From the NCBI GenBank assembly GCA_022826185.1, contig JAJDVH010000246.1:1-53395 (forward strand): a stretch of DNA of 53,395 nucleotides, given 5' to 3'. Source of the stretch: Alphaproteobacteria bacterium (GTDB lineage Bacteria > Pseudomonadota > Alphaproteobacteria > Bin95). Made by a program: the position numbers and the translations under genes. The notes beneath the pieces were generated by a model that was not told the DNA's origin, made no database searches, and saw only the letters and a list, made by a program, of their open reading frames with translations. The first letter of the stretch is position 1. Every line of letters begins with the position of its first letter. Below, piece by piece: positions 1 to 53,395 of this stretch.

Positions 1-160
1 CCTGATTGCGCGCGCGAGACGGCGCACGCACCTCTCGCGCTTGCTCACGCCGGGGGTTTTTTCGGCCCCCAGCCGGTCGCTTTCTGCAGAAACGACGAGA
101 GGCGGCCCCGGAAGCCGCCTCTCTCTACTTTCATCATACACCATACCGCCAAATGTCAAG
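1..160 (-). repeat. Dispersed structured element, copy 1 (cut by the window edge)
   Basis: This is the promoter-proximal part of a repeat also present at 29113-29511 and 42107-42518. Positions 1-17 hold the loop and one arm of the conserved GCGCGCGA hairpin; the rest of the element lies outside the window. Read on the minus strand, TTGACA (159-154) stands 15 nt from TATGAT (138-133), followed by a 10-bp perfect stem (GAGAGGCGGC with GCCGCCTCTC, about 104-130). The first hairpin differs in sequence from the other two copies, although a stem is present in all three. Calling it a transcribed element is inference. Confidence 0.7.
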
Positions 161-459
161 CCCGGCCGGGAACAAAAAATGAAAATGCCGGAGATTTTTC
201 ACGAAATGCCGGCAGCGGAGACAGGCGGAGGCCGGAGCGACGGCCCTACCGGATTCATGCCAACGGTCGTTGACCGGAACCGATAGCGAAGCCACCCAAC
301 CGTCGCCCCGGCCCCCGAGCCGGGGCCCAACCTTGGTTCTGGCGGCAGCTTCGGCGGTCGATCCCGTTCTTCACCGGCTACGGCAGCATCGCGAGTCAGG
401 GATGGACCCCGGATCGGGGTCAGGGGTGACGAAGGGGGGCCGGGGGCGCCGGCAGCCCG
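161..459. repeat. Intergenic stretch with two short GC-rich palindromes
   Basis: No credible gene is seen between the truncated repeat and the DUF427 gene. Around 308-328 the sequence GCCCCGG...CCGGGGC can form a stem. Around 405-421 GACCCC-GGATC-GGGGTC is a second palindrome, of the kind commonly scattered between genes in alphaproteobacteria. The open frames here have no recognisable content. Confidence 0.5.
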
Positions 460-849
460 TCAGGGAAGCACTTCGATGGAGTCGACCTTCCCCACATAGA
501 AGGCGGCATGGCCGGCGATGGCCGCGCATTCGTCATACGGTTCGGGGTAGCTCCAGACCGCATCCTCGGCGATTTGGCCGTCCACCGCGAGCGTGCGGTA
601 GCGGGCGTCGCCCTTGAAGGGGCAGTGGCTCGTCCGCTCGCTGGGCCGCATCAGGTCCGGGTCCAGATCGGCCTCCGGGATGTAGTGGACCGGCGGATAG
701 CCGCTCTCGCGCATGAGCAGGGCGCGGCGGCTGTCGGCCACGGTGCGGCCGGCAAAGGTCACCACGACCCGGCCTTCGGCGGGCCCGATGTCCACGCGGT
801 GGTCCGTGCGCTTGCGGAAACCGGGGGCGGGATTCGGCACGGCGTTCAT
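460..849 (-). CDS. DUF427 family protein
   Basis: A 129-residue protein matching the DUF427 (NTP_transf_9) family in length and pattern. It has a central segment around SGYPPVHYIPEADL and then SHCPFKGDARY and WSYPEPYDECAAIAGHAAFY, the typical Tyr/Pro-rich signatures of these small beta-rich proteins. The biochemical function of the family is not settled. The start codon overlaps the stop of the guanylate kinase gene by 4 bp, so it is probably the last gene of the gmk operon. No signal peptide or membrane segment is seen. Confidence 0.85.
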   Translation of the reverse strand: MNAVPNPAPGFRKRTDHRVDIGPAEGRVVVTFAGRTVADSRRALLMRESGYPPVHYIPEADLDPDLMRPSERTSHCPFKGDARYRTLAVDGQIAEDAVWSYPEPYDECAAIAGHAAFYVGKVDSIEVLP

Positions 850-1490
850 CGCCTTTCTCCCCTGAGCGTGTTCACGAAGTCGGTCAGGCCCGTCTGCCGC
901 GTCCGCCTGCGGCGCTCTGCCCGAAGAATGCTGCGGACCTCTTCGATGCTCGTCTCAAGGTCGCTGTTGATAACGACATAATCGTATTCGGCATAGTGGC
1001 TCACCTCGTCGAGCGCCTTGGCCATGCGCGCGCGCACCACCTCGGAACTGTCCTGGGCGCGGGCGTGCAGGCGCCGCTCCAGCTCCTCGATGGACGGCGG
1101 GAGCACGAAAACGCCGACAAGGTCGGTCCGGGCCTTCTCGGCAATCTGCTGCGCGCCCTGCCAGTCGATATCGAACAGCATGTCGCGCCCCTGCTCGAGC
1201 GCCGCTTCGACGGGCGCGCGCGGGGTGCCGTAGCGGTGCCCGAAGACCTCGGCATGTTCGAGGAAGCCGTCCCTCCCGACCATCGCCTGGAACGCGGCGT
1301 CATCCACGAAAATGTAATCGCGGCCTTCCACCTCGCCCTTGCGGGGCGGGCGCGTCGTCAGGCTGACCGAGAGCGTTATGTTCTCCTCCCGCTCCAGCAC
1401 GGCGCGGCTGATCGTGCTCTTGCCGGCCCCGGAAGGCGAGGAGAGCACCAGCATCAGGCCGCGGGTCGCTACGGGTCGGGCGGGCTTCAT
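846..1490 (-). CDS. gmk: Guanylate kinase
   Basis: A 214-residue enzyme that phosphorylates GMP to GDP with ATP in the cytoplasm. The P-loop SSPSGAGKST lies near residues 17-26, and the GMP-binding region SLTTRPPRKGEVEGRDYIF follows, as in bacterial Gmk. The ATG at 1490 is chosen because it overlaps the upstream yicC stop (ATGA), gives the usual family length and starts just before the P-loop; the open frame continues upstream only as a shadow of yicC. The yicC-gmk pairing is widespread in bacteria. Confidence 0.96.
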   Translation of the reverse strand: MKPARPVATRGLMLVLSSPSGAGKSTISRAVLEREENITLSVSLTTRPPRKGEVEGRDYIFVDDAAFQAMVGRDGFLEHAEVFGHRYGTPRAPVEAALEQGRDMLFDIDWQGAQQIAEKARTDLVGVFVLPPSIEELERRLHARAQDSSEVVRARMAKALDEVSHYAEYDYVVINSDLETSIEEVRSILRAERRRRTRQTGLTDFVNTLRGERR

Positions 1491-2326
1491 TCGACGTTCC
1501 GGGCCTGCTCGCGGAAGGCCTCCAGCGCGGCCTTGAGGTCCAGCACGGTGCGGGTGAGGTCGAGGTCCGCCGATTTGGAGCCGAGCGTATTCGTCTCGCG
1601 GTTTATTTCCTGGCAGAGGAAGTCGAGCTTGCGGCCGACCGCGTCCCCGGAGGCGAGAAGCGCCCCGGCCGCTTCCAGATGCGCGTCGAGCCGGTCGAGC
1701 TCCTCGCGAACGTCCGCCCTGGCGGCAAGCAGCGCCACTTCCTGGGCCAGGCGTTCCTCGGGAAGATCGGCGCCGAGAGCGGCGACGGCTGCGGCGAGCC
1801 GGTCCCTGAGCGCCGCCGGTTGCGACGCCGCCAGTCCCCGCGCCGTCGCGGCCTGCTCCTTCATGGCCAGGAGAAGCCCATCGAGCGCCGCGCCGAGCGC
1901 CTGTCCTTCCGCGCGCCGCGCCTCCATAAGCCCGTCCAGCGCCTCCTCCATGCTTGCGAGCAACGCCGTTTCGTCGCGCGCCTCCGGGTCCTGATCGACG
2001 GCTTCGATCACGCCGCGCAGGCCCATCAGGCCCGCAATATCCCCGCCTCCCCGCCTGTCTGCCATATTCGCCAACTCGTCGAGCCACGCCTCGTCCACCC
2101 GGTAGCGCTGCCCGCCCGGTGCCGTCTCGAACCGCAGTTCCAGGGCGATGCTGCCGCGCGCGAACCGGGCCTGCACCGCCTTGCGGGCCGCCGCCTCCAG
2201 CCCGTCGCATCCGGGCGGCAGGCGCAGGCGCAGGTCGACTCCGCGATGATTGACCGAGCGGGCCTCCCAATTCCAGTCCGGCCCGCCCGCGGACGCAAAG
2301 CCCGTCATGGAGGACAACCGGGTCAT
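1487..2326 (-). CDS. yicC: YicC/YloC family endoribonuclease
   Basis: A 279-residue YicC-family protein. The N-terminal MTRLSSMTGFASAGG is the family hallmark (SMTGF), the middle is helical, and the C-terminal half ends in the conserved KLDFLCQEINRETNTLGSKS segment. Members are reported to be endoribonucleases acting in RNA turnover. It overlaps gmk downstream and mltG upstream by 4 bp each, so the genes are likely translationally coupled. Confidence 0.94.
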   Translation of the reverse strand: MTRLSSMTGFASAGGPDWNWEARSVNHRGVDLRLRLPPGCDGLEAAARKAVQARFARGSIALELRFETAPGGQRYRVDEAWLDELANMADRRGGGDIAGLMGLRGVIEAVDQDPEARDETALLASMEEALDGLMEARRAEGQALGAALDGLLLAMKEQAATARGLAASQPAALRDRLAAAVAALGADLPEERLAQEVALLAARADVREELDRLDAHLEAAGALLASGDAVGRKLDFLCQEINRETNTLGSKSADLDLTRTVLDLKAALEAFREQARNVE

Positions 2327-3297
2327 TGCAGCCGCCTCGACAGCTTGCGGTAGCGGGCAACATTCCGGTTGTGCTCGCGAATGGTGCGGGCGAACAGATG
2401 GCCGCCCGCGCCGTCGGCAACGAAGTAGAGCGCGTCGGTTTCCGCCGGCCGCGCCGCCGCCTCCAGGGCCGCAAGGCCGGGGTTGGCGATCGGGCCCGGC
2501 GGCAGACCGTGGACCCGATAGGTGTTGTAGGGATGGTCCGTCCGGAGGTCGGCCCGGGTGAGCGGGCGCCCCAGGGCCCGCCGGCCGCCGGTCAGCGCGT
2601 AGATGACGGTCGGGTCCGTCTGGAGGCGCATGCCGCGCCGCAGGCGGTTGACGAACACGCCCGCAATCTCGGCGCGTTCCGCCGAAACGCCCGTTTCCTT
2701 CTCGACGATGGAGGCGAGCGTCAGCAGTTCCGCTTCGCTCCTGAGCGGCGAGCCCGCGCGGCGGTCGCGGAACAGCCTCGCAAGCGCCTCGTCCATCGCG
2801 CGCTGCATCCGCGCCACCATGTCCGGGCGGCTGTCGCCATGGCTGTAATGGTAGGTCTCCGGCAGCAGCCGCCCCTCGCCGGCCTCGGGCGGTTCGCCCG
2901 AAAGGCCCTCGGCGCTTCGCACAAGGTCCAGCACCGCGGCCGTGGTCAGCCCTTCCGGCACCGTCAGACGGCGCACGACCGTGCGGCCCGCCACCAGCAG
3001 GTCGCGGACGGATGCCGCGCTGACGCCCGCGGGAAAGTCGTATTCGCCCGCCTTCAGCCGGCTCTGGGCGCCGTCCAGGGTCACGAAGACCCGGAACGCC
3101 AGCGGGTGGCGCAGCACCCCCTCTTCGGCGAGCAACTCAGCCAGTCGGGCGAGGCCGGCTCCCCTTGGCACGATCACCCGGCGTTCCTCGGCGAGCGGGC
3201 CGGGCGCGTTGAAATCCTGCCACCCCCGCAAGGCGAATCCGGCGGCCGCAGCCGCCAGCAGTGCCAGAAAGACGCCGACGAGCCGACGGCGGCGCAT
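2323..3297 (-). CDS. mltG: Endolytic transglycosylase MltG
   Basis: A 324-residue MltG (YceG-like) protein that cleaves nascent peptidoglycan strands and influences glycan length. One N-terminal membrane anchor follows the Arg-rich start (about residues 5-25), so the body faces the periplasm. A LysM-like region precedes the catalytic domain, where ASIVEKETG contains the conserved catalytic Glu and LQTDPTVIYAL and PYNTYRVHGLPPGPI are further family motifs. It sits 6 bp after fabF, the classic alphaproteobacterial fabF-mltG-yicC-gmk arrangement. Confidence 0.95.
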   Translation of the reverse strand: MRRRRLVGVFLALLAAAAAGFALRGWQDFNAPGPLAEERRVIVPRGAGLARLAELLAEEGVLRHPLAFRVFVTLDGAQSRLKAGEYDFPAGVSAASVRDLLVAGRTVVRRLTVPEGLTTAAVLDLVRSAEGLSGEPPEAGEGRLLPETYHYSHGDSRPDMVARMQRAMDEALARLFRDRRAGSPLRSEAELLTLASIVEKETGVSAERAEIAGVFVNRLRRGMRLQTDPTVIYALTGGRRALGRPLTRADLRTDHPYNTYRVHGLPPGPIANPGLAALEAAARPAETDALYFVADGAGGHLFARTIREHNRNVARYRKLSRRLQ

Positions 3298-3303
3298 TCG
3301 GGA

Positions 3304-4566
<1,263 letters not shown>

Positions 4567-4586
4567 GCCGTGTCTTCCCGGCCGCG

Positions 4587-4820
4587 TCAGGCGTTTTCGT
4601 TGATGTAGTCGATCGCGTTCTTGACCGTCACGATCTTTTCCGCGGCATCGTCGGGAATCTCGACGCCGAATTCCTCTTCGAAAGCCATGACCAGTTCGAC
4701 CGTATCGAGGCTGTCCGCGCCCAGATCGTCGATGAAACTCGCACCCTCCACGACCTTGCCCTCGTCAACGCCGAGATGCTCCACGACGATTTTTTTCACG
4801 CGATCGGCGATATCGCTCAT
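4587..4820 (-). CDS. acpP: Acyl carrier protein
   Basis: A 77-residue acidic acyl carrier protein that holds growing acyl chains on 4'-phosphopantetheine. The attachment site is Ser37 in the motif [10 protein letters not shown]. Length, acidity and the C-terminal AIDYINENA match bacterial AcpP. It lies between fabG, 109 bp upstream, and fabF, 20 bp downstream. The 109-bp gap would leave room for a separate promoter, which would fit the high expression of ACP, but I did not identify one with confidence. Confidence 0.97.
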
Positions 4821-4929
4821 TCAATCCCTTCCCTTCGGACTGTTCCTGTTGGCTTTCCGCTGCGGCCTCAAGGCCTCGAAATGGGGAACCGGCTCTTAGC
4901 ACAGCCCGCCGGAGCGGGCCAGCACCGCA

Positions 4930-5664
4930 TCATATCATCGCCATGCCGCCGTTCACGTGCAAGGTCTGCCCGGTGATGTAGGCGGCTTCGTCGCTGGCGA
5001 GGAAGACCGCCGCGGCCGCGACATCGTCCGGAACGCCGAAGCGCCCGGCCGGGACGCGGTCGAGCGCCTGGGCTTTCTGTTTCTCGTTCAGTTCCTGCGT
5101 CATGGCGGTGTCGACAAAGCCGGGCGCGATGCAGTTGACCGTCACGCCCCGCCCCGCGACCTCGGCGGCGACGGCCTTGGTCATGCCGATCATGCCGGCC
5201 TTGGAAGCCGCGTAATTGGCCTGGCCCGGATTGCCGGTGACGCCGACCACGGAGGAGACCGCGATAATGCGCCCGCGGCGGCGGCGCATCATGCCGCGCA
5301 GCGCCGCGCGGGCGAGGCGGAAGCCGGCCGTCAGGTTGATGTCCAGCACGGTCTGCCAGTCCTCGTCGCGCATGCGCAGGAACAGGCCGTCGCGCGTGAC
5401 GCCCGCATTGCTGACCAGGATGTCGAGGGGCCCGAGCGCCTCCTCCGCCCGCGCGGCCAGCCCGTCCGCCGCTGCGCTGTCGGCGAGATTGCAGGGCAGC
5501 ACGGCCGCGCCGTCGAGCTCGCCCGCCAGCGCTTCCAGCGCTGCCTCGCGGGTGCCGGACAGCCCGACCCGGGCGCCCTGCGCGGCCAGCGCCCGCGCGA
5601 TCGCGGCGCCGATGCCACCCGATGCGCCGGTGACCAGCGCGGTCCTGTCGCTGAGATCGAACAT
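4930..5664 (-). CDS. fabG: 3-oxoacyl-ACP reductase
   Basis: A 244-residue short-chain dehydrogenase that reduces 3-ketoacyl-ACP with NADPH. It has the cofactor-binding TGASGGIG (about 13-20), NNAG-like SNAG near 86, catalytic Ser in SSVVG (about 138) and Tyr/Lys in NYAASKAG (about 151/155). The C-terminus ASDEAAYITGQTLHVNGGMAMI is characteristic of FabG. Its place directly before acpP and fabF supports the fatty-acid role over other SDRs. fabD, often found next to it, is absent; a Nudix gene stands there instead. Confidence 0.95.
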   Translation of the reverse strand: MFDLSDRTALVTGASGGIGAAIARALAAQGARVGLSGTREAALEALAGELDGAAVLPCNLADSAAADGLAARAEEALGPLDILVSNAGVTRDGLFLRMRDEDWQTVLDINLTAGFRLARAALRGMMRRRRGRIIAVSSVVGVTGNPGQANYAASKAGMIGMTKAVAAEVAGRGVTVNCIAPGFVDTAMTQELNEKQKAQALDRVPAGRFGVPDDVAAAAVFLASDEAAYITGQTLHVNGGMAMI

Positions 5665-5684
5665 GGGGTTCGCGAACGCCTTTC

Positions 5685-6461
5685 CTAGCTGTCGAGCGCG
5701 AGTTCGGACATCGGATAGCCGGCGCTGCGGGGAATCTGCAGCACCCGCCCGGCGGGCGTGGCGGCGATGCGCGTCATCACCGTCTCCACCGGTTCGGCCT
5801 CGGCGCGCCTGAGCGCGTCCGCCACGGTGCCGGACCGCGCCAGCCGGGAGAGGATGGCGCGGGTCGGGAACATGATCGGCCGGTTCCCCTCGGCCGCGTC
5901 GCGGAGCGCCGTTCCGGGCCGGATCCAGAGCGAGTCCACGGATTCGGAGCCGTCATGGCTGCCGTCCTGCCCCGGCGGCAGGGCGGCCAGGTAGAAATGC
6001 ACGTCGAAGCGCCGGGCCGAATGCTCGGGCGTGATCCAGTGCGCGCAATGGCAGAGCGCGGCCGTGTCGGCGGCGAGGTCCTCGGCCTCCAGGAAATCCC
6101 GGAACGGCACGCTGCCGCCATGCACGCCCGCCCGCCAGCGCGCCACGATCCGCCCGGCGTCTTCCGGCGGCTGCATGGACCCCGCGCGCCGCGCCAGCAG
6201 CACGCCCGTCTCCTCGAACGCCTCGCGCACGGCCGCGATGCGGTGCGCCCGCGCCCTCTCGCCGAAGCGGCCGGTGGCGCGGGCGGCGAGCGCGGGCTCG
6301 GCGTCTTCCGGATCGACCTTGCCGCCCGGAAAGACCAGCGCGCCCGAGGAAAAGTCGAGCTCCGGGCTGCGCAGCACCATGAAGACCTCGATGCCGTCCG
6401 GGCGATCGCGCAGGATGAGCACGCTGGCGGCGGGCTTCGGAATCGCCGGGGATCGTTCCAT
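5685..6461 (-). CDS. Nudix hydrolase, NUDT7/19-like
   Basis: A 258-residue Nudix protein. The Nudix box is split in the way seen in NUDT7/NUDT19-like enzymes: GALVFPGGK comes first, and after about 30 extra residues IAAVREAFEETGVLLA supplies the REx2EExG core that binds metal. Relatives of this type hydrolyse CoA derivatives or other nucleotide conjugates, so a link with acyl-CoA or ACP metabolism is plausible but inferred. The ATG at 6461 is preferred to one about 100 bp upstream, because homology-like sequence begins only at ASVLILRD. Confidence 0.82.
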   Translation of the reverse strand: MERSPAIPKPAASVLILRDRPDGIEVFMVLRSPELDFSSGALVFPGGKVDPEDAEPALAARATGRFGERARAHRIAAVREAFEETGVLLARRAGSMQPPEDAGRIVARWRAGVHGGSVPFRDFLEAEDLAADTAALCHCAHWITPEHSARRFDVHFYLAALPPGQDGSHDGSESVDSLWIRPGTALRDAAEGNRPIMFPTRAILSRLARSGTVADALRRAEAEPVETVMTRIAATPAGRVLQIPRSAGYPMSELALDS

Positions 6462-6589
6462 GCCGGCCCTTATAGCGGCGGCGGAGGACAAGGGCACGGG
6501 CATTCCGTCGCGCAGGGCGCGCGGGGCTTGAAATCCGTATCGTTCCGGTACAGTTTCCAATCTGGAGCGAATGACTACGGATTGAGGCG

Positions 6590-7026
6590 ATGCTGAGACT
6601 GAGCCGGATGAACGACTACGCCGTCGTCGTTCTGGGGCAATTGGCGTCCCGGCCCGAACGGCCGCGTTCGGCGAGCGAGGTCGCCGAGGCGACGGGCCTC
6701 GCCGCCTCCACCGTGTCCCAGGTGCTGAAGGCGCTGGCCCATGCCGGGCTGGTGGCCTCGGTCCGGGGCGCGCACGGCGGCTACACGGCCGACCGGCCGG
6801 CGGAAGACATTTCGGTCGCCGAGATCGTGCTGGCGGTGGACGGGCCGGTGGCGCTGACCGCCTGCGTGGACGGCGGCGACTGCGCCATCGAGGCGACCTG
6901 CCTGCTGCGCGGCTCCTGGGACCGGATCAACGATGCCGTCCGCGATGCGTTGGAAGAGGTGACCCTGGCGGACATGCTGGCCCCGATGCGGGACTTCTCG
7001 CGTTTCGAGCCGCAGGAGATGCGCCC

Positions 7027-7030
<4 letters not shown>
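6590..7030 (+). CDS. Rrf2 family iron-sulfur regulator of the suf operon
   Basis: A 146-residue winged-helix regulator of the Rrf2 family. The N-terminal [15 protein letters not shown] and the helix [23 protein letters not shown] form the DNA-binding part. Three cysteines at 92, 98 and 104 occupy exactly the spacing (CX5CX5C) of the [2Fe-2S] ligands in IscR. The position matching IscR His107 is Arg here, so the fourth ligand must differ. It is the first gene of the suf operon and overlaps sufB by 4 bp, so autoregulation by cluster status is likely. Confidence 0.92.
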
Positions 7031-8480
<1,450 letters not shown>

Positions 8481-8481
<1 letters not shown>

Positions 8482-9230
8482 TGCTTGAAATCCGCGATCT
8501 CCACGCCTCGGTCGAGGGCCAGGCGATCCTGAACGGAGTCGATCTCTCGGTCGGCCCCGGCGAAGTGCATGCCGTGATGGGGCCGAACGGCTCCGGCAAG
8601 AGCACGCTTTCCTATGTGCTCTCCGGCCGCGAGGGCTATGCGGTGGACCGGGGCGAGGTGCTCTATGACGGCCGGGACCTGCTGGAGCTGGAGCCGGAGG
8701 AGCGCGCGGCGGCCGGCCTCTTCCTCGCCTTCCAGTATCCGGTCGAGATTCCGGGCGTGGGCACCATGACCTTCCTGCGCACGGCGCTGAACGCGCTCCG
8801 GCGCGGCCGGGGCGAGAACGAGCTCGACGCCATGCAGTTCCTGCGCGTCGTCCGCCAGAAGGCGCGTGCGCTCGGCATCGGCGACGACATGCTGAAGCGC
8901 GCGCTGAATGTCGGTTTCTCCGGCGGCGAGAAGAAGCGCAACGAAATGCTCCAGCTTGCGATTCTGGAGCCGCGCCTTGCGATTCTCGACGAGACCGACA
9001 GCGGCCTCGACATCGACGCGCTCAAGGTCGTCGCGGAAGGGGTGAACGCGCTCCGCTCGCCGGACCGGGCCATGCTCATCATCACCCATTACCAGCGCCT
9101 GCTGGACCATATCGTGCCCGACCGGGTGCATGTGCTGGCCAAGGGCAGGATCCTCCGTTCCGGCGGCAGCGAGCTTGCGCTGGAACTGGAAGAAAAAGGC
9201 TACGGCGAAATCATGGGCGAGGCGGCATGA
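8481..9230 (+). CDS. sufC: Fe-S cluster assembly ATPase SufC
   Basis: A 249-residue ABC-type ATPase that drives conformational change in the SufBCD scaffold. It has Walker A GPNGSGKST (about 35-43), signature FSGGEKKRNE, Walker B LAILDETDSGLD and the switch His in ITHYQR. It has no membrane domain, as expected for SufC. Translation begins at an ATG overlapping the sufB stop codon, and the gene overlaps sufD by 4 bp. Confidence 0.97.
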
Positions 9231-10447
9231 CGCCCCAGGTCTCGTTACCGGGCGTAGAGGCCTACCGCGAGGCGTTCGAGAGCATCCGCGCCTCGCTGCC
9301 GGGCGAGCGCGGGGCCGCCTTCGAGGCCTTCGCCGCCAGGGGCTTCCCGACCAACCGGGTCGAGGCGTGGAAATATACGAGCCTGCGCCCGCTTGCGCGC
9401 CAGCGCTTCCGGCCGGCAGCGCCCGACATGGAGGCCGCCGTGCCCTTCCTCGGCGACGGGCCGCGCATCGTGCTGGTGAACGGCTTCCTGCGCGAGGACC
9501 TCACGACCGTTCCGGTCGGCCGCTGGGGCGGGCCGAACGGCCGGGCGGGCGCGGAGGAAGAGCCGCTGGTCGCGCTCAACGCCGCCATGGCGGGCGACGG
9601 CTACGCGCTGACTATCGGCGACGTTCGGGACGAGCCCATCGAGATCGTCCATGCGACCGTGCCGGGTCCCACCGGCCCGGTGGCGCAATCGCGCAACCGG
9701 ATCACCGTCGAGCCGGGCGGCGCGGCGCATGTCGTCGAGCGGCATGTCGGGCTGGGAAGCGGCGCTTATTTCGTCAACGGCGTCACGGAGATCGAGGTGC
9801 AGGACGGCGGGCGGCTCCGCCACACCAAGCTGCAGGAGGAAGGTGCGGAGGCGCACCATCTCTGGTTCGTTCCCGCGCGGCTGGGCCGGGACGCGGTGCT
9901 GGAGAGCACGGTCTTCACCTTCGGCGCGCGGCTCTCGCGCAACCAGATCGAGGCGGACATCCCGGGAGAAGGCGCGGAACTCTCGCTCAGGGGAGCCTAC
10001 GCCGTCTCCGGCCGGCAGCTTGCGGACCACACGAGCCGCATCGAGCACCGCGCGCCGGGCGCGACCAGCCGGCAGGTGTACAAGGGCGCGATCGGCGGGC
10101 AGGCGCGCGGCGTCTTCCAGGGCCATATCATCGTCGCCGAGGGCGCGCAGAAAACGGACGGCCACCAGCTCAACCGCGCGCTGCTGCTTTCCGGCCGGGC
10201 GGAGATCGACGCCAAGCCGGTGCTGGAAATCTATGCCGACGACGTGCAGTGCAGCCACGGCGCAACCGCCGGCGACATAGACGGCGACGCGCTCTTCTAC
10301 CTGCGCTCGCGCGGCATTCCCGCCGACGCGGCCCGCGGGCTGCTGGTGCGCGCTTTCCTGTCGGAAATACTGGAAGACACGCCCGAAGGCGCGCTGCGCA
10401 CGGCGGTCGAAGAACGGATAGACGGATTTCTGGAGGCCGGCGCATGA
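9227..10447 (+). CDS. sufD: Fe-S cluster assembly protein SufD
   Basis: A 406-residue paralogue of SufB that pairs with it in the SufBC2D complex. The N-terminal FPTNRVEAWKYTSLRPL motif and the C-terminal segment ADDVQCSHGATAGDIDGDALFYLRSRG are typical; the His in CSHGAT matches the functionally important SufD histidine. It overlaps both sufC and sufS by 4 bp. Confidence 0.96.
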   Translation: MTPQVSLPGVEAYREAFESIRASLPGERGAAFEAFAARGFPTNRVEAWKYTSLRPLARQRFRPAAPDMEAAVPFLGDGPRIVLVNGFLREDLTTVPVGRWGGPNGRAGAEEEPLVALNAAMAGDGYALTIGDVRDEPIEIVHATVPGPTGPVAQSRNRITVEPGGAAHVVERHVGLGSGAYFVNGVTEIEVQDGGRLRHTKLQEEGAEAHHLWFVPARLGRDAVLESTVFTFGARLSRNQIEADIPGEGAELSLRGAYAVSGRQLADHTSRIEHRAPGATSRQVYKGAIGGQARGVFQGHIIVAEGAQKTDGHQLNRALLLSGRAEIDAKPVLEIYADDVQCSHGATAGDIDGDALFYLRSRGIPADAARGLLVRAFLSEILEDTPEGALRTAVEERIDGFLEAGA

Positions 10448-11700
10448 GCCCGGACAGCACCCCGACCCTCAGGCCGAATTACGATGTGCTGGCGATCCGC
10501 CGGGACTTCCCGATCCTCGCGCGCGAGGTGTTCGGCAAGCCGCTGGTCTATCTGGACACGGGCGCGAGCGCCCAGAAGCCGCGCCAGGTCATCCGCGCGA
10601 TGACCGAGGTGATGGAGGAGACCTACTCCAACGTCCATCGCGGCGTGCATTTCCTCTCCCAGGCCTGCACGGACCAGTTCGAGGCGGCGCGGGAGACGGT
10701 GGCGCGCTTCATCAATGCGCCGGAAGCCGACGAAATCGTCTGGACGCGGGGCGCCACGGAAGCCCTCAACCTCGTGGCCGCGACCTGGGGCCGGGCGAAT
10801 GTCGGGCCGGGCGACCGGATCGTGATCTCGACCCTGGAGCACCATTCCAACATCGTGCCCTGGCAATTGCTGCGCGACGAGACGGGGGCGGAGCTTGCGG
10901 TCATTCCCGTGGACGATGCGGGCGAGGTCGATCTCGACGCCTATGCCGGCCTGCTGGCGGACGGCCGGGCGAAGCTCGTCTCGGTCACGCATGTCTCCAA
11001 CTCCATCGGCACCGTGCTGCCGATAAGGGAGATGGCGCGGATGGCGCATGACAAGGGCGCGCTGTTCATGGTGGACGGCTGCCAGGCCGCGCCGCACATG
11101 GCCGTCGACGTGCAGGCGCTCGGCGTCGATTTCTACTGCTTCTCCGGGCACAAGACCTACGGGCCGACCGGCATCGGCGCGCTCTGGGGCCGCAAGGCGC
11201 TGCTCGACGCCATGCCCCCCTACCAGGGCGGCGGCGAGATGATCGCGCATGTCACCTTCGAGAAGAGCACCTTCAAGGCCGCGCCGCACAAATTCGAGGC
11301 CGGCACGCCCGCCATCGTCGAGGCGGTGGGGCTGGGCGCGGCGCTCGACTATATCGAGGCCGTCGGGCGCGACGCGATCCTGGCGCATGAGACGGATGTC
11401 GCCGAATATGCCCGCGAGCGCCTTGCCGCCGTGCCGGGCGTGCGCATCGTCGGCCATGCGCGCGAGCGGGGCGCCATCGTCTCCTTCACCATGGACCAGG
11501 CCCACCCCCACGACATCGGCACCATCATCGACCGGGCGGGCGTGGCGGTGCGCGCCGGCCATCACTGCGCCTTCCCCGTCATGGAGCGCTTCGATGTCGG
11601 CGCGACGGCCAGGGCCTCCTTCGGGCTCTACAACATGAAGAGCGAGGTGGACCGGCTGGTCGAGGCGCTGGACGAGGTCGCGGAGATCTTCGGGCGATGA
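10444..11700 (+). CDS. sufS: Cysteine desulfurase SufS
   Basis: A 418-residue PLP enzyme of the group II desulfurases; it removes sulfur from cysteine and holds it as a persulfide. The PLP lysine is in FSGHKTYGP and the persulfide cysteine is in RAGHHCAFPVM near the C-terminus. HVSNSIGTVLPI and DGCQAAPH are further family motifs. The ATG at 10444 overlaps the sufD stop (ATGA) and gives the expected length. The next gene is its usual partner sufU. Confidence 0.97.
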   Translation: MSPDSTPTLRPNYDVLAIRRDFPILAREVFGKPLVYLDTGASAQKPRQVIRAMTEVMEETYSNVHRGVHFLSQACTDQFEAARETVARFINAPEADEIVWTRGATEALNLVAATWGRANVGPGDRIVISTLEHHSNIVPWQLLRDETGAELAVIPVDDAGEVDLDAYAGLLADGRAKLVSVTHVSNSIGTVLPIREMARMAHDKGALFMVDGCQAAPHMAVDVQALGVDFYCFSGHKTYGPTGIGALWGRKALLDAMPPYQGGGEMIAHVTFEKSTFKAAPHKFEAGTPAIVEAVGLGAALDYIEAVGRDAILAHETDVAEYARERLAAVPGVRIVGHARERGAIVSFTMDQAHPHDIGTIIDRAGVAVRAGHHCAFPVMERFDVGATARASFGLYNMKSEVDRLVEALDEVAEIFGR

Positions 11701-12164
11701 ACGAGCTGCGCGAGCTCTACCAGGAGGTGATCCTCGACCACGGGCGCAACCCGCGCAATTTCCGCCGCATCGAGGACGCCGACGGCGAGGCGAAGGGCGA
11801 CAACCCGCTCTGCGGCGACCGGGTGCATGTCTTCGTCAAGCTGGACGGGGCGGGCGGGCTCGGCGACGTGGCCTTCCAGGGACGCGGCTGCGCGATCTCG
11901 ACCGCGTCCGCCTCGATGATGACCGAGCTGCTGAAGGGGCGCAGCGAGGCGGAGGCCCGCCGGCTGTTCGACGTGTTCCACGCCGTCTGCACGGACGAGG
12001 CGTTCGACCCGCTGGACGTGCCGGAGGAGTTCGAGGACGAGGCGGACAGGCTCCAGGTCATGGCGGGTGTGCGCCAGTTCCCGATGCGGGTAAAATGCGC
12101 GACCTTGCCGTGGCATACTTTCGCGGCCGCGCTCGACGGCAAGGCGACGGCGACAACGGAATAG
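11697..12164 (+). CDS. sufU: SufU, sulfur-transfer partner of SufS
   Basis: A 155-residue IscU-fold protein. Zinc/cluster ligands are visible as Cys39 and Asp41 (NPLCGD), Cys65 (GRGCAIS) and Cys134 (VKCATLPW). The extra residues between the second and third cysteine are typical of SufU rather than IscU. SufU accepts persulfide sulfur from SufS. The gene overlaps sufS by 4 bp, consistent with the coupled pair. Confidence 0.94.
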   Translation: MNELRELYQEVILDHGRNPRNFRRIEDADGEAKGDNPLCGDRVHVFVKLDGAGGLGDVAFQGRGCAISTASASMMTELLKGRSEAEARRLFDVFHAVCTDEAFDPLDVPEEFEDEADRLQVMAGVRQFPMRVKCATLPWHTFAAALDGKATATTE

Positions 12165-12185
12165 GCGGGGACGGGACGGAGAACG

Positions 12186-12584
12186 ATGGAAGGGACGATG
12201 CCCTTCGAACAGTGGATGGGCGGCGAGCCGCTGCAGGAGTTCCGCGCCGAGGCGGGAACGCCGCTGGAGCCGGGCTCGCCGATCGCGCCGCACGGCAACC
12301 TGATCGCGGCGCTCAAGACCGTGTACGACCCCGAGATTCCGGTGGACATTTACGAACTCGGCCTCATTTACGATCTTGAGCAGGCCGAAGACGGCTCGGT
12401 GCGCGTCGAGATGAGCCTGACCGCGCCCGGCTGCCCGGTCGCCGGCGAGATGCCGGGCATGGTGGCCGAGGCCGTGGCGGGCGTGCAGGGCGTCGGCGAG
12501 GTCGAGGTCCGGCTGGTGTGGGAGCCGGCCTGGACGATGGAGCGCATGAGCGAGGAGGCCCGCCTCGCGCTCGACATGTGGTGA
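12186..12584 (+). CDS. sufT: SufT-like DUF59 (MIP18 family) protein
   Basis: A 132-residue protein with a DUF59/MIP18 domain. The family motif DPEIPVDIYELGLIYDL and the conserved Cys in TAPGCPVAGEM are present. Proteins of this group assist Fe-S cluster maturation or delivery and are often fused to or encoded beside suf genes. The roughly 35 N-terminal residues before NLIAALKTVYDPE form a short extension. It lies 21 bp after sufU. Confidence 0.92.
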   Translation: MEGTMPFEQWMGGEPLQEFRAEAGTPLEPGSPIAPHGNLIAALKTVYDPEIPVDIYELGLIYDLEQAEDGSVRVEMSLTAPGCPVAGEMPGMVAEAVAGVQGVGEVEVRLVWEPAWTMERMSEEARLALDMW

Positions 12585-12600
12585 GGAGAAGGAGGCGGAC

Positions 12601-12936
12601 ATGCCAGAGCCGATGATCCGGATGACGGACGCCGCCGCCGAGCGGGTGCGCCACCTCATGTCGCTGTCGGAAGAGCCGGCGGTCGGCCTGCGCGTCGGCG
12701 TGCGCACGCGCGGCTGCTCCGGCCTCTCCTACTCCGTCGAATACGCCAAGGAGCGCAAGCCCTACGAGGAGGCCATCGAGTCGAACGGCGTGACCGTGCT
12801 GATCGACCCGACCGCGGTCATGTTCCTGATCGGCTCGGTGATGGACTACCGCGAAGGCATCTTCGAATCCGGCTTCACCTTCGAAAACCCCAACGCCAAG
12901 GGCACCTGCGGCTGCGGCGAGAGTTTTCACGTCTGA
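12601..12936 (+). CDS. sufA: A-type iron-sulfur carrier SufA/IscA
   Basis: A 111-residue A-type carrier that passes clusters from the Suf scaffold to client proteins. The three ligand cysteines are Cys39 (RGCSGLSY), Cys103 and Cys105 (GTCGCGESF). It is the last gene of the suf operon, 16 bp after sufT, with AGGAG-like sequence upstream (gaggagaaggagg). Confidence 0.96.
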   Translation: MPEPMIRMTDAAAERVRHLMSLSEEPAVGLRVGVRTRGCSGLSYSVEYAKERKPYEEAIESNGVTVLIDPTAVMFLIGSVMDYREGIFESGFTFENPNAKGTCGCGESFHV

Positions 12937-13049
12937 CGGAAAATCGACGGCCGGGCCCGACTCCTCGAATCGATTGCCGACGCTATTCTCGATTATCGGG
13001 AGGGCGACTTAATACCAACGGCATCGACTTCAGACTCATGTCTTCTTCT

Positions 13050-13142
13050 CGTCATGCCCGGACTTGTTCCGGGCATCTCCCTCAACCGTGTCCATCCGGC
13101 CAAGCGGCCGCATGGATGCCCGGAACAAGTCCGGGCATGACG
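13050..13142. repeat. REP-like perfect inverted repeat
   Basis: Positions 13050-13077 and 13115-13142 are perfect reverse complements (28 bp). Each arm is itself a hairpin: ATGCCCGGA, loop CTTGT, TCCGGGCAT. The family CATGCCCGG...CCGGGCATG is very common between genes in alphaproteobacteria. It lies between the end of the suf operon and the next gene; its right arm contains the ATG proposed for the downstream gene. It could act as a transcription terminator for suf or as mRNA end protection; this is inference. Confidence 0.85.
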
Positions 13143-14918
13143 GAAGGGAGAGATCGGCCGGCGGGCGCGCAGGAAGACGGGAATGCGCCGTTGCCCGATC
13201 CGGGCGGGCCCGGAGACCTCGGCCCGGCCGAAGACGGCCGGGCGGGGCGCGGCCTCTGGCTGCGGGCGCCGGAAACGGTCATGCGCCTTGCCCGCCTCGG
13301 CGCGTTCCACCAGACGCGGCTGAGCTTCCTCAGAGCGACGCTGCGCCAGGTGGCGGCCGGCGGATACCGCTTCGGCTATGAGCGCTGGGAGATCGGAGAC
13401 GGTGGCGTCGGCGCGGCGGTCTATGCCGCGCGGGGACCGGAGCGGGACTATTCGCTGGTCTGTTTCGCGCACGACCTCGACCCGGCGATGCGCACCGACC
13501 GGGTGATCGCCGAAGCCTGGGACGCCACCTTCGTTCTGTATGACGGCATACCGGATGACAGCGAACTCGACCGTTTGCGCGCCAACGCGCCGAAGCAGGA
13601 GGCCGGACGCTACCGCCACACCGACCTGATCCTCTCCCGCGCCAACAGGAGCGGCCGGCTGTACGACCATGTCGTGGACTGCCTGGCGGCCGGGCGGCAG
13701 CCGGCGGCGGCGCGTCTCGACGAGACCGGCTATGTCATGCGGACGACAGCGGTTTACGGCAACGGCAAGTTCGGCATTGCGGACCGCGATCGCTATGCCG
13801 GCCGCGCCGGTTTCGGCGGCCCTTTCCGCATGGAAATGCTGACGGTCTGGATGATCCGGCAGTTCGTCGCCGATCTCGTCGATCACATGGCGCGGGCCGG
13901 GGGCGGCGCCCGCGCCGCGCCGCTCGACCGGGCGCTCCGGCGCCGGCTCGGCATCGGCAACTCCACCGGCCTCGGCCTCGGCCCGTTCATCGTCAACCAT
14001 CCCGCCCTGTTCGCCCGCTGGGTCGAATGCCGCGAACTGGCGCTGGCACGGGTCTGCGCGCAGGAGACGGCGTCCGCGGAAACCCGGCGCGAATTCCGCC
14101 AGTGGATCGCCCGTGCGCGCGCGGATGCCGCCGGCTGGACCGTGGCCGAGCCGGTGCAGGCGGCGAAAATCGCCCGGCTGTCGGATGATCTGGGCCGTCT
14201 CGACGCCTTTGCCGCCGGGCTCGGCGCGGAGGCGGCCGCGCCCTGGGCCCGGATCCGGGACTGGGCGGCGGAGCACCTGTCGCTGGAAGGTCAGGAACTC
14301 GCCGTGTCCCTGCTCATCGAACCCCATGGCGGCATCGTGGACGACCTTGCAGACCGCATGGCCGTCGAAGAGACGGAAATACTGCCGGCCGGCCTCTCCG
14401 GCCGTGTCCGGGACCTGCGGGACCTTATCGAAGAGGAGTATGGCTGGGCGCTGGAGCCGGACTATGCGAGGCCGGAGGCGCAGGCGCGCTTCTGGTACGT
14501 CTCGGCGAACAAGCTGGAGCCGCGGCTGGGCGAACGGTGGGAAGAGCCGGGCGCGGAGCTGGAGCTGCCGCTGGCGACCGGCCGGGACATCGCCGCGTGC
14601 CATGCCGATCTCGGCAAGGCGGCCGAGGACGAGACGCTCGCCGATTTCCTGCTGCGCCATCCGGAACACCGCCACACCGTCCGCCGGCTCTCGGACCCGG
14701 ACCTTGGGCCGTACGGCCATATTCGCGACAATCTGGTGGGCGCCGGTCTGCTGCCGCTCGACCTGCTGCGCTGCAAGCTGGCGTTTTTCGGCGCGACGCA
14801 CTTCGATCCGAAGTCGGACCGCTGGCTGCGCATCAACATGTTCCGCCACGCGCCCTACCCGGACGAGTTGCAGGCCGGGCCGCCGGACGACTGGATCTAT
14901 CCCCGTCCCGATGGCTGA
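13137..14918 (+). CDS. Uncharacterised 593-residue protein, partner of the DUF3726 gene
   Basis: I do not recognise a named domain. The protein is soluble, with no signal peptide or membrane segment. Notable segments are LWLRAPETVMRLARLGAFHQ near the N-terminus, GFGGPFRMEMLTVWMIRQF, GNSTGLGLGPFIVNHP and, at the C-terminus, ATHFDPKSDRWLRINMFRHAPYPDE. The first ATG of the downstream-most plausible start (13137) lies in a REP arm; the open frame runs further upstream through the repeat. A start closer to GLWLRAPETVMRL is also possible. It overlaps the DUF3726 gene by 8 bp, so the two probably work together. Confidence 0.7.
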   Translation: MTEGRDRPAGAQEDGNAPLPDPGGPGDLGPAEDGRAGRGLWLRAPETVMRLARLGAFHQTRLSFLRATLRQVAAGGYRFGYERWEIGDGGVGAAVYAARGPERDYSLVCFAHDLDPAMRTDRVIAEAWDATFVLYDGIPDDSELDRLRANAPKQEAGRYRHTDLILSRANRSGRLYDHVVDCLAAGRQPAAARLDETGYVMRTTAVYGNGKFGIADRDRYAGRAGFGGPFRMEMLTVWMIRQFVADLVDHMARAGGGARAAPLDRALRRRLGIGNSTGLGLGPFIVNHPALFARWVECRELALARVCAQETASAETRREFRQWIARARADAAGWTVAEPVQAAKIARLSDDLGRLDAFAAGLGAEAAAPWARIRDWAAEHLSLEGQELAVSLLIEPHGGIVDDLADRMAVEETEILPAGLSGRVRDLRDLIEEEYGWALEPDYARPEAQARFWYVSANKLEPRLGERWEEPGAELELPLATGRDIAACHADLGKAAEDETLADFLLRHPEHRHTVRRLSDPDLGPYGHIRDNLVGAGLLPLDLLRCKLAFFGATHFDPKSDRWLRINMFRHAPYPDELQAGPPDDWIYPRPDG

Positions 14919-15594
14919 CGCGATGCTCTGCTCGCTGAACGAGGTCCGGGCGCTGGCGGCCGGGGCGGCGCGCGGCGCGGGCCTGCCCTGGGGCGTGGCC
15001 GAGGAGGCCGGGCGGGCGGCGCGCTGGCTGGAGGCGCGGGGCCTCGCCGGCCTCGCGGCGCTGGCGGGCGCGCTCGAACACCTGTCGGCGGCGGACTGGC
15101 GGCGTTGCTTCCCGGTCCCCGAAGGCGCTGTCTGGCGCGCGGAATCGGGGGAGATGGACGGGCTGCTCGCCGGCATCACCCTGGCCGACCGGGCGGACGG
15201 GCCGCTGCCGTTCGCAAGCGGCGGCGCGCTGGTGCTCGCCGGGGTCCGCCGGCCGCTGCTGGCGGCGCCGTTCCTGGCCGGCGTCGCCGGCGTGTGCGGC
15301 GCGCGGCTGGCCGTATCGGTCGGGGCGCGGACGCCGGCAATCGGGATCGGTCCGCAATCCGCCGACGAGTCCTGCCGCGCGCTCGAAGGCATGGCTCTTG
15401 CCGAGACCGTCCGGATCGCGAAGGCCGGCGACGACGCAACGCCGCCCGACCTGCCGCGCCTCGATGGCGGCATCCCGGTGGACAGCGAAGTCTACGCCCG
15501 CCTCGCCCGACGGGCCGCCCGGACCCGTGTGCCGGAAAGCGCCGAATCGCGCGCGCGGGGGGCAGGCGCGGGCGACCCGGTCGAGACGGACTGA
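14911..15594 (+). CDS. DUF3726 family protein
   Basis: A 227-residue protein that resembles the DUF3726 family, with the N-terminal SLNEVRALAAGAARGAGLPWGVAEEAG pattern and a helical first half followed by an Ala/Gly/Val-rich region. The C-terminal 25 residues are low-complexity Arg/Ala/Gly. The function is unknown. The ATG at 14911 overlaps the end of the preceding gene. The family name comes from pattern recall and has not been checked. Confidence 0.7.
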   Translation: MADAMLCSLNEVRALAAGAARGAGLPWGVAEEAGRAARWLEARGLAGLAALAGALEHLSAADWRRCFPVPEGAVWRAESGEMDGLLAGITLADRADGPLPFASGGALVLAGVRRPLLAAPFLAGVAGVCGARLAVSVGARTPAIGIGPQSADESCRALEGMALAETVRIAKAGDDATPPDLPRLDGGIPVDSEVYARLARRAARTRVPESAESRARGAGAGDPVETD

Positions 15595-15606
15595 CGGAAG
15601 GCGGCG

Positions 15607-16047
15607 CTACCGCTCCAGGTCCGGCTGCACGCCCTCCGCGGCTTCCCTGCCGTCGAAGCGGCCTTCATAGATGGGCCGCGCGCCTGTGGTGGGGCCGGGA
15701 TATTGCATAAAGACGATGGTGCAGCCCGTCTCCGTGTGCATTTCGTGCTCGAAATGCGGGTCTTCCATATAGACCATGTCGCCGGCCCTGAGCGTCCGGT
15801 CGCCGAAGCGGCACTCGCCTTCCGCCACATACCAGAGCTGGGCGAAATCGTGCCTGTGCAACGGGAAGCCCGCGCCCGGCTCATAGGTGACGAGGCCGGC
15901 ATTGGGCGTGTTCGGCCGCTCCGGCGTCGGGTGGAACACCATCCGCGTCACATTGGCGAACCGCCCCCGGCGCCCCGGATGGTCCGCCGGGCGGCGCACG
16001 ACGGGGGCGTGGTGCGTGGCGGGGGTTTCAGTCCCGGACTTGGACAC
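15607..16047 (-). CDS. Cupin-domain protein
   Basis: A 146-residue single cupin. Motif 1 is seen as GAGFPLHRHDFAQLWYVAEGE and motif 2 as LRAGDMVYMEDPHFEHEMHTETG, giving His, His and Glu/His candidates for a bound metal. No catalytic role can be assigned; relatives include dioxygenases, isomerases and sugar or acid sensors. It converges on the DUF3726 gene, with 12 bp between the two stops. Confidence 0.85.
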   Translation of the reverse strand: MSKSGTETPATHHAPVVRRPADHPGRRGRFANVTRMVFHPTPERPNTPNAGLVTYEPGAGFPLHRHDFAQLWYVAEGECRFGDRTLRAGDMVYMEDPHFEHEMHTETGCTIVFMQYPGPTTGARPIYEGRFDGREAAEGVQPDLER

Positions 16048-16092
16048 TCGGCGGTCCTCCTGCGCAGCCGGACAGGGAGCGATTCGATCCGG

Positions 16093-16296
16093 TTACGTCT
16101 TTTGTCCCTGCCGACTCTCGACTCCGGTCATTCTGTCCTCAAGACGCCCCATGGCGTCACGCAGGCCTTCAAAGGCGCCTTCCAGGCGCGCCACGCGCTC
16201 CGACAGGCTGCGCACATCCCGATGCAGAGACCACAAGAATGCGATGATGCCGACAATGCCGGCCAGTTGGAGAGTATCTGCGTTCAGCCAATCCAT
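16093..16296 (-). CDS. Small membrane-anchored coiled-coil protein
   Basis: A 67-residue protein. Residues about 8-22 (LQLAGIVGIIAFLWSL) form one membrane segment, and residues about 25-60 form a heptad-like helix (VRSLSERVARLEGAFEGLRDAM). ATG at 16296 is chosen because upstream residues in the open frame have no such pattern. A weak promoter-like pair (TTGAAT, TATAAG, spacing 15) lies about 35-60 bp upstream. Function unknown. Confidence 0.6.
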   Translation of the reverse strand: MDWLNADTLQLAGIVGIIAFLWSLHRDVRSLSERVARLEGAFEGLRDAMGRLEDRMTGVESRQGQKT

Positions 16297-16489
16297 GCGG
16301 CTATCTTCCCGTTCCCGGGTCTTCCACGGAGCATGAGGACGATCCACCTTATATGGAAACTCCATTTCATTCAACGGTCGGATTGGACCGGACAACATCC
16401 GGCCAGTTCTGCAGGGCAGTCGCTCCCAGGCTTGTCGTGCTGCGGTTCGGGACGCAGCGCCGTGTTTCTCCGCGGCCCCGGCCAGCGCC

Positions 16490-17773
16490 CTAGTTGAACA
16501 CCGACTGGACCATGGAGTTGGGGAGCCAGAGGGCGAGGATGGGGAAGAGCAGCACGAGGACCAGCACGATGCCGTCCGTACACAGGAACGGGATCGCGCC
16601 CTTCATCACCCTTGTCACCGGCACCCCGGTCGTGCCGCTCACAGCGAACAGGTTGAGGCCGACCGGCGGGATCACGCCGCCCATCTCCACCGCCAGCGCG
16701 AACAATATGCCGAGATGGATCGGGTCTATGCCGAGCGTCAGCGAGACCGGGTAGATGATCGGCACTGTCAGCGCCAGGATCGCCACGCCCGTCAGGAACA
16801 TGGACAGGACCAGCAGCACGGCCAGCAGCACGATGAGGAAGCCCATGGCCGAGAGGCCCTGCGCGCCCACCCAGGTGGCGACCTCCTGCGGCCAGCCCTT
16901 GTTGGCGAGCAGGAACTGGAAGACGCCGACGCAGCCCAGCAGGAAGAAGACGATGGCGGTGAGGTTGGCCGCGCGCATGGTCGTCGGCAGCAGCTCGCGC
17001 AGGAACGCGCCCCGCCGGGCCGCCAGGCCGTAGATCAGCGCATAGGCGCAGGATGCCGCGCCCGCCTCCGTCGGCGTGAACACGCCGCCATAGAGGCCGC
17101 CCAGCACGAAGACCGGCATCAGGATCGCCGGCAGCGCCTCAATGGTGGAATGCCAGAGGTTGCCCAGGCTGAACTCGCCCGCGGGCAGCTTCAGCCTCCA
17201 GGCGATGAAGACGATGATGACCGCATCCGAGATCGCCAGCAGGATGCCGGGCACGAAGCCCGCGAAGAACAGCTTGACGATGGACTCCTCGGTGATGATG
17301 CCGAACAGGATGAGCGTGATCGAAGGCGGGATCAGGATGGCGATGCCGCCGCCGCAGGCGATCACGCCCGCCGCCATCCAGACCGGATAGCCGCGCCGGA
17401 TCATCTCCGGATAGGCGATGACGCCCATCGCCGCCGCCATGGCGGTGCTGGAGCCGGAAATCGCGCCGAACAGCACGGCCGCGATCAGGGTGGCGTAGGC
17501 GAAGCCGCCCGGCAGCCAGCCGATAATGGCGTCGGCGAACTTGAACAGCTTGGAGATCAGCCCCGTGCGCTCCATGAGGAAGCCCGCATAGATGAAGAAC
17601 GGGATCGCCATGAGGGTGTATTTGTTGACGAAGCTGAAGAAGGCGCGAAACGCGGTGTTCGCCGACAGCACCGGGTCGTAGAGGATGAAGGCGACGGCCG
17701 CCCCGCCGAGCGCAACGCCGATGGGGGCGCCGATGGCCAGAAGGGCGATCAGGCCGGTGCCGAGCGCGCCCAT
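16490..17773 (-). CDS. dctM: TRAP transporter large permease (DctM)
   Basis: A 427-residue polytopic inner-membrane protein with about 12 hydrophobic segments. It is the large, sodium-coupled permease subunit of a tripartite ATP-independent periplasmic (TRAP) transporter. Typical motifs include the FGAISGSSTAMAAAMG loop and VEMGGVIPPVGLNLF near the C-terminus. The gene follows dctQ by 1 bp, in the order P-Q-M. Confidence 0.95.
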   Translation of the reverse strand: MGALGTGLIALLAIGAPIGVALGGAAVAFILYDPVLSANTAFRAFFSFVNKYTLMAIPFFIYAGFLMERTGLISKLFKFADAIIGWLPGGFAYATLIAAVLFGAISGSSTAMAAAMGVIAYPEMIRRGYPVWMAAGVIACGGGIAILIPPSITLILFGIITEESIVKLFFAGFVPGILLAISDAVIIVFIAWRLKLPAGEFSLGNLWHSTIEALPAILMPVFVLGGLYGGVFTPTEAGAASCAYALIYGLAARRGAFLRELLPTTMRAANLTAIVFFLLGCVGVFQFLLANKGWPQEVATWVGAQGLSAMGFLIVLLAVLLVLSMFLTGVAILALTVPIIYPVSLTLGIDPIHLGILFALAVEMGGVIPPVGLNLFAVSGTTGVPVTRVMKGAIPFLCTDGIVLVLVLLFPILALWLPNSMVQSVFN

Positions 17774-17774
17774 G

Positions 17775-18371
17775 TCAGATCTCGATCCCTTCCTCGACCG
17801 GCGCCCAGGGGAACACGGTCTTGCCGCGCAGCGCCTGCACGTCCTGGTAGAGGTGGAAAAGGGTGACGACAGCCATCAGCGCAAACGCGATGACCAGGCA
17901 GGCCTGGAACGGCCAGATCAGGATCACCATGCTCTGGGTGGTGCGCCCGAGCTTCTCGGCGCGCTCCACCGCCGGCAGGCCCCACCAGGCCAGCGCCGTG
18001 AACAGGGTGAGCGAGATGCCGGACACGAATACCCGGATCGTCAGCACGGTGCGGACATAGCCGCGGCTGCGCAGCAGGTCCAGCAGCGCCAGCACGGCAA
18101 GATGCGAGCGCGAGGCCTGCGTGACGGCGAAATAGATGAAGACCGCCGCGATGGAGACATAGGTGACGGCGTCCTGCCCCCAGTCGAACACCACGCCCAG
18201 AATGTAGCGGCGCACGATCTCGATGCAGGCGAGCAGCGTGCCGCTGAGCAGGATGATGGCGGCGATGCGGGCCACGACCTTGTCGAGCAGGAAATGCAGG
18301 GCGCGGTAGGCGCGGTCGATGGCGAGGTCGATGCCGACAGGTTCGGGCATGTCGGTAGAACTGCCGGTCAT
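17775..18371 (-). CDS. dctQ: TRAP transporter small permease (DctQ)
   Basis: A 198-residue membrane protein with four predicted segments, the small permease of the TRAP system. It has the family pattern LACIEIVRRYILGVVFDWGQDAVTYVSIAAVFI in its first half. A strong stem-loop separates it from dctP, consistent with different expression of the two parts. Confidence 0.92.
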   Translation of the reverse strand: MTGSSTDMPEPVGIDLAIDRAYRALHFLLDKVVARIAAIILLSGTLLACIEIVRRYILGVVFDWGQDAVTYVSIAAVFIYFAVTQASRSHLAVLALLDLLRSRGYVRTVLTIRVFVSGISLTLFTALAWWGLPAVERAEKLGRTTQSMVILIWPFQACLVIAFALMAVVTLFHLYQDVQALRGKTVFPWAPVEEGIEI

Positions 18372-18406
18372 CCGGGCCGCCTTCGGTTCATGCGGGTAAG
18401 GAAGCA

Positions 18407-18431
18407 GCGGGGGGCCTCAGGGACCCCCCGC
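18407..18431 (-). promoter_or_regulatory. Stem-loop between dctP and dctQM
   Basis: GCGGGGGG at 18407-18414 pairs perfectly with CCCCCCGC at 18424-18431 around a 9-nt loop. It lies 14 bp after the dctP stop and 36 bp before dctQ. No T-run follows on the minus strand, so it is more likely an mRNA-stabilising or partial attenuating hairpin than a full terminator; such hairpins would favour excess of the binding protein. Confidence 0.6.
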
Positions 18432-18444
18432 AACGACGGCACGG

Positions 18445-19569
18445 TTATTTCTTCTTCTTGGCGAAGCGCTCGAACCAGGGCTCGATCTCGGAGCAGTCGG
18501 TGTCCTCGAGCCAGTGCGACCCCATCGGGTTGGCCGCGACCGCCATCTTCGCCTCCTCGGCGAACCTGTCCACCCACTCGTCGGCGTCGGCCGGGGTGCT
18601 CTTCTTGATGTGGTCGGCGGTGCCGGACCCGAGCGCGTCGGCCAGCACGCCCGCCTCCTCGGCGGTCATGATGTAGATGCCGGGCTTGGAGGGGTCCTCG
18701 GTGCCGTATTTGTCGATCATGCGCTTGTCGTTGCACCAGTTCGCCTTCTTCGCAAACGGCAGCATCTCCTCCACGATCAGCCTCTCGATGATCGCCTGCT
18801 GCTCCGCGTCGAGCGAGTTCCACCAGCTCATGCTGGCGCCGATCCAGTAATAGTCGCCGACGATGCCGTTGATGCCGGCGACGGTGAAGAAGGGCGCCTG
18901 GTCCTTGACGACGTTGAAGCCGCCGAGGCTGGTCAGCAGGCCGTCGATGACGCCGGTCTCGAGCGCCGGCGGCACGTCGCCGAAGGCCATCGTGGTGGGG
19001 TTCGCGCCCCAGGCCGACAGCGCGGCGTTCTCGACCGGGCTCATGGAGCGGATCTTGCGCCCGGCGAAATCCTCCGGCTTGAGCAGGCGGGAACCGGAGC
19101 CCGCGCCCATGTAGAAGCTGAGATGGGCGGAGCCGAAGATCTTGATGTCATGCAGCTCTTCGAAGCGCTTCACCAGCATGGCGTAGGTGTCGAAGCCGTC
19201 GATCGCGTCGATGGCGCCCGGCGTGGTCAGCAGCATCGGGCCCACCACCACGGCCATGAAGGGATCGATCTGGGCCGTCTTGCCGAACTGGCCCCAGGTC
19301 ATCTCCAGATTGCCTTCGGTCATGGCCTCGACCGCCTCCGGCACCGAATAGAGCGCCTTGGAGGGGAACAGCAGGACCTCGGAGCCGGGAATTTCCTCGG
19401 CGAGGCGTTCCTGGAACAGGATCTCCGCCAGCGCGGCCGGATGCGGCGGCGGCGTGTGGTCGGATGCGATGCGGATCTTGACGGGTTCCGGCGCCGATGA
19501 AGCGGGCAAAATCCCCGCTACGGCCAGCGCCGCCGCCGCAAGGCCGGTGAGTGCGGTGCGGATGAGCAT
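18445..19569 (-). CDS. dctP: TRAP transporter substrate-binding protein (DctP)
   Basis: A 374-residue periplasmic binding protein with a signal peptide (residues 1-25, cleavage likely after PASSA). It shows the family pattern GRKIRSMSPVENAALSAWGANPTTM, whose Arg usually contacts a carboxylate on the ligand, and the QFGKTAQIDPF region. The substrate cannot be read from sequence; organic acids are usual. The C-terminus ends in a run of lysines. It is first in the P-Q-M operon. Confidence 0.94.
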   Translation of the reverse strand: MLIRTALTGLAAAALAVAGILPASSAPEPVKIRIASDHTPPPHPAALAEILFQERLAEEIPGSEVLLFPSKALYSVPEAVEAMTEGNLEMTWGQFGKTAQIDPFMAVVVGPMLLTTPGAIDAIDGFDTYAMLVKRFEELHDIKIFGSAHLSFYMGAGSGSRLLKPEDFAGRKIRSMSPVENAALSAWGANPTTMAFGDVPPALETGVIDGLLTSLGGFNVVKDQAPFFTVAGINGIVGDYYWIGASMSWWNSLDAEQQAIIERLIVEEMLPFAKKANWCNDKRMIDKYGTEDPSKPGIYIMTAEEAGVLADALGSGTADHIKKSTPADADEWVDRFAEEAKMAVAANPMGSHWLEDTDCSEIEPWFERFAKKKK

Positions 19570-19668
19570 GTAGAGCCTCCCTCGGTTTACAGCGACAGCG
19601 ACCTTAGAGCCTTTCCGGCAGGCGCGATAGTGGCCGCCTTGCGGAAAGCTGCGCGGTAATCCGCGGCT

Positions 19669-20175
19669 TCAGTCCGCCTCGGGGTAGTCGGCGGGCCGGA
19701 GCAGCCGGGTGAGCGCGCCCGCGCCGACCGCGCCCCAGTCCGCGGCCTCGAATTTCAGCACGGCGAGCCCCGAGGTCGGCATGCCCAGCGCCAGGCGCGA
19801 GAGCGAGGCCGGATCGCCTTCGCGCGCGAGATACCGTCCGGCGTCCGAGATCGTCGGGTTGTGGCCGACCACCAGCACCCGTGAGACCCGGCCATCTTCG
19901 ATCCCGCGGACGAGGGCCAGCAGTTCCGGCACATGGCCGTCATAGAGGTCGGGCGTGAACTGCACAGTCGTTCCTTCCCCCAGCGCGAGGCCGTCGAGCG
20001 TCTCGCGCGTGCGCCTTGCATCCGAGCAGATGACGAGGTCCGGCTGCAGGCCCTCGGCGGCGAGGTAACGCCCGGCGGCGGCGGCCTGCCGGCGGCCGCG
20101 GCCGGTCAGCCTCCGGTCCCGGTCGGGCGCGCCGACGCCGGCCTTGGAATGGCGGAGCAGCAGCAGCGTTTTCAT
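19669..20175 (-). CDS. SixA-like histidine phosphatase
   Basis: A 168-residue member of the histidine phosphatase superfamily. The catalytic RHS motif (LLLLRHSKAG, His at about 9) and the second His in VVGHNPTISD are present, plus CSDARRTRETLDGL. The length and RHSKAG motif fit the SixA group, which acts on phosphohistidine proteins, but the substrate is inferred. It lies 25 bp after the formaldehyde dehydrogenase gene. Confidence 0.87.
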   Translation of the reverse strand: MKTLLLLRHSKAGVGAPDRDRRLTGRGRRQAAAAGRYLAAEGLQPDLVICSDARRTRETLDGLALGEGTTVQFTPDLYDGHVPELLALVRGIEDGRVSRVLVVGHNPTISDAGRYLAREGDPASLSRLALGMPTSGLAVLKFEAADWGAVGAGALTRLLRPADYPEAD

Positions 20176-20200
20176 CGCCCTCTGCCCTCCGCCCCGCGGA

Positions 20201-21310
<1,110 letters not shown>

Positions 21311-21392
21311 GAGCGGCGTCCTCCCCTTGATGATCGCAGGCCGGGATCAGCGTAGCGGCGTTTCACGGGCGGTCAATCGCCGCAATGGCGGG

Positions 21393-21830
21393 TCAGGCCG
21401 CCTCGCCGACGGACACGGTGATGCGCTTGCCCAGCCGGCGGAGCGCCCGGTCCATCGTTGCGGCCCTGGTGCCGTGCTCCGGATCGAGCATGCGCCGAAC
21501 CTCGCTCTCGGCGATGTCGAGTTCGCGGGCGAGCCGGCGCTGCGACATGCCGGCCTGACGCCAGGCTTCGTAAAGAGCCGCTTTCAGAGCGATCTGCACC
21601 GGCGGAACGATGAGAGGCCGCCGCTTGCCGGGCCGCGAGGGCGCAGGAAGGTCCCTGCCTTCGCGAATCGTTGTCGCAATCAGTTCGCGCAACAGGTCCC
21701 TGGCCTCTGCCAGCGCCTCGCCGCGGGTCGCGCCATCGGTTGCGCCCCAGTTGAAATCCGGGAATGTCACGACATGCCGGCCGTCCTCGTCGCGTTCGAC
21801 CTCGGCGGGATAGTTGTATGTGTCGGGCAT
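21393..21830 (-). CDS. hicB: HicB family antitoxin
   Basis: A 145-residue antitoxin. The N-terminal YNYPAEVERDEDGRHVVTFPDF with GATRGEALAEARDLL is the HicB fold that blocks the toxin. The C-terminal AGMSQRRLARELDIAESEVRRML is a helix-turn-helix that probably binds the operon promoter. ATG at 21830 fits the fold; the open frame extends upstream into the hicA shadow. It is 43 bp downstream of hicA. Confidence 0.9.
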   Translation of the reverse strand: MPDTYNYPAEVERDEDGRHVVTFPDFNWGATDGATRGEALAEARDLLRELIATTIREGRDLPAPSRPGKRRPLIVPPVQIALKAALYEAWRQAGMSQRRLARELDIAESEVRRMLDPEHGTRAATMDRALRRLGKRITVSVGEAA

Positions 21831-21873
21831 GTGTCCAGTCCTCCGGGTCAGGGATGTTTCCGTCCCGCCGTCG

Positions 21874-22086
21874 CTAGAAGTCGTCCCGGTCGATTCCGAG
21901 ATCGGCGAGCATCTTGTTGAGCAATCCCCTGCCGATTTCCTTCCTTCGGTCCTTGACCGTCGTTCTCCGCTCGCCCGCATAAAGCGTTCCATGCGAGCCT
22001 GCGCCTTCGGACGCTACGAAACGCGCCTCCAGATTCCGGCTTCTGGCCCATCTGCGCACCCTCGCGATGAACTGGCGGCCGGTCAT
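21874..22086 (-). CDS. hicA: HicA family toxin
   Basis: A 70-residue double-stranded-RNA-binding-like toxin that degrades mRNA when free. The active-site histidine is in GAGSHGTLYAG, followed by RRTTV and the C-terminal EIGRGLLNKMLADLGI of the family. TTGACC and CATAGT (18-nt spacing) stand just upstream (22120-22091, minus), which may be the operon promoter. It precedes hicB, the usual order. Confidence 0.88.
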   Translation of the reverse strand: MTGRQFIARVRRWARSRNLEARFVASEGAGSHGTLYAGERRTTVKDRRKEIGRGLLNKMLADLGIDRDDF

Positions 22087-22117
22087 GGGCCACTATGCGA
22101 GGCGGCATGGGCGCCGG

Positions 22118-22531
22118 TCAACAATTATTGCGTACATTTTTGATCGCAAATTTCCGTTCCTCGCAACCGTCCGGCCGGACTGCAGACAGACGGCGCAGGG
22201 CTCCATACGCCGACCAGGCCGGCAGGCTGAGAAGAACCGCGTAGCAGGCCATGCTCCAGGGCCCCGACACGCTGCCGGCGAGCGCGGCCGGCGCCGTGAG
22301 CGCGCCGAGCGGCGCGGCGACCGCCCATGCCGTCCCCCGCCATCCGGCGCGGCGAAGCGCAAGCCAGGCCCCGGCCAGCGGCAGGCCGCAAGGGATGGCG
22401 GCGACCGCCACCCACCATTGCCCGGCATCGACCGGCAGCGGAAATATCCCCGCCAGCAGCGCCGCCGCAACGCCGGCGGGAAGCCACAGCAGCGCCGCCG
22501 GAAGGAAACAGGCCCAACCAACGCCGGTCAT
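22118..22531 (-). CDS. Hypothetical membrane protein
   Basis: A 137-residue protein with about four hydrophobic segments (for example FLPAALLWLPAGVAAALLAG near the N-terminus and WSMACYAVLLSLPAWSAYGAL near the C-terminus). I do not recognise a family. ATG at 22531 is 44 bp after the M20 peptidase stop, so it may be co-transcribed. Sequence upstream in this frame is a shadow of the peptidase. Confidence 0.5.
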   Translation of the reverse strand: MTGVGWACFLPAALLWLPAGVAAALLAGIFPLPVDAGQWWVAVAAIPCGLPLAGAWLALRRAGWRGTAWAVAAPLGALTAPAALAGSVSGPWSMACYAVLLSLPAWSAYGALRRLSAVRPDGCEERKFAIKNVRNNC

Positions 22532-22575
22532 CGCAGACACTCCCCCGCCCGGCCCGGCCGTTTTCGCGATGCTCC

Positions 22576-23718
22576 TCAGCAGCCGCGCCAGCGGCGCGCC
22601 AGGGCCTCGTACACTTCGGCCGCCTGCCGGATGTGAGCCACGGGGCAGTATTCGTCGGTCTGGTGGGCCATGTGCATCTCGCCGGGTCCCAGGATCACGG
22701 TCGGCGGATGCCCGCAGGCGGGCGTCAGCGCGGACGCATCGGTGAAATAGGGCGCGCCGCGCGGCTCGATTTCCTCGTCCAGGACCGTTCCCATCAGCGC
22801 ATGGACCTCCCGGACCCACGGGTGGCTGTGCGGGGTATGCACGCCACCTACATCGACGATTCGTTCGATCCGGCTCTCCCCGCCGAGATAGCCCTCAAGG
22901 CCGGAGACGATCCGGGCATGGTCCTGCTCCGGCAGCGTTCGGATGTCCACGGTGAAGGCCGCGCGGTCCGGCACGGAGTTGAGGTTGAGGCCGCCCTCCA
23001 CGGTGCCGACATTGAGGGTCGAGCGGCCGAGCAGCTCGTGCGGCTTCACGTTGAAATCGAAATCCTCCAGCTTCGTTATTGCGCGCGCCGCCTTGTAGAT
23101 CGCGTTCACGCCCCGCTCCGGCATCGAGCCGTGGGCGGTGACGCCCTCGCTTTCCACCTTGAGCCAGAGCGCGCCCTTGTGGCCGAGAAACGGGTAGTTC
23201 GCGGTCGGCTCGGCGATGACGATGGCCCCGGCCTCGCCGACCGCGCCGATCCGGCCCAGATGGGAGGAGCCCTCGCAGCCGGTCTCCTCGCCGGCGCAGA
23301 TCGCGAGCACGATGTCCGCATTCCCCCGCGCTCCCTCGGCCGCGAGCTTCATCGCAGCATGGACGAAGGCGGCGACGCCGGACTTCATGTCGGTCGAGCC
23401 GCGGCCATAGAGCCTGTCGTCGATGATTTCGGCGCCGAAGGGATCGACCGACCATTCCTTCGCGCCGAGCGGCACCACGTCGATATGCCCGCCGAAGCAG
23501 AGCGGCTTCCGCCTGTCCACCCCGCCGCCCTCGCCCCGCAGCACGGCGACGAGGCTCGTCCGCTCCGGCGCGAAGTCGAAATAGGAAACCTCCAGCCCGG
23601 CGCCGGCGAGCAGGTCGCCCAGGTAATGCGCGCAATCCACCTCGCGTCCGGGCGGGTTGCGGGTATCCATGCGGATCAGGTCGCTCGCGATGTCCAGGGC
23701 GGACGGTACGGGGGACAT
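22576..23718 (-). CDS. M20 family peptidase, acetylornithine deacetylase-like
   Basis: A 380-residue metallopeptidase. Metal ligands are visible: GGHIDVVP (His), GRGSTDMKSG (Asp), AGEETGCEG (Glu-Glu) and the C-terminal HMAHQTDEY (His). The GPGEMHMAHQTDEY ending is like ArgE, so acetylornithine deacetylase or another N-acyl amino acid deacylase is likely. ATG at 23718 gives the normal length; longer starts enter the next gene. It follows the isovaleryl-CoA dehydrogenase gene by 7 bp. Confidence 0.85.
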   Translation of the reverse strand: MSPVPSALDIASDLIRMDTRNPPGREVDCAHYLGDLLAGAGLEVSYFDFAPERTSLVAVLRGEGGGVDRRKPLCFGGHIDVVPLGAKEWSVDPFGAEIIDDRLYGRGSTDMKSGVAAFVHAAMKLAAEGARGNADIVLAICAGEETGCEGSSHLGRIGAVGEAGAIVIAEPTANYPFLGHKGALWLKVESEGVTAHGSMPERGVNAIYKAARAITKLEDFDFNVKPHELLGRSTLNVGTVEGGLNLNSVPDRAAFTVDIRTLPEQDHARIVSGLEGYLGGESRIERIVDVGGVHTPHSHPWVREVHALMGTVLDEEIEPRGAPYFTDASALTPACGHPPTVILGPGEMHMAHQTDEYCPVAHIRQAAEVYEALARRWRGC

Positions 23719-23725
23719 GGCCGGG

Positions 23726-24898
23726 CTACCCCGTTTCCTCCATGAGCTCGCGGCCGATGAGCCAGCGGCGGATTTCGCTGGTGCCGGCGCCGATCTCGTA
23801 GAGCTTGGCGTCGCGGAGCACCCGGCCGACGGGGCTCTCGTTGACATAGCCCATGCCGCCCAGGCACTGGATCGCCTCCAGCGCCAGCCAGGTCGCCTTC
23901 TCCGCGGCGTAAAGGATGGCCCCGGCGGCGTCCTTGCGGGTCGTGTCGCCCCGGTCGCAGGCCTGTGCGACCGTGTACACATAGGCGCGGCAGGCGTTCA
24001 TGGTCACATACATGTCGGCGAGCTTGCCCTGCATGAGCTGGAAGGAGCCGATGGGCTGGCCGAACTGCCGGCGCTCATGCAGGTAGGGCACGGCCGCGTC
24101 CATCGCCGCCTGCATGAGGCCGAGCGGCCCGCCGGCGAGCACCAGGCGTTCGTAGTCGAGGCCGCTCATCAGCACCCGCACGCCCTCGTTCTCGCGGCCG
24201 AGCAGGTTCTCCTCCGGCACCTCGCAATCCTCGAAGATGAGCTCGCTGGTGCCGGAGCCGCGCATACCGAGCTTGTCGAGCTTCTGCGCCGGCCGGAAGC
24301 CGCTGAAGCCGCTTTCGACGAGGAAGGCCGAGATGCCGTGCGGGCCGGCCTCGGGCGCCGTCTTGGCATAGACGACCAGCACGTCCGCATCCGGCCCGTT
24401 GGTGCACCACATCTTGGCGCCGTTCAGCACATAGTTGGAACCGCGCCGGTCCGCCCGGCAGGACATGGCGACCACGTCGGAGCCCGCCCCCGGCTCGCTC
24501 ATCGAGAGCGCGCCCACATGCTCGCCCGAGATCAGCTTCGGCAGGTAGCGGCGCTTCTGCGCCTCCGTGCCGTTGCGGCGGATCTGGTTGACGCAGAGGT
24601 TGGAATGCGCCCCGTAGGAGAGGCCGACCGACCCGGAGGCGCGGCTGACCTCCTCCATCGCCACGACATGGGCGGTGTAGCCCATCTCCGCGCCGCCGAA
24701 CTCCTCCTCCACGGTGATGCCGAGCAGGCCGAGCGCGCCCATTTCGGGCCAGAGCTCGCGCGGGAACTCGTTCGACCGGTCGATGGCGTCGGCGCGGGGC
24801 GCGATCTCGTCGGCCGCGAAGGTCTCGACCGACGCGCGCAGCAGGTCGACATCCTCACCGAGGCCGAAGTCGAACGGCGGCAGGGCGTTGGGGCGCAT
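23726..24898 (-). CDS. ivd: Isovaleryl-CoA dehydrogenase
   Basis: A 390-residue FAD-dependent acyl-CoA dehydrogenase that oxidises isovaleryl-CoA in leucine breakdown. [12 protein letters not shown] and [17 protein letters not shown] are typical, and the catalytic Glu is in [20 protein letters not shown], the position used by isovaleryl-CoA rather than short-chain enzymes. [16 protein letters not shown] and the C-terminal [12 protein letters not shown] also fit. The other leucine-degradation genes are not in this window, so a related branched substrate is possible. Confidence 0.9.
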
Positions 24899-24916
24899 GG
24901 GCGCTCTCCGCCGCGG

Positions 24917-25753
24917 TCAGCCCACGGCGAGCGAGGCGTTTCTCACATCGGTGACGAGCATGTGGGCCGGCGTGTGCGTGATCGCGAGCGGCGGACGCGC
25001 GGAGCGCACGGCCACCTGCGGCGTCACCCCGCAGGCCCAGAAAACCGGCATCTGGTCGGCGGTGAGCTTCGGGTCGTCGCCCTGCCAGGCGCGGCCGATA
25101 TCCTCCACGCCGATCAGCTCCGGCATGCCGAGATGCACCGGCGCGCCGTGGACGCGGGGATAGCGGCTGGTGATCTGGACGGCCTTGACCGCATCCGCCG
25201 GAGTGAACGGGCGCATCGACACGACCAGCTTGCTGTGGAAGCGCCCGGCCGGCGCGCAGTCGATGTCGGTCAGGAACATCGGGCACACGCTGCCGTCCTC
25301 CCAGTGGCGCAGCCTGAGCCCGGCATCCACCAGCGGCTCCTCGAAGGAGAAGGAGCAGCCGAGCGCGAACACCACGAAGTCGTCCCGCCAGAGGTCCTCG
25401 ATGCTCACCACGTCGCCGTCATACTCGCCGTCCCGGAACACCCGGTAGCTCGGCACATCGGTCCTGATGTCGAGGTCCTCGGCGAGTTCCGGCAGGCGCG
25501 GATCGCCCGGCTCGGACATGGCCAGCAGCGGACAGGGCTTGGGGTTGCGCTGGCAGAAGCGCAGGAAATCCTCGGCGTAGTCCAGGGGCATGATCGCGAG
25601 ATTGGCCTGCACGAAACCCTTGGCGAGCGCGCCCGTGTGGCCGCGATACTGGCCGGTGCGGATCTGGCGCCGGACTTCCCTGGGGTCGGCCGTGTCCCAT
25701 GCGAGTTCGAGGCCGTGGGGGGCTTCGGCCAGGGCGGTTGCGAATGCGTTCAT
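24917..25753 (-). CDS. DUF1445 (YcsI-like) putative hydro-lyase
   Basis: A 278-residue protein of the DUF1445 family. The N-terminal VRRQIRTGQYRGHTGALAKGFVQANLAI and VFALGCSFSFEEPLVDAGL are family patterns, and the C-terminal FWACGVTPQVAV carries a conserved Cys. Relatives include human D-glutamate cyclase and bacterial putative hydro-lyases; the substrate here is not known. It lies 18 bp upstream of the acyl-CoA dehydrogenase gene. Confidence 0.9.
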   Translation of the reverse strand: MNAFATALAEAPHGLELAWDTADPREVRRQIRTGQYRGHTGALAKGFVQANLAIMPLDYAEDFLRFCQRNPKPCPLLAMSEPGDPRLPELAEDLDIRTDVPSYRVFRDGEYDGDVVSIEDLWRDDFVVFALGCSFSFEEPLVDAGLRLRHWEDGSVCPMFLTDIDCAPAGRFHSKLVVSMRPFTPADAVKAVQITSRYPRVHGAPVHLGMPELIGVEDIGRAWQGDDPKLTADQMPVFWACGVTPQVAVRSARPPLAITHTPAHMLVTDVRNASLAVG

Positions 25754-25839
25754 GACTCCTCCTCGCCGGGACGTCCCGGAGCGCCGTCATTTTGCCGATG
25801 GCGCAGTCTAGCGCGGATTTCTCCCCTCGGTCACGGCCG

Positions 25840-26583
25840 TCAGAGGGCGGCGCTGGCCATGATGTAGAGGCCGAGCGCCAGCACGGCGAGGAAGAACACC
25901 CGCCGGAAGCGCGCCTCTGAGAGCCGCCGCCTGAGCAGGAGGCCCGCTCCCATGCCGAGGAAAGCCGGCGCGAGCGCGGCGACCGACGCCAGGCCGAGCG
26001 GCCCGTCGAGCAGGCCGTGACGCTCCAGCGAGACAGCCAGCGCCAGGGTCGAGACGGTGAACAGCATGCCCATCGCCTGCACGAGCGCATCGCGCCCGAG
26101 GCCGATGGCCTGGAGGTAGAGCACGCCCGGCACGACGAAGGAGCCAGTCATGCCGGTGAGCACGCCGTTCACCGTGCCGAAGGCCGGCCCCGTCCAGCCC
26201 TGCCAGCGCGCCGGAATCGAGATGCCCAGCCCCGCCAGCCCCTGCGCCGCATAGGCGATCAGCAGCAGGCCGAGCAGGCCCGAGAGCAGCGCCAGATCGG
26301 TGCTGACCAGCGCGGCCGCGCCGATCCAGACGGTGAGCGCAGCGGTTGCGAGAAACGGCCAGAGCCGGCGGATGAGCGCCCGCGCATTGCCGCCGACGAC
26401 CGCCTGCAGCAGGTTGGTGGCGAAGGAGGGCGCGACCATCAGCGCCATGGCGGTCGTCAGGTCGAAGGCGGCCGTCAGGAGGCCGAGGCTCACGGTCGGC
26501 AGGCCGAGCCCCACCACCCCCTTCACAGCGCCCGCCAGCAGGAAGACGCCCGCGATCAGCAGGCCCGACTCAAGATCGAACAT
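25840..26583 (-). CDS. TauE/SafE family exporter
   Basis: A 247-residue membrane protein with about eight hydrophobic segments. The two half-repeats start with AGAVKGVVGLGLPTVSLGLL and GTVNGVLTGMTGSFVVPGVLYLQA, the twofold pattern of TauE/SafE sulfite or sulfonate exporters. Substrate is inferred from family only. Confidence 0.9.
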   Translation of the reverse strand: MFDLESGLLIAGVFLLAGAVKGVVGLGLPTVSLGLLTAAFDLTTAMALMVAPSFATNLLQAVVGGNARALIRRLWPFLATAALTVWIGAAALVSTDLALLSGLLGLLLIAYAAQGLAGLGISIPARWQGWTGPAFGTVNGVLTGMTGSFVVPGVLYLQAIGLGRDALVQAMGMLFTVSTLALAVSLERHGLLDGPLGLASVAALAPAFLGMGAGLLLRRRLSEARFRRVFFLAVLALGLYIMASAAL

Positions 26584-26604
26584 GGCGGCTATGACAGTCC
26601 CGCC

Positions 26605-26910
26605 TTATCCCCGCGCATACTGGAGTTCGGCTTCTTCCATCACCTGCCGGCGAAAGTACCGGCTCAGGTCTCCGGGCGTCCTCAGATCGACCTTGCGGCC
26701 ATCGAACAATTCCGAAAGCTCCAATTCCATTCCCGCGAGTCGAAGCAGGCCCGGAACACGCTCGGGATCGAATTCGACCAGCAAATCGATATCGCTCCCG
26801 GCCCCGAAATCGTCGCGGAGCGCGGACCCGAAAACAGAAAGCCGCCTTATGCCGTTCGCCCGGCAGAATGCCGCCAATCTCCGCTTGGGCATCGCCAGTT
26901 GCGGGTTCAT
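26605..26910 (-). CDS. MNT-type nucleotidyltransferase
   Basis: A 101-residue minimal nucleotidyltransferase. The core [24 protein letters not shown] contains the GSx10DxD catalytic pattern, and [27 protein letters not shown] is the usual tail. Such proteins usually pair with a HEPN toxin that they modify; no HEPN gene stands next to it. ATG at 26910 is the first start that keeps the domain intact; the long open frame upstream is a shadow of other genes. Confidence 0.82.
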
Positions 26911-26924
26911 CGTTCCCGCCTCCT

Positions 26925-27401
26925 TTACCCGTCGTTCGCGGTAAGGTCGTCGCCGTCGCCGTCCTGCTGCACGGCTTCGGCGAAGCGGTCGAAGAACTGG
27001 CCGGCCAGCTTGCGCGCCGTGCCCTGGATGAGGCGCGAGCCGATCTGGGCGAGCTTGCCGCCCACCTGCGCGTCCGCCTCGTAGGTCAGAACGGTTGCTT
27101 CGCCGTCCTCGGCAAGCCGCACCCAGGCGCCGCCGCGCGCGAAGCCGGCGGCTCCTCCCGTGCCCTCGCCGGAGATGCGGTAGCTTTCCGGGGCCACGAT
27201 GTCGGTGAGTTCGACCGCGCCGGCGAAGGTCGCCTTCACGGGCCCGACCTTCGCCTGCACCGTTGCGGCGAAGGCGTTGTCGGCGGTCTTCTCCAGTTCC
27301 TGGCAGCCGGGAATCGCGGCCTTCAGCACTTCGGGATCGTTGAGCGCCTGCCAGACCGTCTCGCGCGGGGCCTCGATGCGCCGTTCGCCGGTGAGTTCCA
27401 T
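26925..27401 (-). CDS. CoxG-like SRPBCC family protein
   Basis: A 158-residue protein of the CO-dehydrogenase subunit G type. The start [37 protein letters not shown] and the C-terminal [27 protein letters not shown] are characteristic. CoxG helps maturation or membrane attachment of xanthine-oxidase-family dehydrogenases; no cox structural genes are in the window. It is 14 bp upstream of the MNT gene. Confidence 0.9.
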
Positions 27402-27570
27402 GAAAGGGCGGCCTCCGCGTCTGCCGGAATAGGTATAGCGCGCACTCTAACCCGCCCGCCGCAACCCGCAAATGCCGCCGTCTTGGCCGGGGACCGGCGC
27501 TGGGGCATATTGGCCCGTCCTGCGCGCCGGCGGACCCGGCGTCTTCCGGGGGGCTATCGGGGAGGGTTCC

Positions 27571-28992
27571 ATGCGCGTGCTCGCCGCATCCATTTCGGCC
27601 TTGCTGCTCGGGGCCGGGCCGGCGCTGGCGGCCGGCGCGGGCGCGCCGCATCTCGAAGGCGCCGACCTCGGCCTCGTCTGGTGTATTCCCTTTGTCGGCA
27701 TCCTGCTTTCGATCGCGCTCTTCCCGCTGCTGGCGCCGACCTTCTGGCACCACCATTTCGGCAAGGTCTCGGCCTTCTGGGCGTTCGCCTTCCTGCTGCC
27801 CTTTCTTATCGTCTTCGGCTGGGAGCTCACCCTGTTCGAGATCCTGCATGTAGGGCTGCTCGAATACATCCCGTTCATCATCCTGCTGCTGTCGCTGTTC
27901 ACGGTGGCCGGCGGCATCCGGCTGACCGGCCGGCTGGTCGGCACGCCCGTCGTCAATACCGGCATCCTGCTGCTCGGCACGGTGCTGGCGAGCTGGATGG
28001 GCACCACGGGCGCGGCGATGCTGCTCATCCGCCCGATCATCCGGGCCAATGAATGGCGGCGCTACAAGGTCCACACCATGGTGTTCTTCATCTTCCTGGT
28101 GGCGAATATCGGCGGCTCGCTGACACCGCTGGGCGACCCGCCGCTGTTCCTGGGCTTCCTGAAGGGCGTCGATTTCTTCTGGCCGACCGAGGCGATGCTG
28201 GTGCCGATGCTGCTCGTCTCCATCATCCTGCTGGTGCTCTATTACGGCGTGGACAGCTTCCTCTACCGGCGCGAGACCGGCAGGCCGGCCGAAGAGGACG
28301 AAGGCGACGGCGAGAGCCTCGGCGTCACGGGCAAGGCCAATTTCCTGCTGCTCGCCGGCGTCGTCGCCGCGGTGCTGATGTCGGGCGTGTGGCGGCCGGG
28401 CGTCTCCTTCGACGTCTTCCACGTGACCGTGGAGCTGCAGAACCTCTGCCGCGACCTTGCCCTGCTCGCCATTGCCTATCTGTCCTGGGTTATCACCGAC
28501 CGGGCCAACCGGGACGCCAACGGCTTCTCCTGGTTCCCGATCCTGGAGGTGGGCAAGCTCTTCGCCGGCATCTTCCTCACCATCGTGCCGGCCATCGCGA
28601 TATTGCGCGCAGGCACCTCGGGCGCGCTGGAGCCGGTGGTCTCGCTGGTCACGGGCGCGGACGGGCAGCCGGACGAGGCGATGTATTTCTGGCTGACCGG
28701 CATCCTGTCGAGCTTCCTCGACAATGCGCCGACCTACCTGGTGTTCTTCAACACCGCCGGCGGCGACGCGGAGACCCTGATGGGGCCGCTCTACGGCACG
28801 CTGCTCGCGATCTCGGCGGGCGCGGTGTTCATGGGCGCCAACACCTATATCGGCAATGCGCCGAACTTCATGGTGCGGGCGATCTGCGAAGAGCGCGGCA
28901 TCCCGATGCCGAGCTTCTTCGGCTACATGGCCTGGTCCGTCGGCATACTGGCGCCGATCTTCCTGCTGGTAACGCTGGTCTTCTTCCCGTAG
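27571..28992 (+). CDS. Sodium:proton antiporter, NhaD-like (ArsB/NhaD superfamily)
   Basis: A 473-residue inner-membrane protein with about 12 segments. An N-terminal signal-like segment ends at ALAAG. The ion-transporter pattern [23 protein letters not shown] and [22 protein letters not shown], plus the second half [16 protein letters not shown] and [16 protein letters not shown], are NhaD-like. The ATG at 27571 follows GGAGG. Ion selectivity is inferred. Confidence 0.87.
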
Positions 28993-29112
28993 GGCAGGCG
29001 CCCCGCCCGCAGACTCCCGCCGCAGAGGGGCGCCTTCGCTACGGGCCATGGCCGCCGGCGGGAGCGAAACCGGCGGAACGTTCCATAATCCGGTAATATT
29101 TCCTCAAACTGC
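28993..29112. other. Short intergenic gap
   Basis: Between the antiporter stop and the dispersed element I see no gene and no clear terminator. GC-rich sequence with short inverted repeats is present (for example around 29012-29045). Confidence 0.4.
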
Positions 29113-29519
29113 TTGACGCGGAGGGCTGCGCGGCTTATATGGGCGCAAGGAAGCGGCATCCGGAGGCTGCTTCATTTCGCGCCGGCGCCAGCGCGAAAAA
29201 AGCCCGGAGGAATCGGCGGGAGAAGTGCGCCCTCCGTCTCGCGCGCGCAATCAGGCGCGCGAACCGCGCCGGCGCCGACGCCCGCCCGGGCCCGCGCGCA
29301 GGCGCCCGCGCGATACGCGCGAAACAGGGACCCGCCGCAGGCCGGCGGCGGAAGTGAAACCGGAACGAAGGGAAGAGCCTGTGCCGAACACAGACAGACG
29401 CCGGAACCGGACGGAACGCCCGAAGCCCGTCCGAAGTCGGCGGCATCATGCCGGAACAGCATATCGAACAAGCGCTACACGCATGGAGAACATGACAAAA
29501 CATGACACTTCATGACACT
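29113..29519 (+). repeat. Dispersed structured element, copy 2
   Basis: The second copy runs on the plus strand. TTGACG (29113-29118), 17 nt, TATATG (29136-29141) give a promoter-like start. Hairpins follow: 29175-29182 with 29191-29198; TCGCGCGC (29239-29246) with GCGCGCGA (29255-29262) around loop GCAATCAG; CGCGCG-ATA-CGCGCG (29307-29321); CCGCCGC (29332-29338) with GCGGCGG (29345-29351). It ends with CATGACA at 29491, 29501 and 29511, an exact 10-bp period. A 15-codon frame MPEQHIEQALHAWRT ends at the iterons. Similarity to 42107-42518 (inverted) is obvious along the whole length. Confidence 0.85.
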
Positions 29520-29577
29520 CCCCTGGAGGAACCCCTGCCGCCGTCCGCTGCACGGTCAGAACGGGTCGGACCTTGGG

Positions 29578-30045
29578 CTAACGCTCCAGGCGGCGCCAGG
29601 ACAGCCGGTCGCCGGGCGCCATGCCGAGGCGGCGCGCCGTCCCGCCGGCGAGTTCGAGCACCATGCGCGCCGGATGCGGCGAGGAGATGGTGAGCCGGGA
29701 GCGCGGCACGGCATTGGGGAAGATATGCACCACCCTCCCGTCCGCGGCGACGAACAGCATGTCGAGCGGCAGCCAGGTATCGGCCATCCACATGGTCGGC
29801 CGCTCGCGCTCGGGGAAGAGGAACAGCATGCCGGCATCCGGCGCGAGCGTGCGGCGGAACATGAGGCCGCGCGCCCGCTGTTCCGGTGTCTCGGCAAGCT
29901 CGACATCGAAATGCCGCACACCCGCCGCCGTCTCGATCCGCACCTCGCCGCGCCCGAACGCGATGTCCCCGGCAAAGGCCGCCGGGGCCGCCGTCAGCAG
30001 CGCCGCCAGCACCCCCAATGCGCCGAACCCGTATCGCAGCCGCAT
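29578..30045 (-). CDS. DUF192 family exported protein
   Basis: A 155-residue protein with a signal peptide (residues 1-25, ending AAFAG). The DUF192 core is clear: LAETPEQRARGLMFRRTLAPDAGMLFLF and the MWMADTWLPLDMLFVAADGRVVHIF pattern, closing with RMVLELAGGTARRLGMAPGD. The family is of unknown function, probably periplasmic or membrane-attached. ATG at 30045 is preferred because it gives a signal peptide; the longer frame is rejected. Confidence 0.9.
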   Translation of the reverse strand: MRLRYGFGALGVLAALLTAAPAAFAGDIAFGRGEVRIETAAGVRHFDVELAETPEQRARGLMFRRTLAPDAGMLFLFPERERPTMWMADTWLPLDMLFVAADGRVVHIFPNAVPRSRLTISSPHPARMVLELAGGTARRLGMAPGDRLSWRRLER

Positions 30046-30196
30046 GAAGCTCCTCGTTCTCCGCTTGCCCCTTCTACCGCCGCCGGCGCGGGGCCGCCAT
30101 GTCCGACTTGACGCTGTCGTCGAATCCGCCCGGCTGTCACCTGACGGTCCCGCCCGATGCCGGGGCGGCCGCGATAGAACGGATTGTAGTGCTATC

Positions 30197-30604
30197 TTGA
30201 TTTTGGACCTTCCCTTGGAATTCATCGTATCCGGCATGGCCATTAGCCAGCAGGCGGGGCCCGCGTCGAGGGATGCATGGCGGGACAAAGTACGCGAAGC
30301 TGCGCGTGACAAGCTTCCCAAGGACTACTTCTCTATCGATTCTCCTGTCGCCGTGACCATCTATTTCTTTCCCCAAGGTGAAATGCACGCCGACATCGAC
30401 AACTGCATCAAGTTGATTCTCGACGCGATGAGACCCTCGATATACATCGACGACAAACAGGTGGAACGTCTCGTCGTGCAGAAATTCGAGCCGGGAAGGC
30501 CGCTGGAGATAGCTGACGACCTTACGGAATGTTTGATGACCGCCCTTGCCGCAAGCGAACCCGTCGTTTACGTCAAGGTCAGCATGGACCTTCGCGGGGA
30601 GTAG
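30197..30604 (+). CDS. RusA-family Holliday junction resolvase-like nuclease
   Basis: A 135-residue protein. The pattern HADIDNCIKLILDAM (Asp66, Asp68, Asn69) with SIYIDDKQVERLVVQK (Asp85, Asp86) is the acidic metal site of RusA. The start is uncertain: TTG at 30197 keeps LPLEFIVSGMAISQQAG, which looks like the RusA N-terminal strand; ATG at 30236 would remove it (122 residues). RusA genes normally belong to prophages, but no phage genes are seen here. Base composition is less GC-rich than neighbours. The next gene starts 5 bp later. Confidence 0.75.
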   Translation: MILDLPLEFIVSGMAISQQAGPASRDAWRDKVREAARDKLPKDYFSIDSPVAVTIYFFPQGEMHADIDNCIKLILDAMRPSIYIDDKQVERLVVQKFEPGRPLEIADDLTECLMTALAASEPVVYVKVSMDLRGE

Positions 30605-30609
30605 ACTGG

Positions 30610-31254
30610 ATGACCATCTCCGCCTACGAAGCCGAGGCTATCGCGCTCGACCGCCTGGAGCCACAATTAGAGGCGGAGGGTTATCGGGTGATCCGGCAAC
30701 CGGCTGCAGGCGACCTGCCGGATTTCCTGGCCGGAAGGCGACCCGACGCCATAGCGGTAGGCAAGAAACCCTGCCTGGTTATCGAGGTGCTCCGGAAAGA
30801 AGGCCCAATAGCATTGAAGAAAGTAAGGGACCTCCGCGTCTTGTTGAAAGGGCAGGAGGACTGGGACCTCAAGGTCTACTACTTTTCTTCCATGGAGCCG
30901 TTGCTGGAACCCGTTTCGGATGCCGCCACCTGCGACGCTGTGGCAGCAGCTCGAAGCGTCGTTGAGACCGAGCCCCGCGCTGCTCTGTTGTTCGCGTGGT
31001 CGATTCTGGAGGCCACAACCCGTGTAAGGACGAATGCGGCGGACCCACGCCCGCTGAACCCCAACTCCCTGGTCAATCTGCTGGTCGGCGAGGGCTATGT
31101 CGATCAGGATACGGGGGCCAGATTGTTCCGCATGGCGAAAGTCAGGTCGCAAGTGGCTCACGGTCAAATCGACATTGCGCCCCGGGCGGAAGATGTGCGC
31201 TTCCTGCTTGCCGTCGCCGAAGACGTTTCGGGAAATCTCCAGGCTGCCGAATAG
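30610..31254 (+). CDS. PD-(D/E)xK nuclease-like protein with a HEPN-like C-terminus
   Basis: A 214-residue two-part protein. The N-terminal half has the restriction-endonuclease-like signature of the AHJR type: GYRVIRQPAAGDLPDFL, then PDAIAV (Pro45-Asp46) and CLVIEV (Glu59); the usual ExK lysine is displaced (ExV, then LRK). The C-terminal half is all helical and carries RSQVAH (Arg179-His184), matching the Rx4H motif of HEPN ribonucleases. The fused architecture suggests a defence or stress role; this is inference from motifs. It is coupled to the RusA-like gene by a 5-bp gap. Confidence 0.65.
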   Translation: MTISAYEAEAIALDRLEPQLEAEGYRVIRQPAAGDLPDFLAGRRPDAIAVGKKPCLVIEVLRKEGPIALKKVRDLRVLLKGQEDWDLKVYYFSSMEPLLEPVSDAATCDAVAAARSVVETEPRAALLFAWSILEATTRVRTNAADPRPLNPNSLVNLLVGEGYVDQDTGARLFRMAKVRSQVAHGQIDIAPRAEDVRFLLAVAEDVSGNLQAAE

Positions 31255-31278
31255 GGCGCAACCGGCGGGAGAAGGGCG

Positions 31279-32610
31279 ATGCGGCAGCCCGGTAGCGCCT
31301 ATTTCAACGCCGCGGTCGAGACGATGTCGGCCGACGAGACCGCCGCGATGCAACTCTCGAAGCTTCGCCGGCAGCTCGACTATCTGAAGGCGAACTCGCC
31401 CTTCCATGCCGCGAAACTCGCCGAGGCGGGCGCGGAACCCGGCGACATCCGCTCGCTTGCCGACCTCGCCCGGCTGCCCTTCACCGAAAAGGCCGAGCTC
31501 AGGGAGAGCCAGAGGCGCGACCCGCCGCTCGGCAGCCACGCGGCCGCCCCCATGCAGGACGTCGTGCGCGTGCATGCCTCCTCGGGCACCACCGGAACAC
31601 CCTCCTTCATCGGCCTCACCGCCTATGACGCAGGGCGCTGGGCAGAGTGCATCGCCCGCAGCTACTGGGCGCAGGGGCTTCGTCCGGGGAGCGTGTTCGC
31701 GATGGGGCTCAGCATCGGCTTCTTCGTGGGCGGCCTGCCGGTGGCCGCGGCGGTGGAGGCCGTCGGCGCCACCCTGCTCCCCATCGGCACCGGCGCCTCC
31801 GACCGGCTCATCGCGTCCATCCGGTCGATGAAGGCGGACGTGCTCGCAACGACGCCCTCCTACGCCCTTTACCTCGCCGAGCTTGCGCGGGAGGACATGG
31901 GCGTCGATCCGGCCGCGCTCGGCATAAGACGGGTGATGGTCGGCGCCGAGCCCGGCGGCGGCGTCCCCGCGATACGGGCGCAAATCGAGGAAAGCTGGGG
32001 CGCGCGCTGCACGGAAGCCATCGGCATTGCCGACCTCATCACCATCCACAGCGCCGAGTGCGAGGCGCGCGACGGATGCCATTTCATGGTGCCGGACTAT
32101 CTCGTCATGGAGATCGTCGATCCGGAGACGGGCGCCGTCATGCCGCCGGACCGGCCCGAAATCGAGGGCGAGCTGGTCTTCACCCATATCGACCGCGAGT
32201 GCAATCCGATGCTGCGCTTCCGCACCCGCGACCGGGTCATCGTGAAGACCGGGCCCTGCGCCTGCGGGCGCACCGGGCCGCGGCTGCGCTGCATCGGGCG
32301 CACGGACGACATGCTGATCCTGCGCGGCGTCAATGTCTGGCCGTCGGCGGTCAGGGACGTGGTGGCCGGGTTCCGTCCGGAAGCGACCGGCGAAATCCTG
32401 ATCCGGGTGGACGGCGAGGGGCCGAAGGTCGATCCGCCGCTCCGGGTGCGGGTCGAGGCGGGCAGCGATGCCGGCGACGGCCTTGCGGCGCGGATCGAGC
32501 AGGCGATTCGCGCCAGGCTCATCGTGCAGGCCAGGGTCGAACTGGTTCCGCGCGGCGTGCTGCCGCGCACCGAGATGAAGGCGAAGCTCGTGGAGCGCAA
32601 CATTTCCTGA
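31279..32610 (+). CDS. Phenylacetate-CoA ligase-like AMP-forming acyl-CoA synthetase
   Basis: A 443-residue adenylate-forming ligase of the PaaK group. The ATP-binding loop is HASSGTTGTPSFI, and RFRTRDRVIVKTGPCACGRTGPRLRCIGRTDDMLILRG carries the hinge Asp and the Cys-containing segment typical of PaaK. EMKAKLVERNIS ends the protein, where the catalytic Lys would be expected. The acid substrate is not known. It is 9 bp upstream of a thiolase gene. Confidence 0.87.
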   Translation: MRQPGSAYFNAAVETMSADETAAMQLSKLRRQLDYLKANSPFHAAKLAEAGAEPGDIRSLADLARLPFTEKAELRESQRRDPPLGSHAAAPMQDVVRVHASSGTTGTPSFIGLTAYDAGRWAECIARSYWAQGLRPGSVFAMGLSIGFFVGGLPVAAAVEAVGATLLPIGTGASDRLIASIRSMKADVLATTPSYALYLAELAREDMGVDPAALGIRRVMVGAEPGGGVPAIRAQIEESWGARCTEAIGIADLITIHSAECEARDGCHFMVPDYLVMEIVDPETGAVMPPDRPEIEGELVFTHIDRECNPMLRFRTRDRVIVKTGPCACGRTGPRLRCIGRTDDMLILRGVNVWPSAVRDVVAGFRPEATGEILIRVDGEGPKVDPPLRVRVEAGSDAGDGLAARIEQAIRARLIVQARVELVPRGVLPRTEMKAKLVERNIS

Positions 32611-32619
32611 GGTGCGGCG

Positions 32620-33816
32620 ATGCGGTTCGAGAAGGTCCATATCCCTTACGGCGGCTACTGGAGCACGCCCTTCTGCCGCTGGCAGGGCAGCCTGAGCGGC
32701 GAGCACCCGATACGGCTCGCCGCCTCCTGCGCCGGCGCGTTCCTGGACGGGGCGGGCTGCGAACCGGAGAGCCTGGACGGCATCCATTTCGGCATGACGG
32801 TGCCGCAGCACAAGAGCTTCTGGGGCGCGCCCTGGATCGGCGCGCTGATCGGCGCGGAGCGGGTGACGGGCCCGACCCTGTCGCAGGCCTGCGCCACCTC
32901 GGCGCGCGTCATCGCATCGGCCGCCGCCGCCGTGGAGCTCGGCGCCGGCGGGCGGGTGCTGGCGCTGGCCGCGGACCGCGTCTCCAACGGGCCGACGCTC
33001 TACTATCCCGATCCCTCGGGGCCCGGCGGCCGCGGCGTCACCGAGCATTGGGTGTGGGACAATTTCAACGAGGACCCCCATGCCGATGTGGCCATGATCC
33101 GGACCGCCGAGAACATTGCCGCGCGCTTCGGATATTCGCGCCGCGCGCAGGACGACCTTGCGCTCCGCCGGCAGGAGCAATACGGCATGGCGCTTGCCGA
33201 TGACCGCGCGTTCCAGCGCCGCTACATGGTCGATGTCCCGGTCGGCGGGACGCGCGGGGCGAAGACCGTCTCCGGCGACGAGGGCATCCGCGAGCGCACC
33301 GGGGAGCGCGTGCAGGCGCTCGCGCCCGTCATCGGCAACGGAACCGTCACCGCCGCCGCGCAGACCCACCCGGCTGACGGCAATGCCGGCCTGCTGCTGA
33401 CCGCGGCCGGACAGGCGGAGGAGCTTGGCCGCGACAATGCGGTTTCGGTGCGGCTCCTCTCATTCGGGGAGGGCCGCGCGGAGACAGCCTATATGGGCAT
33501 GGCGCCGGTCGCGGCGGCCGAAGCGGCGCTCGCCGATGCCGGGCTCGGGATCGACAGCATCGATGTCGTCAAGACGCACAACCCCTTCGCCGTGAACGAC
33601 CTCTACTTCGCCGAGGCGACGGGGTTCGAGGCCGAAAGGATGAACAATTACGGCTCGTCCCTCGTCTTCGGCCATCCGCAGGGGCCGACGGGCATGCGCC
33701 TCGTGCTGGAGCTGATCGAGGAACTGGCGCTCAGGGGCGGCGGCTACGGCCTCTTCACCGGCTGCGCGGCAGGCGACAGCGCGGCGGCCGTCGTGCTGAA
33801 GGTGGACGCGCGCTGA
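32620..33816 (+). CDS. Thiolase family protein
   Basis: A 398-residue thiolase-fold enzyme. The nucleophilic cysteine is in LSQACATSARVIASAAAAVELG, the second half has VKTHNPFAVNDLYFAE where the His of the NxHGG site would be, and the C-terminal TGCAAGDSAAAVVLKV provides the CxG-like cysteine. With the adjacent ligase it could activate and thiolytically cleave an acid; the substrate is inferred. Some motifs are altered, so it may act on an unusual acyl-CoA. Confidence 0.85.
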   Translation: MRFEKVHIPYGGYWSTPFCRWQGSLSGEHPIRLAASCAGAFLDGAGCEPESLDGIHFGMTVPQHKSFWGAPWIGALIGAERVTGPTLSQACATSARVIASAAAAVELGAGGRVLALAADRVSNGPTLYYPDPSGPGGRGVTEHWVWDNFNEDPHADVAMIRTAENIAARFGYSRRAQDDLALRRQEQYGMALADDRAFQRRYMVDVPVGGTRGAKTVSGDEGIRERTGERVQALAPVIGNGTVTAAAQTHPADGNAGLLLTAAGQAEELGRDNAVSVRLLSFGEGRAETAYMGMAPVAAAEAALADAGLGIDSIDVVKTHNPFAVNDLYFAEATGFEAERMNNYGSSLVFGHPQGPTGMRLVLELIEELALRGGGYGLFTGCAAGDSAAAVVLKVDAR

Positions 33817-33907
33817 CGGGCCCGGCGGGCGCGCAGGGGCGGATTGTCGCAACTACCGCAGACTGTTACGGTCCCGCCGACCGAAACAGCCTCAGGGACA
33901 GCGCGCC

Positions 33908-35629
33908 ATGTCTTTCGATCTTCTCATCCGTAACGGCACGGTGGTGGACGGGTCCGGCATGCCCCGCTACCGGGCCGATGTCGGCGTCAGCCGAGGCCGG
34001 ATCGCCGAGATCGGGCGCATAAGCAGCCCCGCCGAAGAGGTCATCGACGCCGAGGGCATGATCGTGGCGCCCGGCTTCATCGACGGCCACACCCACATGG
34101 ACGCGCAGGTGGCCTGGGACCCGCTCGGAAGCTGCTCCTGCTGGCATGGCGTGACCACGGTGGTGATGGGCAATTGCGGCTTCGCGCTGGCGCCCTGCAA
34201 GCCCGAGGCGCGGGAATGGTACGCCGAGTGCCTGGAAGCGGTCGAGGACATTCCCAAGGAAGCGATGGTCGCCGGGATCGACTGGCGCTGGGAGACCTTC
34301 CCGGAATATATGGACGCCGTCGACTCGTTCCCCAAGAGCATCAACTACGCCGCCTATATCGGCCATTCGGCGCTGCGCATGTATGCGATGGGGGACCGGG
34401 CGCTCGACCGGGAGGCGGATGAAGACGACCTGAAGCTCATGGCGAAGCTGGTACAGGAGGCGCTCCGCGTCGGCGCGATGGGCTTCTCCTCCTCGCGGGC
34501 CAACACCCATATCCGCCCGGACGGCGGGCCGGTCGCCAGCCGCATCGCGGCCTGGTCGGAGATCGCGCATCTGGTGAACGCCATGGCCGAGCTCAATGCC
34601 GGCATCTTCCAGGTCGGGCCGGACGTGTCCGGCGGCGAGGCGCAGAAGGCGTGCTACGAGGAGCTCGGCCGGATCGCCGTTTCGAGCCGCCGCCCGCTCA
34701 TGCTGGGCGCGCTCTCGTCCAGCCAGGGCGACAACCCCAACCCCTACACCTACCAGTTCGAGTGGATGGACCGGGTCGCGGCCGAGGGCGGGCGCGTCTT
34801 CGGGCAGGCCACCACGCGGTCGATCAACGCGCTCTTCTCGATGAAATCCTACCTGCCCTTCGACGCGCTGCCGGTCTGGAACGAGATCCGCAACCTGCCG
34901 GTCGAGGAGCAGAAGGCCCGCTTCCGCGACCCGGAGGTGCGCGCCGGGCTGGTCGCCGCCGAAGCCGGGATGAAGCCCAAGGGCACCGAGTTCCAGGGCG
35001 GCGGCGCGGCCACCACGGACCCACGCAAGCCGGACTACGCCAACCTGTTCCCGATGTTCGACGTGAAGTGGGACGACCCGAGCGTCGCGGACCTGGCCGA
35101 GGGCTCCGGTCGCAATCCCGTCGAGGTCATGCTCGACCTGATGGCGGAGAACGAGGACCTGATGTTCGTGCAGCCGCTGGTCAACGAGAAGCCGCTGGAG
35201 GTGCGCGAGATGCTGAAGAACCCGCGCACCCTGGCGACCTTCTCGGACTCAGGCGCCCATGTCTGCCAGGAGATGGGCTCCTCGCTGCAGACGCACCTCT
35301 TGAGCTACTGGGTGCGCGAGAAGCAGGCCTTCACCCTGGAGGAGGCGGTGCGGATGCTCACCTTCGAGAACGCCGCCGCCTGGGACATGCGCGACCGGGG
35401 CCTGCTGCGCGCCGGCCATGCCGCCGACATCGTCGTCTTCGACGAGGACGGCATAAACCCCTGCCTGCCGACGGTCGAGACCGACCTGCCCGGCGGCGCG
35501 CGCCGGCTGGTGCAGAAGGCGGACGGCATCGCGGCGACGGTGGTGAACGGCGCCGTCACGCTCCGCGACGGCGCGCCCACGGGCGCGCATTCCGGCGCGC
35601 TGCTCCGGGGCGCCGCCGCCCGCCCCTGA
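33908..35629 (+). CDS. D-aminoacylase-like amidohydrolase
   Basis: A 573-residue metal-dependent amidohydrolase of the N-acyl-D-amino-acid deacylase group. The metal-binding GFIDGHTHMD follows the N-terminal beta-sandwich strand LIRNGTVVDGSG, TVVMGNCGF is the group-typical loop, and the catalytic region ATFSDSGAHV near residue 440 is intact. The C-terminal RAGHAADIVVFDEDGI ends the barrel. It may not act on amino acids. It stands 91 bp after the thiolase gene and may be separately expressed. Confidence 0.88.
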   Translation: MSFDLLIRNGTVVDGSGMPRYRADVGVSRGRIAEIGRISSPAEEVIDAEGMIVAPGFIDGHTHMDAQVAWDPLGSCSCWHGVTTVVMGNCGFALAPCKPEAREWYAECLEAVEDIPKEAMVAGIDWRWETFPEYMDAVDSFPKSINYAAYIGHSALRMYAMGDRALDREADEDDLKLMAKLVQEALRVGAMGFSSSRANTHIRPDGGPVASRIAAWSEIAHLVNAMAELNAGIFQVGPDVSGGEAQKACYEELGRIAVSSRRPLMLGALSSSQGDNPNPYTYQFEWMDRVAAEGGRVFGQATTRSINALFSMKSYLPFDALPVWNEIRNLPVEEQKARFRDPEVRAGLVAAEAGMKPKGTEFQGGGAATTDPRKPDYANLFPMFDVKWDDPSVADLAEGSGRNPVEVMLDLMAENEDLMFVQPLVNEKPLEVREMLKNPRTLATFSDSGAHVCQEMGSSLQTHLLSYWVREKQAFTLEEAVRMLTFENAAAWDMRDRGLLRAGHAADIVVFDEDGINPCLPTVETDLPGGARRLVQKADGIAATVVNGAVTLRDGAPTGAHSGALLRGAAARP

Positions 35630-35655
35630 CGGAGGCAATGGATAGGAGTTGCCAA

Positions 35656-35714
35656 TCGGATAGTATCCGAATATCGGAAATGCGCTTGACGCGGATCGGG
35701 CGGCGGCATAGGCT
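35656..35714 (+). promoter_or_regulatory. Promoter with upstream palindrome for the DUF1640-like gene
   Basis: TTGACG (35686-35691), 17-nt spacing, TAGGCT (35709-35714) stand 6 nt before the ATG at 35721, so the transcript would be leaderless. A perfect 7-bp palindrome (TCGGATA-G-TATCCGA, 35656-35670) lies 15 bp upstream of the -35 and may be an operator. Confidence 0.5.
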
Positions 35715-35720
35715 GTCGCC

Positions 35721-35972
35721 ATGACCGCCTCTTTCGATACCCTGGCTGCCGCCGAAGCCCTGCAGGACGCCGGCATTGAGCCGGAGAAGGCGAAGGCCAT
35801 TGTCGCAACTGCCCGGGACGCCGCCGGCGCGGGCCGCGACTCGCTGGTAACCAAGGCAGTCCTCAAGGCGGATCTGGCCGCGCTTGAGACGCGCCTGACC
35901 TGGCGCATGATCGGGATCGTGGCTGCGCAAGGCACGCTGATCGTCGCGTTGCTCAAGCTGCCTGTCCTGTAA
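35721..35972 (+). CDS. Small DUF1640-like coiled-coil and membrane protein
   Basis: An 83-residue protein of the DUF1640 (CCDC90) type: a helix pattern FDTLAAAEALQDAGIEPEKAKAI, a short coiled-coil KADLAALETRL and a C-terminal membrane segment (about residues 63-82). Function unknown. GGTAGC and GCTACC (35979-36005) just after it can form a stem between this gene and the convergent PEP-mutase gene. Confidence 0.75.
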   Translation: MTASFDTLAAAEALQDAGIEPEKAKAIVATARDAAGAGRDSLVTKAVLKADLAALETRLTWRMIGIVAAQGTLIVALLKLPVL

Positions 35973-36000
35973 CGGCGCGGTAGCGGTTTGGGGGGAGGAG

Positions 36001-36864
36001 CTACCCCTTCTCCACCGTGCGCCGCTCGATATCCAGCAGCACCTCCAGGTCGATATCCTCATGCAGCTCGTCCTGGAGCGCGCGCCAGCCTTCGGGCGTG
36101 TGGGCGGCGGAGGAGAAGGAGTCGGCCATTTCGCGGTAGAGCGCCTTCGATCTCTCATAGAGGGCGAGGAACTGGGTCTGCGGGTCGGCGATGACCTTCC
36201 AGCCCATGTCGGCCATTTCCTGCGCGGAGATGCCGATATCGGCCATGCCGCCGGGGCTGGCGAGATACATGAGCGGCCCGCCGAGGCGCTCGGCGATGAA
36301 GCGCGCCTCCTCCGCATTGCGCGGCGAGAGCAGCAGCAGGTCGGCGCCGGCGGCCCGGTAGGCTTCGACCCGGACCAGCGCGTCGTCCATGTTCGAGGCG
36401 CGCACGGCATTGGTGCGCGCGACGATCAGCAGGTCCTCGCCGCGCCGGGCCCGGACCGCTTCGGCGACCTTCGCCGCCATGATCTCCTTGTCCACCATGT
36501 GCTCCAGCCCGACATGGTGGTGGGCGCGCTTCGGCAGCCACTGGTCCTCGATCTCGATGGCCTGGAAGCCGGCCGCCTCGCTCATGGCAATGGTGCGGCG
36601 CATGTGCATCGGGTCGCCGAAGCCGGCCGCGGCGTCGAAGATCAGCGGCAGCGGCGTCGCCGCGCCGATCTCGATGGCCGCCTGGCACATTTCGGTGACC
36701 GTCAGCGTGGCTTCCAGGTAGATCTTCAGATAGCCGGTCGCGCCGCCGCCGAGATAGATAGCGCGGAAACCGGCATTCTCGGCCAGCTTCGCCATAAGCG
36801 GGTTCAGCACCAGCGGCGCCAGCACGGGCTCCGGGCCGGCAATCATGTCGCGCAGCTTCGCCAT
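36001..36864 (-). CDS. PEP mutase/isocitrate lyase superfamily protein with altered active site
   Basis: A 287-residue TIM-barrel protein of the PEP mutase/isocitrate lyase family. YLGGGATGYL near the N-terminus, GFQAIEIEDQWLPK and IVARTNAVRASNMDDALVRVEAYRAAGADLLLL are family segments. The usual DxDxGxG metal motif is FDAAAGFGD and the K(K/R)CGH loop is PKRAHHHVGLE, so metal ligands and the catalytic Cys differ from lyases. The reaction (lyase, decarboxylase or hydrolase) cannot be assigned. ATG at 36864 faces the divergent monooxygenase gene. Confidence 0.82.
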   Translation of the reverse strand: MAKLRDMIAGPEPVLAPLVLNPLMAKLAENAGFRAIYLGGGATGYLKIYLEATLTVTEMCQAAIEIGAATPLPLIFDAAAGFGDPMHMRRTIAMSEAAGFQAIEIEDQWLPKRAHHHVGLEHMVDKEIMAAKVAEAVRARRGEDLLIVARTNAVRASNMDDALVRVEAYRAAGADLLLLSPRNAEEARFIAERLGGPLMYLASPGGMADIGISAQEMADMGWKVIADPQTQFLALYERSKALYREMADSFSSAAHTPEGWRALQDELHEDIDLEVLLDIERRTVEKG

Positions 36865-36928
36865 TCCTCGGCTTCTCCTTGGACGGGGACTCGTGCGAGT
36901 CTGCCGCTCCCGCCGCCGCCGGACAAGC

Positions 36929-38314
36929 ATGGCCAGCGCAGACATCGCCATCGTCGGACTGGGCCCCGTGGGGGCTGTGCTCGCCAACCTGCTGGGCCGC
37001 CTCGGCCTCCGGGTCGATGTGTTCGAGCGCGACCGGACGGCTTACGCGCTGCCGCGCGCGGTGCATTTCGACGAGGAGGTGATGCGCGTCTTCCAGGCCG
37101 TCGGCCTCGCCGGGGAGATTACGGCGGGCACGCATGTCTCGCCCGGCACGCTGTTCGTCGACGGCGAAGGGCGCGTGATGCTCGACTGGTCGCGGCGTAT
37201 GGAAGAGGGGCCGCAGGGCTGGCATGAGAGCTACCGCTTCCACCAGCCGACGCTGGAGGGCGTTTTGCGCGCCGGGCTGGAGCGGTTCCCCGGGGTCCGG
37301 ATGCGGCTCGGCCATGAAGTCGGGGACCCTGAGGCGCTGGATGCGCGCTATGTCGTCGGCTGCGACGGGGCGCGGTCGGGCGTGCGCGCGGCCATCGGCG
37401 GCGGCAGCGAGGATCTGGGCTTCCACGAACGCTGGCTGGTGATCGACCTGGTTCTGAAGCGCCCGCGCCCCGACCTCGGCGACTACACCCGCCAGTTCTG
37501 CGACCGGGTGAGGCCCGCGACCTATGTGCGCACCACCGGCAACCGCCGGCGCTGGGAAATCCGGGTCGAGGAGGGCGAGGGCGACGATCCGGAAACGGTC
37601 TGGCGGCTGCTGGCCCGCTGGATCAGCCCCGAGGACGCGGAGATCGAGCGCGCCGTCATCTACACCTTCCACGCCACGATCGCGCGCCGCTGGCGGCGGG
37701 ACCGCCTGTTCATCGCCGGCGACGCCGCGCACCAGACGCCGCCCTTCATGGGGCAGGGCATGTGCGCCGGCATCCGCGACGCCGCCAACCTCGCCTGGAA
37801 GCTCGCGGCCGTCCTGCGGAGCGGCGCGCCGGAGGCCCTGCTGGACAGCTACGCCAGCGAGCGCATGCCCCATGTGCGCGACTATGTGGAGCTTGCGGTG
37901 CGCATGGGCCGGCTGCTGAATGCGACCGGCACGGAGGACATGGTGAGCGCCGCCGCCGCGCGGGGGGAGGACACGGACCGGATGGAGTCGATCCGCCCGC
38001 GCCTCGGGCCGGGGCTGCACCGGGGCGGGAGCGCGCTCGCCGGCCGTCCGGGGCCGCAGCCGCGCCTCGCCGACGGGCGGCGGCTCGACGACGCGGCGGG
38101 GCCGGGTCCGGTGCTGCTGCTGCGCGAGCCGGCGGCGGTGGAGAGTTGCGGCGTGCCGGCGGTCGCGGCCGGGGCGGACTGGCTCGATGCGCACGGCCTG
38201 GCGGCGGCGCTGCTAAGGCCCGACCGCTATGTGTTCGGCGTGGCGGAGACACTCGACGAAGCCGCTTCGCTCTGCGAAACCTATGCGGCGGAGACCGGAA
38301 GGGCGAACGCATGA
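36929..38314 (+). CDS. FAD-dependent aromatic-ring monooxygenase (class A)
   Basis: A 461-residue flavoprotein. The FAD-binding IVGLGPVGAVLANLLG (about 7-22), the DG motif VVGCDGARSGVR and the GD motif LFIAGDAAHQTPPFMGQGMCAGIRDAANLAWKL place it with MhpA/PHBH-type phenol hydroxylases. It is shorter than MhpA (about 550), so it is a compact form. The substrate is not known. ATG at 36929 is the start that gives the dinucleotide-binding fold right at the N-terminus. It overlaps the next gene by 4 bp. Confidence 0.85.
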   Translation: MASADIAIVGLGPVGAVLANLLGRLGLRVDVFERDRTAYALPRAVHFDEEVMRVFQAVGLAGEITAGTHVSPGTLFVDGEGRVMLDWSRRMEEGPQGWHESYRFHQPTLEGVLRAGLERFPGVRMRLGHEVGDPEALDARYVVGCDGARSGVRAAIGGGSEDLGFHERWLVIDLVLKRPRPDLGDYTRQFCDRVRPATYVRTTGNRRRWEIRVEEGEGDDPETVWRLLARWISPEDAEIERAVIYTFHATIARRWRRDRLFIAGDAAHQTPPFMGQGMCAGIRDAANLAWKLAAVLRSGAPEALLDSYASERMPHVRDYVELAVRMGRLLNATGTEDMVSAAAARGEDTDRMESIRPRLGPGLHRGGSALAGRPGPQPRLADGRRLDDAAGPGPVLLLREPAAVESCGVPAVAAGADWLDAHGLAAALLRPDRYVFGVAETLDEAASLCETYAAETGRANA

Positions 38315-39477
38315 AAATCACCAGGGTGCGGGCGGACTGGCTGCATGTGCCGATTCCGGAAGAGCGGCAGCACCGCAGCGATTTCGGCGTGACGCGCGCC
38401 TTCGACTCGACCCTGGTGCGCGTGGAAACCGACGCCGGCATCACCGGCTTCGGCGAGGCGAAGGCGGCGGTGGGCTCGGCCGGCAACAACCTCGCGCTCG
38501 CCGCCTGCGTCGAGCGGGAGCTCGGGCCGCTCCTCGTCGGCGAGGATCCGCGCGATATCTCCCGCCTCTGGGACGTGATGTACAACGGCAGCCGGGCGCA
38601 CTATGCGATCTCACGCGGGCATGTCTTCCCGGTGCTGGGCCGGCGCGGGATCACGGTGTCCGCCATTTCCGGTATCGACATGGCGCTCTGGGACATTCTC
38701 GGCAAGGAACTCGGCCGGCCCGTCTGGCAACTGATCGGCGGGCGCCGCCATGCCGCCATGCCGGCCTACGCCTCCGGGGGCTGGGCGCCGACCGCGGGCA
38801 TCGTCGCCGAGTTGCAGGGCTTCCTCGACCGGGGCGGCTTCAGGGCCGTCAAGATGCGGGTCGGCTCGGGCGACGGGACGCTCGCCCATTCCATCGAGCG
38901 GGTGAAGGCGGCGCGCGAGGGGCTCGGGCCCGATATCGACATCCTCTGCGACGCCCACGGCACCTTCGCGGTGGCGGAGGCCAAGCGCTTCTGCCGGGCG
39001 GTCGCCGACTGCCATATCGGCTGGCTGGAGGAACCTGTCACCGCCGACGACAAGGCGGGCCAGGCGGAGGTCCGGGCCTCGACCGACATTCCCATCGCGA
39101 GCGGCGAGAGCGAGTTCACCCGCTTCGCCTTCCGCGACCTGGCGCTGCTGCGCGCGGCGGACATCTTCCAGCCGGACCTCTCCATCGCCGGTGGCATCAC
39201 CGAGGCGATCCGCATCGAGGCGCTGGCGGCGGCCCACCAGATCCGCTTCGCCCCGCATCTCTGGGGCGGCGCCTGCACCTTCGCCGCCGGGCTGCATGTG
39301 CTGGCGGCGGCCACCAGCGGTTTCATCGTCGAATATTCCCTCGGCGCCAACCCGATGCTGCACGAGCTTGCGGTGGAGGATTTCACCGTCGTGGACGGGA
39401 TGCTGGAGATTCCGGACCGGCCGGGCCTCGGCGTCACCATCGACGAAGCCTTCGCGGCGAGATACCGCGCGGCATGA
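38311..39477 (+). CDS. Enolase-superfamily (mandelate racemase-like) enzyme
   Basis: A 388-residue enzyme with the mandelate racemase/muconate lactonising fold. The capping domain covers the N-terminus; the barrel has VKMRVG (KxR rather than KxK), metal ligands Asp (DILCDAHGTF), Glu (WLEEPV) and Glu (ASGESEF), and FAPHLWGG with a candidate His base. The reaction is probably dehydration or racemisation of an acid sugar or carboxylate. It is locked between the monooxygenase and thiO by 4-bp overlaps. Confidence 0.87.
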   Translation: MKITRVRADWLHVPIPEERQHRSDFGVTRAFDSTLVRVETDAGITGFGEAKAAVGSAGNNLALAACVERELGPLLVGEDPRDISRLWDVMYNGSRAHYAISRGHVFPVLGRRGITVSAISGIDMALWDILGKELGRPVWQLIGGRRHAAMPAYASGGWAPTAGIVAELQGFLDRGGFRAVKMRVGSGDGTLAHSIERVKAAREGLGPDIDILCDAHGTFAVAEAKRFCRAVADCHIGWLEEPVTADDKAGQAEVRASTDIPIASGESEFTRFAFRDLALLRAADIFQPDLSIAGGITEAIRIEALAAAHQIRFAPHLWGGACTFAAGLHVLAAATSGFIVEYSLGANPMLHELAVEDFTVVDGMLEIPDRPGLGVTIDEAFAARYRAA

Positions 39478-40439
39478 CGAGCGTCGCCGTCATCGGCGCA
39501 GGCGTTGCGGGCCTGACCGTCGCCACCGTGCTGGCCGAGCGCGGCGCGGAAGTCTCGGTCGTGGACCGCAGCCCCGGGCTCGGGCCGGACCAGTGCTCCT
39601 GGTATGCCGGCGGCATGCTGGCGCCCTGGTGCGAGCGGGAGAACGCCGAGGCGGAAGTCGTGGCGCTGGGCATGGGCGCGGCGGATTTCTGGGCCGAACG
39701 GGTGCCGGGCGTTGTGCGGCGCGGCAGCCTGGTGATCGCACCGGCGCGCGACAGCGGCGAGCTCCGCCGTTTCGCCCGGCGCACGGAGAACTTCGCCTGG
39801 CTCGACAGGGACGGCATCGACGAGCTGGAGCCGGCGCTGGAAGGACGGTTCGCTCGCGCGCTGTTCTTCGGCGAGGAGGCCCATCTCGATCCGCGCCTTG
39901 CGCTTCGGGCGCTGGTCGAAGGGCTCGGCGAGGCCGGCGTCGAGGTTCGCTACGGCACGGAGGCCGTTCCGGAGGCCGAGTGGACCGTGGATTGCCGGGG
40001 GCTCGCCGCGACGGACCGCCTGCCGGAACTGCGCGGCGTCAAGGGCGAGATGCTCCATATCCGCAGTCCGGAGGTGGCGCTGACCCGGACGGTGCGCCTC
40101 ATCCATCCCCGCATCCCGATCTATCTCGTGCCGCGCGGCGACGGCATGTACATGCTGGGCGCGACCACCATCGAGAACGACGAGCGCCGGCGCATCACGG
40201 CGCGTTCCATGGTGGAACTGCTGAGCGCCGTCTATGCGTTGCACCCGGCCTTCGGCGAGGCGGAGGTCGTGGAGATCGGCACCGACGCGCGACCGGCCTT
40301 TCCCGACAACCTGCCCCGGCTTGTCCGCGACGGAAAGCGGCTCCATGTAAACGGCCTCTACCGCCACGGTTTCCTGCTGGCCCCGGCGATGGCGTCGCGG
40401 GCGGCGGACATCGTGTTCGGCGAGGGAGCGCCGGCATGA
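39474..40439 (+). CDS. thiO: Glycine oxidase ThiO
   Basis: A 321-residue FAD-dependent oxidase that makes dehydroglycine for thiazole synthesis. The N-terminal VAVIGAGVAGLTVATVLAERG binds FAD, CSWYAGGMLAPWCE is characteristic of ThiO, and the C-terminal HVNGLYRHGFLLAPAMA closes the active site. ATG at 39474 overlaps the preceding gene; thiS follows with a 4-bp overlap. Confidence 0.93.
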   Translation: MTSVAVIGAGVAGLTVATVLAERGAEVSVVDRSPGLGPDQCSWYAGGMLAPWCERENAEAEVVALGMGAADFWAERVPGVVRRGSLVIAPARDSGELRRFARRTENFAWLDRDGIDELEPALEGRFARALFFGEEAHLDPRLALRALVEGLGEAGVEVRYGTEAVPEAEWTVDCRGLAATDRLPELRGVKGEMLHIRSPEVALTRTVRLIHPRIPIYLVPRGDGMYMLGATTIENDERRRITARSMVELLSAVYALHPAFGEAEVVEIGTDARPAFPDNLPRLVRDGKRLHVNGLYRHGFLLAPAMASRAADIVFGEGAPA

Positions 40440-40639
40440 CGGTCAGCATCGAACTCAACGGCGAGGAGGTCAGCACGGAGGCCGCGACGCTTGCCGACCT
40501 TCTCGACGAAAAGGGCTATAACGGGGCCGTGGTGGCGACGGCGCTCAACGGAACCTTCCTGCCGAAGGGGCTGAGGGCGGCGACGCCGCTTTCCGACGGC
40601 GACGCGGTGGAGATCGTGGCGCCGATGCAGGGAGGCTGA
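40436..40639 (+). CDS. thiS: Sulfur carrier protein ThiS
   Basis: A 67-residue ubiquitin-like carrier; its C-terminal Gly-Gly (PMQGG) becomes a thiocarboxylate that donates sulfur to thiazole. LNGEEVSTEAATLADLL and ALNGTFLPKG are typical. It overlaps thiO by 4 bp and lies directly before thiG. ThiF, which charges it, is not in the window. Confidence 0.94.
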   Translation: MTVSIELNGEEVSTEAATLADLLDEKGYNGAVVATALNGTFLPKGLRAATPLSDGDAVEIVAPMQGG

Positions 40640-40645
40640 CCGGCC

Positions 40646-41422
40646 TTGGATTTCTACGGCTTCGAGCCTTCGTCGCGCCTGTTCCTGGGCACGGCGCAAT
40701 ATCCCTCCCCGGCGGTCTTGGGCGAGGCGATCCGCGCGTCCGGCGTGGAGGTCGTCACCGTGTCGCTGCGGCGCGAGTCCGGCGCGGCACGCGCGGGCCA
40801 GGGCTTCTGGGAGCTGATCCGCTCGCTCGGCGTGCGCGTGCTGCCCAATACCGCCGGCTGCCACAGCGTCCGCGAGGCGGTGACGACGGCGGAGATGGCG
40901 CGCGAGGTGTTCGAGACCGACTGGATCAAGCTGGAGGTGATCGGCGAGGACGACACGCTCCAGCCGGACGTGTTCGGCCTGGTGGAAGCGGCGCGCATCC
41001 TGACCGACTCCGGCTTCAAGGTGTTTCCGTACACCACGGAAGACCTCGTCGTGGCCGAGCGGCTGCTCCAGGCCGGCTGCGAGGTGCTGATGCCCTGGGG
41101 CGCGCCCATCGGCAGCGGGCGCGGCCTCAACAATGTCTTCGCGCTGCGCGCCATGCGGGCGCACTTCCCCGATGTGCCGCTGGTGGTGGATGCCGGCATC
41201 GGCCTGCCTAGCCATGCGGCCGCCGCGATGGAGCTCGGCTACGACGCCGTGCTGCTGAACACGGCGGTCGCGAAGGCGGGCGACCCGGCCCGGATGGCGG
41301 CGGCGTTCGCGCAGGCGGTGGCCGCCGGCCGCGCGGCCCGGGATGCCGACCCGATGGAGCCGCGCGACATGGCCCGGCCTTCCACGCCCGTGATCGGCCG
41401 CGCCATGCTCGGCGATGCTTGA
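40646..41422 (+). CDS. thiG: Thiazole synthase ThiG
   Basis: A 258-residue TIM-barrel enzyme joining the ThiS sulfur, dehydroglycine and deoxyxylulose phosphate. The Schiff-base Lys is in WIKLEV, with [13 protein letters not shown] and [13 protein letters not shown] nearby. The start is a TTG at 40646; no ATG is available before the first conserved strand LFLGTAQY. It lies 6 bp after thiS and overlaps thiE by 8 bp. Confidence 0.94.
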
Positions 41423-42011
41423 CCCGTTCTACCCGATCTTCGACAGTGCGGAATGGTGCGAACGGCTGGTGCCGCAGGGCATTCGCCTCGTGCAATTGCG
41501 CATCAAGGACCGGCCGGACGCCGAACTGCGCGCCGAGATCCGCGCGGCGAAGGCGGTCTGCGCGGCGCATGGCTGCCAACTGATCGTCAACGACTACTGG
41601 CGGCTCGCCATCGAGGAGGGCTGCGATTTCGTCCATCTCGGCCAGGAGGACCTGGACGGGGCGGACCTGGACGCCGTCCGGGCCGCCGGCCTCAGCCTCG
41701 GCGTCAGCACGCATGACGATGCCGAACTCGACCGGGCGCTGGCGACGAAGCCCGACTATGTGGCGCTCGGGCCGGTCTATCCGACGATCCTGAAGGCGAT
41801 GCGCTTCGGCCCGCAGGGGCTGGGGCGGGTCGGCGAGTGGAAGCGGCGCGTGGGCGCCATGCCGCTGGTCGCCATCGGCGGCCTGACGGTGGAGCGCGCG
41901 CCCGGCGTGCTGGAGGCCGGGGCCGACATCCTCTCCGCCGTCACCGACATCACGCTGAACCCCGACCCCGAGGCGCGGGTGCGGGAGTGGCTGGCCGTCA
42001 CGCGGGCGTAG
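41415..42011 (+). CDS. thiE: Thiamine-phosphate synthase ThiE
   Basis: A 198-residue TIM-barrel enzyme coupling the thiazole phosphate with the pyrimidine. VQLRIKD, the [25 protein letters not shown] stretch and ALGPVYPT carry the phosphate- and pyrimidine-binding positions. It starts inside the thiG end. ThiC and ThiD are absent here, so pyrimidine supply must come from elsewhere. Confidence 0.93.
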
Positions 42012-42106
42012 AGCAGGCATCCGCCGCCGCCGGCCGTCCATCCGGCCCGCCTCCCAGGGCCGCGCTCCAACACCGCCGCGCGGGGAGACTCCGTGCAGGG
42101 CGTTAC

Positions 42107-42518
42107 GAAGTGTCATGTTTTGTCATGTTCTCCATGCGTATAATGCTTGTTCGATATCCCGTTCCGGCATAACGCCGTCGATCCGGGCAGGGGTTCCGGG
42201 CATTCCATCCGGCTCCTCCGGTTCCTCGTTTTCGGCATGGGCCTGTCCTTTCGATCCGTCTTCGTTTCGTTCTTCCCGCCGCCCGGCTGCCTCGGCGGCG
42301 GGACCCTGATTCGCGCGTATCGCGCGCGGGTGCGGGCGGGTGTCGGCGCCGGCGCGGTTCGCGCGCCTGATTGCGCGCGCGAGTCGGCAAGGCGCAACTC
42401 TCCCGTCGATTCCTTCGGGGTTTTTTCGCGCCGGCGCCGGCGCGAAGCAGGAGGCGAAACGACCCGCGGATACCGCTTCCTCCTACCTTATTCTAGCACA
42501 CACGCCCAGATGTCAAGA
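42107..42518 (-). repeat. Dispersed structured element, copy 3
   Basis: The third copy is read on the minus strand: TTGACA (42516-42511), 15 nt, TAGAAT (42495-42490), then hairpins TCGCGCGC/GCGCGCGA around CTGATTGC (42359-42382), CGCGCG-TAT-CGCGCG (42312-42326) and a 9-bp stem CCCGCCGCC/GGCGGCGGG (42275-42302), which is two base pairs longer than its equivalent in copy 2. It ends with CATGACA repeats (TGTCATG at 42111 and 42121). A 15-codon frame MPERDIEQALYAWRT mirrors copy 2. The copy is inverted relative to copy 2. Confidence 0.85.
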
Positions 42519-42620
42519 TTAAACTCTGATATTTTTTCATATTTTGTGAACAAACAGCGGAATCCGGCTATGGGCCCGCCCTGCCGGCCTCGGGAACGCC
42601 CACCCCGGCGCGCTACCGCC
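42519..42620. other. AT-richer gap after the element
   Basis: An AT-rich patch (42520-42550, attttttcatattttg) just outside the element is unlike the surrounding high-GC DNA. No gene is seen. Confidence 0.4.
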
Positions 42621-43271
42621 TCAGGACGGCGCGGTCCGGTAGATGTGCCAGTGCAGGATCGCGGCGGCGCTGCGGTGGGGCGACCAGATTTCGGTGAGCC
42701 GCGCGGCCTCGGCGGGCGTCGGGCGGGCGTCGAGGCCGAGGGTCTTCTGGAGCGCGGCGCAGAGCGCGAGGTCGCCCGCCGGCCAGATGTCCGGGCGGCC
42801 GGCCGCGAACAGCAGCCAGACCTCCGCCGTCCAGCGCCCGACCCCCTTCAAGGCCGAGAGCGCGGCAATGGCCTCCTCGTCCGGCATCCGCTGGATGCGC
42901 CGGAGCGAGACCCGCCGGGACGCAAGCTCGCCGGCGATGGAGAGCGCATAGCCCGCCTTGGGCCGCGAGAGCCCGGCGGCGCGAAGCCCCTCCGGCCCGA
43001 GCGCCAGCACGGCCGCGGGCGTGACCCTGCCGCCCGCAGCCTCCTCCAGCCGCCCCCAGATCGCCCGCGCCGAGGCGGCCGAGACCTGCTGCGCCGCAAT
43101 CGCCCTCAGCAGCGCCGCAAAGCCCGCCCCCCGAAGCGCCATCGGCGGCGCCCCGACCTCATCCAGCGCCGCCCGAATGCGCCCGTCCCGCCCGGCCAGC
43201 GCGGCCAGCCCGGCCCGCCAGCGTTGTACCGCGCCGCGCCGAGGCGGGGGAAGGTTCCTGTCTTCGGTCAT
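42621..43271 (-). CDS. DNA-3-methyladenine glycosylase, AlkA-like
   Basis: A 216-residue HhH-GPD glycosylase for alkylated bases. The helix-hairpin-helix is SALKGVGRWTAEVWLLFA, followed by the catalytic Asp in WPAGDLALCAAL; the N-terminal LRGAGFAALLRAIAAQQVSAASARAIW is the family helix. No Fe-S cysteines are seen, so it is AlkA rather than Nth-like. Confidence 0.9.
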   Translation of the reverse strand: MTEDRNLPPPRRGAVQRWRAGLAALAGRDGRIRAALDEVGAPPMALRGAGFAALLRAIAAQQVSAASARAIWGRLEEAAGGRVTPAAVLALGPEGLRAAGLSRPKAGYALSIAGELASRRVSLRRIQRMPDEEAIAALSALKGVGRWTAEVWLLFAAGRPDIWPAGDLALCAALQKTLGLDARPTPAEAARLTEIWSPHRSAAAILHWHIYRTAPS

Positions 43272-43538
43272 GCGCCGTTCCCGATACCCTTCGCCCGGCC
43301 GGACCTCACTCGACTAGTCCGGTAGACCGGACCGGCAACCCTACCTTTGCGCCCCGGCCGTAGTACCGGCGGGTGAGTGATTTCCACAATCCGGCCGTCA
43401 AGCTCCGGGAGGTCGTTTTCGACATGAACATCTCACGGCCAGCAGCCACACGGGAGCACAATAGTGAGCCTTTGGCTGCTTTCGTTTGGCCGAGAGGCAG
43501 ACTCCCGAAGAACGCAACTGCCACGGGCATCGAAACCT
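43272..43538. other. Intergenic stretch before the AbiE genes
   Basis: I see no confident gene, tRNA or repeat here. The base composition falls compared with the AlkA side, which suggests this is the boundary of acquired DNA. Confidence 0.4.
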
Positions 43539-44360
43539 TCACAGGTCCTTTTCTCCCTTCCACGGATCGCCGGGAAAGAGCGAGACCAGTTCTTCCGAAA
43601 CCGTCCGGGCTGCTTCGGCCGGCTGCCATTCGAAGCCCGGCCTGAGCAACGCGCTTATGTCTGCATTGAACTGCCCGTCGCCAAGTTTGCCTGCAAGATT
43701 ACGCTCGAACATCGCGCGACTTACCCGACTACCCTCTCGCGCCATGTACTCGCGGAACACCGACGCAATCCGCCCGGCATCGCTCCGGCTGTCTCCGAGC
43801 CCTGTGGCAAGGTCAAATAAGTCCCGGCCCTTGCGGCGCTGATAGAGCGCCCGCAACTTCGTTGCCAGCAGTTCGTCGAGTGCGAAAGTCGTGATATCGG
43901 CCGTTCCCGAATACCACCGCGAGTCGACCGAGAATGGCCGTCTCCTGAAGCCCAGCGCCGCAAAATGCTCGCGTGTATTGATCTCGACCTTAAGCCGCAA
44001 ACGCATCGCGGGAACGTCCTCGGACAGGAATCGGTAGCCGAACGTCACTCGTCCCTGCGACTGCTTCCAATGCGCGTCGCCGAGCCAGGGGTCGAGCGCA
44101 TTTCGTAGCCTGTCCATCAACGGACCGGCAGGGCCGGGCTCGATCTGGACCAGATCGATATCCTCGGAATAGCGCGCGGGCGGTGTAAGGTAGAGCTTGT
44201 AGAGCGCCGTGCCTCCCCGGAAGGCGAGCGCCCCGGCGAGAACCGGATCGGAGAATATCGCGACCAGGGCGCGGCTGATGACCAGATCCTGCTCGACCTG
44301 GAAATCCTCGCTCCACGGCGCCCGCTCCCGCCATCCGGTGATGTAGTCGCGCGGGATCAT
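43539..44360 (-). CDS. AbiEii-type nucleotidyltransferase toxin
   Basis: A 273-residue toxin of the AbiEii/AbiGii family. The core FRGGTALYKLYLTPPARYSEDIDLVQ has the GGTAL and the DIDL metal-binding pattern of nucleotidyltransferases; FALDELLATKLRALYQRRKGRDLFDLATGL is the second conserved block. In type IV systems, such toxins modify tRNA or other nucleotide targets. It overlaps the antitoxin gene by 4 bp. Confidence 0.92.
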   Translation of the reverse strand: MIPRDYITGWRERAPWSEDFQVEQDLVISRALVAIFSDPVLAGALAFRGGTALYKLYLTPPARYSEDIDLVQIEPGPAGPLMDRLRNALDPWLGDAHWKQSQGRVTFGYRFLSEDVPAMRLRLKVEINTREHFAALGFRRRPFSVDSRWYSGTADITTFALDELLATKLRALYQRRKGRDLFDLATGLGDSRSDAGRIASVFREYMAREGSRVSRAMFERNLAGKLGDGQFNADISALLRPGFEWQPAEAARTVSEELVSLFPGDPWKGEKDL

Positions 44361-45157
44361 GCTTCTGTCTCGACGTTTGCGTTCACGAATAACCGCCAGT
44401 CTTTCGACCGTGGCGCATCCGCAGCATCCGCGCCGGGCAAGAGCTTCGTATAGTTGCGGGCGCGCTGTTGCACATGCGCCTTGAGCGGCGCGGCCTTGTC
44501 TGCGGCCCCGACATATTCGAGGAGATAGCCCAGACGCTGAGCCCAGAGAATCGACGCGGACTTCGAGGCCCTGACGAGGCGCTCCGGGTCCATGTCCCCG
44601 CCCAGCTCGGAAAGCACGCCCGCCACCCGGTCCAGTCCGCCGGCGCGACGCATGTATCCGACGAGATCGAGCGCCGTCGCTTCCACGGTTGATACCATGA
44701 CCGTTCCGCGCGGATTGTTGAACCTCTCGACCGGCACATCGGCCAGGTTGCGGCGCGCGATGAAGGCAACCCTTACAGCGCCGCGCAGGATAGCCGGCCG
44801 GTTCTTCTCGATGACGACCTGGAACTCCTGCGGACGATGATGGGCCGCGCCGTGATACTGGGCGGCCGAGAGCAGACCGGCATAGTAGCGGTTATTCCAG
44901 TGCCCCATCAGCGCCGGAACGAACTGGTCCGCCGGCAGGCAGCCGAGTCGCCTGTATTCGGGCGGCACGATGACGTAGAAGCCGCGCGCGGGGCTTGCGA
45001 TCTCTCCCCTTGCCGCGAGGCGGCTTAGCGCCTGGCGCGTCGCCGCATCGGAGACCCCAAGAGCCGCGCGAAGCTCGGACGAGGTAAAATGATACCGGCC
45101 GCGAGCGGCCAGATCCGCGATGATATTGCGGGCGCGCGGCACAGCGAATGCACACAT
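44357..45157 (-). CDS. AbiEi-type antitoxin
   Basis: A 266-residue antitoxin. The N-terminal winged helix FTSSELRAALGVSDAATRQALSRLAARGEI binds DNA, and the central ALMGHWNNRYYAGLLSAAQYHG with TVMVSTVEATALDLVGYM are family segments. It is likely a repressor of its own promoter; an inverted repeat is just upstream. Toxin and antitoxin overlap as in known abiE pairs. Confidence 0.9.
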   Translation of the reverse strand: MCAFAVPRARNIIADLAARGRYHFTSSELRAALGVSDAATRQALSRLAARGEIASPARGFYVIVPPEYRRLGCLPADQFVPALMGHWNNRYYAGLLSAAQYHGAAHHRPQEFQVVIEKNRPAILRGAVRVAFIARRNLADVPVERFNNPRGTVMVSTVEATALDLVGYMRRAGGLDRVAGVLSELGGDMDPERLVRASKSASILWAQRLGYLLEYVGAADKAAPLKAHVQQRARNYTKLLPGADAADAPRSKDWRLFVNANVETEA

Positions 45158-45163
45158 GGCACC

Positions 45164-45184
45164 GACAAAGTAGCATTATTTGTC
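45164..45184 (-). promoter_or_regulatory. Putative operator of the AbiE operon
   Basis: GACAAA (45164-45169), 9 bp, TTTGTC (45179-45184) is an inverted repeat 7 bp before the antitoxin start. AbiEi proteins are known to bind inverted repeats at this place, so autoregulation is likely. The surrounding AT-rich sequence would hold the promoter. Confidence 0.5.
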
Positions 45185-45364
45185 ACAATATCAATGTGAA
45201 TTCGTAATTCATGCGGCCGGCGCACCGATCAACACTCTCACCGCGCCCTCCGAGATCGCACCAGCGACTTTGAATTTCAGCGCGTTCTCCGGCGGCGAGA
45301 ACCGGCGTATTCTCGCCCTGATCGAGAAAGGGTTCGGGCTGCGCGCCGAACCGGAGGATTGCAG

Positions 45365-46219
45365 ATGAGCGGGGAGCTTGAGGGCAGGGTTGCTGTCGTT
45401 ACCGGGGCGGCCGGGGGGATCGGGCGGGAGTTCGTGCGCGGGCTGCTGGGCGCGGGCGCGAAGGTGGCGGCGCTCGACAAGGATGAGGACCGGCTCGCCG
45501 ATTTCGCGGCGGAGCAGGAGGATGCGGTCTCCGCAGGCCGCCTCGCCGCCTTCGGGCTGGACATTGCGGACAATGCCGCGTGCGAGGCGGCGGTCGAGCG
45601 GACGCGGGACGTCCTCGGCGGACTGCATATCCTCGTCAATAACGGCGCGGTGGGCATGGGCGTCATCCGCTCCGACCACATGACGAACCTCATCGAAATC
45701 GACGAGATCGAACCGGAGGTCTGGGACCGGTTCGTCGCGGTGAACCTGTCCGGGGCCTGGTACATGACCCGCGCCGCCGCCGGCGGGCTGCTGGACCAGG
45801 GGTGGGGGCGCATTATCAATGTCACCACCAGCTTCTTCACCATGCTGCGCGGGCGGTTCCATCCCTACGGCCCCGCGAAGGCCGGGCTGGAGGCGATGTC
45901 CGCCGGTCATGCCGCGGAGTTCGCCGGCCGGGGCGTAACGGTGAACGTGGTCGTGCCCGGCGGCCCGGCGGACACGCCGATGGTTCCGCAGGAGTCCGGC
46001 ATCGACCGCTCGCTGATGGTGCGGCCCTCGGCGATGGCGCCGCCGGTGCTCTGGCTCTGCTCCGCGGAGGGCGCCGGCTGGACCGGACACCGCTATGTCG
46101 CGGGCAACTGGGATGCCGCGCTCGACCCTGCCGCAGCGGCGGAAGGCTGCCGCGCCCCCATCGCCTGGCCGGACCTCGCGCAGAGCCCGGTGTGGCCGGG
46201 AGGCAAGCCGCCGGAGTGA
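45365..46219 (+). CDS. Short-chain dehydrogenase/reductase
   Basis: A 284-residue SDR. VTGAAGGIGREFV binds the cofactor, NNGAVG stands for NNAG, and the active site is in TTSFFTM with HPYGPAKAGLE (Tyr and Lys). The C-terminal 30 residues are an extension. ATG at 45365 is preferred to the TTG at 45359 because GGAGG lies 7 nt before it. Substrate unknown. Confidence 0.85.
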   Translation: MSGELEGRVAVVTGAAGGIGREFVRGLLGAGAKVAALDKDEDRLADFAAEQEDAVSAGRLAAFGLDIADNAACEAAVERTRDVLGGLHILVNNGAVGMGVIRSDHMTNLIEIDEIEPEVWDRFVAVNLSGAWYMTRAAAGGLLDQGWGRIINVTTSFFTMLRGRFHPYGPAKAGLEAMSAGHAAEFAGRGVTVNVVVPGGPADTPMVPQESGIDRSLMVRPSAMAPPVLWLCSAEGAGWTGHRYVAGNWDAALDPAAAAEGCRAPIAWPDLAQSPVWPGGKPPE

Positions 46220-46230
46220 TCCGTTCCGGT

Positions 46231-46258
46231 TTGACAACGGGCCCCGCCCCGCTATAAC
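46231..46258 (+). promoter_or_regulatory. Sigma-70-type promoter of rpsD
   Basis: TTGACA (46231-46236), 16-nt spacing and TATAAC (46253-46258) form a near-consensus promoter about 100 bp before the rpsD start. It is the strongest promoter match I see in the window. The gap to rpsD (about 100 nt) is GC-rich and can fold; S4 autoregulation was not identified. Confidence 0.8.
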
Positions 46259-46359
46259 CCGCCGCATTCCCGAGAACGCGGGCGGCTCCGCCCCGTCCCG
46301 GCCCTTGCGCCGGGACCTATCGGGACAACAACAAACGCGAAAGCGAGCGGCAAAAAGCC

Positions 46360-46974
46360 ATGGCAAAACGCGAAAGCGCGAAACACAAGATAGACCGGCG
46401 CCTCGGCGTCAATCTCTGGGGGCGGCCCAAAAGCCCCTATAACCGCCGCGAATACGGGCCGGGCCAGCACGGGCAGCGCCGGCGCAAGCCCACCGATTTC
46501 GGCCTCCAGCTGCGCGCCAAGCAGCAGCTCAAGGGGCATTACGGCGACATTTCCGAAAAGCAGTTCCGCCGCCTCTACCACGAGGCCGTGCGCCGGCGGG
46601 GGGACACGGGCGAGAACCTGATCGAGCTGCTGGAGCGCCGGCTCGACGCCGTGGTCTATCGCATGAAGTTCGTGCCGACGATCTTCGCCGCGCGCCAGTT
46701 CGTGAACCACGGCCATGTCCGGGTGAACGGGCGGCGTCTCAACATCCCCTCCTACCGGGTGCGCGACGGCGACGTGATCGAGGTGAAGCAGAAGTCTCGC
46801 ACCATGGCGCTAGTGCTGGAGGCCATCGAATCGCCGGAGCGCGACGTGCCGGACTATCTCTCGGTGGACTTCAACGAGCTGAAAGGCACCTTCCAGCGCG
46901 GGCCCGGCCTGGCCGATGTGCCCTTTGCGGTCCAGATGGAGCCGCATCTGGTGGTGGAGTTCTACTCCCGGTAG
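46360..46974 (+). CDS. rpsD: 30S ribosomal protein S4
   Basis: A 204-residue ribosomal protein that nucleates 30S assembly on 16S rRNA. The start [26 protein letters not shown], the [19 protein letters not shown] block and the S4 RNA-binding domain [28 protein letters not shown] are all typical. It uses its own promoter and is followed 2 bp later by a desaturase gene. Confidence 0.98.
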
Positions 46975-46976
46975 CG

Positions 46977-47918
46977 ATGGGCGCGCCGGAACCTTTGCGG
47001 CCGCCGCGCCGGATTCCGGATCGCCGCACGATTCTCGCCCGCATGGACGGCGGTGAACGGCGGAGGCTGCTGCAACGCTCCGACCGCAAGGGCCTTGTCC
47101 GTCTTGCGGGCCATCTGGCGGCGCTCGGGCTCACCGGATCGCTCATCGCGCTGGAGGCGCCCGGCTGGCCGGTGCTGCTGCTGCCCCACGGCATCCTGCT
47201 GGCCTTCCTGTTCTGCCTTCTGCATGAGGCCGTGCACGGGACGCCGTTCCGCAGCGGCTGGCTGAACGGCGCGGCCGCCCGGGGCGTCGGGTTCGTCGTC
47301 TTCCTGCCGCCGGCATGGTTTCGCCATTTCCACCTGGCGCATCACCGCCACACGCACGACCCGGAGCGCGACCCGGAACTGGCGCGGCCCCTGTCCCGGT
47401 CGAAGGCGGGCCTCGCCTGGCATATCGCGGGCGGCGCCTACTGGGCCCGGCAGGCGCGGATGCTGGTCGCCAATGCGGCGGGCCGGAACCGCGACGCCTT
47501 CGTTCCGCCGTCGGGGCGCGGCGCGGTGGCGCGCGAAGCCCGGCTGTTCCTGCTGCTCTATGCGGGCGCGGCGGCGCTCTCGGTCCTACTCGGCGCGACG
47601 GCCCTGCTGTGGCTCTGGCTGCTGCCGCTCATGCTGGGACAGCCCTTCCTGCGCCTCTACCTGCTCACCGAGCATACCGGCTGCCCGCATGTGCCCGACA
47701 TGCTGCGGAACACGCGCACGACCTTCACCAACCCGCTGGTGCGCTTCTTTGCGTGGAACATGCCCTACCATGTCGAGCACCATGTCCATCCGACGGTGCC
47801 GTTCCACAAGCTGCCGACGTTCCACAGGATCCTGCAGGACGACCTGACGATCACCGCGAACGGCTACCCGGCCGCGGCGCGCGCTGCGGTCTCCGCCGTT
47901 CTGGCGGGAAAGGCGTAA
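46977..47918 (+). CDS. Fatty acid desaturase family protein
   Basis: A 313-residue membrane enzyme with the three histidine boxes of desaturases and hydroxylases: HEAVH, HLAHHRHTH and HVEHH. Several hydrophobic segments place it in the inner membrane. It may act on fatty acids, sterols or carotenoids; the substrate is not known. The 2-bp distance to rpsD suggests shared transcription. Confidence 0.9.
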   Translation: MGAPEPLRPPRRIPDRRTILARMDGGERRRLLQRSDRKGLVRLAGHLAALGLTGSLIALEAPGWPVLLLPHGILLAFLFCLLHEAVHGTPFRSGWLNGAAARGVGFVVFLPPAWFRHFHLAHHRHTHDPERDPELARPLSRSKAGLAWHIAGGAYWARQARMLVANAAGRNRDAFVPPSGRGAVAREARLFLLLYAGAAALSVLLGATALLWLWLLPLMLGQPFLRLYLLTEHTGCPHVPDMLRNTRTTFTNPLVRFFAWNMPYHVEHHVHPTVPFHKLPTFHRILQDDLTITANGYPAAARAAVSAVLAGKA

Positions 47919-47926
47919 CCCCGGCG

Positions 47927-48265
47927 TCAGGCCGTCATGCCGGGCGTTTCGATGCCGTGCTCGTTGAGGAAGCCCTGAAGCTCGCCCGCGTCCCACATCT
48001 CGCGCACGATATCGCAGCCGCCGACGAACTCGCCCTTCACATAAAGCTGAGGGATGGTCGGCCAGCCGGTGAACTCCTTGATGCCCTGGCGGACTTCCAT
48101 GTCCTCCAGCACGTTCACCGAATGGTATCTCACGCCCATATGGTTCAGCACGCCGGCCACCGCCGAGGAGAAGCCGCATTGCGGGAAGACGGGCGTGCCC
48201 TTCATGAACAGCACGACATCGTTCCCGTTCACGGTTTCCTGGATGCTGGTCATCGCGTCGCTCAT
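47927..48265 (-). CDS. grxD: Monothiol glutaredoxin GrxD
   Basis: A 112-residue CGFS-type glutaredoxin; Cys30 is in FPQCGFSSA. The [11 protein letters not shown] (cis-Pro) and GGCDIVREM motifs bind glutathione and a [2Fe-2S] cluster shared with BolA. It lies 16 bp after bolA, the known partner. ATG at 48265 is the start of family length. Confidence 0.96.
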
Positions 48266-48281
48266 CGGCTTCTCCCGGTTT

Positions 48282-48521
48282 TCAAGAGGTCTCGGGGGCG
48301 GCCGTGCGCAGCGCCAGCGCATGCAGCTCGCCCCCCATCCGGCCCTGCAGGGCCCTGTAAACGATCTGGTGCTGCTGCACGCGGGACTTGCCGCGGAAGG
48401 CCTCCGAGACGACGCGGGCGGCATAGTGGTCGCCGTCGCCCGCGAGGTCCTCGATCGCAACCTCGGCGTCCGGCAGCGCCTCGCGGATCAGGCGTTCGAT
48501 TTCTTCCGCCTGCATGGGCAT
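48282..48521 (-). CDS. bolA: BolA family protein
   Basis: A 79-residue protein with the BolA fold: [21 protein letters not shown], then [31 protein letters not shown], including the conserved His positions. BolA proteins pair with CGFS glutaredoxins in Fe-S regulation. It is 13 bp after purL and before grxD. Confidence 0.95.
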
Positions 48522-48534
48522 TCGTTGCGTCCCC

Positions 48535-50703
48535 TCAGCCGCCGGCGATCCAGGCGGGCATCCACGCTTCGTGCAGACCGCGCAGTTCGTCCAGCGATAT
48601 GGAGGAGCGCCCCCCGACTGTCAATGCGCCGCCGCCGGTCTCCCCGATTCTGAGCGCCGGAACCCCCGCTGCGGCCGCGCGTTCCAGCATGCCCTCCGGG
48701 TCCTCGACCGCCAGCAGGTAGCGCGCCTGGTCCTCGCCGAACAGGCCCGCAACAGCGTCAACGAGCGGCGAGCGCAGGGCGGCGCCGACGCCGCCGGCGA
48801 GCGCCATTTCGGCCGCGGCGACCAGCAGCCCGCCGTCGGAAAGGTCGTGGCACGCGGCAACCCGCCCGGCCCGGATTTCGGCGCGCACGAAGTCCCCGTT
48901 GCGCCGCTCCGCGGCGAGGTCCACCGGCGGCGGCGGGCCTTCCTCGCGCCCCTCGACCGCCTCCAGCCAGAGCGAGCGGCCGAGATGGCCCCGCGTCTCG
49001 CCGACCAGCACCAGCGCCAGGCCCGGCCCCGGAAGCGCCATGCCGGTCCGGGCGGCGAGGTCTTCCAGCAGCCCGACGGCGCCCACCACCGGCGTCGGCA
49101 GCACCGCCCGGCCGTTGGTCTCGTTGTAGAGCGAGACATTGCCGGAGACGACAGGGACGTCGAGCGCGCGGCAGGCCTCGCCCATGCCCTGGATGCAACC
49201 GACGAACTGGCCCATCACCTCCGGCCGCTCCGGGTCGCCGAAATTCAGGTTGTCGGTAACCGCGAGCGGCCGGGCGCCGACCGCGGTCAGGTTGCGCCAC
49301 GCCTCGGCGACCGCCTGCCGCCCGCCCTCGACCGGGTCGGCCAGGCAGTAGCGCGGCGTGCAGTCGCTGGTGAGCGCGAGCCCGCGCCCGGTGCCGTGGA
49401 TGCGGACCACTGCCGCATCGCCGCCCGGACCGCCGACCGTGTCGCCCATGACCGTGTGGTCGTACTGCTCCCAGATCCAGCGCCGGGAGGCTCCGGCGGG
49501 GCCGCCGAGGATGGACCGGAGCGCCGCCATGGGGTCCCTGTTGTCGGGGGAGATCGTGGCGGGCGTCGCGGGCGGCGTGCGCGTCCAGGGCCGGTCATAT
49601 TCCGGCGACCCGTCGGCAAGCGGCCGGATCGGCAGGTCGGCAACCCTCCGGCCGTGCTGCGAGAGCGCCATGCGTCCGGTGTCTGTCAGGCGGCCGATGA
49701 CGGCGAACTCCAGCCCCCATTTCCCGAACACCGCCGCGGCCGTCTCCTCGCCGCCGGGGCGGAGCACCATGAGCATGCGCTCCTGGCTCTCCGACAGCAT
49801 GATCTCGTAGGCCGACATGCCCTCCTCCCGCTGCGGGACGCGGTCGAGGTCGAGTTCCACCCCGAGGCCGCCCTTGGACGCCATCTCGAAGGCCGAGGAG
49901 GTCAGGCCGGCCGCGCCCATGTCCTGGATCGCCACGATGGCGTCCGTGCCCATGAGTTCGAGGCAGGCCTCGATCAGCAGCTTGCCGGTGAACGGGTCGC
50001 CCACCTGCACGGTCGGGCGCTGCTGCTCCGCCTCGTCGTCGAAGGTTGCCGAGGCCATGGTGGCCCCGTGGATGCCGTCGCGCCCGGTGCGCGAGCCGAC
50101 ATAGACGACGGCATTGCCGACGCCCGCCGCCGCCGAGCGGAAAATGCGGTCGGCAGGCGCAATGCCGACCGCCATGGCGTTCACCAGGATGTTGCCGTTA
50201 CAGGCCGGGTGGAAGGAGCATTCGCCGCCGACGGTGGGCACGCCGACGCAGTTCCCGTAGCCGCCGATGCCCGCGACCACGCCGGCGGCGAGCCGCCGCG
50301 TCGCCTCGTGGTCGGGCGCGCCGAAGCGCAGCGCATTCAGGATCGCCACGGGCCGCGCGCCCATGGTGAACACGTCGCGCAATATGCCGCCGACGCCCGT
50401 GGCCGCGCCCTGGTAAGGCTCGATGAAGGAGGGGTGGTTGTGGCTTTCCATCTTGAAGATTGCCGCCAGCCCGCCGCCGATATCGACCGCGCCCGCATTC
50501 TCGCCCGGCCCCTGGAGCACGCAGGGCGCGTCGGTCGGCAGCGTCCTCAGCCACTTCTTCGAGGATTTGTAGGAGCAATGCTCGCTCCACATGGCGGCGA
50601 AGATGCCGAGCTCGACTTCGTTGGGCCGGCGGCCGAGGATTTCCAGCACGCGCGCATATTCGTCCGGCGCAAGGCCGCCATGCTCCTCGTTCGGGCCGCT
50701 CAT
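48535..50703 (-). CDS. purL: Phosphoribosylformylglycinamidine synthase, large subunit
   Basis: A 722-residue PurL of the small, PurSQL-complex type, making FGAM in purine synthesis. [15 protein letters not shown] is the N-terminal active-site motif, and the ATP-binding regions [14 protein letters not shown] and [25 protein letters not shown] are typical. It overlaps purQ by 4 bp. Confidence 0.97.
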
Positions 50704-51353
50704 GCGGCGAGCGCGTCGAACAGCGCCCGGCCGTCCGTTCCGCCGAGGACCGCATCCGCGGCGCGTTCGGGATGCGGCATCATGCCGAGGACGTTGCGGC
50801 GCTCGTTCAGGATGCCGGCAATGTCTCCGAGAGAGCCGTTGGGATTGTCCATATAGCGGAAGGCGATGCGGTCCTCTCCGGCCAGCCGCTCAAGCGTGGC
50901 GGGCTCAGCGAAATAGTTGCCGTCGTGATGCGCAACCGGCATTTGCAGCACGGCGCCCCGCCGGTAGCCGTTGGTGAACGGGCTGCGGACGGTCTCGACG
51001 CGGAGCGTCACGGGCCGGCAGACGAAGCGCAGCCCCGCATTGCGGAGCAGCGCCCCCGGCAGCAGGCCGCATTCGGTCAGCACCTGGAAGCCGTTGCAGA
51101 TGCCCAGCACCCGCACGCCCCGTTTCGCGGCCCGGACGACGTCCTGCATGACCGGCGAACGCGAGGCCATGGCGCCCGGCCGGAGATAGTCGCCGTAGGA
51201 GAAGCCGCCCGGCAGCACGACAAGGTCCGTTGGCGGCAGCTCGGAATCGCCGTGCCAGACCATGGCGACCGGGCGGCCGGCCGCCGCTTCGAGCGCAACC
51301 TTCGCGTCCCGGTCGCAGTTGGACCCCGGAAAGACGATGACGACCGCCTTCAT
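50700..51353 (-). CDS. purQ: Phosphoribosylformylglycinamidine synthase, glutaminase subunit
   Basis: A 217-residue class I glutamine amidotransferase. The nucleophile Cys is in [13 protein letters not shown] and the His-Glu pair is in [10 protein letters not shown]. It gives ammonia to PurL. ATG at 51353 overlaps the purS stop (ATGA). Confidence 0.96.
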
Positions 51354-51589
51354 GCGATCTCGATCGTGTAGTCCTCGACGACCGGGTTGGCGAGCAGCCG
51401 CTCGCACATGGCGGCCAGCGCAGCCTCGGCGGCGGCCGGATCGGTTTCCGCGAGCTCCAGCTCGATCACCTTGCCCTGGCGCGCCGCCTCCACGCTCTCG
51501 AAGCCCAGCCCCGCCAGCGCCTGCGCGACCGCCTTGCCCTGCGGGTCGAGCACGCCGGCGCGGGGCATCACCAGCACCCGCGCCTTCAC
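51350..51589 (-). CDS. purS: Phosphoribosylformylglycinamidine synthase subunit PurS
   Basis: A 79-residue PurS, which bridges PurQ and PurL. The sequence runs from [21 protein letters not shown] to [17 protein letters not shown]. The start is GTG at 51589, because it overlaps the purC stop by 4 bp and no ATG is available before the first strand. Confidence 0.93.
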
Positions 51590-52344
51590 GCGCTCGCCTT
51601 CGGCAGCGGTTCCACATTGCCTTCCTGCAGGATGCCGAGGCGCCGCGCCACCTCCCGGTAGGCCTCCGCGACGTCGCCCATGTCGCGGCGGAACCGGTCC
51701 TTGTCCAGCACCTCGTTGGTCTGCAGGTCCCGGAGGCGGCAGCTGTCGGGGCTGATCTCGTCGGCCAGAACGATCCGCACGTCTTCCTGGCTGTAGAGGC
51801 GCCCGAACTCGACCTTGAAATCGACGAGGCGCAATCCCGCGCCGAGGAACAGCCCGCTCAGATAGTCGTTGACCCTGAGCGCCAGGTTGAAAATGTCGTC
51901 GAGGTCCTGCGGCGAGGCCCAGCCGAAGGCGGTGATATGCTCCTCGGTGACCATCGGGTCGTCGAGTTCGTCGTTCTTGAAATAATACTCGACGATGGAC
52001 CGGGGCAGCGGCGTGCCTTCCTCGATCTTGAAGCGCGACGCCAGCGACCCGGCGGCGATGTTCCGAACGACCACCTCGACCGGAATGATCTCGACCTCGC
52101 GGATCAGCTGCTCGCGCATGTTCAGCCGGCGCACGAAATGGGTCGGGATGCCCATCTCCTGCAGCCGGACCATCAGATATTCGGAAATCCGGTTGTTCAG
52201 CACCCCCTTGCCGGAGATCGTGGCTTTCTTGCGGTTGTTGAAGGCGGTCGCGTCGTCCTTGAAATACTGGACGAGCGTCCCGGGCTCGGGGCCTTCGTAG
52301 AGGACCTTGGCCTTGCCCTCGTAGATGCGTTTGCGTCTTGCCAT
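51586..52344 (-). CDS. purC: SAICAR synthetase
   Basis: A 252-residue enzyme that makes SAICAR from CAIR and aspartate. [44 protein letters not shown] and [12 protein letters not shown] are family motifs. It is first of the purC-S-Q-L group. ATG at 52344 gives the normal length. Confidence 0.97.
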
Positions 52345-52435
52345 GGGTGTCCACCGAATGGCGCCCGACGAAAAACCGGCAAAACGCCAGCCTTGCGGGT
52401 CGCCGAATCCGATATAGCAATCCCGCCGCCGGTTC

Positions 52436-53185
52436 TCAATGAAGCTCGACGTATCCCCCGATCTCCGGCCAGGTGCGGGCGAAACGCCAGACCGGCGCGG
52501 CATCTGCATCCGCCGGCAGCGCAAGCAGGGCGCGCGAAACCGTGCCGAAGCCCCAACCGGTGCGGATATGCATGGCGCCGTTGGGGTCGAGAACGCCGGG
52601 CGCGGTTTCCTCCGACGCGAGCAGCCGCTCCCAGTCGGCCCAGCCGCCGGCCGCTTCGGGGTCGGGCGCCCGCGCGGCCTCGAACCGGGGCAGGTAGAAA
52701 TCCGTGCGCTCGGAGTTGACGCGGTCGTTCAGGTCCCAGGCGGTCAGCATGGAGAGACCCGCGCCGACAGGCTGCGCCGAAACGCCGCGCCCGCCCGCAT
52801 GGCGGACCCAGAAGGCGTCCTCGCGGTCGGCGAGGAGCATGTTGAAGCTGCGATAGTCCCGCCCGTCCACCTGCGTCATGGCCGCCGCCGCCGCGCGGGC
52901 GGTGCCATGGTCCAGTGCCTCGAGGACAAGGGCGCCCCGTGTGCGCTTGCCCCGGGCGGGGCCGAGCGAGCCGCGGCGGTTGAGGATCGCGGCCGTCACG
53001 CCCGCCTCGTTGATCCCCATCCAGCTTCCGCCCGCTTCCTCGTCGAGGCCGGCGACCACGCCCGGCCTGTCCGGCCAGTGGCGGGCCGGCGGCTGCCAGG
53101 GGCGGTTCACGGCTTCGTCGCGATTCGCGCCGATGATCGCGGGCCAGGCATGACCGGGCCGGCGGAGCAGGATGACGGTGCACAT
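52436..53185 (-). CDS. NRDE (TANGO2-like) family protein
   Basis: A 249-residue protein with an N-terminal Cys after Met (MCTVILL) and the NRDE signature ([15 protein letters not shown]), plus [21 protein letters not shown]. The family resembles Ntn hydrolases; TANGO2 has been tied to haem transport, but the function in bacteria is uncertain. It is 91 bp upstream of purC. Confidence 0.88.
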
Positions 53186-53267
53186 GGAGGCTCTGCAAAT
53201 CCGGAGCGGAACGGGCTATATATCGTCCGCGACCCGCCCGACCAAGCTAGCTAAGGGGACGACCCGC

Positions 53268-53395
53268 ATGGCGACCTTCGCAGACCGCGAAAAGCAGTTC
53301 GAGACCAAATACAGCCACGACGAGGAGCTGCGCTTCAAGGTGCAGGCCCGGCGCAACCGGCTGTTCGGCGAGTGGGCGGGCGCGCAATGGGGGCT
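53268..53395 (+). CDS. DUF1476 / ATPase zeta-subunit family protein (5' part)
   Basis: The first 42 codons of a protein starting MATFADREKQFETKYSHDEE, then RFKVQARRNRLFGEWAGAQWG, the N-terminus of the alphaproteobacterial DUF1476 family, whose characterised member is the zeta inhibitor of F1-ATPase. AAGGGG (53253-53258) is the ribosome-binding site. The gene runs past the window end. Confidence 0.9.
   Translation, partial: MATFADREKQFETKYSHDEELRFKVQARRNRLFGEWAGAQWG

Follow-up and report, generated by a model that had tools for sequence, protein, structure and literature searches.

A two-gene RusA and AHJR-HEPN cassette exchanged among Alphaproteobacteria, a candidate genetic-conflict module

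Introduction

Among the described systems closest to the locus studied here is a fusion recorded in the survey of conflict proteins by Anantharaman et al. (2013, PMC3710099), Table 1 of which records HEPN-M domains as “occasionally fused to” an REase that resembles archaeal Holliday junction resolvases and had previously gone undetected. That fusion (HEPN-M, DUF86/HepT, with an AHJR-like REase) combines in one protein the same two domain families as the protein that we describe. Within the main text and Table 1 of the survey the AHJR-HEPN fusion is only a table entry. RusA is mentioned nowhere in that main text, which likewise gives no account of a two-gene module, of its coupling or of the ExK lysine having been lost.

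Other known systems resemble parts of the locus. The MntA-HepT (HEPN-MNT) toxin-antitoxin is a two-gene operon that includes a HepT-like fold with an RxxxxH RNase motif; however, its partner protein is a minimal nucleotidyltransferase, whereas the partner here is RusA (in 79 of 80 loci, the best 80 of 131), the HEPN domain is fused to an REase half, and there is no Tyr for AMPylation after RxxxxH. The Escherichia coli RusA Holliday junction resolvase (1Q8R) has the fold and the D-x-D-N-x2-K ... DD active-site pattern of the RusA protein described below, but the latter is about 15% identical to it, has its own QKFEP-type signature and belongs to a chromosomal cassette with a near-obligatory HEPN partner. 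The archaeal Hjc resolvase shares the PD-(D/E)xK fold and the E9, D46 and E59 positions of the fusion, which differs in being joined to HEPN and in having lost the catalytic Lys, as most of its relatives have. The HEPN half of the fusion is closest in structure to the HEPN ribonucleases Csm6/Csx1; unlike them, the fusion has no CARF sensor and carries the AHJR domain at the N-terminal position instead.

The open-licence literature yielded no paper in which the AHJR-like family is named or RusA is linked to HEPN/HepT, and the only RusA mentioned in a 2025 conference report was that of a phage. As far as that literature shows, the near-obligatory RusA partner was previously unreported. In addition, none of the PADLOC-DB 2.0.0 families matched either protein at E up to 1.

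Results

Organization and composition of the cassette

The window, by which we mean the whole stretch of DNA analysed, is 53,395 nt long (contig JAJDVH010000246.1, positions 1 to 53,395, assembly GCA_022826185.1) and derives from an Alphaproteobacteria bacterium (Bin95). The features relevant to this study are as follows.

About 28993–29573, intergenic: repeat element of about 580 bp, non-coding-looking, with an inverted partial copy at 42102–42446 and a fragment at 1–40
30121–31266, plus strand: whole cassette, the DNA missing at the empty site of congeners G001 and G002
30197–30604, plus strand: RusA-family endodeoxyribonuclease gene, 135 aa, TTG start, stop at 30602–30604 (Pfam RusA)
30598–30612, plus strand: gene junction, a Shine-Dalgarno-like GGGGAG across the RusA stop, then ATG (read from the sequence)
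30610–31254, plus strand: REase(AHJR-like)-HEPN fusion gene, 214 aa, ATG start (Pfam AHJR-like; AF2)
30610–30888, plus strand: AHJR-like PD-(D/E)xK domain, residues 1–93, with E9, P45-D46 and E59 present and L61 replacing the catalytic Lys
30904–31236, plus strand: HEPN domain, residues 99–209, with R179-S-x3-H184-G (fold matches)

The first-pass annotation had described two neighbouring genes 5 bp apart and low in GC, and both observations held. The RusA stop and the fusion ATG are separated by +5 bp, an unusual arrangement, with most relatives overlapping by 4 or 1 bp. The GC content of the cassette was 59.4%, as compared to 69.1% for the window, and was the lowest of 1045 same-size stretches (rank 1). 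A search for a conserved upstream motif or RNA returned weak k-mers at most and no Rfam match, and neither a sigma-70 promoter-like site nor an exceptional terminator-like site was seen.

The RusA protein

The assignment of the first gene to the RusA type was confirmed. Its product matched Pfam RusA (E = 1e-12, 49.3 bits against a gathering cut-off of 22.8) and the PHROG “RusA-like Holliday junction resolvase” (E = 6e-11), and all seven Foldseek matches of its AF2 model (pLDDT 93.1) with E < 0.001 were E. coli RusA chains (1q8r/2h8c, E about 1e-5). The active-site residues D66, D68, N69, K72 and D85 were kept in 87 of 87 sequences and D86 in 86 of 87. As a RusA-family nuclease, the protein may cleave Holliday junctions.

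The REase-HEPN fusion protein

The N-terminal half of the fusion matched Pfam AHJR-like (PF18743) over residues 2–93 (E = 3e-13, 49.9 bits against a cut-off of 26.1), as did all 79 of the fusion relatives. A HepT-like Pfam match was present in 53 of the 79; none of the Pfam HEPN models reached the C-terminal half of the fusion in the window. The AF2 model, built with 75 relatives (mean pLDDT 92.1), consists of a PD-(D/E)xK core (residues 1–93) followed by a five-helix bundle (residues 104–208). The strand and helix order of the AHJR-like half in this model is that of PD-(D/E)xK proteins, and comparison by Foldseek and VIA-align matched its fold to Hjc-type resolvases and other PD-(D/E)xK nucleases at a lower Z of about 7; Hjc was also matched by profile. 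The best fold match of the HEPN half was the Csm6 HEPN (Z 11.6, rmsd 2.9, 114 residues aligned), followed by HepT toxins (Z 9–10), and the Csm6 and HepT alignments overall spanned 108–118 residues. The REase and HEPN folds, for which the first-pass annotation had suggested a check by AlphaFold, were thus both modelled with high confidence, and the refuting outcome named there, a structure prediction lacking these folds, did not occur.

The residues that the first-pass annotation had singled out (Pro45-Asp46, Glu59 and Arg179-x4-His184) are at those positions, and their conservation is far beyond chance: D46 of the P45-D46 pair was found in 86 of 87 sequences and E59 in 77 of 87, and R179, H184 and G185 were present in 86 of 86 ungapped relatives. 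E9 was found in 72 of 87 sequences. The HEPN half is predicted to have RNase activity.

The ExK lysine of the REase half had a different distribution. The window has Leu61 at this position, and Lys61 was found in 22 of the 87 sequences, being absent in three quarters. On a tree of the two concatenated proteins, the presence of the lysine required 9 changes, as compared to 18.7 with shuffled labels, and the lysine-bearing REase halves mostly sit in one part of the tree. Because the lysine is absent in most members, that of the window included, the AHJR half is in most lineages probably no longer a nuclease but a remnant that binds DNA, with RusA as the DNA cutter. The first-pass annotation had taken the AHJR half for the DNA-cutting part of the operon; with Leu61 it is probably no DNA cutter, and RusA, whose active site is invariant, is the likelier DNase.

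Pairing of the two genes across genomes

The pair is not confined to the window. A scan of the GTDB genome collection for the RusA subfamily identified 131 relatives, of which the best 80 were kept, and in 79 of these 80 loci the REase-HEPN gene was directly downstream on the same strand. Defects were seen at two RusA loci, L029, which has lost the partner gene, and L076, a decayed copy. Viewed in reverse, RusA was directly upstream of 13 of 13 full-length REase-HEPN matches in two other genera, one of these RusA genes being frameshifted. One clear exception to pairing was found in the class search (L008/L104). In this stand-alone relative without RusA (L104, at G258:C35:13457-14047) the RxxxxH of the HEPN half is intact and the REase half is decayed, its catalytic Asp-Glu pair being absent.

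The reading frames of the pair overlap by 4 bp in 50 of 86 cases and by 1 bp in 29, together 79 of 86, and overlaps of this kind are a signature of translational coupling. The pairwise distances of RusA and of the fusion were correlated (r = 0.75, permutation maximum 0.12). RusA and REase-HEPN form a real module and not a chance pair.

The insertion site in the window and its congeners

The cassette in the window lies between what we take, from their sequences, to be a DUF192-like gene and a CoA-ligase-like gene. The genome of congener G002 aligns up to window position 30120 and again from 31267, and that of G001 up to 30046 and again from 31263. The empty site in these two congeners has about 75–115 bp between the conserved flanks, as compared to 1.15 kb in the window. 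At the same junction, with both flanks aligning, congener G006 has an insert of about 7 kb (L124:7926-14966) that includes genes for a DNA cytosine methyltransferase (PADLOC MTase_II/DrmMII), a Vsr nickase and a PDC-M33-like ATPase; that is, a defence module occupies the site of the window cassette in this congener. Downstream of these in the G006 insert are three further genes that PADLOC did not match and that could be parts not yet described.

Two genomes, G000 and G005, both carry the cassette at this site. Comparison of the two gave a dS of 0.65 for RusA and 0.44 for REase-HEPN, as against 0.11–0.21 in the flanking genes, and a cassette dN/dS of about 0.28. These values are best read as divergent alleles exchanged at one site and under purifying selection.

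The repeat element upstream, which the first-pass annotation had numbered as copy 2 of an element beside the cassette, does neighbour it, but is a separate insertion. It is absent from this place in G002, G005 and G006 and present in G003; G005 has the cassette without the repeat, and G002 and G006 have neither. The repeat was rejected as a part of the cassette because repeat and cassette are independent insertions. Elsewhere in the window, at 13038–13154, lies a palindromic repeat whose arms, 40 bp long, enclose a CATGCCCGGACTTGTTCCGGGCATC core. Congener G004 has a 91 bp match to it (96%) next to its CoA-ligase gene (L125:2389-2479), and this palindrome is therefore dispersed in the genus.

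Distribution of the cassette

The distribution of the cassette is patchy and its spread is horizontal. Relatives were found in two of seven other congeners of the window, in 8 of 337 of the class, in 12 of 59 species of one genus (one a truncated match, one with two full copies) and in 1 of 29 species of another. Nearly all of the 80 records (the best 80 of 131) are named Alphaproteobacteria, apart from one short contig of a Myxococcota MAG and one labelled Proteobacteria. The Rhizobium and Methylobacterium copies are polyphyletic, each falling into several clades, the cassettes are inserted at many different sites, and six plasmid records, a Ti plasmid (pTi) included, carry relatives. Caulobacter vibrioides, used as a control genome, has a family member with a match to PF18743.

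A phage origin of the pair was considered and rejected: no fusion relative was found in phage or viral collections or viral contigs, and the viral RusA matches were without the partner.

Genes adjoining the cassette in other genomes

The immediate neighbours of 78 cassettes (144 genes) were compared with 144 more distant genes as a control, using PADLOC at E <= 1e-10. When the neighbours were scored in this way for the defence-island enrichment that the first-pass annotation had proposed looking for, no clear enrichment was seen. The immediate neighbours were mostly housekeeping or metabolic genes (CoA-transferase, FliP, CobO, SDR and others), and PADLOC matches among them were few and not clearly above those in the control genes, which were also few; general defence-island enrichment was therefore not shown. 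Several of the neighbour matches come from broad models (mad2, ZorB and SNF2 helicases), of which mad2 presumably catches SDR-like and ZorB MotB-like proteins. Integrase matches were found in 3 of the 144 neighbour genes. Lone insertion of this kind fits toxin-antitoxin, abortive-infection or restriction-type cassettes.

On the Ti plasmid NZ_KY000046.1 (L011) the pair is flanked on one side by a set of imuA, DNA polymerase Y and error-prone polymerase genes together with a LigD-type ligase, and on the other by a gene for an ATP-binding protein. SOS control of the cassette was rejected, as LexA boxes were not enriched in the 78 upstream regions (1/78 and 0/78).

Discussion

The locus is an operon in which a RusA with an intact active site is combined with an AHJR-HEPN protein; the two are nearly always paired, have reading frames that usually overlap, have diverged together, are patchily distributed and have been exchanged at one chromosomal site. 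We interpret it as a two-gene module of genetic conflict that spreads by horizontal exchange, directed most likely against phages or plasmids and of the abortive-infection type, and assign this interpretation a probability of roughly one half. It also draws on the invariant catalytic residues of RusA and HEPN, the two modelled folds, the low dN/dS and the defence module that holds the same site in G006. Counting against it are the mostly metabolic neighbours elsewhere, the absence of a PADLOC match for either protein and the lack, in the phage and viral collections, of copies that would point to arms-race exchange.

How such a module might work can be outlined. RusA and AHJR-HEPN would be made in a fixed ratio and would form a complex, in which RusA and the largely non-catalytic AHJR domain may bind Holliday junctions, replication forks and similar branched DNA. 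Both structures are abundant during phage replication. RusA would cut the branched DNA, the HEPN dimer would be released or activated and would cut cellular RNA via R179/H184, and the cutting of RNA could lead to dormancy or death before phage release. We speculate, tentatively, that this is an undescribed immune module for which branched DNA is the alarm, with RusA and the demoted Holliday junction resolvase domain sensing phage recombination or replication intermediates and switching on the fused HEPN ribonuclease.

The alternative that we take most seriously, while regarding it as clearly less probable than a conflict module, is a toxin-antitoxin-like addiction module in which AHJR-HEPN is an RNase toxin, RusA, encoded first and coupled, counters it as an antitoxin, either enzymatically or by binding, in the way that MntA counters HepT, and the main benefit is maintenance of the locus. 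The gene order, coupling and size of the cassette fit this explanation, as do the scattered lone cassettes among housekeeping genes and the occurrence on plasmids, and Csm6 and HepT toxins are the nearest structural matches of the modelled HEPN half. However, it is weakened because the RusA catalytic residues are invariant, which is more than a binding antitoxin needs, and because genome G537 (L145) has a frameshifted RusA with a substituted active site beside a HEPN with intact Rx4H, a combination for which an obligate antitoxin role of RusA would predict toxicity (a single case from a draft assembly). The lack of a Tyr after RxxxxH, unlike in MntA-HepT, also counts against it.

We consider it unlikely that the pair is an accessory operon for DNA repair or recombination, with two Holliday junction resolvase-type proteins acting on recombination intermediates and HEPN as a structural or RNA-processing add-on. 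The relatedness of both RusA and the AHJR domain to Holliday junction resolvases is consistent with such a role, and so is the position of the Ti-plasmid pair next to imuA, two polymerase genes (DNA polymerase Y family and error-prone) and a ligD-like ligase; the patchiness of a cassette that is horizontally exchanged and the lack of LexA-box enrichment upstream nevertheless weaken it, as does the retention of the HEPN RNase site in a protein whose REase catalysis is eroding. Least probable, and in our view very improbable, is that the cassette is cargo or a remnant of an integrative element or phage with no function of its own. Low GC, insertion at many sites, the integrase matches among the neighbours and the frequent occurrence of RusA as a phage gene family agree with that origin, but the selection data (dN/dS of about 0.28) weaken it, the catalytic residues are conserved, the pair has no relatives in the phage and viral collections, and the extra DNA amounts to little more than the two genes.

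If the cassette is a defence module, as in the interpretation that we favour, it would be a minimal two-gene system that links DNA-junction processing to RNA cleavage. Its trigger would possibly be a DNA structure, one that is hard for phages to discard. As a member of the family is present in the laboratory species C. vibrioides, for which a phage collection exists, the question is directly testable.
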